A DNA stretch of 64,000 bases, taken from Jaapia argillacea MUCL 33604 (Eukaryota; Basidiomycota; Agaricomycetes; Jaapiales; Jaapiaceae). The stretch covers positions 1,113,923-1,177,922 of the forward strand of contig KL197710.1 in assembly GCA_000697665.1 (NCBI GenBank). The letters are read 5' to 3'. Within the stretch, counting starts at the first letter, position 1. The number at the start of each line of letters is the position of its first letter. The notes under the pieces were generated by a model. That model was not told the DNA's origin. It did no database searches and was given only the letters and a program-made list of their open reading frames with translations. The position numbers and the translations under genes were made by a program. This document shows positions 1-64,000 of this stretch, in pieces.

Positions 1-1986
1 GATGAAAATATCGAAAACAATATCGAGAATAAAATTAGGTCCGCCTTTTCCTCCTCTGGCTGTCGAAACTTGTGATGTTCATGTTTAGTAGATCCGGTCA
101 TCTCACGCGACCGACACCCGAGCCCTGCACCAACCCCTCTCGCTTTCCACTCAATATCATCCACTCTCATTCTTCCTTCCTCCCATCCATCGTCACTCCA
201 AACTTACTCTCTCAATTCGTCAAAACTTATTTCCGAACTTGAAGTATCCCCTTCAAATCGAGTGTCTCGCCGAGATGAAAAACATATCGAACCCTCCCGC
301 GTCGAACGTGCCGTTATTTCGTCATCTAGTGATTGGATGGCTACCATCGATTCCCGTCAACCCGACGATGCTTTCCGCGGTGAGATGTATCTGAAGCTAT
401 GGTGGTGGGATAGAAAGGCTGGCGTATGGATATTGAATACAAGGATAGATCGCCCTCATGGACTGAAGAAATTGACTTCCGTCACCTTTAGCCCTACAAA
501 ACATCGTAGTCGTCTGTTACTGGTGACAACTGGGGAAGATGGATATGTGAAGACATGGGGCATCCGGACTCTGGGTGACAAAGATGGCGAAACTGAAGGT
601 GAGCATCGCCACCGACATGTTTTTTGAAGGTTGATAACTTGAACTTGCTACCAGAGCACTGGGTTGTTCGCTCAGCCTCTTCTTTCGGCTCCGAATTTCC
701 GGTTCACGCCGCTTGGTCGTCGGATGGTTCAATACTAGCCATTTCGTTTAGGTCGCGCATCATCTTATACGATCCCGTCACCAATGCTTCCCAACTTGTT
801 ATCTCTTCGCCGGAGTGCAAAATCATCTCGTCAGCCCATTTCATGGGTCGGGCAGGACGGTACCTCATAGCTGTAGGCCAGTGCGACACCGTACTTTGGG
901 ATCTTTTGCTCGGTAATGGTACGCCCTCCGATGATATCTCATCCTCTTCGTTGTGCTGATGCTACTTAGTTGCCTGGCATTATCGAAGCAGCATGGTAAT
1001 CGACATGGTAGTCCCTCACCAACGGGATGAGTCCGTGGCTTTATTCCAGCATGTCCCATCGTCCGCTGGAACAGGTACCCGAACAGTTGTCTCGATTTTT
1101 GGTCCCACGTCTGCTACCCCTGTGCAGTCGCGCTCCCTTCCGTTCCAACTCTCCAGCGTCACTTGGCAACTACCCGCAGGGCCGTCCACTTCCTCCGGAC
1201 TGTCACCCTATACTCTTGTCGGCGTGACCACCTCTTGGAGTGTGGTACTCTTCGGTGACGAAGTTTGTCTCCCTGTGGATGTGGGAGCTTCAGCGCAAGA
1301 TCTCGGCAATGTTGAGAATGTCGGGCAGAGAAGAAGCCTTTTCCAAGACATATTTGGATTATCCAACTTCGTTGGCTCCTCACCCGACTCGTCCTCACAA
1401 CCCCATTTACCGGTGAAGCCATGGACCGGCACGGAAGTCGCTGACATCTTTGATGCGCCTGCATACTTGATGCCACCTATAGAGACCCTCTTCGAATCTC
1501 TGATGGAAGGGCTATTGGAGCCTGTCATTGCAGAGAGCAATGATACTATGCACCTTGCCGATGGGGAAGACGCCACGGAGACCGTCGATATCGAGATGGA
1601 CGAAGGAAGTGACACCAAGCTCATCGTTGGTACCCAGCGCCGACGAGTCGTCGATGAACGAGAGATGGATACATTCTTCAGCCTTTTCAAGGAGATATCT
1701 CTTCAGCGTAAGCGTTCTCCTTATTCCCGATTACTTCAATTCACACGTCCATCTAGCGGGCTCTTGCCATGATGTTCGCCAGATTCAAGCTAAAGGCAGC
1801 CACTTGAACGGTGTGTCGAAGTCGGTCGCCAATGGTAACGGCCATCATCACCAGACCACCACAGCGAATGGACTCACACCAAGATCCAAGCACTCTGTTC
1901 TAAAGGCTCAATCCATTGCCACACCGGTTTCCTCGGTATCAACGCCAGTCGCAGCGGGTAAAAAGAGAAAGAAGTCGCTGGGTTGA
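1..1986 (+). CDS. UTP17: U3 snoRNP protein UTP17/NAN1 (WDR75-like), 3' part
   Basis: C-terminal part of a WD40-repeat protein of the small-subunit processome (t-UTP group), which supports rDNA transcription and early pre-18S processing in the nucleolus. The match rests on the mid-protein block around 'SDWMATIDSRQ', 'LKLWWWDRKAG', 'LNTRIDRPH' and 'TTGEDGYVKTW', which is characteristic of NAN1/WDR75. The 5' part lies before the window. Reading frames suggest an exon ending near 38, then introns near 39-88, 599-654, 919-969 and about 1709-1758. A lysine-rich tail (KKRKK) ends at the stop at 1984-1986. Each join keeps a sensible protein, for example 'WDLLLGN' into 'AWHYRSSM'. The gene is convergent with the homeodomain gene that ends at 2238. 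Family assignment is fairly sure; exact exon borders are less so. Confidence 0.82.
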
Positions 1987-2237
1987 AGCTGGAGGGGGAT
2001 CTCAAGAGTTCTCATGGAGCCATCACATCTAGGCATCGCTCGCATCTTGTTCATTTGCACATCATGGTTTATATGTACCCTTGCAATATCGCCATCTATG
2101 CCGGAACAGCATAGCCTTCCTCCATCCAACGCTATTCCAAATTTCTCCCACAGTATATTTTCAGTCAACAAAAACAAAAATGGCACACGTGCGAACCAAG
2201 GGATACAAATCGACGGAGATGGATGTAGTGTGCGCTC

Positions 2238-3337
2238 CTACTTGCGCGCCTTGATTGAGTGTTTGAGCTGGATCAACAGAGCAGCCCCGGTGACCACGTC
2301 TTCGTCGAATATGATGCTGTATTCGCGAGGGATGATAACTGCTGACGAGAGGGAACCCATGAGCATAGGTTCAGCACGTTCGTTAGGAGGCCGACCTTCT
2401 GTTTCCCTTAACTCGGATTTACCATAGGTTTCAGGCTGGTGCACGTCGTCTATATCCGAGTCGTCGAAGTCGTTTTCTCTTCTTCGTTTCGATAGGCGTT
2501 CGCAGGCCCGTTCTAGCATATTCGACTGGTTGTTTGTGCTTCTTGGCGAGCCTCGAGCGGGCTCACATGGCGGGTCACCAGAGCCACTAGCAACCGGGGA
2601 TGAAGAAAGCCACTTCCAAAGATCTGCAGGTTCGACGCGTTCTTGTTGGACAACGTTGATTGGTGGAGGGGCATCCTTTCCGGTGGAGAAAAGTCGAGCT
2701 GGGAGGTCACAGTCTTCATATGCATTCATCGTCACGTTCTTGAAGCGACTGGGCCGCACAGGAGTAAGTGGAAGACGCAGAGTAGGTCGAGGGCCGATCG
2801 GAGTGAAGGTCGGCTGAGCAGAATCGAAACACTCCTGAACAAAGTCCCCAGTTGTGTCTCGAAGTGGCTCCGGTTGAAGGGGCGAATTCGACGAAGTAAT
2901 GGTACGGTTATCGCAAGTCTCATCGTGACCGTTCTCGATACCTGGGAGGTCACCGCTGTTTCTCTTGCTAGTTTGGCGTTTATTCTGAAACCATATATTG
3001 ACGGTCTTGAATTCCCTACAAGTTGGTGAGACTTCGAGATATGCGATTGCAACGGAAATGTTAACCACATTCCAAGTTCGTCGGCCAGTGCCTCCTTTTC
3101 CCGTCTTGAAGGATGGGTTACCGTTTCAAAGGTGGTCGCCAAGCGTTGGAACTGTACATCGGTCATCCGGTGACGAGCTTTCTTTGATCGGAGCCTCGAC
3201 GGAGCAGGGGTTGACAAAGCACCAGGAACACGGTTGTCAAAGTTCTCGTTCGTGGGCTGGCCGGGTTTGCGAGAGACGGTTGGCAGGGCAAGAGCATCAG
3301 AACTAGGACGACGATCGCCCTTTCGACGAGATGACAT
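2238..3337 (-). CDS. Homeodomain transcription factor (non-mating-type class)
   Basis: Predicted 349-residue DNA-binding protein with two exons (3337-3066 and 3015-2238). The 50-nt intron falls inside the homeodomain, before helix 3. The homeodomain lies at about residues 52-108: a basic arm (SKKARHRM), helices 1-2 (TDVQFQRLATTFE, REKEALADELGM) and recognition helix 'TVNIWFQNKRQTSKR', which carries the invariant W, F, N and R. The rest is low-complexity, with a basic patch (SKRRREN) and an acidic stretch (DFDDSDIDD). It lacks the atypical WFxxxRRR of HD1 and does not resemble HD2 outside the domain. It looks like the typical fungal homeobox regulators; related mushroom genes control fruiting-body development, but that role is only inferred here. 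The start at 3337 was chosen as the first Met in frame with the basic arm. Confidence 0.8.
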
Positions 3338-3639
3338 AGAGGTGGTGAATAGTAATGTGGGTAAAAGAATGGATTGGTAGACGGCGATAGTGTTTACTGT
3401 AGCCTGAACCTGAGGAAGAACGGAACCAAGAGTGGCGGACGTGGTAAACCGACGCCACCCAAACAAGAACAGACAACACCAGTCGTGAATCTGAACTTGA
3501 ATGAAAATATTTATTGCTAGAGATCAACCAACTAGATACATGTGTAGTCCTATGGTATGACATGGATTGCGTCCGATACATTTCCTATCCGAAAACATTC
3601 ATGAACATGAGCTCTTTCATACACCGCTTCCTAAAACCA
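3338..3639. other. Intergenic: homeobox gene promoter and F-box gene 3' end
   Basis: About 300 bases between the start of the homeobox gene and the stop of the F-box gene, both on the minus strand. It should hold the homeobox promoter and the F-box 3' UTR. I see no clear motif or RNA gene. Confidence 0.5.
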
Positions 3640-5355
3640 CTATCGCTTCGACCTGTATAATTGCATCAACCCTCGCTCCTCAGGGCTATCCTGTCCGCTT
3701 GAGAGCATATGAAACGGGGCGACCTGGTGTAAACGAGGGATATATTCTTTGGGCAACCTCTTGATCCACTCCTCGTTGATATAAGTCTTCTTCAACGGAA
3801 CTCCAATTCGTCGTCTTCCGAACCCAAAGTCTATGATATGTTGAGGCGAAACGGATTGCCACTCGATGATGTCCAGCTTGGGGCAGATAACATTGGGTCC
3901 TTCGGGCGTATTCTGCAGGGGATGTACCGCATAGCGGTTCCCATCATAGCGGCGAGGATCTTCAACGAGAGCTTGAAGAATTCGTGAGGAGCTCCTGGCA
4001 AACTTGAGGTACCGCAAGTCGGGCATCGAACGAAGCCAATTCACAAGAATATGCATTGTCGTTCCGGCAGGAATGTCGAACGAGTAGAGGGTAAGTACTT
4101 TGACTTCAGAGTACCTCCCGGTAATCAACGAGAGCAACGGGCCGTAATCTTCCCCCGACATATTCAGCATCGTCAGGTCTTGGCAGTGGGGTGCGATGAA
4201 TTGACTAGCGACAAAGAGGGCGTAGCTAACGCTGATGTCTCCAAAGATGACGATCTCGAGAGCGGGCATGATGATGGGATCGGGATACACGATGACATCG
4301 GCGTGCCATTTTGGTCCAGCACCATCCAACGCAAGCTTGTACAATCTGGGACAGTCTCGGAGAATGTCCCGAAACCGCTCCAAGCTGGGGCAACTCTCCA
4401 ATGACATTCGACGAACATCGAGGGTCGTGAGATTGGAGAGGGGGGAGGCATCCCAGTCAAGTTGGACGCCATTAATGCACACATAATCGAGTGCGGGGGC
4501 AACACCGTTCAACAAGGCCATAGGGATCCGGTGTTCCTCCGGTGTATATCCCCGGCCAAGCCAAACGTACGGCTCGCCAATGCGATGCATCTCGAAACGC
4601 TTGAAGATGCCAGGATGGAGACCGTCACGCACGGCCTGGCGGAGTCTGTCGAGGACAGCGAGAGCGGCAGGCCACTCCGTGACAATGATGATCAGCATGC
4701 GGATTTGAGGGAGTTTAGGAATCAATCGGTTCATGATTCCCATCATCACCTCACCGTCATACTTGGACTCAGGTTCTTGACCTGCGGAGTTTGGGTCGTT
4801 AATCCTGACGTCTAACGGAGCATCCCCTGCCCTTTCAAGGTAGGTGAACGAGCGGTGATGGGGGGGAGTATCTCTGATCCACACAGCATTCCAGAGGGTC
4901 GCATCTGATATAGCGACGACCCTCCAGTAGTGGCAGACGGAGGTGAGGGTGCAGCGGAGCTGATCACCCAGGTCTGGCTGGCTAGTTGTCCAGGAGATGA
5001 AGCGAAATACATTGGAGAGAATCTCGGGGGGAAGTCGATTAATGGGAAAGATTTTCCAAAGGAGGATTTTTCGCTGGTACAGCCGCTGGGCGATGGAATT
5101 ATTGATTGAGCTGTGTTCCGTCACGGGCAACTCCCTCTTCCGAGTGACGAGTTCCCATGCTTGGCGGTGTAATCCGCGAGAAGCAAGGATCATGTCCTGG
5201 CGCTCCTCTTCTGCAAATTCCCTGGTGGGGGGATTTACCTGATTATTCAGGAATGCCCTAAGAACCTCGTCGAAATCCCACTTCTCCCATCCCAGGGCGA
5301 TGGGTGCAGGGGCGGGTGGGGGGGCGGGTACCGCTGGATTTGGTACGAGTGACAT
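3640..5355 (-). CDS. F-box domain protein
   Basis: Single uninterrupted reading frame of 571 residues. The F-box starts near residue 104 with 'INRLPPEILSNVFRFISW' and runs through 'LTSVCHYWRVVAISDATLWN', the form typical of the large mushroom F-box family. F-box proteins join SKP1-cullin ubiquitin ligases and select substrates. The long remainder has weak leucine-rich-like spacing (LDVRRMSLESCPSLERF, LTMLNMSGEDYGPLLSL), probably a substrate-binding solenoid. A TATA-like element lies about 155 bp upstream on the minus strand (near 5510-5520). The substrate cannot be predicted. A second member of this broad family lies at 18714-20297, but the two are not obviously close copies. Confidence 0.8.
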   Translation of the reverse strand: MSLVPNPAVPAPPPAPAPIALGWEKWDFDEVLRAFLNNQVNPPTREFAEEERQDMILASRGLHRQAWELVTRKRELPVTEHSSINNSIAQRLYQRKILLWKIFPINRLPPEILSNVFRFISWTTSQPDLGDQLRCTLTSVCHYWRVVAISDATLWNAVWIRDTPPHHRSFTYLERAGDAPLDVRINDPNSAGQEPESKYDGEVMMGIMNRLIPKLPQIRMLIIIVTEWPAALAVLDRLRQAVRDGLHPGIFKRFEMHRIGEPYVWLGRGYTPEEHRIPMALLNGVAPALDYVCINGVQLDWDASPLSNLTTLDVRRMSLESCPSLERFRDILRDCPRLYKLALDGAGPKWHADVIVYPDPIIMPALEIVIFGDISVSYALFVASQFIAPHCQDLTMLNMSGEDYGPLLSLITGRYSEVKVLTLYSFDIPAGTTMHILVNWLRSMPDLRYLKFARSSSRILQALVEDPRRYDGNRYAVHPLQNTPEGPNVICPKLDIIEWQSVSPQHIIDFGFGRRRIGVPLKKTYINEEWIKRLPKEYIPRLHQVAPFHMLSSGQDSPEERGLMQLYRSKR

Positions 5356-6974
5356 CTACCATTGTCAGAAATTAAGGGTCAGGGAGGATCTCAGAGAACC
5401 AAAGCTCATATCTCACCTGTTGGGGAACAAGACTTTGGGCTAAACTGGGAATAGGGAACAAATGATTTCGTGATGGCTCCGGAGTTGGACAGGACGGAGA
5501 CGGATGGAGATTATATAGAGAAGGGTCGAAGGCCACGGAAACAGGAAGATTGAAGAACAAGGAAGCCTTATAAAGGGCAGAGTGGCAGGGATTTTTGGTG
5601 GCATTTGCAATCGATAGAATAAGAGGTGATGGGACGCGCCCAAGTCAAAGCAATTGTTTATCTTTGTGGGTCCACAAAACATCCAAAGGAATCACATACA
5701 ATGTACCCGCCACATTCTAACCTCCACTGCGTTTCCCTAATAATTTCTTGATACCTGCCTCCTTCGGTCATAAAGGCTACGGGCAGATCTAGAGAAAGGC
5801 ATAAAAACACGATTATCCCTGGAAGTCCACCGTCACAAGGGGAATCTTTGCCGTACGTACGATTGGATTCCTTTCCCCCTTCACCAAGAAACTCGCGAAA
5901 CAGGTTAACGGCTAATCACTGCGTGATTGACGTCGGCATCTAGCATTCTAGGAATCAAAGCTACAAGCAGCTGGTCGCGGAACGTTCCACGAGGCGGAGA
6001 CGTCCGAGTGTCCTAGCTTTCCGGGGACGGGGCTGCTGGGGCTTTCCGACCACAGTGGCGACGGTGTTTCAAGTCCAAAGGGTTCCAAGGAAATAACTTC
6101 GGAAGGACACGAGCGGGACAATGGAGAGTTGACAACGTCGGGCTTGTCCTGCATTTGTCAATACGTACCCGGACCGATCCGCCCTTACGCTTTACGATCA
6201 ACGGATTCGTCGTCCTCTGTTCGTCGTGCCTCGTGCGCTATAGCAGAGGTCGTTTTCGTGGCATCAGCTAGTTTTTCCGGTATCAAGTTCTACGAGACCC
6301 TCGATCCCACTCAATTTGGTTCCGTCCATCGATCCTACTCACTTGCCCGCTGTGGAAAGCGTGTCCATCCAATCAAATCACAGCAAACCCACTGTGCACA
6401 CTGTCGTCGAAAAATATTCGAGTGGCAAAATCACGTCTGCTCGACCCTGCTTTCAATTTGCTAAGGATGTGTTACTGTCTCTTCTTGAATGCGACGCTCC
6501 GGCGGCTCCATCCGACAGATTCTCATCCTCGTGTTGCTCCCTCAAAACTGCGTGGGTGTGCATCTTGTGCAAAGCACACGGCCGGTTCTTGCTTGGCCCA
6601 TATGGAACATGTCGCAACCTGCCGTGCCGGGGAAAGGAAGATGTGAGGTAGTAGCGCGATCTTCCGCTAGCGATTTTCACTTCTCGATCGACTCAAAAGG
6701 TTATCTGGTCCACCGGTCGTCATGGCTCTGGGCAAAGAGGTGTCATGTTGTGGACGTTTTTCAGAATACACATACACGAGTCATTATGGTTACTAACTGA
6801 GTATCAATCGAGATTCGACCAACGCGCCTACGAATACAGTTACAACGAAACCAGAAGATACATGAACGAAGCATATAAAACACGACCAGAGAAGCAAACA
6901 AACCGATCCAACCCATCAGCCAGTACAACATAATATCTTAGAATCATAACTTCATCCCCCCACTTATCGCTTCT
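5356..6974. other. Intergenic region, no convincing gene
   Basis: About 1.6 kb between the F-box gene start and the PB1 gene stop. It contains only short open frames on both strands without recognisable domains or plausible exon chains. The left end should be the F-box promoter, with TATA-like runs near 5515 and 5570 on the minus strand. A + strand 'tataaaa' near 6876 has no gene downstream. A non-coding RNA cannot be excluded. Confidence 0.5.
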
Positions 6975-9900
6975 TCAATGCCATCCTCCTGGAATGCCTC
7001 CCGACTTCGGAGCGGGGGCAGGAGCACCCGGGATCTGCGGGTCGTTGATCAAGTCTTCAACGACGCGATTGACGATGTCGGAGTCCTTCGCAGATATCCC
7101 CCCTTCACGAATGGCAGCGTCTAGCTTGGCGGGAAGATTAGAGAACCCGATCTCCGCGAATCCCATCTACGAGAATTGGTCAGATAAAGGATCATGCACA
7201 TCTGTAGTCGAGCAAAATACCTCTGCTAACTTACTACGAATCCTCCTCGATTTTTCTTCAACCACGTTGGGTCTGGTAGGTCCTCCAGACTGACGCAACT
7301 ACGGAAAAACTTTGTCAGCGGATGCGGTGGCAGGAAGGGAACACATACCTCGGCCATTCTCTTCTCTACGCGACGTCTGGCAGCTTCGTCGGAAGTAAGA
7401 GGAGCGCCGCTCGGTTGGCCTGATGGACCAGGCTGAGCAGGCTGCGTGGGTTGTGGTGGCTGGATGGACTCCGCTGGCCGAATGGACTGGACAGATTGAG
7501 GTCGCTGGACAGGCGTGGGGGGCTGAACAACAGAAGGGGATTTGACAACTTGGGGTACAAGGGGCTCCGGCAGAGCAGCAGCCGCCTCCAATTGAGGTGA
7601 TGTCGTAACATTCCCAAGTGTCGCGAGATTACTCCTCGTATTGACAGGCGAGCCTCTTTCGCGTCGGCCAGCCCCATGAAACGTGTTCGCTCGGCGAGGA
7701 GTGACGTTTACCATCTCGAGTTGAGGATATGGTCCTCTGGCATTGCTAACTAGTTGCGTCACTGGCGCGCTGGGCTTGGGTGTAACAGGTGTCGATGTAA
7801 CTTGGGCACCTTGTTGTCCGACGACTGGGGTCTGAGGCACCTCTTGGGGCCCGTCTGTGGAGGCAGATACAGGATCAGCCCTTCGCAGAGGAGAATAGTC
7901 AGCAACAACATCATGAGATGAATCAAAAGACACTGACCCTTCCCCGGATACATTCTGAGATCGACTACCGCGCTGCCTCCTACGTTCCTCCCTCTCTCGC
8001 TTGTACTTCTCCTTCTCCCGTTTATAACGCTCCTTAGCTTCCTCCAACCTCACTTTCGTCTCCTCGTGGTCTGACATCCACCTTGGCGACACAGCGTACA
8101 CGCTCACATCATTGTAAGGATTTTCTTCCTGCGTAGAGCCAGTGGTATGGTTGGCACCAATCAGATTGTTGAAAGTCTGCTGGCGCTGACGGGCGAGCTG
8201 CCACGGACCGGGCCGTCCCCAAGGTCCCCAAAGGCCAGGAGTCACGATGGGAGGTGGGGGAGGGGGTGGTATAAAGGGATGAGGTGGACCAATCGTCGGG
8301 GGTGGAGGGGGACCCCTAAATACAGGTGGAGGTGGAACTGCAAATGCAGGTGGGGGTGGGATTCCGAATACAGGTGGGGGTGGAGGCGGTGCAGTAGCTG
8401 CACTATGGGGAGGAGGCGGCGGTGTTCGGCGACCAGGAGGTGGGGGTGGGCCACGAGGTGGGAAGTGCCGAGCGTGATGTAGGTGAGGAGGAGGGTGGTG
8501 GGGAAGATGAAACGGTGGCGGTGGCGGAGGTGGTGGTAAGCCGTCCCCATGGTCGTCATGAGAATTCGTGGACAAGGACGAAGGAGTGAGGGGGGCTGTC
8601 CAGCGGCGGGGCCCGCGGTGACGGGAGCCTATGGGGTCAGGGATATGAAGAAGTGGGGGCGAATTGCGACCAAAGCGGCGATTACCTCGCTGAGTTACGG
8701 GGGTTGAGGTCATCGGTACTGCACCACTGGGCGAGACAGCTGTCGCAATATTCGTGGTCATCCTGTGGACAGCCTGTACCAGATTGTGAACAGAGTCGGC
8801 GACCCTTCGTCCAGCTTCATCTTCAGCAGTTTGACGAAAATTATCAGAAGCACGAACAGCCTCTTCCTGGACCTCCATAGCAGAACGGCGGATTTCATCG
8901 GCGGCTCGATGCATGGCCTCCCGATGAATCTGCCAATAAGCGCCGCTCGTGGCATGCCTGAGCATACCTCGAAGGCTTTCTCCGAGTTCTGGATGAGCGG
9001 ATATGATGGAAGAGATGTTGTTGATGAATGTGGCAACATCGTTGGTCAGGGAGACTGTTTGCTCAGCTGCTGGAGAGTCCAATGAAGGCAGAGGTGGATC
9101 GGAAGCGGCTTCTACAGGTGTGGCGGGCTTGGTTGTAGAGCTCGAGGTGCTCCTGATTTTACCTTTCGGAATGTCAGATAAGTCAACATTGAAATCACGA
9201 TTCAACTCACCTCCTACAGACGGGCTGAGCTCTCTCCGCGACCCAACCCCAAGCTCGCTAACGTCGTAAACGTGAATGGGCGGCTTCTCGTGAGCCTCTT
9301 CCATATTGAGCACAGATGCAGTCGAGGAAGCGTCGTCCTCGACAGTAGGTTGCATGTCCTCCTTCGCTCTCCCTTTTCCTTTCCCCTCCCTTGACGGCCT
9401 AACTGTACCCATCTCCGTCGCATCAGTCTCAGAAGCGACACTGCTCTCATCATCCCTCCTGACAGAAGCACTTGACGACACCGTTGCCGTCCCGAGTTCC
9501 TCCACATACGCATGCGGGCTGTCACTCCCCCTTCCCGACCGTGAAGAGGACATAAACCCCATCCCCGGAATCCTCTGCCAATCATCCTCTACTTCAAAAA
9601 CGAATGGCATAGCTGAACTGCCAAAGGTGTTGCGGTTGCCTGTGGCTGCGCCGCCGGGGTACGTAGAAGTTCGTGGCGTATTCGGGAGAGCCTTATCCTG
9701 CTCGTTTCCACCTTGACCATGGGGACTGAAAGCGCCTAAGTTATGCACGATAAACTTGATGACTTGGCCAGCCTGGTGCGCCGTGGAGTAATAATCGCGC
9801 AGTTCTTCATCCGTACTGAGCGTCACTTCATCCCCATCGTTATCAACGTACGAAACACCAATTTGTTGGGCAGAGATTCCAAAAAGGGTTTCGATCTTTG

Positions 9901-9991
9901 TAGCAAGGACAGTCCAAGAGGGTTGTTGGTTAAAAGTGAGACGGCGAGTTAGACCGTCTGGTCTGCTCAGTTTGAACAGTGTTGGAGGCAT
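6975..9991 (-). CDS. PB1-domain, proline-rich scaffold-like protein
   Basis: Predicted 970-residue protein with three exons (9991-7349, 7298-7221, 7166-6975) and introns of 50 and 54 nt. The N-terminus (about 1-85) is a PB1 domain: a basic 'LSRPDGLTRRLTF' strand and an acidic OPCA-like stretch 'YVDNDGDEVTLSTDEEL', so it may bind other PB1 domains by either face. Next come disordered Ser/Thr-rich sequence, an alanine/glutamate helical part, then a strongly repetitive polyproline region (about residues 478-590) with runs of 7-10 prolines that could bind profilin, SH3 or WW partners. A charged coiled coil (KERYKREKEKYKRE) lies near 645-675. The last two exons encode a conserved-looking helical tail. 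The Pro tracts recall formin FH1 regions, but no FH2 domain follows. Specific function unknown. Confidence 0.75.
8242..8560 (-). repeat. GC-rich imperfect repeat coding for polyproline
   Basis: Inside the PB1 gene. On the + strand it reads as many copies of short (GGTGG)n-type units with variable spacers; on the coding strand it gives runs of CCN codons. Such sequence is prone to length change by slippage. It also creates a long antisense frame rich in Trp and Arg, which is an artefact. Confidence 0.7.
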
Positions 9992-10225
9992 AGTGGTATG
10001 TGGGAAAGATGTGGAAGCTTGATGACGCCGGTTATATACGTCCCACCTGGGACGACTGCGCCAACGGATTTGGAAGTCAGCGGCACCGCTGCGGGCGTAG
10101 GCTTCTCAAAGCACAGCATCAGGTAGCTTTCCATTGTGCGATCAGGCGCTCGCTTGGATGTTAACTTCAAGATCCATATTGAACATACAGGTATAACTAC
10201 TACACAAAGACATCTCTCTCATGAT

Positions 10226-11694
10226 CTACGCAAAGATGGCCAGTCGAGGATCGATCTCAGCGGGGTCGTTCAACTGCAGACGAAAATCAAATCAGCAACC
10301 TGAACCTCCAGTAGTAACAAAGCCATACCCTCAGACCAATGTTCAAAGAACTGATCTTCTTCATGTCCGCCTCTGGAATGTCGAAAGTGTTGCAATCCAA
10401 GTTCTGGACAAGGCGATCATGGTTATTCGACTTGGGAACAACGGCAATGCCCCGCTGAGTAGCCCAGCGCAGCAAAATCTGAGTAACACCTGTCACCAGA
10501 ACGATCGGATCAGCTTACGCGTCCCTAGGCCTCATGATACCAAAATGAAAGGCCACGTACTCCTTCCCTGAGATTTAGCAACGGAGGTGATAACATCGTG
10601 CTCGAACAGACTCGTTCCCTTGGCCATACCCAACTCGACGTAACTCTGGGGACCGAAGGAAGAGTAACCAGTCACGGCGATGCCGAACGTCTTGCAGAGC
10701 TGAACGAGGGGCTCTTGAGTGAGGTAAGGGTGGTGCTCGATTTGGAGGACTGCGGGCTCGATACGGGCGTAGCGGAACAGATCAATGATCAAGGAACCCT
10801 GGCAGTTACTGTGCATTCCAAAGTTATGATCGGGGAGAGATGAAATGAAGGAAATCAGCCAAACCTCAAACCGATGTTCTTAGCAAGGCCCTCGTCAACG
10901 AGCTCCTCCATCGCCTTCCAAGTCTCCTGTAAGGGAGTGTTCTCTGCCGCGACAATTCAGCCGATATTGGTGAATAACGAAAGGAATAGACGCACGCGTG
11001 TAGACTTTGCCATCATCTCCGAACCACTCGGGAGGGTAGCGGTGAGTGGGGTCGACATATTTCAAGGAGATGGGGAAGTGGACGAGGTAGAGGTCAAAGT
11101 AGTCGAGACCCCAGTCGCTGAGCTGCTTCTTGGCCAAGGCCTTGACGTGGTCATGGGCATGGAAAGTGTTCCAGAGCTAAATAAAAGAAGCGTTGTGAGT
11201 TTTGCAAGGCCAGAATATTCCGATTGATATCAACCTTGGAGGTGATGACTTCCGAAATACAACCAGGTGAGAATCGACGTCTAACACGTTGCAAAACATT
11301 GGTACTCACACAACTCCTCACGCTTGACAATGCCAGCAGCAAGAGCTTTCTTGACACCCTCTCCGGCCTGCTTCTCGTTGCCGTAGTCACCGGCACCATC
11401 CAACAGACGGTAACCCGCCTTGATGGCGTTGAAAACGGTCTAAAAAGGGGTGAGTCTGAAGCTCGACTGAAGGACAAAGCCATAGCTGACCTCGGCACAA
11501 GTATCCTTGGTCACCTTCCAGAGGCCGAAGCTGGGTAGAAAAAGCCCGTTCAGACCGGTTCAATCGAGGTGAACGGAGGTGATCCTTACCCTACAAGAGG
11601 CATCTGAATAAAATCACAATCGTCAGCGAGCCATCCCTGCGACGATCAATCTACACACCTTCTGACCAGTTCTCTTCAATACGACGGTAGCCAT
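10226..11694 (-). CDS. xyl1: Aldo-keto reductase, D-xylose reductase type
   Basis: Predicted cytosolic NAD(P)H-dependent aldose reductase that would reduce D-xylose to xylitol and other aldoses. It is an AKR (beta/alpha)8 barrel of about 320 residues in several exons. Visible family marks are an N-terminus after '[12 protein letters not shown]', the active-site Tyr in '[11 protein letters not shown]', the catalytic His in '[15 protein letters not shown]', the xylose-reductase insert '[12 protein letters not shown]', '[13 protein letters not shown]', and the cofactor-binding 'VVPKSNN'. It ends 'DPRLAIFA'. Two introns were checked by frame: a 49-nt one joins 'KVYT' to '[10 protein letters not shown]', and another joins 'GL' to 'SNCQGS'. 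The gene is divergent from the ketopantoate reductase, with 638 bp between starts. The AKR family is certain; substrate preference is inferred from the insert. Confidence 0.85.
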
Positions 11695-12332
11695 TTTTCT
11701 TTGGGGTGTGAGCAAGTAGTATATCCTGCGAGGTCACCACCCGAGGTCATATATACCACTGTACCCGTCATACGGACCGGATGCGGCACCCCCTGTAATC
11801 CGTTCTCATCATGATTCCAAGCGATAACGTTCTCCAAGCCCGTGTCTAAAATTGGGAGCCTTTGGTCAGTGTTTTTGATATGGGACGACTGAGAAGAGTG
11901 GGGAACGAACCATCTCCGAAATATCTCCCAGCGTCATTCACAATTCGAAACACATCACGAGGGCGTCGTCAAGTCCAATTGAGCGAGAGCCAGCGAACTT
12001 TAGCGTTTCATGGGATAATCTCGAGCCGAACAGCGGTGTGCGCATGAGCAATGCATGAGAGCATCAGATTCACGAGCGCCTCTTGCACTGGAGCTTGACG
12101 AACTTTGATTACCTGCCCTTTTCGGACGCGACTTTCGCGACGTCCCGCTCGCGCCGCCCACCACGCAAAACCATAGCAGGATCTTGGGCGTTGGCTGGTG
12201 CGACTTTTGTGAAAAATAAACCAACGGTGAGCATGAGTATCCCTCGTTAAAACCCTCCGTGTTCCGTGTCTCAAGTTCCCAACGTCCACAGGGTGTATTT
12301 CGTAGTCCCCGGTCCGAACATACACAGACCGT
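11695..12332. promoter_or_regulatory. Divergent promoter region, xylose reductase / ketopantoate reductase
   Basis: 638 bp separate the two divergent start codons. Both genes encode nicotinamide-dependent reductases. I see only short frames without support and no clear named motif. Shared control is possible but not shown. Confidence 0.4.
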
Positions 12333-13556
12333 ATGCGTTTCCACATCGCTGGCCTTGGTGCAGTAGGCTCCCTCCTAGCATTTCATCTCCGAAGAAGTCT
12401 CGACATCAAACACCAAATTTTCCTCATCCACCGAACCAAGCAGGCAGCTATCGACGCTCGCTATGCCGGTGGTCTCCTTAGCGTCGAGAACGATGGGACA
12501 ACGCTCACCGCCACAGGTTTCCAACACTTTGCGCTGGACACCTTCGCTCGAAATCCCGAACCCAAAATCTTCAGAAAACCCCTGAAGCCTGGCCGCCCTC
12601 CCGTTGTTACCGAACCACCAGCCCCAGCCCGCCCTTGGGACGCTATTGACTCCCTGTTCGTCACCACAAAGGCACATAGTGTCGTCGACGTCGTCCGCGC
12701 GCTATCTCCCCTCCTCTCCAAGAAAAGTACCATCGTGCTACTAGGAAATGGAATGGGAGTATACGAGCACCTCATCCACGAATTATACCAAAACCCCTAC
12801 GAGCGACCCAACTTCATACTGGGTGTGAACACACATGGAGCATGGAGGAAAGACAGGTGGAAAGTTGTCCACGCCGGGGTTGGACGTCTCCAATTCGGCA
12901 TAGTACCCGACTCCGCTCCTGCCCCTCGCGACTTTGAAAAGGACGGTTTAACCCTCGACAATATCCTTAACGACCCTTCAGACCCCGACGCCCTTCGTTA
13001 CCTAAACCTCCGAAACACGATCGCAGCACTCCAAAACGCAGAGGATCTTGTCCCCACATGGAAACCCATAGTCGACATTGAGATCGAAATGCAACGCAAA
13101 GTCGTTACAAACTCGATCATCAACCCTCTCACTGCTCTGCTAGGTTGTCGGAATGGTGACGTCTTCGAGCTGGAGTCAGGCCTTCGTATTATGCGCGCAA
13201 TATGTGCAGAAGCAGAGGCCGTATTTGCCCCTCAATTCTACGCGGAAACTCGTGGTCCTTCAGGTCCGCTCGAAGCCAAGCAAAAGACGATAGATGACTG
13301 GCTTCGAGATGGGTTCTCACCTGATTTGACAAGACGCGCACTAGAACGGTTGTGCTTGCAAGTCGCCCGTGGAACGGCGAACAATTTCTCGTCTATGTTG
13401 GTGGATATGCGAAATGGAGCGCCCACGGAGATTGAGTACACGAATGGGTATCTAATGAACTTGGGCGTCACGTATGACGTCCCTATGCCCGCTACTGCAA
13501 TGTTGTTGAACCTCATCAAGTTACGGAGTGCCATTCCAGACCAAAGCCGTTTATGA
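12333..13556 (+). CDS. 2-dehydropantoate 2-reductase (ApbA/PanE family)
   Basis: Intronless frame of 407 residues. It would reduce 2-dehydropantoate to pantoate with NADPH, a step of pantothenate and CoA synthesis (yeast PAN5 type). The Rossmann motif 'GLGAVGSLLAFHL' sits at residues 7-19. The catalytic helix 'RKVVTNSIINPLTALLGC' (near 254-271) has the expected Lys and Asn residues, and the C-terminal motif 'TEIEYTNGYLMNLG' is present. At 407 residues it is longer than bacterial PanE (about 300); an insert at about 75-100 rich in Pro accounts for part of this. Fungal genomes often hold several paralogues of this family, some of unproven substrate, so the pantothenate role is probable rather than certain. 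Confidence 0.85.
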   Translation: MRFHIAGLGAVGSLLAFHLRRSLDIKHQIFLIHRTKQAAIDARYAGGLLSVENDGTTLTATGFQHFALDTFARNPEPKIFRKPLKPGRPPVVTEPPAPARPWDAIDSLFVTTKAHSVVDVVRALSPLLSKKSTIVLLGNGMGVYEHLIHELYQNPYERPNFILGVNTHGAWRKDRWKVVHAGVGRLQFGIVPDSAPAPRDFEKDGLTLDNILNDPSDPDALRYLNLRNTIAALQNAEDLVPTWKPIVDIEIEMQRKVVTNSIINPLTALLGCRNGDVFELESGLRIMRAICAEAEAVFAPQFYAETRGPSGPLEAKQKTIDDWLRDGFSPDLTRRALERLCLQVARGTANNFSSMLVDMRNGAPTEIEYTNGYLMNLGVTYDVPMPATAMLLNLIKLRSAIPDQSRL

Positions 13557-14014
13557 GGTTCACCCACCTCAATGTCAGCCATACCTTTCCTTCCCTATTT
13601 GATCGCTTCGAACTAATTTTCTTTTTGCGGAACGAAGATGTCTTCACGCCAAACATCGGCTGACGCCTCATGTAACTCCCGTTGCTCAGCGCTCAGCTGC
13701 TGAGTTGACGCGGCGGTCCCTTCACTGATATGGTGCCGTGCTCTCCATCGTAGACTCCGCCGCATTCTCTCCCCCACTTATTGGTAGCACAAGAACCTCG
13801 TCTACCATTTCAACCTAGAGGTCGTTATGATTCCTCGATTACACCTCATACCCGTCCAACAGAGAGCGATTCAATCGAAAAAAAATCAATATAAACTTCG
13901 ACTGTCGAAGTGTACGTATGCTACAATTGCATCTCTAGATATTAGCAACAAGAGGGTATTCTACAACCTTTATACAATACGTACCAAACCATCACCATCC
14001 AAAATGAGGGGAAT
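13557..14014. other. Convergent intergenic region
   Basis: 458 bp between the stops of the ketopantoate reductase (+) and fucosyltransferase-like copy A (-). It should carry two facing 3' UTRs. Nothing else recognised. Confidence 0.5.
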
Positions 14015-15998
14015 TTAGTTGTCAGGATCCCAGATAATATATTCCCCCTTGTGCCCTCGCCCCCATTTCACCACGGTGGTAAGACCACCATACCACTCCC
14101 GCACACGTCGAGCAGCAATCAAAGACATCGTGGACCCGTCCACCCCCACGAATCCTGTCGCTTGGGATTGGATGACGGAGTCTATCAACGAGGGGTACCT
14201 GTTGAGTACGAAAAGTTAGCCAGTCAGTTTCGGACGAGGATTGGGATAGCAAAGGGCGTAACTGACCAGTTTCCGTAAGTCTCAACAACGGCCTCCTTTT
14301 TAAAGTCAACTCGTGTCCAACCAGCGGCCAAGACGTCATCCCACCAACGAGGGTCCTTCTCGTCGCTGGTCATGATAACATGATGATTCTCAACAACAAT
14401 GCCTTTGGTCAAGAGCAACTCTCGCTGAAGGCGTTCCACGTATTTTGCGTACTCGGCTACGGCGGGATAACACTTGTAGTCTTCAAAGGTATCGCAGTGG
14501 CCATCAAAATCACCATGACGCGCATGTAGAGCGATAAACTGGCCCAGATGTAAGTAATTGACGTCTTGAGGGATAAGACAAGACCTACTGGAGGAATGTC
14601 GGCACCCTGCGGTACGCTGAGAGCTTTCCTGAGGTAGTATTTGGTCAAATTCTCTACTCTCTCAGTAAACTTCATCTGCTTGAGGACGTGGTTCCATGCC
14701 GGCGACCATTCGAACTCATACTCAAAATCCTACATGTCCCATTATCAAGAAGGCACTAGGAAAGGTATGAAATGAAATGGGAGTTCATACCTTGTTAACG
14801 CTGGCATAGTATAAGTAGTCTAAGCAGAAAAGCTGTTCATCCGGATGTAACCTGGCTTTGTGTTCTGGTGAAGGTTGAGGTGTTCCGAGGCTGTCCTTGT
14901 GAGTGTCTGGGTAAGCCAGAGGCGCCATCGACCAGAATCTCGCATGATTCTGAGAATGAGAGCAGATCCAGTCCGGTGCCTTCGTGAATGAAAGATCTGA
15001 TCAAAGACACTCGATGAGAAACTTCCCCTAGAGGGTCGAAAGGAATACCACTCACCAAGATTCAACCACCACGGTGCTCTAGTCCATCGAGGGCCTTCGC
15101 CATTGTTGTTACATGCCTCCCAAACACTCCAGCATCCAAGATCATCTAGCACTTCACTATCTGTGTCCTTCACTTCGTGCCATTCCAGGATCGGGATACC
15201 GAGTTGTTTCCTCAGTCGAGGAAGGTCGAAAATCTCGCTAACTGGGATGGGAGGTATGTCCCATCCACCAATATGGTACTCTGCGGTGAACTTCGGGAGG
15301 ATCGGAACACGCTCTGTGATGACAGCGAGGTAAAGTAGATTGGCCTGTCAAGTCATGTCAGTCAAGCAAAATAAGGGTCAAGGAACGAGGCCAGTACAAA
15401 GGTCATGACGTCGTTGGCTGCACGGGATAATGTCAGTGCAAATGTCAGGAAGAGCTGTCAAAGGACGTACTCATCCCTGCTCCTCCAAAGGACGTGATAT
15501 ATTTCGTGTCATTCCGTAGATTATCTTTGGAGACGCGTTCAGTACGCGACCTGTGTGCCAAGGGTAAAGCCCACCTCGGAAGGACGCAGTCGGAGGGCCC
15601 AAGACGTATGATTCTTGAGGTGGGGAACGTGCAGCCGGAGGAGGACTGTGGCAGTCGTAGGTTTGGGTCCTCGAATTCGACCCGAAACGTATCTGATTCG
15701 GATCGCTTTCTTCGTAGACTGCCACTGGTCTTGGATGCTCCCGCAGGCTCGAGGAGAAGGACAAGACAGAAGAATAGAATGCAGAAGTGAGTGTTAAGAG
15801 AATACACGCTGCGAGAAGGACACGGCTCCTTCTTTGCTTCCACGCCGACAGGAATGGTCGTCGGATTTTCTCGTGGTGAGGCAGAAGGGTTTCGTCCATC
15901 GGGCCGTGAATATATGACGATGAATCCTTTCTCCTCATGCCGTCGTCAAGGAGGGTGGTCCAGGGTGCGGGTAAGTATTGGAAACGAGATGTGAACAC
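14015..15998 (-). CDS. O-fucosyltransferase-like glycosyltransferase, copy A
   Basis: Multi-exon gene for a type II membrane glycosyltransferase-like protein. A short cytosolic tail is followed by a signal anchor (VLLAACILLTLTSAFYSS) and a stem leading to 'YVLGPPTASFRG'. After an intron come 'DNLRNDTKYITSF', 'GIPILEWHEVKD' and 'LDDLGCWSVWEA', then the sugar-nucleotide motif 'FIALHARHGDFDGHC', 'VIMTSDEKDPRWWDDV' and near the end 'GSTMSLIAARRV'. These fit the GDP-fucose protein O-fucosyltransferase fold (HxRxGDF motif, TSD loop, late STxS motif). A Golgi-lumen location is inferred from the anchor. Here the motif reads HARHGDF where HxRRGDF is usual. The stop is in 'IIWDPDN'. The start could be 15998 or a Met 20 codons later. 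Acceptor unknown. First of three related genes; exon borders approximate. Confidence 0.72.
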
Positions 15999-16320
15999 AG
16001 TGGAGGGTCAGTGGAACAGTCGAAGATGGTACAGCTGATGGCGAATAGATAGGAAAAATTGGCAGTAAGGCACCTTTGTTTGTGATGGAACTTTTCATTT
16101 TGTAACAGCGGCAAATGAGACTTCCACGTCGAGATCTCGGGAGGTCGGTTGTGAGGCAATCCGTGCGGACACACCAGATAAGGCAACCTTTCTCTCAATC
16201 GGGCAACGCGGCGTAACCACCCATCACATTTATAATGGTACATCGACATCTGTCCAAGGGAAGTCCAAAGCAATCATTTGACGTTACACAGCTACAAGAC
16301 AAGATAAACACCACTATGTA
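15999..16320. other. Spacer between copies A and B
   Basis: About 320 bp upstream of copy A and downstream of copy B, both on the minus strand. It should hold the copy A promoter. No further feature seen. Confidence 0.45.
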
Positions 16321-18196
16321 TCATGAAGTCGACAATATCCACCGCACGACTGAGGCGATACCACCATGCCAGTCCTCCACCCGTCTTTGTGCAATGAGGG
16401 TCATCGTCGACTTATCGGTACCCACGAAACCAAGGCCCGACGACTGGATCACGGCGTCAATCAATACAGGGTACCTGGAACATCAAACAGAAGGTCAACG
16501 AAGTCATGGGAGGGCTGTCTCCAGTCTATGCTTGGAATGTGCTTACCATAATCCGTATTTCTCGGCGGTTCCTTCCCCGACGTGATCCACTCTCGACCAA
16601 CCCATGGCCGTGACTTCATCCCACCACGAAGGATCTTTCTCGTCGCTAGTCATGATGACATGACTAACCCTGATCCCCTTTTGCTCGAAGAGCTTCTGTT
16701 GGATTTCAGCCACTCGTTCACTGAAAGTGGTCAAAGGTGCGAAACATCCGTTCTCGCTGTGCTCGGGACAGTAGTTGAGGAAGTCGCCCCTTCTGAAATG
16801 GATTCCAATGTACTGGCGAGACGTGAGCGAATTCGATCAAGAAGAAGCGGAAGGGACACGGACGGGAGGCGTATCTGAACCCTCTGCCACATTGAGACTC
16901 CGCCTGATGTACTCATCTGCGAGGGCTTCCAGTTGTGTCGACCATCTCAAATGTCTGAGAACGTCTCTCCAAACCGGGCTGTAGTCGTATTCCATCTCGT
17001 ACACCTGGCGAGACGTTATTTCCAGCAACAGTGCCAAGGTTGTTGTGGCCACATACCCTAAACGACGTGACGAAGTAGAGAAAATCATAGCAAAGCAGAT
17101 GTTCATCGGGATACAAGACAGCCTGGTGCTGTCGGGATGGACGCGGGGGTGGCAGACTTGGCAGACTTTGGGAACGCAATGCCGGAAAACCCAGTGATGC
17201 CAATGGTGAAAACAACGCATGATCATCGGTTCCAACTCGAACAAAGTCTGGTACTCGGGTCCAGGAAACATCTGTATGAAATGTGAGCCATTGATTGTAT
17301 TGGGGTTGTTGAATGACGGACCCAGGTGCATGGCGGCCAGCGCATCACCTTCCCTCGGACCATGGCTAGTTACGCCATCCCAGACACTCCAGCACCCAAG
17401 GTCATCCACCTGGGTGCTAGCTGTGTCCTTGACGTCCTGCCATTCAAGCATTGGTCTTCCCAGTGTCTTGGCAAGGCGAGCGAGGTCAAAGACTTCGCTA
17501 ACAGGTATAGGACCCGCCGTTTTGTTTACATGTGAAGGAGTGAAAGGGGGGATGATCGGTACACGGTCGGTGAGTATCGCCAGATATATTAGATTGCCCT
17601 ACTCAGGTTAGCGGACCTGTCAGAGGGATATCCCAGACATGCTCACCAGAGTTATCACATCATTTGCTTTGTTGGACGAAATGAGCTCTCACTGGGCACT
17701 CAATATTAAAAAATGGACGTACTCCATCCCGCATGATACCAGGAGGTGATATAACGTGTGTCATTTCGCAGATTTTCTGTTTTACGACAATTTTGAGGAG
17801 CAAGCCTCCAATTAGAAAAGACTACATACCTCGGAACCCTTGAGTAGGCGAGCCCACGAGATACGAGGGCTCCTCCTCCACAGGTTTAGGTGGTGGTGGT
17901 GGCGGTGGCGGATATACTTCAGGACACTCGGAGTATGGGGAATTTGTTTCTTCCCCAGGGAAATGTGAGGTTGCAGCCCTTTCGTGTGACGAGAGGAGGA
18001 GCACGCTAAAAAGAGTGGCAAATGCAATCAAACTAAGGAGAACGGGCCTTGCTCGAGGGAGGGAGAGATGGAGTCTCGCAGCTCGTCTCCTCATCATCTC
18101 GAGCAGGTCGGGGGGAGATTCTAATGGAGGATCATGAAGGGGAAGCAGCGGTTCTAATGGCTCGGCTAGCTGGAGGTTTTGGATCGGTCCGGTCAT
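16321..18196 (-). CDS. O-fucosyltransferase-like glycosyltransferase, copy B
   Basis: Second member of the cluster, same layout as copy A. Tail and signal anchor (RPVLLSLIAFATLFSVLLLSS) are followed by a Pro-rich stem (YPPPPPPPPKPVEEE), 'SYLVGSPTQGFRG', an intron, 'RNDTRYITSWYHAGW', 'GRPMLEWQDVKDT', 'VDDLGCWSVWDG', then 'YIGIHFRRGDFLNYC', 'SHVIMTSDEKDPSWWDEV' and 'GTDKSTMTLIAQRRVEDW'. Its HFRRGDF motif is the most canonical of the three, so it is the best candidate for normal GDP-fucose binding. The stop follows 'ILSTS'. Start at 18196 chosen as the first Met before the anchor. Sequence similarity and shared exon layout with A and C point to local duplication, but identity is moderate, so the duplications are not recent. 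Confidence 0.72.
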
Positions 18197-18713
18197 GGCG
18201 TGTCCGAGGCGTCGGCGGTGCCTGGAATCGAGTGGAAACGATTAATCAGAGATTCAGAGTCGTGAGGAGTCGTGACTAGTCGTTGAACGACTTGGGCAGT
18301 GGGTAGTCGGGCGTGGGTCGGTTAGAGGTACTCATGTTTGCTTGCAAGGCTCCTATGTCATATGTATGTTGGAATTTTTGGAACAAGCGTGACGGAAGGT
18401 TGGAGCTGAGCTAGTGGCATTTTTGGCAGGTGGCGGCGTGGCGCGAACGCTTCACGTTCTCGATCACCACTCCAGATCGGAATTGGAAACAAAGCAGGAG
18501 GAGGGGCGACGATCGCAAACGAAATTTGCAAGAATACAAGGTCCAGACAGGAGGTAGATAAAAATAGATACATACTGTTGATAAGCTTAGTAGTACACGG
18601 AGGGTGGCATGGAACACGCAGGTTGAATACACCACCAGAATAACAACCTTCACACGGAAGGATAGAATAGGAAGGATATGCATGTTCATGAATAGTAGGG
18701 GCACGTTTGTACA
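18197..18713. other. Intergenic: copy B promoter and F-box gene 3' end
   Basis: About 520 bp with a cluster of short direct repeats of 'gtcgtgac/agtcgtg' type near 18250-18290, close to the presumed copy B promoter on the minus strand. No gene seen. Confidence 0.4.
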
Positions 18714-20297
18714 TTACAAGCCATCTGAATCGTCGGTGACATATCCATCCTCATCCTGGCCAAACCAGACGAATCTGTCTACCAACGGATGGATGTCTTG
18801 ATCGTGGAGTCCATAACACGAGGAATTATTGACGAAGAGGTTCTCCAAGCGTCTCCCACCGTTCTTGGTCCGCGCAGTCAACCCATCAAACAACTGGTCG
18901 CAAAAGCGATCTTCTCTGCAAACCGCCGGGCAGCGGATGTGAGAGAACATAAGCACCCGTAAATTGGGAAAGAAAACACTTCCACTTGATCCAACGCCAG
19001 CAGCCGTCGCTCCGAGACACGAAACGACGCCTGTCCAATTAATGCTCACCATCACCGTCTTGATGTCGTGCAGGACTCCCAAAGCTTCCACCCAATTGTT
19101 CATCCTCCTTCCCCCTTGATCGTCAATCGATACCAGCTCGATCGACGACAGTGCGGGATTATTGCACATGGCTCGAAGTGCTTCGATCTTGAGGATGGGA
19201 CGCGAGCATCGTTGGGCGAAAGAAAATGCCGCTCGGTCGCTCTTCATCTCGTGACCTTCCAATTTGAAGGAGTAGTCCTCGACGGAGATGTGGGCGTGAG
19301 TGATGACTTTCCGGTCCCCAACACAGTTTGAGCCGACAACTCTCGAGAAGGCCGACACCATCTCGGGTACGACCCAAGCATCGGAACAAGAAATGATCCG
19401 AGCAGCGGAAGCCGGGATGAGCAGGTATCGGAGAAGTCTATCGACCACCAAGATATGCTCGCTGAGAATGAGCTTGCGCAAGGAGGGCAGGCGAACGACC
19501 ACCGCTGAGCCAATTTCCTCCTCGTCTCTGACATTAGAGATGGAATCGTCGCAGTGAAGGGTTTCCAGTGATGATGCTCTCTCCAGAACCGCCAAAAACT
19601 CGGAGAAAGTGGGTTGGAATGGAATATTGTGCAATTCCAGGTGGGTGAGTGCTTGTAAAAGCCCAGAGCGCCATCCGATTGAGCACCCGTCCAGCTTAAG
19701 ATAGGCTAAACAAGGCGCTTCCCCGCCAAATATCTCATCTGACAGGTGGAAAGGTTTGTCGGCACTCCTCCCAACGAGACCAGCAGAGAGGTCCAAGCTT
19801 TCCAGTTGTGGAGCAGCACTCGTCCACCTCTGCGTAATTTTCGCAAGATCGTGCGCCTCAGCGTCGATCTCGACGTCCTTGAACCTCGACGTCTCAGTAG
19901 ACATCGACCGGACAATTTTGATGACACCGAGCCAATTACGACGAGTGGTATGGACCCTGATGGTAAGCGGCACTTGCGTCGACCGCTTCAACATCAACTC
20001 CGTCCAACGATAGTCGACAAGGGCGAGATCCGCCCACAAAGCTGGACAGCCGATACCCACTTCCCTCCAGTAATGACAAACTTGGGTGACATCTCGTCCC
20101 TTGTAAGGATCGAATTGACGTTGGGCGAGGATGAAGATGTAGGAGAGTATTTCGGGAGGTAGACTGCATATGGGCGTCAGGGAGTTTTCTTCGATCTTGA
20201 GGTTTATGATTGCAGTCTGGTGGAAACGGAGTAGACCATCTAGACGTGAACGAGCCTCCTGCACGCCTTTCTTTGTCAAGATAGTCGGTAGTTTCAT
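18714..20297 (-). CDS. F-box domain protein
   Basis: Single frame of 527 residues. The F-box lies at about residues 42-100: 'PICSLPPEILSYIFILAQ' and 'VTQVCHYWREVGIGCPALW'. The rest shows irregular leucine-rich spacing (LKLDGCSIGWRSGLLQ, LTHLELHNIPF) typical of substrate-binding parts in mushroom F-box proteins. A presumed subunit of an SCF ubiquitin ligase with unknown target. It lies between fucosyltransferase-like copies B and C in the same orientation; whether that reflects function or chance insertion into the cluster is unknown. It shares domain order, but little else obvious, with the F-box gene at 3640-5355. Confidence 0.8.
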   Translation of the reverse strand: MKLPTILTKKGVQEARSRLDGLLRFHQTAIINLKIEENSLTPICSLPPEILSYIFILAQRQFDPYKGRDVTQVCHYWREVGIGCPALWADLALVDYRWTELMLKRSTQVPLTIRVHTTRRNWLGVIKIVRSMSTETSRFKDVEIDAEAHDLAKITQRWTSAAPQLESLDLSAGLVGRSADKPFHLSDEIFGGEAPCLAYLKLDGCSIGWRSGLLQALTHLELHNIPFQPTFSEFLAVLERASSLETLHCDDSISNVRDEEEIGSAVVVRLPSLRKLILSEHILVVDRLLRYLLIPASAARIISCSDAWVVPEMVSAFSRVVGSNCVGDRKVITHAHISVEDYSFKLEGHEMKSDRAAFSFAQRCSRPILKIEALRAMCNNPALSSIELVSIDDQGGRRMNNWVEALGVLHDIKTVMVSINWTGVVSCLGATAAGVGSSGSVFFPNLRVLMFSHIRCPAVCREDRFCDQLFDGLTARTKNGGRRLENLFVNNSSCYGLHDQDIHPLVDRFVWFGQDEDGYVTDDSDGL

Positions 20298-21663
20298 TTC
20301 TGGGGTGGCTGGAATGATACATGTTAGACGGCTGGATGGTTTGGAATACCATTAGTACCACTCACTAAGAACAATAAGGAAAACAGGATAGTTGGTGCGA
20401 ACGAGGTGGTTGTCGAAGAAGATGTGAACGACCAAAGTCTCATTTAAAGGAGGCTGGTAGCGATTGTGGACGGCCCACGTGAAGGACCAACTTGAGGGTC
20501 AAAGCACAGATGTCAACCGGACAATGTGTGGGAGGCGGATGAGCCTCGACGAACATCCGGACAATGATACGAGCCTCTGTCCACTTCATCCCTGTCGTCA
20601 CTTTTCCTTCGTGACACGACAGACGGGTGTAATCATGAATAAAGGGACTCTACCTTACGTTGGCTTGTGTGTCAACATTCCGGTGAGCGTCCAGACCTAC
20701 CACTCGAAAGTGACCTGACAAGCTGATCTCGAAATATCTGCAGGTCGTAGCCTCCTTGCACCAGAGAAGGCTGCATCGGTGACGCTGAGGGTCCAAAGTT
20801 ATATCACGCCGACTGCCCAGACCTCATGCGTGTTCCGTGTCATATCCAAGGACTCTTCTCCGTATATTCGCGGAGTACGCAAACTCGGTCAGTTTGACAC
20901 ATTAGAGTGGTGGGATCACCACAGAAGACTGTCTAGCCATTGTGAAAGAAGCAGAGGTTCGCCCGTGGGGAACGAGGTCAAGGTACGCCGCGGTTCTGAG
21001 TGTGATGCATTGACAGTCTCCCTTGGCCCTTGGATTTTATAGTTCATTGGAGAACATGGAGTCGATTGGGAACGTCACTCCAAGGACAGAAATCCAGGGT
21101 TCCGAAGAAAACCGAACCCGCACCAAGTGGAAGTGCGGAGGAGGTTATGGGCTATGTTCGTGGGAATGACATACGAACAATCTCTCTGTCATTAATATTC
21201 ACAGGCGTCCCTCCACCTTTCAGCAATTTGAATCCCCCCCCCCAAAAAAATACGACCACGAAACCAGGGATTTGAAAGGAGAAATGTTCGGACGCTCCCC
21301 GTCACTTCCGTCTCCTGTACCACCCCACCACATTGACAGACACAACAGATAAGAGTCGACAAGAAAGCCATAGCATTATAATATTACTCTAAACAAAACA
21401 AAAAATCGTCTTCAATGAAACATGCAAAATCCATAACTGGCGTATAGTTTTACGGACGAGTCGAAAGTACCTAATCATCAACGAGCGTTAGTATCAACCG
21501 TGTACAGAAACCCGGTACAAAGAGCATGGTCCAACAAGCGTCAAAAAGTGCATCACAACCAACGTAAAAAGTTCAAGTCCTAAAAAGAGTCCAACACCCC
21601 TCAACAAGGAGCCCACCACCTTCCCAAACCAAAGCACACTGGGTATCTCGCAAAAAAAAGCGG
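20298..21663. other. Intergenic region with a poly-C/poly-A tract
   Basis: About 1.37 kb between the F-box gene start and the copy C stop. Only unsupported short frames are present. A run of ten C followed by seven A lies at 21234-21250, a likely slippage site. The left part should hold the F-box promoter. No RNA gene recognised. Confidence 0.5.
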
Positions 21664-23498
21664 CTAGTGATTATCAGCATCCAACCTCCCCCATTCAGCA
21701 TAAACCGTAACACCCCCTCTCCAATCCTCCACCCTCCTCCTCGCCATCAAACTCATCGTACTCCTAGCAGTCCCCACAAACCCGACTCCCCCACTCTGTA
21801 TCACAGCATCCACCAGCACAGGATACCACCTCCCATACTTCGCAGCCGTACCCTCCTTCCCATGATCAATCCAAGCCCAACCAATATCGCTAACACTCTG
21901 CCACCATGTAGGATCCCGTTCGTCTGATGTCATGATAACGTGGTTATCAGCGACTCGGATGCCTTTCGTTGTGAGGAGTGTAGCTTGGATCTGGCGGATA
22001 CGGGCTAGGAGGACTGGGAGGGGCGCGAAACAAGATGGGTCGGAGGCGTTGGGTGCTGTGTAGGTGTTGTCGACGTATGCTGATGGACAGTAGACACCGA
22101 AATCACCATGACGGGCATGGATGGCGATGTAGGGTGGGATCTCGGCGCCTTCGGGAAGAGCGAATGCGGTGCGTAGGTAGTCGGCTGCGATGGATTCCAT
22201 ACGGTCTGTCCAGTGCATATAGGTGCCAGCATGCCTCCAAGCCGGGCTATAATCGAATTCCATCTCGAAGGGCTGCCAGAAAGATTGTGCTCAGTATGGA
22301 GTCATGGAAGGGAAAGTGTGAGCTCACCTCGCGATCGCAAAGATAATACAAGTAGTCGTAGCAAACGACTTGTTCATCCGGGTCAAGTTTTACACCGAAT
22401 CGTTCAGAGGCGTGGACCAATGATTCACGTTCCGCTTCGTTATGGGCCATAGCTTGTGATCGACCCCGAGGGAAGGCATAAGGAAGGAGCGCTGAGAAAG
22501 TCGTATGTTTATCGTGTTCGTAATTAGGGATCAACTTGACTGCTTGGGGGAGAGTGGTGTACGAGATGTCTGACGGATCCTGGCATTGAGCGAGATGTAG
22601 AACATGGTTATAGAGAGGACGCACCTAACCCCAACAAGTACGGGTTAAAACTGTACCTAGCCTTGTGCTCAGTGTATTGGGTAGCCTCCCAAACATTCCA
22701 GCAACCAATGCTCTCGAACTCTACTCCTCCCTCTGGGCTGAGCACATCGACGTCCCATCCGAACTTCTCGTTATCCTTCACCCTCTTCACATCGTGCCAC
22801 TCCAATACTGGCAACCCGATCAACTCCGACATCCACGTCAGGTTGAAAATCTCGCCGACTGGGATAGCGCCTGCGTCACCTCCAATGTGAGAGGGAGTGA
22901 AGGGAGGAAGAATGGGTATACGAGACGATTGGATGCCTAGGTAGATGAGGTTGACGATTGTCATGACATCGTTCGTCCAGCCTGAGGAGATCCAGGATGT
23001 TATATATCCTGTTTCATTTCGGAGATTGTCTGGGAAGACGAGTGGGTGAGCCAGAACAGTGGTTGAGTTGGGGTGATGCTTACCTCGGAATCGACGGGTG
23101 GGAGGACCCAGGACATAGTTTTTCGGATGCCAAAAAGGCAGAGGCTGAGGTTCTTGAGGTTCGGCAACGACTTCGTGGTCAGCCAGCGGCGTTTCCTGGG
23201 GCGTCGACGGACTTTGCTGAGGCGCCAAAGTGCGGGACGAGCGTCCGGAGGACGAATACGCAGTTAACAACACAAGCGCTGTCAACGAAGCTACGGAAAG
23301 AAAAGCACAGGTAACAAATAACCACCTCCGCCTGGGCGGAGGGATATACAGCATAGACGGTCTGCCCCGCGCGGCGGGATTTGGACTGGCGGATCTACTT
23401 CGTGAGTGGCGCCCTTCGACTTCAAGTTTTTCCTTGTCGTACTCTTCCAGGAAAGGCGAGGAAGAGTCGACAGTGTCCGTGTGGTGATGACTCGGCAT
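21664..23498 (-). CDS. O-fucosyltransferase-like glycosyltransferase, copy C
   Basis: Third member of the cluster. N-terminal tail, signal anchor (WLFVTCAFLSVASLTALVLL), Gln/Pro-rich stem, 'NYVLGPPTRRFR', then an intron to 'DNLRNETGYITSW', 'NDVMTIVNLIYLGIQ', 'GLPVLEWHDVKR', 'ESIGCWNVWEA', 'YIAIHARHGDFGVYC', 'HVIMTSDERDPTWWQSV' and 'GTARSTMSLMARRRVEDW'. This is the expected order of the O-fucosyltransferase-like GT-B fold. Its start faces the start of the GDP-fucose-transporter-like gene across 513 bp, which supports a role in Golgi fucosylation. As in copy A, the motif is HARHGDF. The exon from 23498 is long, followed by short introns to the last exon, which ends 'GRLDADNH'. The acceptor substrate is unknown. 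Confidence 0.75.
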
Positions 23499-24011
23499 CC
23501 TGAAACAACAGCGCCAGACAGGGACAGGTGTCTTGTGTCAGTAGGCGGGACAGGAGATAATAGGAAACGAGCGAGTGAATGTGGATGACCCGATGATCGT
23601 GTCGACTATTCTGTCGGTCGCTCGCCTCGACCAGGAATCCCAGCAGGGGATAACAGTGGACAACACAGGGACAAGGTTGAGCACCGGAAAAGTCAAGGCC
23701 CGATTAGAATCATAAATCAGAATAAATCAAGGCGATATATTGTTCCTGGGTCACACACAAGCCTCGTTGCAATTTCGCGCCGAATTCCAGGGACAGCAAT
23801 CGAGATTGATAACATCCAAGATTCATCCAAGATCCTTCTCAATTTGCACAGCGCAAGGACCCCGGCCATCCCCTTCCCATTTTCCTCACGGCCATTTGCG
23901 CACGTTATCTATTTATGGCACAGTGTTTTAGTGGGGACTTGACTTGTCCATCGCCCGACCACCAAGTCCATCCATCCACCCATCCTAACGACCCCCACAC
24001 ACGTCCCAACG
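23499..24011. promoter_or_regulatory. Divergent promoter between copy C and the GDP-fucose transporter
   Basis: 513 bp between the two opposed start codons, with no gene in between. An AT-rich patch (aaatcaaggcgatatattg) lies near 23725. The head-to-head layout of a likely fucosyltransferase and a likely GDP-fucose carrier suggests joint expression; this is inference. Confidence 0.5.
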
Positions 24012-25285
24012 ATGAGCTCAAGACAAGAGGTCCACCCTCTCAAGGTTGCAGGTGTAGTTGGCTTTTACATGAGTGCAGCCTTGATCGTATGTCCCGTCTT
24101 CCTCCTCCCCTCACATCGGCGCTAAACCATCCCCCATTCCACAGATGGTATTCGTGAACAAGGCCGTTCTCAACAAATCCCCTGATTTCCCCTTGTCATT
24201 CCTGATGAACCAACTCCTCATCGCAGTTGCATTACTGCATGGCGCAGCCATCGCATCAAACAAAATCACGATCCCTAAAATGGACTTGGAAGTCGCAAAG
24301 AAACTCTTCCCAGTGGTGGCCGTCAATATCATCGGATTGGTCTTCAACACCCTGTGCTTAAGAGACGTCGAAGCCTCCTTCTTCCAAGCAAGTCCACTTT
24401 CGATTTCCGCACGAATTCTCCCCTAACTAAATCCCGACCCTCACAGATCGCCCGAGGTCTTCAACTCCCCCTCACTATCCTCGTCTCGGCCCTCCACGCC
24501 GGGAGAGCTCCATCAGCACTCGTTATCCTTTCTGCAACAGCCGTAACCTTTGGTTTCCTCCTCGGTGTCTCCCCCTCTCTCACCGCCGACCCATCCGCCG
24601 CACCACCAATCCCCGCGCTCCACTCAACACCATCCATCCTCTCACTCTTCTACGGTCTCCTTTCATCTCTCTTCATCGCCCTCCACGCAGTCCTAATCAA
24701 ATACTCCTTACCGCACTGCAATAACTCCACCATCGAACTCGCTTGGTGGACAAATGCAGGAAGCGCGATCATGTTATTGCCGTTTGTGTTGCTCGGAGGT
24801 GAGGCAAGCCATATGATGGAGCTTGGTCTGGGATGGTTCAGTGGTGAAGGGAGGGTATTCGTTTGGGGAAGCATGATCACCGGCGTGTTTGGTTTCTTGC
24901 TTTGCGTGGCTGGGTTATTGAGCATCAAAGTGACCAGCCCGGTTACGCATATGTTCTCGAGTGCTGCTCGTTCGGTGTTGCAAACTTTATTGGGTGTATG
25001 GCTATTCAACGATCTCCTCACGGTGTACGTCCCTCCTCCTTTCCTCGATCGCACCTTCCTGACTGTCGTTTACTATCCAGCAACCGCGCGATGTCGATCC
25101 TCGTCATCCTCCTTGGCACGATGTACTACACCTACGTCAAATCCCGCGAGTCAGGTCCTCCACCCGCATCCACACGTCCGCAATCCCCAGGAATGCAAAA
25201 AGCCCGACCAGATGATTTGGAACTGGGAGTCAAGAAGGAGACGTTGTTTGCTGTGCCCGAGGAGGAGGAAAGGTCTAAGAATTGA
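24012..25285 (+). CDS. GDP-fucose transporter-like nucleotide-sugar carrier (SLC35C1 type)
   Basis: Predicted 366-residue Golgi membrane carrier that would exchange GDP-fucose for GMP. Four exons (24012-24086, 24145-24387, 24447-25024, 25081-25285) join in frame. About ten hydrophobic segments are visible, e.g. 'VAGVVGFYMSAALI' running into 'MVFVNKAVLN', 'VVAVNIIGLVFNTLCL', 'PLTILVSALHAG', 'TAVTFGFLLGV', 'ILVILLGTMYYTYVKS'. The blocks 'MVFVNKAVL' and 'NTLCLRDVEASFFQIARGL' match the fungal GDP-fucose-transporter branch of the TPT/DMT superfamily. The charged cytosolic tail lacks an obvious KKxx signal. Intron 2 has a GC donor (GCAAGT) with a normal AG acceptor. It sits head to head with fucosyltransferase-like copy C. 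The substrate is inferred from family and context; another nucleotide sugar is possible. Confidence 0.78.
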
Positions 25286-27469
25286 TTGAGTTTAGGTTTT
25301 GGGGTGGAAATGATTGTGATGATCATGGGACTTGCGATTGGACTTGACACGAACTCACTAACTAATCTAACGAACTCTTGGTTTTGCATTGGACCCTTTC
25401 ATGTATTGCAGAGGCTGTGGTTGATGCTGTAGTTGTGTTACTGTAAGGCGTGGAGATTTCATCTGAATCCCCCGTGACGATCGCATCTCACTGCCTCCTG
25501 AACACATCGGACTGTAGTCACAAATAATGTAGTAGACGAAACCACCGATAGAATTCATAACCTTCACATCAGCGCGCAGGGAAAACCAGTACTGATCATA
25601 ATTTGATGGTGCAGCCTCAAGCTTGACCATTCCCAATATTAATACCCCCAAATCTGCTGAGCGGCGAGTGTGGGGAAATTGGTATTGTGCGTTTCCTTTG
25701 GTTTAGCACGTCAGGATCGCCACGATGATCATGACAATTTCTGAGCCTCAAGGGAAACACCTGATTCTTGCTTCAGTCTAGGTCTACAGTAGTGCATACT
25801 GGTTTGCTTCCGTTGTGTAGTGGGCGCACGGTTTTCATGTCCGTACAGTCTTCCAAGTAAATGACGTTTAAACTCACAAGACTCGACTCCTAGCAACTGC
25901 TCGGGACGCTCGAACGGTATCGACAGACCGTGCAAGTAGGAACATGCGTGCTTCCAGGCAGATCTAAACGGGATACGGCGATACCATTTCTTTGATGGGA
26001 ATGAAGATCATGGTGAAGAAGGGGATTAGGTGGGAACGACTCGTCTGCTCCGAGGTTCCAGGTTGCCCCGAGGCAGAAATGAAGTCACTATTGACAATGG
26101 TTGACGACACGGGTACAGGGCTTGTAGGCATTGTGCCTGCCATGGACAAAAGGATCATGAAATTGGGATAAAGTGTCTCTGAGTACTGAGGTACGACATG
26201 AGGCAACGAGGCGGAATGCCAGATAGAGGAGTGAACGAGGTGTCAAGGAAGACAATGGACACTAGAGTAGCATCGTTCCCAGAAGAGGACTTGCAAAGGC
26301 CGGATAACTGCGAAGGGCGGGGTTCCTACAAGTCGTAATGCGTCGGTCTATCTGTCAAAGAGTGGGCAAGCTCGCTATCAGGCGCCTTACGGGCTGCTAG
26401 AACCACGTTGGAGCTGGATAGAACCGCCTTCCTAAGCTTGAGGCGCTAGGTGGACAGCCTGGAATGATACGAAGCCAAGGAGATAGCGGTAACAGTGAGG
26501 TATGATTGGTTCATCGGTGCGGACGAGCGGACGAGCGGATGATAACGATAGGTTACACACAGATAATGAAAACATGGGTCTCCAGCTACGGCATTTCCAG
26601 AGTCGTACGTGAGGAAATACTGGGACGAGAGAGGAGCGCATTGCTGAGTTGAGGCAAAAGCTTAACCCCTTTGTTGAAATTGCAGTGTTCGGGGTCTAGA
26701 AAGAAGCGCCAAACGTGACGCGTGTTTGATGTGACGTAACGAGTCAATCTTGTGGCCGAAACATGGTCGACCCCAAAGGTTGATCATGGTCTGCTCGGCA
26801 TGGTATCTCCAGTTCGTTGCTAAGTACGGTACACCGTTTCGTGTGCTCCGTAGCTCCATTGAAAATTTGACGAGGAACAACTGGAAATCTGGAATATGAG
26901 GGACTTGAGCCAGTTTCCCGGAGGCTAACGCCGCTGTGTGTTCGGTGGGACACGATGGCCGTTACAGGGACACTTGGATATCTTGGGTTGAACACCTGCC
27001 ACAAGGTCGTCGCGTTGTTCAGCTTTGTATGGCACCTGCCCCCGTCATCACATCGGTGCCCCCAATCCAGCGAAATGATGATGTACACACCAGCATGCCC
27101 AAACCTGGTGCGTCTTATTCTCCCAACCTTTTCCATTCATTGATGGCTGATCAGGGTATATTCTCCTGGACTAGTACCCGTTTCATCTTGATGTTGTCAC
27201 CCCAATGGCCAATCCCCATTTACTACACACCGAGGTTGGTGGGGGTACAAAAATAGGGCCGAAACGATAGCCATCTCGTTGGGTTTTTTTGCTCATCTGC
27301 ACATCATCGCCTCGCAAAGATTGGATAAGATCTCGCGGCTTTGGATCGCCGTTAATTTTTCACTAGAAGACTAGTTGGCGCCGGTTATACCTAACGGTAC
27401 CGGACAAAAGATCTGTCTCTTCGCCTCATCCATCCCCCATCACACCTACACCCTCGCCATCCATTCATC
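25286..27469. other. Long intergenic region, nothing convincing
   Basis: About 2.2 kb, the longest gap here. One minus-strand frame of 94 codons (25367-25651) and one of about 130 codons (26744-27136) lack recognisable domains and good exon partners. A perfect 8-bp tandem repeat (ggacgagc twice) lies at 26521-26536. The last few hundred bases should be the promoter of the acyltransferase-like gene at 27470. A non-coding RNA or a short lineage-specific gene cannot be ruled out. Confidence 0.45.
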
Positions 27470-29914
27470 ATGGCCGCTGTAGTGAGCTCGATGTCGGCGA
27501 CACCCATTCATCGCCCACCTTCTCCACCATTGACCGACGCAGGTGATTCACCAGCCGTGTCTAAGGACGTGCCGACCGCGATCGACGCGACTTCATCCAA
27601 GGACAAGGATGGCACTTCCACGCTGCACGGTCTTGGGTTCGATATCGTGTTCCCCGAAACCAGGGGAGTGTCCTATGAGCGGAAGATGGGTGATAGCGAA
27701 CTATCGTACTATCTCCCTTCTCGCGCGAATGGTGTGAATGACATGTAAGCACCGACTCTCTCACTGCCCTACCCATCCTTCACCTCATCACCCTCCCCAC
27801 ACACTCCTACATTTCTCCTTTGCGTTCTCGCCTCATTCTATTTTGCTGTGTGCTGTTCTTACGACGCTGACAAACATTCAGGTACCTACACCTAGGCTTC
27901 CGCGCTCCAGAACACCTTGTCCGACGGGCCCGAGTACGTACTGTATGGGCTATTCTCAGGAATCGCCACCCACTACTCGCGGCGGAGGTGGAGATGCACG
28001 ATTACGATGACGTTAGATTCGTGTGAGTATTGAACCACGTTTCTTATCTTCCTTCCCTCCCCTTCCAACTACCTCTCGTTTTCCCATCCGTTCCCCGAGT
28101 TCGTTGGGGTTGGGCTTGGCGCGTGGATATATTTGTCGCGCCTCGCTCTCTTCGTCTGCGCCATCGTTGTCTTTTCTCTGACTTCTTCTGTGAACTTCTG
28201 TGAACTTCTTGCCTCGAGGTTAATGCCTGCTGGATTCTTGCTGACAACTTCTCCGCGCTAGCTACAAACCTCCGACCTCACCGGAAAGTGCCCTTCTAAG
28301 CGCCGACCAGAACCTTGACTATCAAACTCATACCAAAGATGGTAAGTATCGTTTTGTTTAGTGTTAATTTAGTTTGCGCCCTCTATCACATCAAACTCCC
28401 GCATGCCGCCCCCCTCTTTTCGCCAACTCACTTTGACATGCTGTTACAAAAACGTCATGCTTATCCTCCTTGAATAGAACTCCTTGACAATTACCTCAAT
28501 GGACCACGAACTCTATCGAACACGCGCATATCGTATCTCATCGTATCGCAGCCGAACGCGCAGTCCGGTTTACCCACCCCTCCGGCATCTCCTGGAACGT
28601 TATCGGAGTCGAGCTCGACTGAGGATCTCAATGCTGGTGTTACCGATACTTCTGCTGAACCCAAAGCGAAGGAGAACGATGAGCAAGTGGAATACGATCT
28701 CCTGATTTGCGCGGCGCATTTCATTGGAGATGGTATGGCCCTCCATCAATTTGCCCACGATTTCTTCACGCTGCTTGGAAGTGAGAAGACACAGGATGAT
28801 TTGAATGCTGATTTGGAGGGGGAGTGGAAGGAGAAGTGGGGAGCTGGGAAAATCGTTGAAGAGGGTAAGGCGCTGCCGAAGAGTATGGAAGAGTATTTGC
28901 CGTTGAAGAAGGGAGGGAGATTCAGGGCTGCTGCTGCGAAGATTGATTTCAAGAACAGTCAGGATCAGTTGATCGTGAGTCGTTTCGATTGGACTGGTAT
29001 GTGCAAGACGTTTATTGGATTTATAGGGTGGTCAAAGCTTCCCGAGGAGGAAGAGTGCGACGAGGAAAACCGTCGTTCCTACTGTTTCCTTTGATGAGGA
29101 GAGGACGAAGGCGATGTTGAAAAAGTGCAAGGCGAATGGGGTGTCTGTCTCCGTGACGCTATTCGCGATTTGCAATATCGCGTGGGCGAGACTGGGGGGT
29201 GTTAACAAGGAACTCCCCATGTTCGTAGAATTTCTTCGTGTTCCGGATGATGGACGCTGACTCTTTTTCTCCAGGATGATGTACTCCGCCCTCAATCTCC
29301 GCCCATACTTCCCCTTACCCCTCTCACACCCCTCATACTGGTACCTTGCCGTTGGATACTTCAACGTCGTTCTGCCCTCCTTCCTGCCAACCGCCCACCA
29401 ACCAGATTCCAAGACCTTCTGGCACCGCTCGAGACTTGCCAAGGACCAATGCGGAAAGGCGGCGAAGAATAAGATGGTTGTGGATCGGACGAGAGAGATG
29501 GCTCTTGAGCGAGGTGTGAGGGCGCGAGGGTGGGCCAAGGAGGATGATGATAAGGAAAAGATGGAGAAGGGTCTGCTTATAATGACTCCGCCTCCTGTCC
29601 CTGTCGCAACTCCATCCGAGCCAGCCAAGCCCGCCGCGCCGACCAATCCTAAAGTTCCGTCTTATGCCTTGATCGGCTTGTCGTTACTGGGCAACTTGGA
29701 CTCCATCTACAAACACCCGTCGTTCCCCTCTCTGAAACTGCATACATTGACGACTGGTTCGAGACAACGGGGTGGTGGGATGTTGATGTTTGGGTATACC
29801 TTTGCTGGGAAGATGTGGGTGAGTTTGGGGTATGACGAGGAGGGATTCGAGAAGGAGACTGTTGATAGGTTCTGGAAGGGTGTGCTTGACGGTGTTGATG
29901 AGTTTTTGGGATAG
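27470..29914 (+). CDS. HxxxD acyltransferase-like protein, tandem copy 1
   Basis: Six-exon gene for about 600 residues of the condensation/CoA-acyltransferase superfamily. The active-site motif is 'CAAHFIGDGMALHQF' (H-x-x-x-D). Exons join in frame as 'GVNDM' to 'YLHLGFRAP', 'DDVRFV' to 'YKPPTSP', 'THTKD' to 'ELLDNYLNGPRTL', 'DQLI' to 'GGQSFPRR', and 'KELPM' to 'MMYSALNLRP'. The N-terminal half holds 'WAILRNRHPLLAAEVEM', the usual acceptor-side segment of this fold; the C-terminal half ends with 'GGGMLMFGYTFAGKMWVSLGYD'. Enzymes of this type move acyl groups from CoA (or carrier proteins) to alcohols or amines. The BAHD DFGWG motif is not seen. Substrate unknown. The neighbour at 30851 is a clear paralogue with the same intron positions. 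Confidence 0.72.
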
Positions 29915-30850
29915 TGAGGGGATGGAATGGATACTGACTTGTTTCAACATGGATTTTGGTTTCGGACTAGCTACCCCTCAGGAGTCAGGACTTGTGACTT
30001 TTAGGACTTTGATGAACAATTTAATGTAGGATTTCTGTGGCTCAATCGCGACTGGCACTGTACATAGTATACATGGTGAAAGAGCAGACATGAGCATGCC
30101 GTGATTTTTCCGCCTGAATGAGGGGGCGTCGGACTTCCTCCGCAATGCCAACTGTATAACCATAGTCCTGCATATTGACGTTGCTCGATTACTCACTGTC
30201 CATGGATAAGAAACACCTTCCTCAAGTGTATCTCCTGCCAAAGCCGTCACGACTTTGATAGGACCATGACGAACACTGTTGGGATCTGACAGGGATTCAG
30301 AAACGGGTGGGGATGCTCGGAGCAGCTCTCCGAGTCTCATTTCGAGAATCCAAAGTTAGGCGCCTTGGGTAGTAAGGTACGCACCCGAGGTTGTACCAAC
30401 ATCGGCGAAAAGGTCCAGATGAATGATCCCATATACTTATAGTGAGATAGTGTCGAAACCAGAGGACCGAGTCGCAGGATTGAGTCAAAAATATCATTGC
30501 CAGCCACTGTAGATGCTGAAGAGGACGACCATCACCACGGAATCACCACGAACCAGCTGGTCGTCGTTCGCGGAACCTGTCCTCTATGCTATGCACAGCT
30601 CCAGAACCAATCATACTGCTGATTTAGATAAACATGACCAAACCTGAAACACGTCCTCAATATCGCCCAAGGGCCCTGACAACAGAAAGCTGATTGGAAA
30701 TGTAAACGAATTTATCGCGCTTTGATGGCTGCCGGTTTGGTTCCTGGCTGACCCCCCACCTGTGGCTAACATGGCAGTCCCTTTCACCATTTGACCACTA
30801 CAAGAGGCCAAAGGAATTACCTCACTCCACCTCCCTTCCTCCAACTCACC
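29915..30850. other. Spacer between the tandem acyltransferase genes
   Basis: 936 bp between the stop of copy 1 and the start of copy 2. It holds the copy 1 3' UTR and the copy 2 promoter. I see only unsupported short frames. Confidence 0.5.
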
Positions 30851-32782
30851 ATGGAACGCAACCCCTTACCCTCCCCTCCAATCTCAGAGGAAGGCTTCGA
30901 GAGCGACTTCAACGCGTTTGCCCATGCAACAGAGCTTTCCGACCGTGTTCAGAAGGCTAGCACCCGCGATGACGCCAACTTCCCCCCCACCAGAAAGCAG
31001 TTTGAGAGGAAGATGGGCAATAGCGAGCTCTCGTTTTTCCTCACATCCCGAGAGATGGGTGTGAATGACATGTGAGCTCCCCGAACAACCTCTACTTCTC
31101 GATACTTAATTGTGGCCAGGTACGAGGCCCCAGGACTTCGCGCTCACGAACGTACCATGTGCCCTTCACGCATCCGTGCCGCTTGGGCAATACTCAGACT
31201 ACGACATCCTTTGATTTCTTCAAGGGTAGAAATGAAGGACTACGACGATGTGAGATACATGTAAGTGCAGGTAACACTGTCAGCACCGTTCCGTGACCTT
31301 ATTTTTCTTCAGATATGTTCCCCCCGCCTCTCCAGACGATGCCCTTTTGGATGCCTCCGACAACATGGACTGTAATTCACAGACAAAAGATGGTGGGAGC
31401 ACTTGTTCATCGCGTTGGCCCACCGCTCAATTCCATGGCAGAATTAATCGAAGCTTTCCTCAACGGCCCAAGACTTTTGTCCGATTCGCGACTCTCCTAT
31501 CTCGTTATATCGCGTCCTGGGCACTCATTCTCGTCGCTCCCCACTCCTCCTGCAACCCCCACAGAAGAAGTCGAATCCCCCACCTTTTCAGACGAGCGTC
31601 AGGATTACGAAGTTTTCCTCTGTGCAGCACACCACATCGGAGACGCCATGGCCTTATTTCAAATGTCTAAGGAGTTCTTCGATCTGCTGGGAAACGATAT
31701 GTCCGCTCGGGAACTAGAAACGACGCTTCGCGAGGAATGGCAAGCACGATACGGCGAACCTTCTGTTCAGGTCTCACCTTTACCTCCTTCTGTCGAAGAC
31801 CGTCTCCCTCCTATCAAAGGCAAGTTCCAGCAAGCCGCAGCCCAGGTGGATTTCTTCAATAACCAAAACAAACAAATCGTATGTACTTCGTACCACGCAC
31901 CGTATATGCTCGTTACTGAATCTTGCGCAGGGTGGTCAGATATTTCCTCGGAAACAAGCAAAACAGCGACGGACGATCGTCGAAGCCGTACCTTTCGATG
32001 AATCCAAGACAAAAGCAATAATGAAGAAATGTAAATTGCACGGCGTGTCGCCGTCCCTCATCCTTTTCGCCCTATGCAACATGTCATGGGCCCGAATAAC
32101 TGCCGACTCGGACAGTAAACGTATACCGATGTGAGTTACTATCTGTCCGCATAATTTTTTTTAAAAAGCTCATGAACCACCCAGGATGATGTACTCTGCG
32201 GTCAATCTCCGTCCCTATCTCCGTCCAAATCCAAATCCTTCCGTAGATTCGCCCTTTTATCTCGCCGTTGGATACTTCAACGTGATCCTCCCGACATTCC
32301 TCCCAAAGTTATCTGCAGATCGCATCTTCTGGCATCGAGCCCGCTTAGCCGCCGTCCAATGCGCTCAGGCTGTCAAGAACCCCTTGCTTGTCCCGAGAGC
32401 TCATATGATGGCTACCCAGAGGGCTCGTGCTGCTCGGTCGTTTGCTAAAAAGGATGATATTCGCCTTGGGATTACGATGCCGAAGGAGAAGGAAACAGAG
32501 GCGTCACGCCAAGCTCCGCCCCCATCGGCCGCTCTCGTGGGTCTCTCGCTTGTTGGGAGCCTCGATGGGATCCACCAACACTGTAAAGCTCCATACTTTG
32601 AGCTCACCACCATGAAAGTTGGGACCCGACTGCGAGCCGGTGGGATGCTGATGTTCTCATATACCTTTGGTAAAAAACTTTGGTTGAACTTGAATTGGGA
32701 TGAGCACGGCTTCGAGCGGGATGTTGTTGAGAAGTTTTGGACGGGAGTGTTGGCTGGAGTGGAAGAGTTTTTGTTGGCCTAG
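30851..32782 (+). CDS. HxxxD acyltransferase-like protein, tandem copy 2
   Basis: Paralogue of the upstream gene, about 555 residues in six exons. Joins match copy 1: 'GVNDM' to 'YEAPGLRAHER', 'DDVRYI' to 'YVPPASPD', 'SQTKD' to 'ELIEAFLNGPRLL', 'NKQI' to 'GGQIFPRK', and 'RIPM' to 'MMYSAVNLRPY'. The active-site motif 'CAAHHIGDAMALFQM' keeps H-x-x-x-D. The C-terminus 'AGGMLMFSYTFGKKLWLNLNWD' aligns with copy 1. The N-terminal Ser/Pro-rich tail and the linker near residues 300-320 differ, so the pair is an old duplication that kept gene structure. Both look intact. The enzyme class is supported by the motif and fold pattern; substrate and product are unknown. Confidence 0.72.
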
Positions 32783-32949
32783 GTGTTTGGATGTATACCC
32801 GCTTGTATCCCCCTTGTTTGAGCCCTGGTGTCACGGCGTCGGGTTTTTGTGTACCATGACATGTATGTACAGGCTATTTGTGTCACTGCAATCCGATGTA
32901 TAAACGTCTCAGCCCTGTTGAGCGTTCCAGCTCTTTCACCCACAAAGCG

Positions 32950-35030
32950 ATGAGTTACCCTTGGTTACCTCACGAAATCTACGTCCACATCCTCAGCCAG
33001 CTCCCCCCTCGAACGAATTGCGATTCTAGTGTGAAGGTACTGGCAGAATGTTCGTTGGTAAACTCCGATCTACGTAACGCTGCGTCGTTATCGGCTCTAT
33101 GGCAGCCCCATTATCGAATTCGGTACCATCACTCCGTCCCTTCCAGGGAGGCTACAAGACGTGAGGTATGCAATGAAGACTACAGGTTGATGTACTTTGC
33201 CAGACGGCGATTGGACCGACGTGCATTACGCATCTTGGAAGGGGTGATCACGGACGGCAGAAGTCGACATGATGGGGCGAGGGAACTGGTCCGGGACCTC
33301 TCTTTCGATGTTTGGGATACGCTGAACATCGAAATTCACCGACCACTCCCAAGAGGGTTCAGGTTTGGGAGCGAGGGCGGGGAGGATAGCCAGGAGGAAT
33401 TGGACGACCATGAACGTTCCCAAGGTATCACTCGCATGTTCTGGGCCAAGACACTATTGGGATCCATCGCGAGAAGCAATGCTGTCCAAGAGTGGGGCCG
33501 TTTATTACACCCTCAACCTGGTGCTCCGGAGGTCACTTTCGAAGATGCATTGACTGGACTGTCTGCTTTCTTTGCGATCTCTCCACATGAGGTAGTGTTA
33601 CCATCCTCTCCCTCCCCGGAAGGTATACCTAATTACCCGATTTATTATAGATATCCAACCAGTTGGACGCTCTCAGCGAGCGTTGTCGTGCCTACCTAAC
33701 ATCCCGTCATCGATCCCTGGATTCTGCTAGTCCGGAGTTCGACTTGGCTGATACTTGCGCGAAGATTTGTGATTTCCTACGCGATGAAGGCTTCCAGGCT
33801 GCAAGTTGTACGTCCCTTTACCCTTGCAAAGTCCTCTCATTTGCCAACACATAGCAACGTAGCGAACAGATTTCACAATCTATTCAATCACTTTCCTCAT
33901 AGTGTCCTTTCAACCAATAAGAAGACGCTTCCGATGTCCCTGGTTTATTTATTCGTGGCCATATCTAGGAGATTAGGAATCGTAGTATCACCCATCGACT
34001 TTCCCGTCAGAGTTATTGCCCACGTCGCCTCGGGTAACCCTACTACTCCTGACATCCTCGTGGATGTCTACGGCTCAAGCAGCAAAGCGATTTTGTCGGT
34101 TTCGGACGATATTCCAGAGCGGCTGCTCGCCGCTGGAGTACTCCCGTCCGAAGCGTTGACATATATCATGCCCAGTCCAGCATCGCAGCTACTTCTCCGC
34201 ACGACCCGGAACATCATCGGTTCTTTCCAAATCATGAACGAAGCGGAAATCTCTTCCCTTCCACACGTAGAGTTTCAGTCCGCTAGCTATGCAGCCATTT
34301 GCGCCACCCTACTCTTGATCCCGAATAACAATATTTTGGAGCGCGTAGCCTTTCCAAATTGGCCTCTCAGTATTGACGCCGGCCCCGTTCTTTTGGATGG
34401 TGTTGTCCCCTTGCTCCCCCCACGAGATGGACGTATTTTGGAGCGGAGATGCAAAGAGATCATGGATAACCAGGCTGTCGCTGAGACCCCAAGTTTTCGC
34501 TCACGAGCGGCCAAGAGGATCAAGTTTTTTGTTGGGATGTTTTTCCAGCACATCAGATTCGCTTATGTGGGCCTTATCGTTGGCTGGCAGGTAAGTCGCC
34601 GCTCAAACACTGGAACTAGCTTGGTGTCAACCTTCTACTAGCCAACCTGCATGGCTTCGGAAAACTGGATTGCGAATATGGGGGTTGATCATCTTCAACA
34701 CGGGAGACATCAACCGTTCTTCAATGTCATTACTGTCCAGGGTTCCCCAAGATGTGAGTACAAGGAGTTTCTGGGTTGCCTTTATCTTGGTTTGATGTCC
34801 TCATTCAGACGTCGCACAAGAGAATATCTCTCCATGGAACCCCACAGAAGATGACATTCGGGATTTCTTCCAGGGCTACGGCAACCTTGGTATGTATTTT
34901 CGGGATGTCGACAGGCCTGAACACTGCGGTAGTAGAGGGAGGCTGCTGCTCAGCCAGGAGCTTCATGAAGAATATCCTGAGGACGACAATGCGGGGAAGC
35001 AATGGGTCATGTATGGCTCCTTTGATTGAT
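32950..35030 (+). CDS. FBXO21-like protein: F-box, SirB1-like and YccV-like domains
   Basis: Multi-exon gene for about 620 residues. The N-terminal F-box ('LPHEIYVHILSQLPP', 'ECSLVNSDLRNAASL') is followed by a long helical middle part resembling the transglutaminase-like SirB1 domain ('MSLVYLFVAISRRLGIVV', 'VDVYGSSSKAILSVSD'). The C-terminal domain resembles YccV/HspQ: 'IRFAYVGLIVGWQ' joined over an intron to 'PTCMASENWIANMGVDHL', 'GRHQPFFNVI', 'YVAQENISPW'. This domain order is that of animal FBXO21, a substrate receptor of an SCF ubiquitin ligase. The stop follows 'WVMYGSFD' at 35028-35030. The start at 32950 gives a Met directly before the F-box; an earlier frame start at 32878 adds an unlikely leader. 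At least four introns. The role in fungi is unknown. Confidence 0.78.
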
Positions 35031-35169
35031 CCGGGTATTTAACGTACCAGTCTCAGTTGGCCCCATAAGCCTGAGCTGCTCTACTTACGGCACTGGTTTG
35101 TGAAATTATGCTGAAACGTGACGTGATGGCTCAGTGCGTGAAATGTGACGATCGTGATTCCCTTTTGCC

Positions 35170-37212
35170 ATGATTTCGTCCTCAACGATGCAGCCATCTG
35201 CATACCGGCCTCCTACGTACGTTGACACCCAAGCCAGCCAGCCTCAGGCGCCTACCACTACAGATGACTATGAGCGTAAGTTTGGTTTGGCCCACCTTGT
35301 TCTTTGTTCCCTAACGCTGGCGACAGGTTGGTACACGGATCGTGACATACCCACCAACAGAATGGTGCTCTCCCTCCGCTCAGGGCTTGATCCAGAGATC
35401 TCCTGGGCTCTGGATCGGCTGTGCAGGCTATGCGATAACGATCAGTTCCTGCTTGACTCTATGCCAGGTCTCACGGATGCCTTGTTCGAGTGGCCTGAGT
35501 GGTACATTGGACAAAGCAATAGCCAAAAAGTCGCTTCTCCCCTTCTTTTTGCGTTGCCCCCAGACGTAGAAGCGAAGAAGAGACATGGCCTGGAGTGCCT
35601 ATTCATACTCCGTAACTCCTCTCTCAACGAGCCAAACGCAATCGAGCTCGCCCAGCATCGGCGAACGCTGCCCTTGATTCTTCTTGCACTTCGCAAGGTC
35701 AAACCTGATTCGGATGCGAATACTGAATTTCTACTACACGCCATCGAACTCCTACAGACAATATCGCCGGATCTCGTTTTGGCGTCATCATCTTCGCCTG
35801 AAGTGAACCCTGTCCAGATTCTCGCAGAAATCGCCGGCACGTCTTCGAATCGATCGTTGATTATCTCCTGTCTATCCACACTCAACATTCTGCTTTCCAA
35901 TCCATCTAACGTCGCACACCACATGTCTGATTCAAAGGCACTGACAGGAGCCTTGCGCTATCTTCCTCTCTTCGTCGACCATCCGTTGGTGGATGCTTGC
36001 GTGAACTTCCTATACACCCACTTATCCCACTATCCCACGGCCAAAGCCTTCTTACTCCATCCCGACATGCCCAGCACTCTCAAGGTGCTCGTCAGCCTCT
36101 TGCTACATGAGCAAGTGGAAGAGACGGTATCACTAGATATTGGCAGTGATGTCTATACTGTTCCAGCAAATAGCAAGTCACGAAAGAATCACGAGCTTAC
36201 GCGAGAGGAACTAGATAGTTTGGTCGCCATGCCAGAGCCTCAGCGCTGTTATGAATGGTACGTTGTTATTATATGTTGCTTTGTGTCAATTATCAAACAT
36301 CTCCATCCCCACGTCAGGATGAAAGCAATGTTCATCGCAGAGCCGGATGGCGAGCTCACGCAAGTTGACTTCTGGACCCTCTATAAAGATGTTTTCTCGC
36401 CGTTTCAAGATCGTTTCCCCCTCCTGGTGGCATCAGAGGTTATCAAAAATGTCAATCTTATCTTCCCTTCTGCTCAAGCTATGGTCCTTCCAGGACCCCC
36501 TCAGAAGTTTGTCGTTCGTGGAGTTGACCGGCGGAGGGAGGACAGCGTCAATGAAAGATTTCGATGTCACTGGGATCGCTCGCAGTGCGCCTTACCTCCC
36601 TTCAGCTCCCCTGACGAACTCTTCGAGCATATCGTTTCTCATCATATCCTCAATTACGAGGGCTCGGAGATGCCATGCTTTTGGGCAACATGCCCCATTC
36701 CTCCCCTACCAAAGGGTCGCCTTCGATCTCACATCCTCACCCATATACCGAGCTCCCAACCATCACCTTTACATCCATCGCAGAGTGACACTATCACTTT
36801 GCCCAATCATATGTTCCCATATCCCACAAGTAATCCTACAACTCGACCCCTACCTCCGGCAAGGGAATCGAATCTCACCTATCGAAAAGCTGCAGTTGAT
36901 CCCCCTTCCACATCATTGACGGCGCTTCTGTGCATCCGTATCCTGTTTCGAGCCTCCTTTGCGTCGGCGGATGCAGCGCCTCGAGTCGACAAAGATCATT
37001 TTGGCTTCCCGGGTGTAGTCGAGGAAGTAATCGAACAAGAGGCGGACGTTCCACCAGTTGGGATCCAAGAGAGCGAACAGGAAGGGGAGAAGAGGGGAAG
37101 GAGGGCTTTCACTCGAGTTCGAAAGATGTTGCAGGAAGTTCAGATTCGGGGCCAAACTTTTACAGGTTGGATTTTAGAGATGGTTGACGCCGGACTGACG
37201 GGGACCACTTGA
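35170..37212 (+). CDS. RSC complex subunit RSC9-like
   Basis: About 645 residues in three exons. One intron near 35276-35326 joins 'DDYER' to 'WYTDRDIP'; one near 36257-36317 joins 'QRCYEW' to 'MKAMFIAEPDG'. The middle part is an alpha-helical repeat (LCNDNQ-like region, 'ISCLSTLNILLSNPSNVAHH'). The end of the conserved core, 'DFWTLYKDVFSPF', leads to 'KFVVRGVDRR' and then two C2H2-like pairs (CHWDRSQC...H...H; CFWATC...H...H) and a conserved 'DPPSTSLTALLCIRILFR'. This matches fungal Rsc9, a subunit of the RSC/SWI-SNF chromatin remodeller related to ARID2. No ARID domain is visible at the N-terminus. It lies 140 bp after the FBXO21-like gene. Assignment rests on the C-terminal half. Confidence 0.72.
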   Translation: MISSSTMQPSAYRPPTYVDTQASQPQAPTTTDDYERKFGLAHLVLCSLTLATGWYTDRDIPTNRMVLSLRSGLDPEISWALDRLCRLCDNDQFLLDSMPGLTDALFEWPEWYIGQSNSQKVASPLLFALPPDVEAKKRHGLECLFILRNSSLNEPNAIELAQHRRTLPLILLALRKVKPDSDANTEFLLHAIELLQTISPDLVLASSSSPEVNPVQILAEIAGTSSNRSLIISCLSTLNILLSNPSNVAHHMSDSKALTGALRYLPLFVDHPLVDACVNFLYTHLSHYPTAKAFLLHPDMPSTLKVLVSLLLHEQVEETVSLDIGSDVYTVPANSKSRKNHELTREELDSLVAMPEPQRCYEWYVVIICCFVSIIKHLHPHVRMKAMFIAEPDGELTQVDFWTLYKDVFSPFQDRFPLLVASEVIKNVNLIFPSAQAMVLPGPPQKFVVRGVDRRREDSVNERFRCHWDRSQCALPPFSSPDELFEHIVSHHILNYEGSEMPCFWATCPIPPLPKGRLRSHILTHIPSSQPSPLHPSQSDTITLPNHMFPYPTSNPTTRPLPPARESNLTYRKAAVDPPSTSLTALLCIRILFRASFASADAAPRVDKDHFGFPGVVEEVIEQEADVPPVGIQESEQEGEKRGRRAFTRVRKMLQEVQIRGQTFTGWILEMVDAGLTGTT

Positions 37213-37544
37213 GTCTGTTCCTTGATTCTCTCCGTATCATCGTAACCAGTGGATGTGTGCATGGCAGAGATGCGTCTTGGCTATTATACTGTTAGTTGTT
37301 TGAGCGTCTCGCACATATGGGTTGCGAAACTCGCAGGAAGACATGATAAATCATAGTTTCAAGTCTTCTGCATGTGAAGGATCGAGCTTTCGATGTCGCG
37401 TTATTTTTGGCCCCGGCTCGCTCAACGCATATCGCTGTCCCCCATCTTGCTCGAGATTCCCCTCAGTGTCGGCCCTTAGGTCCTTCGACAAAGAAGCGAG
37501 GTTTGATAGTTGGACGCCATTAGTATTGCTTGATGTTCCCCGTC
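37213..37544. other. Intergenic region
   Basis: 332 bp between the RSC9-like stop and the ARMH3-like start on the same strand. It holds a 3' UTR and promoter; no clear motif seen. Confidence 0.45.
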
Positions 37545-40074
37545 ATGGATAGGCGCGAATCTATGAGACTGACTTCCAAGTTTGTTAGCACATACACAAA
37601 GCTATTCAATGTAAGTCAGAATTCATCACCTCAAGTTCTATTCCCAACGACCATACTTCTAAGCCTTTGCGCCCAATGACTGACAGGGACTTTCACCCAG
37701 CCAAATCCAACCTAACGAGAACGAGGCCCGATTCTGGTCCGGCCTCCTCGAATTGGCCGTCGACCGGCATTTTCTGTCTGAGGCCCTGCGAAATGTGGCC
37801 AAAGAGGAGTGTCTATCGAAGCTAAAGGTGCCAGTTTCAAGGGTGCTCCACTAATAACACACTCACTCAAACATACGGGCGCCAGCCTTTCCTGAATTCC
37901 TTATTCGCTGCATGTCTGCATTACTCTCGCAATGTCAGCGAAGACGATACAAAGAAGGTCCACTCTGTGGAAACCCTATCTGTCGTCACACGAGGCCTCC
38001 TACGGAAAACTTTGGCTGGCTGGGAGATTATGGAAGTCTTTGCTGGAGGTGTTAGACAGAGCGACAGCTTCTTCATGGCATGATATCGTCCTCTATGCGC
38101 TCAACCGGCGAGATTTTGACTTTGGGATGCGAATAGGAGTTTGTCGCCACCATTGACGAGCTGATGGGAGCGGAGACTGTTTCCCGTAAGTTTCCCAAGC
38201 TGACCCCACTCTTTGCATGTACGATGATTTAGGACCCCATTTCCGATACAGCTCCTTTACGCCATCAGGCCCTTCAACTGGCCATCGTCTTTATGTGTGG
38301 CGTTAATCAGCTTAGTCCAGGTGCCTACTTCCTTCGTCTGGACCTTTTCCCCTCCATATGCACTGTACGTGTTTCCTGCAGCTATTCAGACGTATCATAA
38401 CTCTTCCATGCCCCTACGCAGTTGATCAAGTCACCAGAAACTCGATCCTTTACCTTCGAAGCTGTTGCATTGCTGTCCATTCTCGCCAATTTCCACAAAT
38501 CTGACTCAGCGAACCTCAATATTTATCTTCAGCGTATCAGAGATGTTGACGACAGAGACTTGATGTGGAACATTTGCTGGGCGACAAGCTCTGCATTAGA
38601 TGCTGCCACGAAGTCAGGCGTTCCTGTCCCAAGTAATCTAGTCCTCTCTGACTTTCCATAGGGCTTATCAGGACATCTCGGATGACTCGCCACCCACTTT
38701 ACTCGCCAGTTTTGGGACATTCATGACTTCGCTGCGGCCAGACAGGGCTTTGTCCTCAACTCCAATAGACACTCCCCGAGAACTGTTTAAGAATCAGTGC
38801 GTCATTCACATTCTGGGGTTAGGAAACTAGATCAACGATACTCCTTAGACCAATAGAAGCGAGTCTTATCTTACTACCGATTTTCGAATTTCTACAGCAC
38901 AACGGCATTTTTGCATCCGTTCTGTTAGAATCCCTCTCATCCTTCACCGTCCCCAAAAGCAGCTTCCCGCCGCCCATCCCCCTCAAACTGCTATCTTTCT
39001 CATCCTATCTGCTGACGCATGCGACCTCACTGTCGTCGCCCCGTGCCACGGCTTACGCCAACCTTGCCCTTCACATTCTACTCAATTTGGCTGAAAACGA
39101 AGATATTAGTCTTGCACTATCTCAACCCTGCGGGTACGACATCCGTCTCTGCAGACAGGTACGACCTTCTCATTGTATCTCAAATGTGACCCTCACGTCG
39201 ATGCCCTCGTTCAAGAGGCTGCCTGTGTTGCCTCTGGTTCCTCCCCCAAGGCCTCCTCTCTGCGCTCTACTCGACTGTTGCATTCTTTGGCTTCGGCACA
39301 ATTTGCATAAGAAGCTAGAAGTAAATTTATACATGTAGGTTTTCTCCTTAGTGCGTAGTGTCGTCGCATGTCGCTGATTCAGACCACAGTACCTGCATAT
39401 CCGTCTGTTCAAGAATAATATGGTTCCTACAGAAGGAACGTGTACGGTTAGGTAGGCTCAGGAATCCGCGTCATTGTGTTTTGCCCTGATCGTTCCCCAA
39501 GAATACCACTGGCAAGAACTGTGGGCATCTGTCCTTGGACTTCTCGACTTTTTGTCCGGCAAGTTTGATAATCCCGGTACATCTCGCTCCGTGGAGATAC
39601 TTGTACAAGAGGTCAGCGAATTTTCTCACTGGGGGACCCTCCCTCACACTCGTCACTAGACCCTGTACCTTCTCGGCCTCGCTGTTAGGAAAGCCGAACT
39701 TATCCTTCCCAGCCCTCAATCCCTCCACGAGTTTATAGTGAGTCCGCTTCTTTCCACCAGGTCCCAGAATCGACTCCTTCATCCTCTATACAATCCAGTA
39801 CGAACTGGTTCGGACTTCATCAATCTTGAAGAAACAAAAGGCGGTGTTGATCTCAGTATCTGTGCCGCAAGCTCAAAAGAGGACTCCTGCGACGTCTCAC
39901 GGTGCTCAGGAGAACCTGGCCCGTATCCTAAAAGTCGTTGACTTCTACGAGCAACAAATTGGCAAGTCTGGCAGTCGGACAGTTCGCGAAGCCATGCGCG
40001 TTATCTCTCGGGAGATTGAGCGTGATGGTGTTCATGGAATTTGGGATGGACAGGATTCGTTTTATCCACTGTGA
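37545..40074 (+). CDS. ARMH3-like armadillo helical protein (DUF1741)
   Basis: Intron-rich gene with perhaps ten exons. It starts at 'MDRRESMRLTSKFV' and continues 'NENEARFWSGLLELAVDRHFL', then 'ETLSVVTRGLLRKTLAGWEI', 'EFVATIDELMG', 'HQALQLAIVFMCGVNQLSPG', 'LIKSPETRSFTFEAVALLS', 'RPPLCALLDCCILWLRHNLH' and 'EYHWQELWASVLGLLDFL', ending 'GIWDGQDSFYPL'. This series follows human ARMH3 (C10orf76) from start to end. In animals ARMH3 is a soluble Golgi-associated protein that works with PI4KB and GBF1; a Golgi role here is inferred. The second half of the helical repeat is broken by short introns, so no single long frame shows the gene; some borders (near 38040-38140 and 39130-39440) are uncertain. 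No sign that it is broken. Confidence 0.7.
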
Positions 40075-40793
40075 GCTCATCTTTCACTCGGTCTCTGGCG
40101 GCCACACTCACACTTGGGGCCCGTTAGCCACCATGGCGAGGACGTGGGGGGATGCATACGTTACATTTCAACGGATGCTTTGTCTTTGATGCCTTCCCCA
40201 TAACATAGAAACGTCTGTTTCACGAAGGGTTGGGAATATGGCCTTATCACAATAATGCATATCTTCACCCAATCTTCACCATCCCAACTATTACCTCCTC
40301 GAGTGACGATCTTTCAGTGCGGAGGATCGGAAATCTGCGGCTCTAAAGCGGGAGGCGGTAGCTCCGAGCCATCCGCTCCGTGAAAAAAGTTTTTCATTCA
40401 GCGTGACGGCGTTACGTTACACCGTTCTATCTATCTATGTACCATTCGCATGCCTTGAGATATGCTTTTGGGGAGACGTGTATTGAGAGCAGAGAACCCT
40501 CTCTAGCGTAGAAAATTACTTGCAAACGCGTCGAGCATGCCGCAACGTGCGAGGTAAAGAGGCATACGCGACTGTCAAGTACCCGAGTAATTTGTGACGT
40601 TTCGTGATAGTCAGCTTCTTAACTTCTAATTTCGGTAATCAAGTAGGGTCGTTCGTTGAGGACTTCGACTGATAAGGCGGGTATTGGCTCGGTGAATGGC
40701 TCGGTGAATGAACGAAATTGAACATGGCAGGGGCTGATATTTGTCTGGACTTCACCTCTTCCTCTTACTCCTCACTCCTCCTCTTTCATTGGC
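40075..40793. other. Intergenic region upstream of GCV2
   Basis: 719 bp between the ARMH3-like stop and the GCV2 start. It contains a perfect 12-bp tandem repeat at 40686-40709 and, near 40340-40380, a GC-rich stretch with weak hairpin potential. It should hold the GCV2 promoter. No gene seen. Confidence 0.5.
40686..40709. repeat. 12-bp perfect tandem duplication
   Basis: The unit ggctcggtgaat occurs twice in direct succession, about 85 bp before the GCV2 start codon. It may be a slippage product or a duplicated regulatory site; no function can be read from it. Confidence 0.8.
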
Positions 40794-43700
40794 ATGGCGG
40801 CACTTCGCCATGCCTGTTCGGTCGCTTGGAAGCGGGCCTCTATCGCTCGGGTCGTATCATCACCCTCTCAGCCCACTCGTGTGCTTGGTCGAGGTCTAGC
40901 AACCGCGAAGGCGCCTTCTAACTTGTTCGCCCCGTTGGACACCTTCGCCGACCGCCATATCGGTCCCGATGACCATGAAGTGTCGCACATGCTCTCGGAA
41001 TTGGGATACGAGTCGATGGACGCCTTTGTGGATGCCACCGTGCCTCCCCATATCAGGGTTTCAGCGTCCTCTGTGAGCAATGAGTCCATCCCGGCGCTGA
41101 GCGAGGCGGAGTTGCACAGGAGAGCAAAGGCGTTGGGATCATCAAACAAGTCGTTCAAGAGTTACATTGGTCTGGGTTACCACAACGCCGTTGTGCCTCC
41201 CGTTATCTTGCGAAATGTAAGTTGAGGGTTGCGCTTCTGTTGCATGCCCCAACTGATATCCGGACAGATCACTGAAAGCCCGGCATGGTATACCCCTTAT
41301 ACCCCTTATCAACCCGAAATTGCGCAAGGTCTGATACATTTCAGTTGCGAATCTGGTTGATGGATTTCCTGATACCGACATTTTGTGCAGGGCGGCTCGA
41401 ATCGTTGGTCAACTTTCAGACGATGATCATGTCTTTGACGGCCATGGACATTGCGAATGCATCACTGCTGGACGAGGCTACCGCAGCAGCTGAAGGCATG
41501 GTCATGGCTTTCGCATCCGGCAACAACAAGAAGCGGACTTTCCTTGTGGATAGCGGCGTCCTTCCCCAGACTGTCGCAGTCTTGCGTACTCGCGCGAAAG
41601 GTTTTGGTATTCATTTGGTTATCGGCGACGCCTCCTCCGCCTTGAAGGACGAGAAACTTCGTTCGGACCTTTGTGGTGTCCTGGTTCAATATCCCGATGT
41701 TAATGGAAAGATCACCGACTTCACCGCTCTCGCCGCCTCCGTTCACGATGCAGGCGCTCCGGTCATATGTGCCACCGATCTTCTCGCCCTGACGCTGCTG
41801 AAGGCGCCGGGAGAATGGGGTGCTGATATTGTCCTCGGTAATTCTGCTCGGTTTGGCGTTCCTGCCGGTTACGGCGGCCCTCATGCTGCTTTCTTCGCTA
41901 CCACCGACAAGCTCAAGCGGAAGATGCCTGGGAGGTTGATCGGTCGGAGCCGCGATACAATGGGCAAACCTGCATACAGATTGGCACTTCAGAGTGAGTT
42001 TCTTATTGAACCTCAGACATCTTCTACCATCTGAGGTTAACGTGGCGTATAGCGCGCGAGCAGCACATTCGTCGCGAGAAGGCTACTAGCAATATTTGCA
42101 CCAGTCAAGCGCTTCTCGCAAACATGGCCGCCATGTATGCTGTTTATCACGGTCCCGAAGGATTACGTCGTATCGCCAGTCGAGTCCATGCACTCACCCA
42201 GGTGTTCAAGTCGACTGTTGAAGGATTCGGTTATAAGGCTGTCAATGCTGATTTCTTCGACACCCTCACCCTCGACGTTACTGGAGTGTCCTCCACTGAA
42301 GCGGTTCACGCCGCAGCGGCTGCTGCAGGTGTCAACTTGCGACGGATCGATGATAAGCTGGTTGGCTTGACATTCGACGAGAGTGTTGGACCCAAGGATC
42401 TCCTCAGGTTGATCACCGTCTTCGCCAACGCCGCTTCCGCCTCTACACCCGCTTTGGCAGATTTGGCCACTCCCGAGACAGTTGCGATTCCATCTGCACT
42501 TCGCCGGTCGTCCGCCATCCTCCCTCACCCGGTCTTCAACAAGCATCATTCGGAAACGGAGATGCTCCGTTACATTTACCATCTCCAATCGAAGGACTTG
42601 GGTCTGGTTCACGCCATGATTCCCTTGGGCAGTTGCACGATGAAGTTGAACAGTACAAGTAGCATGATACCTCTCACTTTCCCGGAGTTCAGTGCCGTCC
42701 ACCCTTTCGTCCCCGTAGATCAAGTGAAAGGATATCTTCAAGTGATAAAGGTGCGGACCGGAGACCTGCCATTGTTGTTCCGAAACTGACTGATATCCCA
42801 GGAACTTGAAGAGGATCTCTGCAAGGTCACAGGCTTCCACGCATGCTCTCTTCAGCCTAATTCTGGTGCTGCTGGGGAATATGCCGGTCTGAGTGTTATT
42901 CGAGCCTACCATGAGTCCCGTGGAGAGGGTCACAGGAACATCTGCCTGATCCCTGTCAGTGCTCACGGAACGAACCCTGCTGTAAGTGCAAGTTTGTATT
43001 GATCGCGGTCACCATCTCATAGCCTCCGTAGTCTGCCGTTATGGCTGGATTCAAAGTGGTTGCGGTGAAGAGTCTTACTGATGGTGGCCTCGACCTCGAG
43101 GACTTGAGATCAAAGGCACAACTGCACAAGGATAATCTCGCTGCATTCATGGTTTGTGAACATCGGTTTCGGCAGCTGCTTCGCTTGCTTACACTACCCC
43201 CCCAGATCACATATCCTTCCACGTTCGGTGTGTTTGAAAGCGGTGTTCAGGATGTGAGTTGTTATCCTCAGTCGGCCTTGTCACGACTGGACTCATCATC
43301 CCATCAGGCTTGCAAAATTATCCATGATAACGGCGGTCAAGTATATTTGGACGGTACGTGTCTCATCCTTCGTGCTCGACTTGTGCTCACTCCCTGTTCA
43401 GGTGCCAATCTCAATGCTCAGGTCGGTGTAACAAACCCTGCTACATGTGGTGGTGATGTATGCCATCTCAACTTGCACAAGACTTTCGCTATGTGAGCTT
43501 CTCGTCATCCATGGCCGGCGTGTATTAACCCCTTTTCGTTTAGCCCCCATGGGGGAGGCGGTCCCGGTGTCGGGTATGTTGCATACACCCCTATGGAATG
43601 TCTCGATTCCTGACCGTCCCTGTAGACCTATCTGTGTCGCAGAACACCTTGCTCCCTTCTTGCCTGGACATCCTCTTGTAGCAACTGGTGGCTCTCAAGC

Positions 43701-44614
43701 CATCGATGCTGTTTCCGCAGCACCGTTTGGAAGTGCTTCTATTCTCCTTATCTCCTGGGCCTACATCAAAATGCTTGGAGGCCAAGGATTATCGGATTCG
43801 TCCAAGGTCGCTCTACTCAATGCAAACTACATGGCCCATCGTTTGTCTGGACATTACAGTGTACGGTACACGAATCACAACGGCCGTGTCGCCCACGAAC
43901 TGCTTATCGATCTCGCGGAGTTCGACAAAGTAGCAGGTCTGAAGGTCACCGACTTTGCCAAGCGATTGCAGGTATGTACGTTCCCCTCGTCCTATGTACC
44001 GTCATCCCAACCCTCTTGCAGGATTACGGTTTCCATCCCCCGACTTGTTCTTGGCCGATCTCAACCTGTATGTTGATTGAACCGACTGAATCTGAGACAT
44101 TGGATGAGATCAACAGGTATGTTGGGCAGAAAATAGTATGTAGTTACTCACTAAACATTATTCGTTAGGTTCTGCGATGCCATGATTCAAATCCGCAAAG
44201 AAGCAGAAGACGTTATTACTGGAAAGCAACCCAAGGACAACAACGTACTCAAAAACGCACCCCATCCTATTTCGGTACTCACCCTTACTGAAGAGGAGTG
44301 GAAACGGTCAGTTCGTCTGTGCCACTGTATGATTGATCACTTATGCTCCCTCTCCCTAGCCCGTATTCGCGATCCACCGCTGTCTACCCCGCTCCATGGT
44401 TGGTGGAGACCAAGTTCTGGCCCACAGTTTCCAGGATTGACGACGGTATGTTATCCTCCCATCGTTAGCTTCTCCTACTCAGCCAAGCTTCATTCAGCAT
44501 ACGGCGATCTGCATCTCATCGTGAGTACTTGCCAATACCTTCTGGTGAATCTTGCTGACGTCTTTCCAGTGCGATTGCCCCTCTGTGGAGGAGACTGTTG
44601 CATCCTCAGATTAA
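40794..44614 (+). CDS. GCV2: Glycine dehydrogenase (decarboxylating), P-protein, mitochondrial
   Basis: Near-full-length P-protein of the glycine cleavage system, about 1000 residues in more than ten exons. It decarboxylates glycine with pyridoxal phosphate and passes the aminomethyl group to the H-protein lipoamide in the mitochondrial matrix. The N-terminus is Arg/Ser/Ala-rich and lacks acids (a transit peptide). Landmarks in order: '[13 protein letters not shown]', '[19 protein letters not shown]', '[20 protein letters not shown]', '[15 protein letters not shown]', '[20 protein letters not shown]', '[15 protein letters not shown]', '[13 protein letters not shown]', 'SAHGTNPA', then the PLP-binding Lys in 'CHLNLHKTF', '[10 protein letters not shown]', and the end '[13 protein letters not shown]'. 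Small exons around 43170-43620 carry the active-site part. Glycine dehydrogenase is, from memory of published maps, among the genes linked to the mating-type A locus in several Agaricomycetes. Confidence 0.95.
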
Positions 44615-44715
44615 AATTTAGTGACTTTATCGATGACTTGGATGGATTCGACTACCAGCGCATATGTTCAACCACGCGCAACCTTGTATCATTACAATTA
44701 GACAGCATTAACGTA

Positions 44716-46941
44716 CTACATCCGAATAATCTCTGGGGACAGTTTTTTCCAGAAATCGGGCAGGAACTCTTTGATGCGTTTCTTGACCATATGCCCTCGG
44801 CCATGCGGAGTCGCAAACTTTAGGAGGATGCGCAAGTGCTCAGGGTCAGGTTCCTCGATTTCGCAACAAAGTCGTTTGACGGCTTCGTCTAGTTGTCCAG
44901 CACGACAGAGACACTCCAAAAATGTACCCCAATTGTGCGAACTTAAAATGAATCCACTCGACAACAGCTGCGACCAGATATGCGATGCCAGTTGGGCTTG
45001 TCCTCCATACCCGCACGCATCGATCACGATATTGACGCTGGCACTGTCAAAAATGCCATTGACGTAGATCATGTTCCAGATGCGAATGACCTCCGGACAA
45101 CAGCCAGCGAAACTGTAGGCTTGCATCAACGAGTTCCAATCGTGAGTATTGGGAGTGAACGATCCTTCGACAAGGAGTTGTTGGTGGATTCGTTTGATGC
45201 CCACCACTGCATCCCGCACAAAATTATCATCCTTTCCACTCGCCGCCTTCGCCGAAAGTGAGAGTTCCCTGAGTAGCACGAAATACACTTCTCGGGGGAC
45301 TGGGTGTCCAGCGTCTCGCATGTCCCTGATGATATGGAAATAGGGATCGAGAGAAAACGGGCTCTTGCGGGGAAAGGGGAGCTTTGAAAAGGCACGCAAA
45401 ATGGCCACGTAACCCTCCAAGTTGATACCACCACCCCCTTTCAGCACGCGCATACGCTTGTATACGTCGAAGGCTTGAGAGAAACTCGGGGCGGAGCGCA
45501 TGAGAAGGATCGTTATGGACGCGGTGGTCATAGTATCCATGGCGACGTTGTGAGTGTCCATGTCTTCAACGAGGGACAACGCAATTGGGAAGAATTCTTC
45601 GGTGTTTTGTGATGAGACGAGTGCGCGCAAAAGGGTATTGTAGATGGCAACATCTACAACACTACCCTTAGTTGTGGGCTTGAGAGACGGTGGAGGGGAT
45701 GAAGGGGAATCCGGTTGTGGGGGAACGAGACCCCGGTATATAGCGAGGGCGCAATGAATGTCGGAGTCCTTGGGAGTCCGCAGTTTGCTCGAGCATAGTG
45801 CACGAAGAAGAGGATGGACCATGATGGCGTTGGGACGGATGCCATCAGCTTTGGCGTGATGATAGATGGTCACAGCGTCCCGGGCGCGCCCCCCTTGTAC
45901 AGCATTTCGAATGAGTGTTGCCCAGTGGTAGGCATCAGCTTTGATACCCATCGTCTTCGAAGCGAACTTCAAATCCTCGACACTGTATGAAGAGGAGAGG
46001 ACTGCACTCATAGCTGACGGACTCGCCTGGAAACCCTGATCAGCAAATGACTTCTGGAGCGCTAGAGCGTGTTTCAGTCCCCTCTCCTGTGCACGCGCAG
46101 AGATTCTTTGATTTCGATTATCTGCTTGGGAGGTGTCGACCGGGCAAAAGGACGAGTCCTCTTGCTCCTGTATGAACTGGTCGACCATCTCAGCATGGGC
46201 AAGAAGGCGGGGATTCTTCGAGTACTCGCTCGAGAGATACCGAAGACGACGAATGGATCTTTGAATGATGGTAAGCACCGTGAAGAGGTCCTTCAAAGCG
46301 GGAGGTGCGGCTACGAGCCAATGGATGAAACAGGCCTCGATAGACTTCGACAAGAGATTGAATTTTTTCATGTGCTTCAGTATCCGAAGGATGCCCATGG
46401 CATCTCCCGTCTTTGAGAAGCGCCCAACCAATGTGCACCACTGCTCCTCACTTGGAGTGAAGGGGATGGACTGTAGAGGCGGGTTACCTTGCAGGACCCA
46501 TTCCAAGGGTAGCATGGGGTCCGCAGCCTTTAGGAGGGAATCAAAAACGCGCGAGTGTGTGTCCGGAGACATCGGCACACAGAAAACGGAGGCGGCATCG
46601 GATATGAATTCGCGAACGAACTGCAAGTCGGAGAGCACCAGGGATGGTACTAAGATATCAAGTGCGCTAACCAAGGTGGTCTGGTCGATGAACCTCAGAT
46701 CGGGTGGAATACTTCCACCCTCACACCTATTGAGGAGGGACGTGTATGAGGTCCGAAGTTGCCTCTCGTCTTTCTGGACGACTGAGAGTCGAAATGCCTC
46801 CTCGGCTACCTGGATTTCATCCCATTTAGGAGAAAACTTGGGTGGCCACCGACTAAGGAGAGGGGGAGACACAGGGATTGTGGAGAACCTGCGATGTGGG
46901 AGGAGGAGTTTTGCTTTGGGCCAAGCTCTCCAAAAGGACAT
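44716..46941 (-). CDS. Mitochondrial pentatricopeptide-repeat protein
   Basis: Intronless frame of 741 residues. The N-terminus (MSFWRAWPKAKLLLPHRRFST) is basic and lacks acids, a likely mitochondrial presequence. Repeated helical hairpins of PPR type include 'YHWATLIRNAVQGGRARDAV', 'VAIYNTLLRALVSSQNTEEF', 'SQAFDVYKRMRVL', 'HDWNSLMQAYSFAGCCPEVI', 'ASVNIVIDACGYGGQAQLAS' and 'HNWGTFLECLCRAGQLDEAV'. PPR proteins bind organelle RNA and control its maturation, stability or translation; the target cannot be predicted. The gene is convergent with GCV2; the two stops are about 100 bp apart. I do not recognise a specific orthologue. Confidence 0.85.
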   Translation of the reverse strand: MSFWRAWPKAKLLLPHRRFSTIPVSPPLLSRWPPKFSPKWDEIQVAEEAFRLSVVQKDERQLRTSYTSLLNRCEGGSIPPDLRFIDQTTLVSALDILVPSLVLSDLQFVREFISDAASVFCVPMSPDTHSRVFDSLLKAADPMLPLEWVLQGNPPLQSIPFTPSEEQWCTLVGRFSKTGDAMGILRILKHMKKFNLLSKSIEACFIHWLVAAPPALKDLFTVLTIIQRSIRRLRYLSSEYSKNPRLLAHAEMVDQFIQEQEDSSFCPVDTSQADNRNQRISARAQERGLKHALALQKSFADQGFQASPSAMSAVLSSSYSVEDLKFASKTMGIKADAYHWATLIRNAVQGGRARDAVTIYHHAKADGIRPNAIMVHPLLRALCSSKLRTPKDSDIHCALAIYRGLVPPQPDSPSSPPPSLKPTTKGSVVDVAIYNTLLRALVSSQNTEEFFPIALSLVEDMDTHNVAMDTMTTASITILLMRSAPSFSQAFDVYKRMRVLKGGGGINLEGYVAILRAFSKLPFPRKSPFSLDPYFHIIRDMRDAGHPVPREVYFVLLRELSLSAKAASGKDDNFVRDAVVGIKRIHQQLLVEGSFTPNTHDWNSLMQAYSFAGCCPEVIRIWNMIYVNGIFDSASVNIVIDACGYGGQAQLASHIWSQLLSSGFILSSHNWGTFLECLCRAGQLDEAVKRLCCEIEEPDPEHLRILLKFATPHGRGHMVKKRIKEFLPDFWKKLSPEIIRM

Positions 46942-47218
46942 TCATACGAGCCCTCTGTTCAAAAAAAAAAAGAGTTGTCAATGGTATAGAGAGAAAAACA
47001 AGATGGATAACTAACCTTCCGACGAGTAATGCTTGGGAACAAGACTGAGGATACCGATGACGACCTCGGGACTGCCAGGTCGGGGTGAAATCAAAGTGAA
47101 ATTGTAGGTCAGGCTCCACGTGGCAGAAACACACCTTGACCTCAGCCACGTCAAACTTGGACCCATCGTCACTTGTTTCCCTCGCCTTTCCTTTCGTCCT
47201 TCATTTCACTCATCAACC

Positions 47219-47655
47219 ATGTCCGACAAAATTAAAGAATTCGTCGAGATTCCTCAACAATTCGTTAGGGAGGGCAACCAAGTCAGCATTTCTGTCCTCT
47301 GCTGGCACGCGCATTACTGAACGCTGCGTACAGTTCTTGGTTCGATGCACGAAACCTTCACAGAAAGGTGTGTGGTCAACGAAGTCTCCTTTGTTGATCC
47401 TAGTCTCATTCCTTTTCCAGAGTTCGTACAGATATGCCGAGCCGTTGCTGTGGGCTTCGCTGTTATGGGATTCATTGGCTACTTCGTTAAGCTCATCCAC
47501 ATTCCCATGTCAGTCTTTCTCTTCGTCTTGGATCAAATTTGAACGCTGACCCATTTCTGTTTCGTACAGCAACAATATACTTGTGTATGTGTTCCTTCTA
47601 ACGTTTCCTCCCTCTCGTCTCAGTAACTCACGGCTGTCTTAGCGGTGGTGCATAG
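47219..47655 (+). CDS. SSS1: SEC61 gamma subunit (Sss1)
   Basis: 70-residue tail-anchored subunit of the Sec61 translocon in the ER membrane. Five exons: 47219-47281, 47334-47367, 47421-47508, 47570-47584 and 47643-47655. They join to '[16 protein letters not shown]', '[16 protein letters not shown]', then the membrane segment '[20 protein letters not shown]', then 'INNILVGGA'. Length and sequence are typical of Sss1/SEC61G: the conserved basic 'RCTKPxxKEF' before the helix, and the 'KLIHIPINNILVGG' end. Exon 4 is only 15 nt and exon 5 only 13 nt. All four introns have GT donors and AG acceptors. It is divergent from the PPR gene (277 bp between starts). Confidence 0.95.
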
Positions 47656-47991
47656 GCTCATGTGACTGCAGGATGTCGTTGGGGACTTGTATTTATGTCA
47701 TGGATTAATGAGGCATGGATTGGGACTCCTTGTCTTTCAGATACCTTCCAGTCGTGCTTCAAATACGTGGATTCGTTTCCGACCTGCTTCTCAACTTTTC
47801 TCGCCCAGCACACAATGTCTTCTTGGCAAGCTGTCTCCGTTTCTATGTTGTTTCACCAAACACAACTGGATGTCCACGATTTATCATGGGCAGAGCCCTG
47901 GAGGGAGAGTCGAAGATCTTGGGAAGCAGGACTGAATATGAGTGAAACCAACGAACCAATCTCGGTACATGTACACAAACTCAATGGTACA

Positions 47992-50900
47992 TCACCGCTG
48001 AGCAGTGCTCCCGACTAGCAATAACCCAAACCTCGCAGACGGCTTAACGACGTCCATTGGAAGGCGGAAGGGTTGATCAGCAGTGGGCACACCGTGATGT
48101 AAGAGGGGTGTGGATTTTTCGGCCTTGTCCCTGCCCTTGCCCTTGGCATCAAGGAGATGTGGGGGACAGGGAAGAGGAGGTCCAAGCAAAGGCGTGAGGA
48201 GTAACTGTGAGCGCGACAAGTATTCAGAGACTTCTTCGTCGGTCACAGGTGACTTATGAGAAGTGTGGATGGCCTTCGAGATCTATAGCGAAGGGAAAAA
48301 CCACAAGTCAACCAAAACCACGACAATAGAGACGACAATGTTGCTACCTGGTTTTTCTTCGTCTTAAACGAAGCAGCAATGTCCGCGAACCCACGTAGGG
48401 CGGCCAATTTGCTGAGGAACGACAGATCCCATAGTGATTGCACACGTTCTGAAGGCCAGCCGTGCTCCTGACTTGACTCGCGTAGTCGAAGCACAAATGC
48501 TCGAAGGCACTCCCCTGCCAAGCGATCTCGTGCCTCGGGCTGGTGTGACATACCCAAATTCAGGATGGCCGTAGACAACGAGAATAAAGCCTGCATAAGT
48601 GCAGAAGATGGTTCGGACGGAGAGAAACCTGTGACAAGGACTTGTTCAGCAAGCATTTGAATGTGTGATGATAAAGCATGCCTGTATAATCGTGTCGTTG
48701 ATCACTTGCGGAGCCATCTTCGTGGAAACGGTGGACAATATCTGACACTATCCAGGTTTTCCATCGGTCTATCATCCCGTTGTGGATTTTCCGTGTCCTT
48801 TCACGGAAGTCTGCACGGAAATGTGAGCTCAGAATACAGGAGGAAAACTTCGGGGAACTCACTTTGAGAGGCCTCAGTCCGACAGCCCAAGCTTGCGACA
48901 AGTGGAGCAGACGTAGATAGTTCGTCCGCTAACCTTCCCACGAACATAATCTGAGGTAAAGTGAAGGCTTGTAACGAGAATGAGATGGCAAGTCGATTCG
49001 GAAGCAGTGAAGGTATAATACGCACCTGAATCGTCAGCGGGTTCTCCGCACGCAGATGCCAGATTATCAACTAGACTATTACAGAACGACTCCACGGTGG
49101 GGTGATATTCTTCCATCAGAAGCTGAATAAGTTTTCTACAAACCAGATTCAGTAAGACCCCAATTAAACTAGAAGCGGCGAGCAAACAGGGTATCATCGT
49201 CGTTGGCCTTCATCCCCTTCCTGGTCCCTTGCATATTAGCCCCAAAGGTCTCTAATCCAGTAACAAGCTCGTCCAAGAGGGGCGTCCGGTCAGCCACCTG
49301 ACGCTGTAAAGCTGACTTGTACTTCAAAAAGGCTGTAAGGTCCGATGACTCCGAGGGACCTGGAATCGGAGGGCTTTCGTAGATACGATCCACGCCTGTG
49401 AGGACTAAAATCGAGTCAAGGCTGGCCTGCTACAAAGGGCATTGTAGAATCTCACCTGGATGTGATGATTCCGAACTCCCCTTTAGTGTAGCGAGGGCAG
49501 TAGCTAAGCGTTCGCGGAAGTCTTCCTGAGCCTTTCCAAAAGACGCCTTCCAGAGAGCCGTGATCCGCTTCAGGCATACGGCGTCGCAGGCAGATTTCAT
49601 CTGACCGTTCTCCAGACGGTCAAGTCCTGAGGACCCATCTAGCCACTTTCGCAGCCAAATCCTGACTTTCCAGACTTCTCTTATGGTGTGTAGGTCAGCC
49701 ATCCACGCCTCCATAACAGTTTGATAATGTTCAAGGGCTTTCTGGAACCACTTGCCGAGACTATGATTCAAGTGAGCTTGATTCATAGTCGAAGATGGTG
49801 ATGATAGGTCGACATAGGGTTTGTACGACTTGATATTGGGAGGGAGGGAGAGAAAGTGGGTTGACGAAGGTAAGCTTGAGAGAAGGTGCTGTGTGGTCAG
49901 AAAAAGCTCCGTGGGTAGAATTTCGACGCCGCTGGGGGACCGAGGGTCTGACTGAATATGACCCAGGACACAAGATATCAGGGATGGTTTGCCATTATCT
50001 TGGGCCTGAAAGACATCTCGAGCTGTGGTCACCGTCCCGGATACAGCCTCCAACACAGTCCGCATCTTTTGTCGCACGTCGCGAACAACGGCTTTCGCCG
50101 GTTTGGAAGCAGCATCAGATTTTAGCTTGGGAGCGCCAGGAGCATGGCCATTCCCCTGCTTTGATGAGGATTGCACGGGGGTCTGATAAGCTGCCAGTAT
50201 GGTTTGGAGTGCCCTCGTACGCTGAGCAAGGAACGTGGATAACGTTTCCGCGAGTGGGCGAGAATCAAGGAGGTGGAGAGTGAGAAGGGTTGCACAAACA
50301 TCCTCCGAAGACGATTGATTTTCCCTGAGAGACAACGTGGCCTTATGCGTAATTTGGGATCGAAACTGGGCGACTGTATCCCATTGTCGTTGGACAAGAG
50401 GAAATTGCTCCTGGAAAGACGGCGTTGGAGACGCAAGGAAGAAGCACAGTGGGCACACCTACCTGAACGTTAACGCCATATTGTATCCAACTGTCCTCAT
50501 CGTCAGTGTCAGTACGGACTAACGCCCGGTGAACCACCCGAGCCAGAAGAAACAACCAAGCGGCCTGGAAGAATTTCTTCCGCTCAAGAAGCCTCCAAAT
50601 GTGCTCTGGCGCATCCAAAAGGAGTTTCATGTGTGTGGCGAGTGACTGTAAGGCTTGTAGTTGATCATCTGCCCACACCGTCAATCCAGAATCACGATAG
50701 GACTGGCATCCAGCAGACTCACCGTCCTTCTTTGGCAGGGAAGGCCTATTAGACGTCACCGCCTGTTCACTCTCCGGTATTTTAGTCTTCATTTCTTCCA
50801 GAGCTTCAACCACTCGTTGGGATGAGCGGGAGATAGATATGATTGACGTAGATGCTTGCAGGAGATCCCGATATCGTTCCCTGCGCTTTCATTTACTTGT

Positions 50901-51319
50901 CTCAATATTGCTGTTCTCCGTAGTTTGCAATCCTACGCACCCAACCATAAGTCTAAGTTCCTCTTGTTTCGCCTCTGCATCCGCTCTAATAACCAAGCAT
51001 CTCATGAGCTCATTGCCAGCACGCCGCAGTCAGAGAACCAAAAGTCCAATCACCTCAGGCGTTGCTGGTACCATTTCACTTCAGCGACGGTGTGTCGTGT
51101 AAAGAGTTCATCTGGATCCACGTCGTCCACATTGTTTTCGAGAGTCCCAAGTAGTGATCGGCTGGAATGCGCCGCTGAGCGGGGTGAAGGGTATCCTTGC
51201 CCGTTGGTTCTAGGGTCAACGCTGAGAGTCACAGGTTGGGAGAGGTTAGGCAACGCCTTCAAAGATGCGGCTGGCGAGGCCAAGGACCCGATAGACGTCG
51301 CGGATGGTCGTCGGGCCAT
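47992..51319 (-). CDS. COG1: Conserved oligomeric Golgi complex subunit 1 (COG1)
   Basis: Large multi-exon gene, perhaps 850-900 residues, for the COG1 subunit that organises the COG tethering complex in retrograde transport within the Golgi. The N-terminal signature is 'DVDPDELFTRHTVAEVKWYQQRLR', continuing after an intron as 'EELRLMVG' and 'RYRDLLQASTSIISI', the region that interacts with other lobe A subunits. The long exon at about 50458-49430 reads 'EQFPLVQRQWDTVAQFRSQI' and 'LLTLHLLDSRPLAETLSTFL'. The extreme C-terminus 'PSARFGLLLVGSTAQR' matches the conserved end of fungal COG1. The start at 51319 (MARRPSATS) is the first Met in frame upstream of the signature; Met codons further up are less likely. 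Immediately downstream of the TMEM115-like gene on the same strand. Confidence 0.85.
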
Positions 51320-51529
51320 CACCAAGTCCTGCAGTTGGACGTGACAAGGGATAAACAAGACATCGGCATTCGCCGTCCGACATAGTCGAAGTGGCCATTC
51401 CATTATTCGTATCAACTACTACCTAGTTCCCTGGTATCTATGTTCGACAACTCAGAATGTCCAGAAGGGGGGACAGAGACAATTAGATGGATAACATGAA
51501 AAAATACTGGGCACGACAAGAATACACCA

Positions 51530-52857
51530 TCACTTCTCAATATCGCCCGACTTGCCGATATCGACTTCCACTTCACTCATGTTCCTCGATCGCTCGGTTT
51601 GTAGAGGAACACTGGTGTGCGCTGGTGCTGGTGCACGGGGACCTGCTGATCTTGGACTTTCAGCTTGTGACTGGGAAGTCGATGGTGAATGAGAGTTGGC
51701 CATTCGTTGGTCAAGAGCTTTCAAGGCCATGGCGCTAGAAAACCAACGTGTTAGATACGTGATATGCCGATATACGTGGAAAGCCGAACCGTCTCCGTTC
51801 CGCCTCTGCTCTGGCGCCTCCTGGGACAGGTGCATAACCGCCAGCCTCCAGGTCAGGACCGGCTGATGGGATCAAATGGAAACGAGTCGCCAAGGAATGA
51901 ATCGTGTTGGCTAGGAGGGTTACGGGTTTGCTGGATTCCAAGGAACATTAGGTGGACGGTAAAACGGATGGAATTGAGCACATACTGTACGAAAGGAGGG
52001 AACCATATCAGGAAAGCGAATGTTTCACTGTGGTCACCATAGGTACTCCCTCCACCCATAACATCGCCTGTGTTCTTCTTGTAGAATCGCAAGAAGACAT
52101 AAGCTGCCAACCAGCCAAATTGGATGAGAATATATGGACATTGCAGCCCAATAAGGCAAAGGACGGTTGATAGTGTCACATATGCCATAGGGAGACTCTG
52201 AAATAATTGTGAGGACTGGGGCGAGTCAGAGGGATGAGAGCATACCTTCACTCGAGCTCTGAAAATTCCGAAGATTTGTACCTGATGTTCAGGTATGATT
52301 TGTGTGAAGGCGACGAGTACAGCTGTCTGCAAGGCCATCTGGCCGTGGTATTGCATTCCGTACCTGCAACTAATCATTAGAGGCACACACATGACTTGGC
52401 AGAACCACGCACAGGAACAAATCGGCATTTTTTGTTGCTACAAACTCTATCCAGTTCAACACGAAAGAGATGATGTTTGGGATGGCGATGGATACGAGGA
52501 TGAATTTCAATGTTTCAATAGTTCCCCATAGTCGTTCCATGTATCTTAATGATGCCGGAACGAGCAGTAGCGTCACTGCGAGCTGTGATGCATTGGCGTC
52601 AAAGTGCCGTTCCGCAGAAGATGACGATGACATACCTCTATCAGATTCGTCTCCACCAAACCCGCCGTCACAAATGTCCATGGGTAGAATACACTTGACC
52701 CAGGTATAAGGGTAAGCCAAGGTGCGGCATGGGGGTCGTTGGTTTGCCACCGTATCCAGTAATAAAACAGAGAAGCAAAGACGGTAGCCCCAGTGAAAGC
52801 GCGCGTCACTGGCGGTACTGAAGCAACATAGTGGAACGGCGTGGAGAGAATGGCCAT
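51530..52857 (-). CDS. TMEM115-like Golgi rhomboid-related membrane protein (DUF1751)
   Basis: About 370 residues with several membrane helices in five or more exons. Starts 'MAILSTPFHYVASVPPVTRA', then 'LIPGSSVFYPWTFVTAGLVE', 'ERLWGTIETLKFILVSIAIP', 'YGMQYHGQMALQTAVLVAF', 'TQIIPEHQVQIFGIFRARVK', 'QFGWLAAYVFLRFYKK' and 'GDHSETFAFLIWFPPFV'. These blocks are those of TMEM115/YOL107W, a rhomboid-fold but catalytically inactive Golgi protein; the rhomboid Ser/His pair is not seen. After a further intron the cytosolic tail runs 'TRFHLIPSAGPDLEAGGYAP' and 'GGARAEAERRR', then 'AMALKALDQRM' to a Ser/Pro-rich end. The start at 52857 is preferred over one 68 codons upstream because the latter adds a non-conserved leader. 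Human TMEM115 has been reported to interact with the COG complex; COG1 is the next gene. Confidence 0.82.
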
Positions 52858-53239
52858 CCTAGCGTCTCTTTCCTGGTATTTGAGCTCAGACAGGCAAGGA
52901 AAGACAGACACCAGATATTGTCCAGGCAGGCTCAGCGCAAAACCGTCGAGTCGACTTCGCGATTCCTCGAAGTCACTGCTTGCGCCCACGAAGTTTGCCC
53001 CTGTTTGTACAGGGTGGCGCTCAGCACTGCGGCTTCGGGGACACCTGCATGGAGAAAACATTGCGTAGATTATATAGTCAATGAACGCCTGCGAGAGACG
53101 GTATCTGGCCGCTAATAAGTCAATCTTGTAGGTGCGACAGGTGCGACCCCTCCAGACCTTTCATGCAAGAGGTTGCAGGTGAGAAAGTTGCATCAATTCC
53201 CGTGACAGTGTGACAGCCAGAACTTGGACACCGACGTCT
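52858..53239. promoter_or_regulatory. Divergent promoter, TMEM115-like / FAM32A
   Basis: 382 bp between two opposed start codons. An open frame upstream of the TMEM115-like start reaches about 53061 but is not conserved. No clear motif seen. Confidence 0.4.
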
Positions 53240-53806
53240 ATGTCGGATTATGACTTTCGCCCAGGCGGCTCGCTCAAGCTCAAGGGCGGTGTGGCCGAGG
53301 GCGGCGTTGTGAAGAAGTGAGTCTGGCTTTTATACCCCTCGGTTTTCTTGATCTCTGATCCTTTGCTTCAGGAAAAAGAAGTCCTCGAAATCTCAGGCTA
53401 GGCACGACAAGGAGCGCGAACTTGAACGCCAGCGGGAGGCCCGGCTGAAGGAGGATGAAGAGGAGGCCAAATCAGGATCCCCCTCTACTAGCAGCAGAAA
53501 CTCCCCTGCTGTTGGTGGGAGTAATGACAGGAAGACCGATGCAGAACGCCGGTTTGAGGAGACACAAAAGCGTAGAGTGAGTGTCGTTGGTTTATGTTTA
53601 TTCGGAAAGTCTGACGATTTTTGGCTCGCAGCTAGCAGAGAAAGTTGCGAGGCTGGCGAACAAGTCGCATAAGGATCGTGTCAGCGACTTTAATGCTAAA
53701 CTGGAGGCCCTCAGCGAGCACCACGACATTCCCAAGGTTGGTCTGCGGTTTCTTGGCTGGTCTGTGCGCTTGCTCACGTGTGTTCCGATAGGTCGGTCCG
53801 GGATAA
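53240..53806 (+). CDS. FAM32A homologue (DUF1754)
   Basis: Small basic nuclear protein of about 130 residues in four exons. Starts 'MSDYDFRPGGSLKLKG', then a Lys-rich stretch, a Ser-rich linker, 'DRKTDAERRFEETQKRR', and after an intron 'LAEKVARLANKSHKDRVSDF' and 'NAKLEALSEHHDIPKVGPG', the hallmark C-terminus of FAM32A. In humans FAM32A sits in the catalytic spliceosome and supports exon ligation; the same is assumed here. Introns follow codons for 'VVKK', 'KRR' and 'IPK'. The last exon codes only four residues before the stop at 53804-53806. Confidence 0.9.
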
Positions 53807-54082
53807 GACGAGCCAGTTTCCCCTGTGCCCCACCCTCAGCTTTCGTCCTCGTTGTGTCGATTTGGTGGCCCTCGTCCATACCCTTGTCAAGTTCTCGTTT
53901 GCATGTTCTTCTCCCCCCAATCCTGTAGACTATCCCGTCCTGCAATGTAGACTAACAACGTGCCTGAGATCTATCTATTATTGTTCCGTATTTGCATCAA
54001 GTGGGGTGACGGAAATGTCGGGACATGAAATTCTTGGTTCTGACTTTGCACCGCTCTTTGCTGGTTGCACTCTGGCCACACT

Positions 54083-56282
54083 ATGAAGCCTGACACTGTC
54101 GTATCTGAAAAGAAAGGGCACGTCTGTCCCCCTTCTAATGCTACACACCCCTCGAATCGCTGGGAGTCTCTCTTTGTCTACTCGTTCATCTGCAAGTTTA
54201 CGAACTTGAGAGGACATGTCGAAGGATTACAGTCCCCTATGGAGTCAGTTGGGTAAATCTTCCACTTCTTTTCACCACGACTGATCTATCGTCCTGCATC
54301 ATGCTAGTTTTGAAGCGGCGTTGCTGTCAAAAGAACCAAACCCCATCATAACGGAGGTTTTGGCTCGTTTCATTCGAAACCTTCGACCACAAACGCGCAA
54401 TGTGAGGTGAGGGAGCATTCGGGCGTGTTACGGGTGCCACGAAAATCGCTGATGGAGCTGCGGGTGTCGCTAGCACGGATCAGATCTCGAGTACGGTGGC
54501 GAGTGTGATGGCAGATTACATGAAGGCATCGGAGAGAACGATTTTCTGGGACGAGGACCTAAAAGTGAATGTGGATCCCTTTCAAGGATTGGAAGGGGGG
54601 TTCTTCACTGCGGATTGGGACATCAAGGTGAGTACCGTTGCTCCTTTGTCATCGTCTATATCCCTAACTTCGTCAACACCGTCAATCCAGCTCAAGATCC
54701 TTCGTCAACTCGTTGAACTGCAGCTCTCTCATGCTCCTGAAATCAAGGGCATCATCGATCGTGCATGGGGAGTGGTTCACAACAAACACAAGAAGCAAGA
54801 CAAGCCGGCTGCGGCACCTGAGCCCGCCGAGTCTGCCAATCAAGAAAAGCTTCAAATGATTCCTATCGGCCAGGACATCGCTCGCAAGCGTTACTGGATA
54901 GCAGATGGTCCGTGCACCCTTTCTTCGTGGCTCCCCTCTCCATATTTGTGTATATTTGGACCATGTGCTGATATTTCGCATTTTGTTTTCCTTATGTCCG
55001 AATTGGTCCCCCGGCGACCTTCTCCGCACTTGTTCCGTTTTATGGATCTTGCATCCTTTACGTCGCAGACTCTCCTCGGTTATATTTGTCGACGAACCCA
55101 TGGAAAATCACCGCGACCTTCCAAACCATCTCGTCCTCACGAGAACAATATGTGGCCATCATCGAAAGGTTGAAGGCTGAGGCACCAGTGGAAGGGAAGG
55201 GGGGTGAGAAGAAACCAAAACTAGAGCAAGCCCATTTAGCCCTTGTAAAAGCTCTCGAAGGACGCTTAGAGGCTATTGATGCAGAACTAGCGGTGAGTTT
55301 TCTACCCCGAAGAGACTTTTGGTTGCGTAGATGGTGTTTTATCAAAGCAATGCCATCTCATGATTTTTTCTCTTCGATTTCTCCTTCATCTGACATTTTC
55401 TGACGTTTTTGGTGATATTTAGAGAGTAGCCAAAGCGCGAAGAAAGATTGAACAGAAACAACTATTCAATGTACAAGCCGAAATCCGCCAAACGAGACTA
55501 CGGCGAGTTACTCGTCGACCAGATTATGCATACCTTGAAAATGGCGGAGATGATGAGGTAATTTGTCCGATCTACTCCTATATTTCCATTTTGGTTTATC
55601 ATCTTCCAATCAGGACGGTTTTGACGAGTACCAGCATCGCGAAGAACCAGACGATGACGATTACCGAGACCAAGTGGAGGAGGAGCGCTTTTCATTATCG
55701 CGTTCTGCCACACCGAGTGGATCTGGGAGTCGGCGGCCATCCGCAGGACCTGATCGTCGAAGATCTACTCGAACTGCGGTTGTGAATGCGAATGGGAAAC
55801 GAGCAGCTCCAGATGAAAAGTTGAATCATTGGAGAGGCGAGCGCCGCTCCACTCGCCTTGGAGCACCGCCTGAAATGCAATTGGACGAGCCAGTGATCAA
55901 ACGTGCTCGAACAGAGGAGAGCAGCGCCAGCGCCAGTTCAGCGTCAGTCGAGCCAGCACCCGCTACCAATGGCCTCAAAATCAAAATCTCTGGCGCTGCC
56001 GCTCTAAAACCGACAGAAACTGCTTTAGAACAAGTTGCGGGAAAGAAAAAGAGCAAATTCTGGTTTTACGCCGTGGAGCACATCGCTGGTGCCGCAACCT
56101 CTCAGCAACCTCTTCAGCCCTCGTCATCGAACCAGCCTGGACCTTCCCATCCGAATTCCAACGGATACAGCAATGGGGGTGCTCATATGACTACGAATGG
56201 AAGAAACGGGAACGGGAACGGTGGGGAGAAAGCCCCGGAGGGTAGCTTATCGCCAGCATCAAGTCCGAGTTGGGACGGTTAA
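54083..56282 (+). CDS. WHIM-type chromatin remodelling protein
   Basis: About 550 residues in several exons. N-terminus 'NRWESLFVYSFICKFTNLRG' and 'GLQSPMESVGFEAAL', then 'NPIITEVLARFIRNLRPQTRN', resembling the DDT/WHIM1 helical region of ISWI-associated subunits. It continues 'LKILRQLVELQLSHAPEIKG', then 'IGQDIARKRYWIAD' and 'SPRLYLSTNPWKITATFQTI', the WHIM2/WHIM3-like part seen in RSF1 and fungal Itc1/Ioc-type proteins. The second half is acidic, then Ser/Gly/Asn-rich with 'KKKSKFWFYAVEH', probably disordered. A likely nuclear partner of an ISWI-type ATPase; the exact complex is inferred. An intron near 54408-54474 joins 'RNV' to 'STDQISST'; this border is the least certain. The gene lies between FAM32A and MIP on the same strand. 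Confidence 0.68.
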
Positions 56283-56614
56283 CGACCTTGTCTTGACTTA
56301 GAGGACCCCGATTTCCACACACTCGTTTCCAACTCACATGTCCTTTCAGCAATTCATACCCTATTATTCGACTAACACTTGCATTTATCCACCATTATTC
56401 TCGTATGTCGTCGTTGCAATTGTATTATAGACTGTCTATCGTTATATATTACTCTGCGCACTCTACGAACACTCCTGATTTCTCGCTCGGTGAAATCTAC
56501 GCGAGTTCTAACTTGATCGAGGTTGGGCACGTGCCATGTCGGACATTGCCGAGAGGGTTTGAAGAAAGTCTGGAGTGCTTTGGGGAGAAGTGCTCCTGCT
56601 CAGCTTTCACCTTT
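56283..56614. other. Intergenic region upstream of MIP
   Basis: 332 bp containing the 3' UTR of the WHIM gene and the MIP promoter. The MIP frame is open upstream to 56405, but the leader there is not transit-peptide-like, so I treat it as 5' UTR. Confidence 0.5.
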
Positions 56615-59116
56615 ATGCTCGCCCGACAAGGCAGGAATGCGCTGTTCAAGCCAACAAGCTCGACGTTTCGCTTTCGAGGATGTCTACACGCAAAACGGGA
56701 CGCAGCTAAAGTCGCTGTCCGAGCTGCTTCTACAGCTGTATCACCCACCACTATCGACGAGACATCCCTCGTTTCCCTCTTCGATGAACCGGACTTTAGC
56801 TCGAGATCGTCTCTGCCAACAACTGGTATCTTTGGACACCCTTCCCTTACAACTCCGGCAGCTTTCAACGCTCTCGCAGAGTCTACCCTGCGTCGGGCTC
56901 AACTGCTGACAGAGCGAGTCCTTCGGGCATCCCAGTCCCGAGAGGAGCTGTCGAAGGTCATCAAGAATCTGGATAGACTCAGTGATATGCTATGTGGTGT
57001 AATTGACTTGGCAGAACTCATTCGCAATGCGCATCCCGACATGCTGTGGATTGATAGCGCCAATGAGGTTTATGAGAAGTTGTGTGAGTTCATGAATGTT
57101 TTAAACACTCATGTTGGTCTGTACGAGGTGCGTCACATGAAGTCATCAGTTTCAAGTCCCTGCTGATCCGAGAATCCTCAGGTCCTCAAAGAGGTACTCT
57201 CGGATGCGAACCTGGTGAAGTCGTTAAGTCGGGAGGCGTATCAAACGGCCCTGATCTTTTGGAGAGACTTCGAGAAGTCCGGCATTGATCTTCCTCCCGA
57301 GGAGAGAAACCGTTTCGTCACCCTCTCCTCTGAAATCCTCAGCCTAGGCCGACAATTCCTCAACGAAGCCTCTGCCGCGCGACCGCCCACAGCTATCAAG
57401 TCTTCTGAGCTGGCGGGACTCAAAGACAAGGGAATGGGCGTCAGACTCCAGCTGCAAGCCCGCTTCACCCAGAAGGACCTATTGGTCTATCCAGGCTCGC
57501 TACAGGCTCAGATGATAATGCGTTCCGCTCCAGCCGAAGAACCCAGGCGGAAACTGTACATCGCAGCAAATTCCAGCGCGCCAGAACAGATCGAGACTCT
57601 GGAGAGGCTCCTTCAGGCGAGGGCGAAGTTGGCGCGGTTAGTTGGACGGGAGAGCTATGCCCACATGACGCTACTGGATAAAATGGCAAAATGTCCAGGT
57701 CAGTGAGCATACGCCTTTTTGGTTTGTATCGACTCTAAATTGAGTCTTTGATATAGAGAATGTACATCACTTCTTGGACGCGTTAATGGACCACACCCGG
57801 CCGTATGCTCGTGGTGCTCTCAAAACTCTCAGTGTGAGGAAGGAAGCTCATCTGAGGACTCCATCTTTGCCAGTCATTCAGCCATGGGATAGAGATTACT
57901 ACTGCCCGCCAGAACCACCTGCTCCCCCGGTTGCGTTACCACCCCTTACAGCCGGTACTGTCTTCATGGCACTCTCGCGGCTATTCCGACACATCTATGG
58001 CATCACCTTGCGGCCAGCAGAAGTGGCGCCTGGAGAGGTGTGGCATACCGATGTGAAGAAGCTGGAGGTCATCGATGAGGATGCTGGTCTGATTGGATGG
58101 ATCTATGCGGATTTGTTTGCGAGAAGAGGGAAGGCTGGTGGTGCCGCCCATTACACCGTTCGATGTTCAAGAAGAACGGATGATGATGATATGGCTGGCG
58201 ATTTAGCTGCCATCGGTGGTGAAGATCAGTTGCGTGATTGGGAGAAGCAGCAGCTGGAGCTTTCGAAGGAGTTCGAGGCGATGGGTCGGGGTAGGATCAA
58301 AGGTGTTGAGGGCGTATACCAGCTTCCCGTCGTGGTACTGCTGTGCGACTTTGCAAGGCCATCCCTCAAGAGGGGTGCAACTGTGCTGGAGTGGCACGAT
58401 GTCTTGACATTATTCCACGAAATGGGACACGCTATGCACTGTGAGTTTCCCGGATCTTCGTGATCGGGGTGAATCTGACAGTATTTTCAGCTATGATTGG
58501 CCGGACAGAGTACCAAAACGTTTCAGGAACTCGCTGTGCAACGGACTTCGTCGAGCTGCCCTCAATCTTGATGGAACATTTCCTCACTTCGCCAGCGGTG
58601 CTATCCTTGTTCGATCAAAATGGGACCCAAGTCAGACAGATAGGAAACCATCATGAAGATCCTTGTCACTACATAGACACCCACTCCCAAATTCTCCTCG
58701 CCATGCTGGATCAGACGTACCACACCTCGTCCGTCCTCGAACGCGACTTCGATTCTACAGCCGCCTTGGCGCACCTGCAATCAGCTCGTGGTCTCATCCC
58801 GTACGTCCCTGGTACATCATGGCAGACGCAGTTTGGCCATCTCTTCGGGTATGGCGCCACATACTACTCCTACCTCTTCGACCGCGCCATTGCGTCCCGG
58901 GTATGGCGGAAGATGTTCTCTCACGATCCTCTGAATAGGGAGACTGGAGAGAAATACAAGCGGGAGATTTTGCAGTACGGTGGTGGGAAGGATCCGTGGG
59001 CCATGGTTGGCGCCTTGCTCAACGCGCCCGAACTGGAGACGGGAGATGCGGAGGCTATGAGAGAGGTGGGCAAGTGGCGGTTGGAGGATGAGGTGGGGAT
59101 GTCTGGCAGGCACTGA
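56615..59116 (+). CDS. mip: Mitochondrial intermediate peptidase (M3 metallopeptidase)
   Basis: Zinc protease of about 770 residues that removes octapeptides from imported matrix proteins (yeast Oct1). Four main exons. The N-terminal transit peptide starts '[16 protein letters not shown]'. Core landmarks are '[15 protein letters not shown]', '[20 protein letters not shown]', '[15 protein letters not shown]', then the M3 active site '[12 protein letters not shown]' split from '[20 protein letters not shown]' by an intron, then '[14 protein letters not shown]' and '[18 protein letters not shown]'. The two zinc His and catalytic Glu (HExxH) are intact; the third ligand Glu lies in '[12 protein letters not shown]'. 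MIP is closely linked to the homeodomain mating-type locus in most Agaricomycetes and is used as its marker; here it lies about 0.45 kb from HD1, tail to tail. Confidence 0.95.
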
Positions 59117-59566
59117 GCATGCAGCAGAGGTAACTTATCTATCACAGTTTGTATCATGTCTACCATCGAGGACGGCTTAGAATACACACTCAGTCTCCCA
59201 AAGACGCAAATTCACGATGGACTCCGGTGGAGTAAAGGGATGTTCAAAACCTCCTCCTTTGCATTCACAAGGGCTATCTAGGTCATGCAACGCAGCATAT
59301 ATCATAGATCCAGGAATAATAAGACGATGACTGTAAAAATAAGGATATGAAACAGTACGATGATGTGAGAACGAGACAATGCAATGGATGATGGTAGACC
59401 ATAGAGACGACAGATGACAACATAAAAACAGAGAGCAATGGAATAGCGATGAGGAGCAACGATGGAAACGGAAAACAATGGAACGACGGGGAATAGAAGA
59501 TTTAAGTGATAAGTTATACGAAAACCGACGATGGGAAACGGAGATTATCTGGGCGGGGAAACGCAA
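59117..59566. other. Convergent spacer between MIP and HD1
   Basis: About 450 bp between the MIP stop and the HD1 stop, AT-richer than its surroundings (59280-59530). It holds both 3' UTRs and perhaps the last HD1 splice acceptor near 59549. Confidence 0.5.
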
Positions 59567-61926
59567 TTAGTACAGGAACGGTGAGGTGCGAAAATGGACG
59601 TACAATCCAACGCTGAGCTCTTGCTCCAATGCCTGGGCAGCATCTTTATAAAGTTGCAGCTGGTGACGTTTTCGTTGGATCTCCAGGGCATCTGCTTGAA
59701 GGGTCACGGGAGAAGGAGCGGAATATTGGTCGAACGACGAAGTCGAACCTTGGACAGGGTCTAGGTGATCCATCTGCGACGAGAAAGGGATTTGAGTTTC
59801 GAGATGGGGTAACCCGAGGAGTTCTGAGATGTCGAAGCCGGGCAAGGTACATGGTGTGGGTTGTTGAGGCTGCTGGAACATAAAAGCAGCGGGATTGGTG
59901 CATGTGGTCTCCATATATGGCGCGAAGCTGTCATATGAGAACTGCTGGGAGGAATTTTGAGTGGGAAGGGGTAGTGAGCAATCGAACGATCCTGGCTGTA
60001 CCATGGGCAGATCCGACAATGGGGGGACGTTCTCGGCAAACGAAGACGACGACGACGCTTGCGATTGTTGTGCAAGGAGGTCCACCACGAAGTCCGAGAG
60101 TGCAGACCAACCCTCGTCATTGGAAGTTGTCGTGTCAAAACCTGATGGTGTCGCGGATTGTAAATCGAAGGTGGGGATCTCCACCTGCGGCAGAGGTTGC
60201 GGTGTGGGGCCTACGGTGAGAGTTTTAGGTATTGAGAACACAAACAAGAAGGCAGAAACTCACTCTTCGACGGTATGTTCTGAGCGGAAACAACAGAGCC
60301 ATTGTCGCCCCAGATTTGCCAATTGCTGAAGACCTCCACATCAATGGCTGAACTATCGAGCTCCTCTGTGGTGACGGATGCGGGGGGTTCAAAGTTGAAC
60401 ATGTTCTCCCATCCAAAGATAGGGTCATCGCCGAAGCTGAGCGATCGTGACATGGGGAGAGGATTCGACACAGCTTGTGGGCGGAAACCATGCTGGGAGG
60501 CTCGAGGGCGCTTCGGTGCTCCCTGTGCGTCTGCGTCCGAGAGACGGCGCTTGCGAGAGGCGGTAACGGGGACGATAGGTTCCGGAGCCGGAAGGGGTGA
60601 GTTTGACTGGGACAGGTCCCAAGACCATTGATCGAAGCTCGTGTCAACCACCAACAAAGGCGACAGTTCGGATGTTGGTGAGGGGATTTGTGGTGAATGT
60701 CGTGGTGGGGATTGCGTTCTGGAAATGCCAAAGTGAGTTGACGACATAGTGATGAAAGGAGGCACAACATACCGACGACGTTTCTCTCGTTGATCTTGAC
60801 GGATGGTGTCATCCTCATCTCGGGAGGACTTGCGCTTCTTGTGAATTGCCTTCGGAGGTGCCTGGGGCATGTCCAATTCTTCATCTTGAAAGTAGTCGCT
60901 GTCGTAAAGCTCTTCCAGAGAATCACCATCATCGCTGTCATCAGACAGCGACCAACTTGGCGAGGGTGTACGCGAGTCGAGAGGGGATCTCCGGGATCCC
61001 GTCCGCCTTTGTGTCTCACGCATCGCTTTCTGGGTAGCCCTCTGTTTGGCTTGCTCCTTTCTCCTCTCTTTCTTCTCCTTCTCCTTCTGCTCCCTCTCGG
61101 CCAAGTATGATCGAACCTTCTGTTCATCCCATCGCTGCCTATCCGCTTCGCTCATGTCCTTCACCAATACATCCAATTCCCGCGCCAGCTTACTCTTCTT
61201 CAACTTGTCTGCGCACAAACCCTCCGCCTTCAACTTCATCAACAAGAATTGATGGGTGGCGGGACACTCGATAGGGCGTCGCTTGTCGTCCTTTTCGAAG
61301 ACACGCGTGGCAGCATCCACCATGTCAGCGCGCGAGTTATTGAAGTGCTCTTTGGCGATCTCGTTCCAACCGATGCGACGACGCGCGCTGGTGAACCAGG
61401 TATCAACCGAAGCGTACGTGCAGCCAGTGCTGTCCGCAACGGATTGTTTGAATTCTTTGGAGGGGTATGGATTGTGGATGTTACGCAGTAGCCACTTGTA
61501 GCACGGAAGAACAAAGGCAGGGCAAGGGGTACGTATATCCATGTCCTGAAAAGTTGAAGTTTCGATTGTCGGACATTGGAGGAGAACATGATGGTGCGGC
61601 GGATACGGGGCACGTGAGGGCTGAACATCATCACCGATGGTATCGAATATATTGTCGAGCTCTTTGGATAAACTCGAAGTGAGCGAATCGAAACTGGCAT
61701 GAACTTCGAGAAGTCGTTCAGCTAGTATCGCTATTCGCGACGCCGCAGAATGGGCGAGACGGATCGTCTCTTCGCTAAGCAGGTGACTCTGCATGGCTTC
61801 GTCGATATCATCCTGAAGCTTTAGCCATGAACTTTCGAATGCAGATGTGGCGGAAGGGTCATCGGTGGAAGAATTGAGGAGATCAATTTCAGCGGAGAGC
61901 AGTCGTCTCCGAATAGATTCGTCCAT
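59567..61926 (-). CDS. HD1: HD1-type homeodomain mating-type protein (matA locus)
   Basis: About 750-residue HD1 partner of the mating-type heterodimer. Exons 61926-60773, 60718-60264 and 60210-59567 join in frame (introns of 54 and 53 nt). The N-terminal part (MDESIRRRLLSAEIDLLNS) is the specificity and dimerisation region. The homeodomain lies at about residues 130-190: 'CPAFVLPCYKWLLRNIHNPYP', and helix 3 'DTWFTSARRRIGW', the atypical WFxxxRRR of HD1. Then come Lys/Arg-rich nuclear-localisation stretches (EREQKEKEKKERRKEQAKQR, KKRKSSRD) and a Ser/Pro/Gln-rich tail, likely transactivating. After mating, HD1 of one nucleus pairs with HD2 of the other and controls dikaryon growth. A Met at 62100 exists, but it would leave only 33 bp before HD2. 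The 3' end may be spliced once more, with a stop at 59545. Confidence 0.9.
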
Positions 61927-62133
61927 CGTTAGGTTGAAGTCGTTCGAGGGGGTTGTGGTCTGGTTGATGGTGTTGGCGTTAAGAGAGCAGCGCGGACAGT
62001 GCTTGAGATTGTATCTCCGACAATCACGCCGAGGGACAATGGTTCGGCACGAACAGAGTTCCACAATGTGATTTCTCACACTTGAAAGGCTGGCTTTCAA
62101 TTTCTGTGGCTCGCTTTTCCATCCGCCCTCACT
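61927..62133. promoter_or_regulatory. Bidirectional promoter between HD1 and HD2
   Basis: 207 bp separate the divergent HD1 and HD2 start codons, the usual compact layout of agaricomycete HD pairs. No binding site can be named by eye. The HD1 frame stays open through most of this spacer, which probably is 5' UTR. Confidence 0.6.
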
Positions 62134-64000
62134 ATGCCTCCTACCGGTCGTTCACGCCTCACCGATGCCTTCAGTCACATCCTGCAGACAGGGGATGAAC
62201 TGAAGAAGCTGAGTCAAGCGGCCGTCTCCTCCTCTATGCTGACCCAAGCTGCCCCATCTCCATCGGTTCAAGTGACTTTACCAGAACCCCCACCCATCTA
62301 TGGCAGCCTGGTTTCTTTGGGTCTTCAGCCAGCGTTAGCTGAAACCCTATCTGCCAAGTATGCGCGCCGTGCAGGTGATCTACGGCTCCACGCTGAATCC
62401 ACTATCTCGCGAGCCCTCACCAAGTTAGCTATGTTGCCTCGTCACACCAGCTTGAGGCCTCAGTCAGAGTTAGATAATCAAGTATCCGTCGTGTATCGCG
62501 GGCAGTATCTGCGAACGGTTCAAAACCTAGCGAAGGAGACGGTAGATCTTGCCACTGCGTTCGTTTCTCGCCGCTCAGAACCCTGTCGTGATTCTGTGGC
62601 ATCTACGCCAACCCGTGATGATCTCCCACAAGCCCGAGCGACCTTCAATCAGGTACGCTCTATTCATGGCTATTGGTTACTTCAGCTCAACTGCAGCAGG
62701 AGTATCTGCCAATGCTTGAATTCGCATTCAAAGAAAATCCATTCCCGTCCCACGCAGACAAAGCAGCCTTTGCTAAGAAATCCGGTATGACATATCGACA
62801 GATCCATGTCTGGGTACGTCTCCTTGCGCTGCTTCAGCGTTTCAGTTTGCTCATCTGTGGCAGTTCCAAAACCGGCGCAGCCGAGCCAAGAGGGATGGTG
62901 TACGACTTCGAAAAGTCGACATCAACAATACTACGAAGTTCAATTTTGACCCGCTCATCAGTCGTCTCAAAGATGAAGGCTTGGACGAGAGGGTCATCCC
63001 AGAGGGTGAAAGAGTCAAGCCAGTTGACTCAGACGCCTCAGAGTACGAGTGGCACTACTTTACCAGCGATGATGAAGAAGGCGTACGTGACTCTGCTATC
63101 CTTTCAAGCGCTATCCTGAAATTATATTTTCTAGCCTGCAGCTAAACGCCGCACATCATTTCACGCCAACTCACCCGACCCCTTCTCATATCAAACGCCA
63201 TCTCACACGTTCCCTACACCGTATCCTCCCGTCTGTGAAGTTGAGCCTTTCCCCATCAAGGATGGTATCCATCACCTTCCACCGCCAGTATGGCCGCGGA
63301 AACCCGTTGCCCAACTTGCTGCCCAGCCACCTGTCGACATGGACACGTTCGCTGAAGCATTCGCAAAACTCAGCGTGCGAGTTGGCCCCATCAAGATCTT
63401 CCGCAAGAAACCAGAGGTTCCCAGAAAGTCCTCGAAACCCAAGCGAACTTCGACGCCTCCACCAAAGCCTGATCGTAGTGCGGCTACGTCCGCAATTACC
63501 ACCAAGCCCATGCCAGCTCCTCTACCGTCATTCGTCTCGGTCAAGAGGCGAAGGCTTCCTACATTGACGATCACCCCTGCATCCCCTCTTCCAGGCAGAA
63601 CAATCCCGACTTCTACCTTGCATCGATTGCACGCATTCCGTACTCCCAGTCCGAAATCGGCGCATGCCTCGCTGGTTGCTGAAGCCTTGAGGTCAAATCA
63701 ACCTGCTCCGCGGAAAGTCGCACCTTTACCTCAACGGGCCGCCGCGCATACGCGACCCCGTGGTGTGTCCCCTATTGTATCGGACGCTACAATCTCGCCG
63801 CAGCGGTCGCGATCATCGACGCTGGAACCCGAGGATCATTTCCTCCCCCTCTCATCACCCGTTGGTCGGACTGCGATGAATTATCCTCGGCCCACCCAAC
63901 CTTACGCGACTCGGAGACCATCGCCCGATCCTGCGCGTCCACCCCCTTCCCGCACATCCCAAGTAATACCATATTCCACATCCACCTCCTCCACCACACC
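62134..64000 (+). CDS. HD2: HD2-type homeodomain mating-type protein (matA locus), 5' part
   Basis: HD2 partner of the mating-type pair, cut by the window end. Exons start at 62134, 62697 and 62864, with later ones. The N-terminal specificity region (MPPTGRSRLTDAFSHILQTG) is joined by a 44-nt intron to the homeodomain: 'QEYLPMLEFAFKENPFPSHA', 'ADKAAFAKKSGMTYRQIHVW' then, after an intron, 'FQNRRSRAKRDGVRLRKV'. Helix 3 has the canonical WFQNRR. The intron before 'FQNRR' is typical of HD2 genes. Downstream the protein is acidic (DEGLDERV, SDASEYEWHYF) and then long, Pro/Ser/Arg-rich. HD2 supplies essential DNA binding in the HD1-HD2 dimer. No stop is reached before 64000, so length is unknown. 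Confidence 0.92.

Follow-up and report, generated by a model that had tools for sequence, protein, structure and literature searches.

A divergent HD1/HD2 gene pair at a probable matA mating-type locus in Jaapia argillacea

The end of the window (the whole 64,000-nucleotide stretch of Jaapia argillacea DNA that we analysed), together with the contig sequence just past it, very probably contains an Agaricomycete matA (HD) mating-type locus with a divergent HD1/HD2 homeodomain gene pair, a reading to which we give a probability of roughly 0.93. It is well supported by the anatomy of the locus: the domain content of the two genes, their divergent orientation, a MIP-like M3 peptidase gene beside HD1 and a beta-fg-like gene beyond HD2. 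The gene order is mip-like, HD1/HD2, beta-fg-like, with the beta-fg-like gene lying beyond the window end. We describe one haplotype of what is a well-preserved, ordinary matA, of a kind known from many related fungi, and the locus alters no general understanding. Allele diversity, allele-specific N-terminal halves of the two proteins and control of mating would be expected in J. argillacea by analogy with the literature on its relatives.

The HD1 gene occupies 59567-61926 on the minus strand, with exons at 61926-60773, 60718-60264 and 60210-59567 that encode a 750-residue model. The 54-base intron at 60772-60719 is in frame and optional, and leaving it unspliced gives 768 residues. HD1 matched three Pfam domains, all over their curated cut-offs: Homeobox_KN (4.4e-13), Mating_N (1.8e-7) and Mating_C (1.2e-6). 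The longest stop-free frame in 59567-62151, at 646 residues, lies under HD1; none of 300 first-order Markov resamples contained one as long, their longest frames averaging 164 residues and reaching 451 at most. Pfam and an ungapped alignment to Meis2 place a TALE-type homeodomain core at about residues 145-185 (61372-61494, minus strand), and among solved structures the Meis1/2 TALE homeodomains aligned to this core with no gap. Structure prediction of residues 1-230 gave a mean pLDDT of 48, a low confidence that is too uncertain to weigh. K[KR]x[KR] basic motifs occur five times in HD1 and once in HD2, and a scan of both proteins for a simple bipartite nuclear-localisation pattern found a match in neither.

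HD2 lies on the plus strand at 62134-64451 and is cut by the window edge at 64000, so we built its model from the window and the contig sequence past it. Four exons (62134-62652, 62700-62813, 62864-63082 and 63135-64451) encode 722 residues, or 723 with an acceptor three bases earlier. Residues 167-221 matched the homeodomain profile PF00046 (5.5e-14) over positions 3-57 of 57, and among solved structures the top scores were with the DUX4 homeodomains. The first, N-terminal exon is predicted to be mostly helical, with a moderate mean pLDDT of 64 in the best of five models; pLDDT ranged from 38 to 64 across the five and was below 50 in three of them. A TALE-type core in HD1 beside an ordinary homeodomain in HD2 fits the published size difference, in which HD1 homeodomains have three extra residues and HD2 homeodomains the usual 60 (PMC10739230, PMC4101180).

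The start codons of HD1 (61926, minus) and HD2 (62134, plus) leave a gap of 207 bp, at 61927-62133 and assigned to no strand, which is presumably a shared divergent promoter. This bears out the first-pass annotation, which had described a divergent pair over 207 bp, with WFxxxRRR in helix III of HD1 and WFQNRR in that of HD2; the sequences that we find there are WFTSARRR and WFQNRRSR. Its span for the locus, 59567-64000, was right at one end: HD1 stops at 59567, but 64000 is only the edge of the window, and the stop codon of HD2 falls at window-equivalent 64451. HD2 keeps the WFxNxR motif. HD1 lacks it, with a serine in place of the asparagine. This motif is usual in HD1 proteins and yet is not a strict criterion of membership, because HD1 is reported to tolerate some exchanges in this helix (PMC4101180). 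For Wolfiporia hoelen HD1, the motif is reported as not found (PMC9503964); the contrary case is Pleurotus, for which WFXNXR is described in both the HD1 and HD2 classes (PMC10739230). With tolerated changes and degenerate HD1 homeodomains already published, the deviation in our HD1 is not new.

On the HD1 side, the adjoining gene at 56615-59116 (plus strand; exons 56615-57127, 57182-57698, 57757-58440 and 58491-59116) encodes a 779-residue M3 metallopeptidase in which HEMGHAMH is present, and the frames of exons 2, 3 and 4 matched Peptidase_M3 (PF01432) over cut-off. The MIP neighbour proposed in the first-pass annotation is in place as an M3 peptidase gene, which we take to be MIP rather than another M3 peptidase from its position and from general knowledge of such loci. 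A Cob_adeno_trans match to the first-exon frame was below cut-off and was taken as chance. Past the window, frames were listed for the adjoining contig segment, where a splice model and Pfam identify a DUF7721 gene at window-equivalent 64876-66327 on the minus strand, convergent with HD2. Its model has 353 residues (DUF7721, 1.4e-29) and seven introns, one of them immediately after the start codon, and the N-terminal half of the protein is repetitive, with glycine-rich near-repeats. From its position and gene structure, we took this gene as the putative beta-flanking gene; a literature search turned up no paper connecting DUF7721 with beta-flanking. An intron after the start codon is described for beta-fg genes, as are enlarged forms with N-terminal repeats in Agaricus bisporus and R. 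placenta (PMC8305134). The gene that follows encodes a flavin monooxygenase-like protein with DUF6314. Divergent HD pairs between mip and beta-fg have been described (PMC3140503, PMC3564976, PMC8305134). The matA reading of the first-pass annotation is upheld by Homeobox_KN, Mating_N and Mating_C in HD1, the homeodomain in HD2 and these two flanks.

Whether more HD pairs follow past the window had been raised as a check. We searched the whole assembly (43.7 Mb in 95 contigs) with the profiles PF05920, PF00046 and PF12731, the N-terminal 385 residues of HD1 and the HD2 protein, and no second HD pair or allele came up; because the searches worked on one exon at a time, they might miss a degenerate copy. 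PF05920 had three matches (HD1, HD2 and one on contig C3), PF00046 had ten, HD2 included, and Mating_N had one, which is HD1 at 59567-61926. The HD1 segment recovered itself and a weak match on C3 (E = 0.15). All four matches to HD2 fell within the HD2 gene itself; two of these were at 87-91%, as their alignments crossed intron edges. On C2, the 2.54-Mb contig that carries the HD pair, other homeodomain matches lie at 275 kb, 959-960 kb, 1.117 Mb and 1.42 Mb. Their helix III sequences are WFQNKR (275 kb, 959 kb and 1.117 Mb), WFQNQR and WFRNLR (960 kb) and WFANKR (1.42 Mb), and the profile searches of the assembly found no HD1-class match beside any of these genes. The three successive matches at C2:959357-960541 (WFQNKR, WFQNQR and WFRNLR within 1.2 kb) apparently belong to a single gene with three homeodomains.

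The window itself holds a second homeodomain gene, at 2238-3523 on the minus strand, in which an intron splits the homeodomain and helix III reads WFQNKRQ. Its two frames gave no match to a mating-type domain, and the gene resembles one for a general transcription factor. Ten other large frames lie at 7226-46941. Six of the ten had a Pfam match at E of 0.001 or less (PB1, ketopantoate reductase, transglutaminase-like, glycine cleavage P-protein, PPR repeats and, below cut-off, F-box-like), and four had none. Genome-wide, Cu-oxidase (PF00394) gave at least five matches at three places, a lower bound given that the genome was read exon by exon; this number is low for a wood-decay Agaricomycete.

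Searching the assembly for STE3 receptors (PF02076) gave 62 matches, which we grouped into 17 receptor loci: nine on contig C50, five on C47 and one each on C20, C23 and C75. None of the 62 falls on C2. Receptor matches confined to other contigs would fit a tetrapolar species, but contigs are not chromosomes, and bipolar species such as A. bisporus may retain pheromone and receptor genes that have no mating-type role (PMC8305134). C47 and C50 could be parts of one pheromone/receptor region or separate expansions. Two of the four PF08015 matches in the assembly, on C50 near 16.4 and 20.0 kb, passed the cut-off, and the other two, on C16 and C8, fell below it; the pheromone-like frame at 20.0 kb has CVVA as its last four residues. 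When 12 loci were scanned for CaaX ends, six frames came up, among them the 16.4-kb frame again. Two others, on C50 near 23.3 kb and on C47 near 30.7 kb, look like pheromone precursors, and the remaining three were taken as chance.

We weighed three other explanations of the HD pair. The further homeodomain genes in the genome could suggest that the pair has a general developmental role and forms no mating-type locus. We consider this scarcely credible: HD1 is the only Mating_N match in the assembly, the alignment of the C3 match to it is weak, and MIP-like and beta-fg-like genes flank the pair. The other matches on C2 also bear on whether the pair is one sublocus of a split matA with its second sublocus elsewhere, as in Schizophyllum or Flammulina, and such loci are described (PMC3140503). 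This arrangement is very unlikely here, as none of those C2 matches has an HD1-class neighbour and no second copy came up with Mating_N, the HD1 segment or HD2, searches that a very divergent HD2-only sublocus could nevertheless escape.

The third explanation accepts the locus and supposes that it is intact but no longer governs mating, as in a homothallic or asexual lineage. The missing asparagine in helix III of HD1 is what speaks for it, and the tolerance of some exchanges at this helix (PMC4101180) weakens that point. Against such a loss, the spliced frames of HD1 and HD2 are both open over more than 700 codons, HD1 retains its Mating_N domain, and receptor and pheromone-like genes are present in the genome. 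We regard loss of mating control as unlikely and favour a matA locus that would govern mating.

How this matA would act can be proposed from its relatives, in which N-terminal domains select HD1-HD2 partners across haplotypes, HD1 contributes nuclear-localisation signals and an activation region with weak DNA binding, and HD2 binds DNA strongly (PMC3140503, PMC10739230, PMC8305134). After fusion of compatible cells, HD1 of one nucleus would pair with HD2 of the other through the N-terminal helical region of HD1, and HD1 and HD2 from the same haplotype would not pair. The heterodimer would then act in the nucleus, with HD2 as the main DNA contact and HD1 supplying the nuclear-localisation and activation regions, and would turn on dikaryon development. 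The basic motifs, the helical prediction for the HD2 first exon and the STE3-like and pheromone-like genes found outside this locus speak for this reading; the asparagine missing from HD1, the low-confidence structure models and the failure of the bipartite pattern to match weigh against it. Heterodimer choice, nuclear import, target activation and multi-allelism are all taken over by analogy from these relatives. A more speculative possibility, which we hold to be rather doubtful, is that HD1 gave up base-specific DNA contact with its exchange of asparagine for serine, leaving HD2 alone to read DNA and HD1 as a subunit for partner recognition, import and activation. If true, this would be a variant of a division of labour that was proposed earlier for other Agaricomycetes. 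As to alleles, different mating types in Trichaptum are reported to need less than 86% protein identity (PMC8970355), and a comparison of Wolfiporia species gave 37% identity for HD1 and 38% for HD2 against at least 95% in the surrounding proteins (PMC9503964), the latter figures illustrating a possible pattern of allelic divergence with conserved flanks.

Among the systems that we compared, matA of Serpula lacrymans likewise has one HD1 and one HD2 gene, there between mip and bfg and here between MIP-like and beta-fg-like genes, and its STE3 and pheromone genes also cluster on a scaffold other than that of matA (PMC3564976). In strain S7.9, mip and HD1 are separated by an insertion of 18 kb that is absent here and in S7.3, and the MAT B cluster of that species has five STE3-like genes, compared with our 17 loci across an assembly, counts that are not like for like (PMC3564976). 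Agaricus bisporus has the order mip1-HD1/HD2-beta-fg, with beta-fg downstream of HD2 on the opposite strand and interrupted by an intron right behind its start codon (PMC8305134), and the MIP-like and beta-fg-like genes of J. argillacea agree with it in these points. One of its beta-fg forms is enlarged by N-terminal repeats, and the repeats here are glycine-rich; beta-fg is present there in two copies and further HD genes occur, whereas we find one HD pair and one adjoining beta-fg-like gene (PMC8305134). The Polyporales Pycnoporus, Postia and Phanerochaete have a single HD1 gene at matA, as here, and helix III of Pycnoporus HD1 is described as degenerate, in line with the helix without asparagine in our HD1 (PMC4101180). 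In these three Polyporales the order is inverted, with HD1 adjoining beta-fg (PMC4101180); in J. argillacea HD1 adjoins the MIP-like gene, which makes this the non-inverted form of matA.
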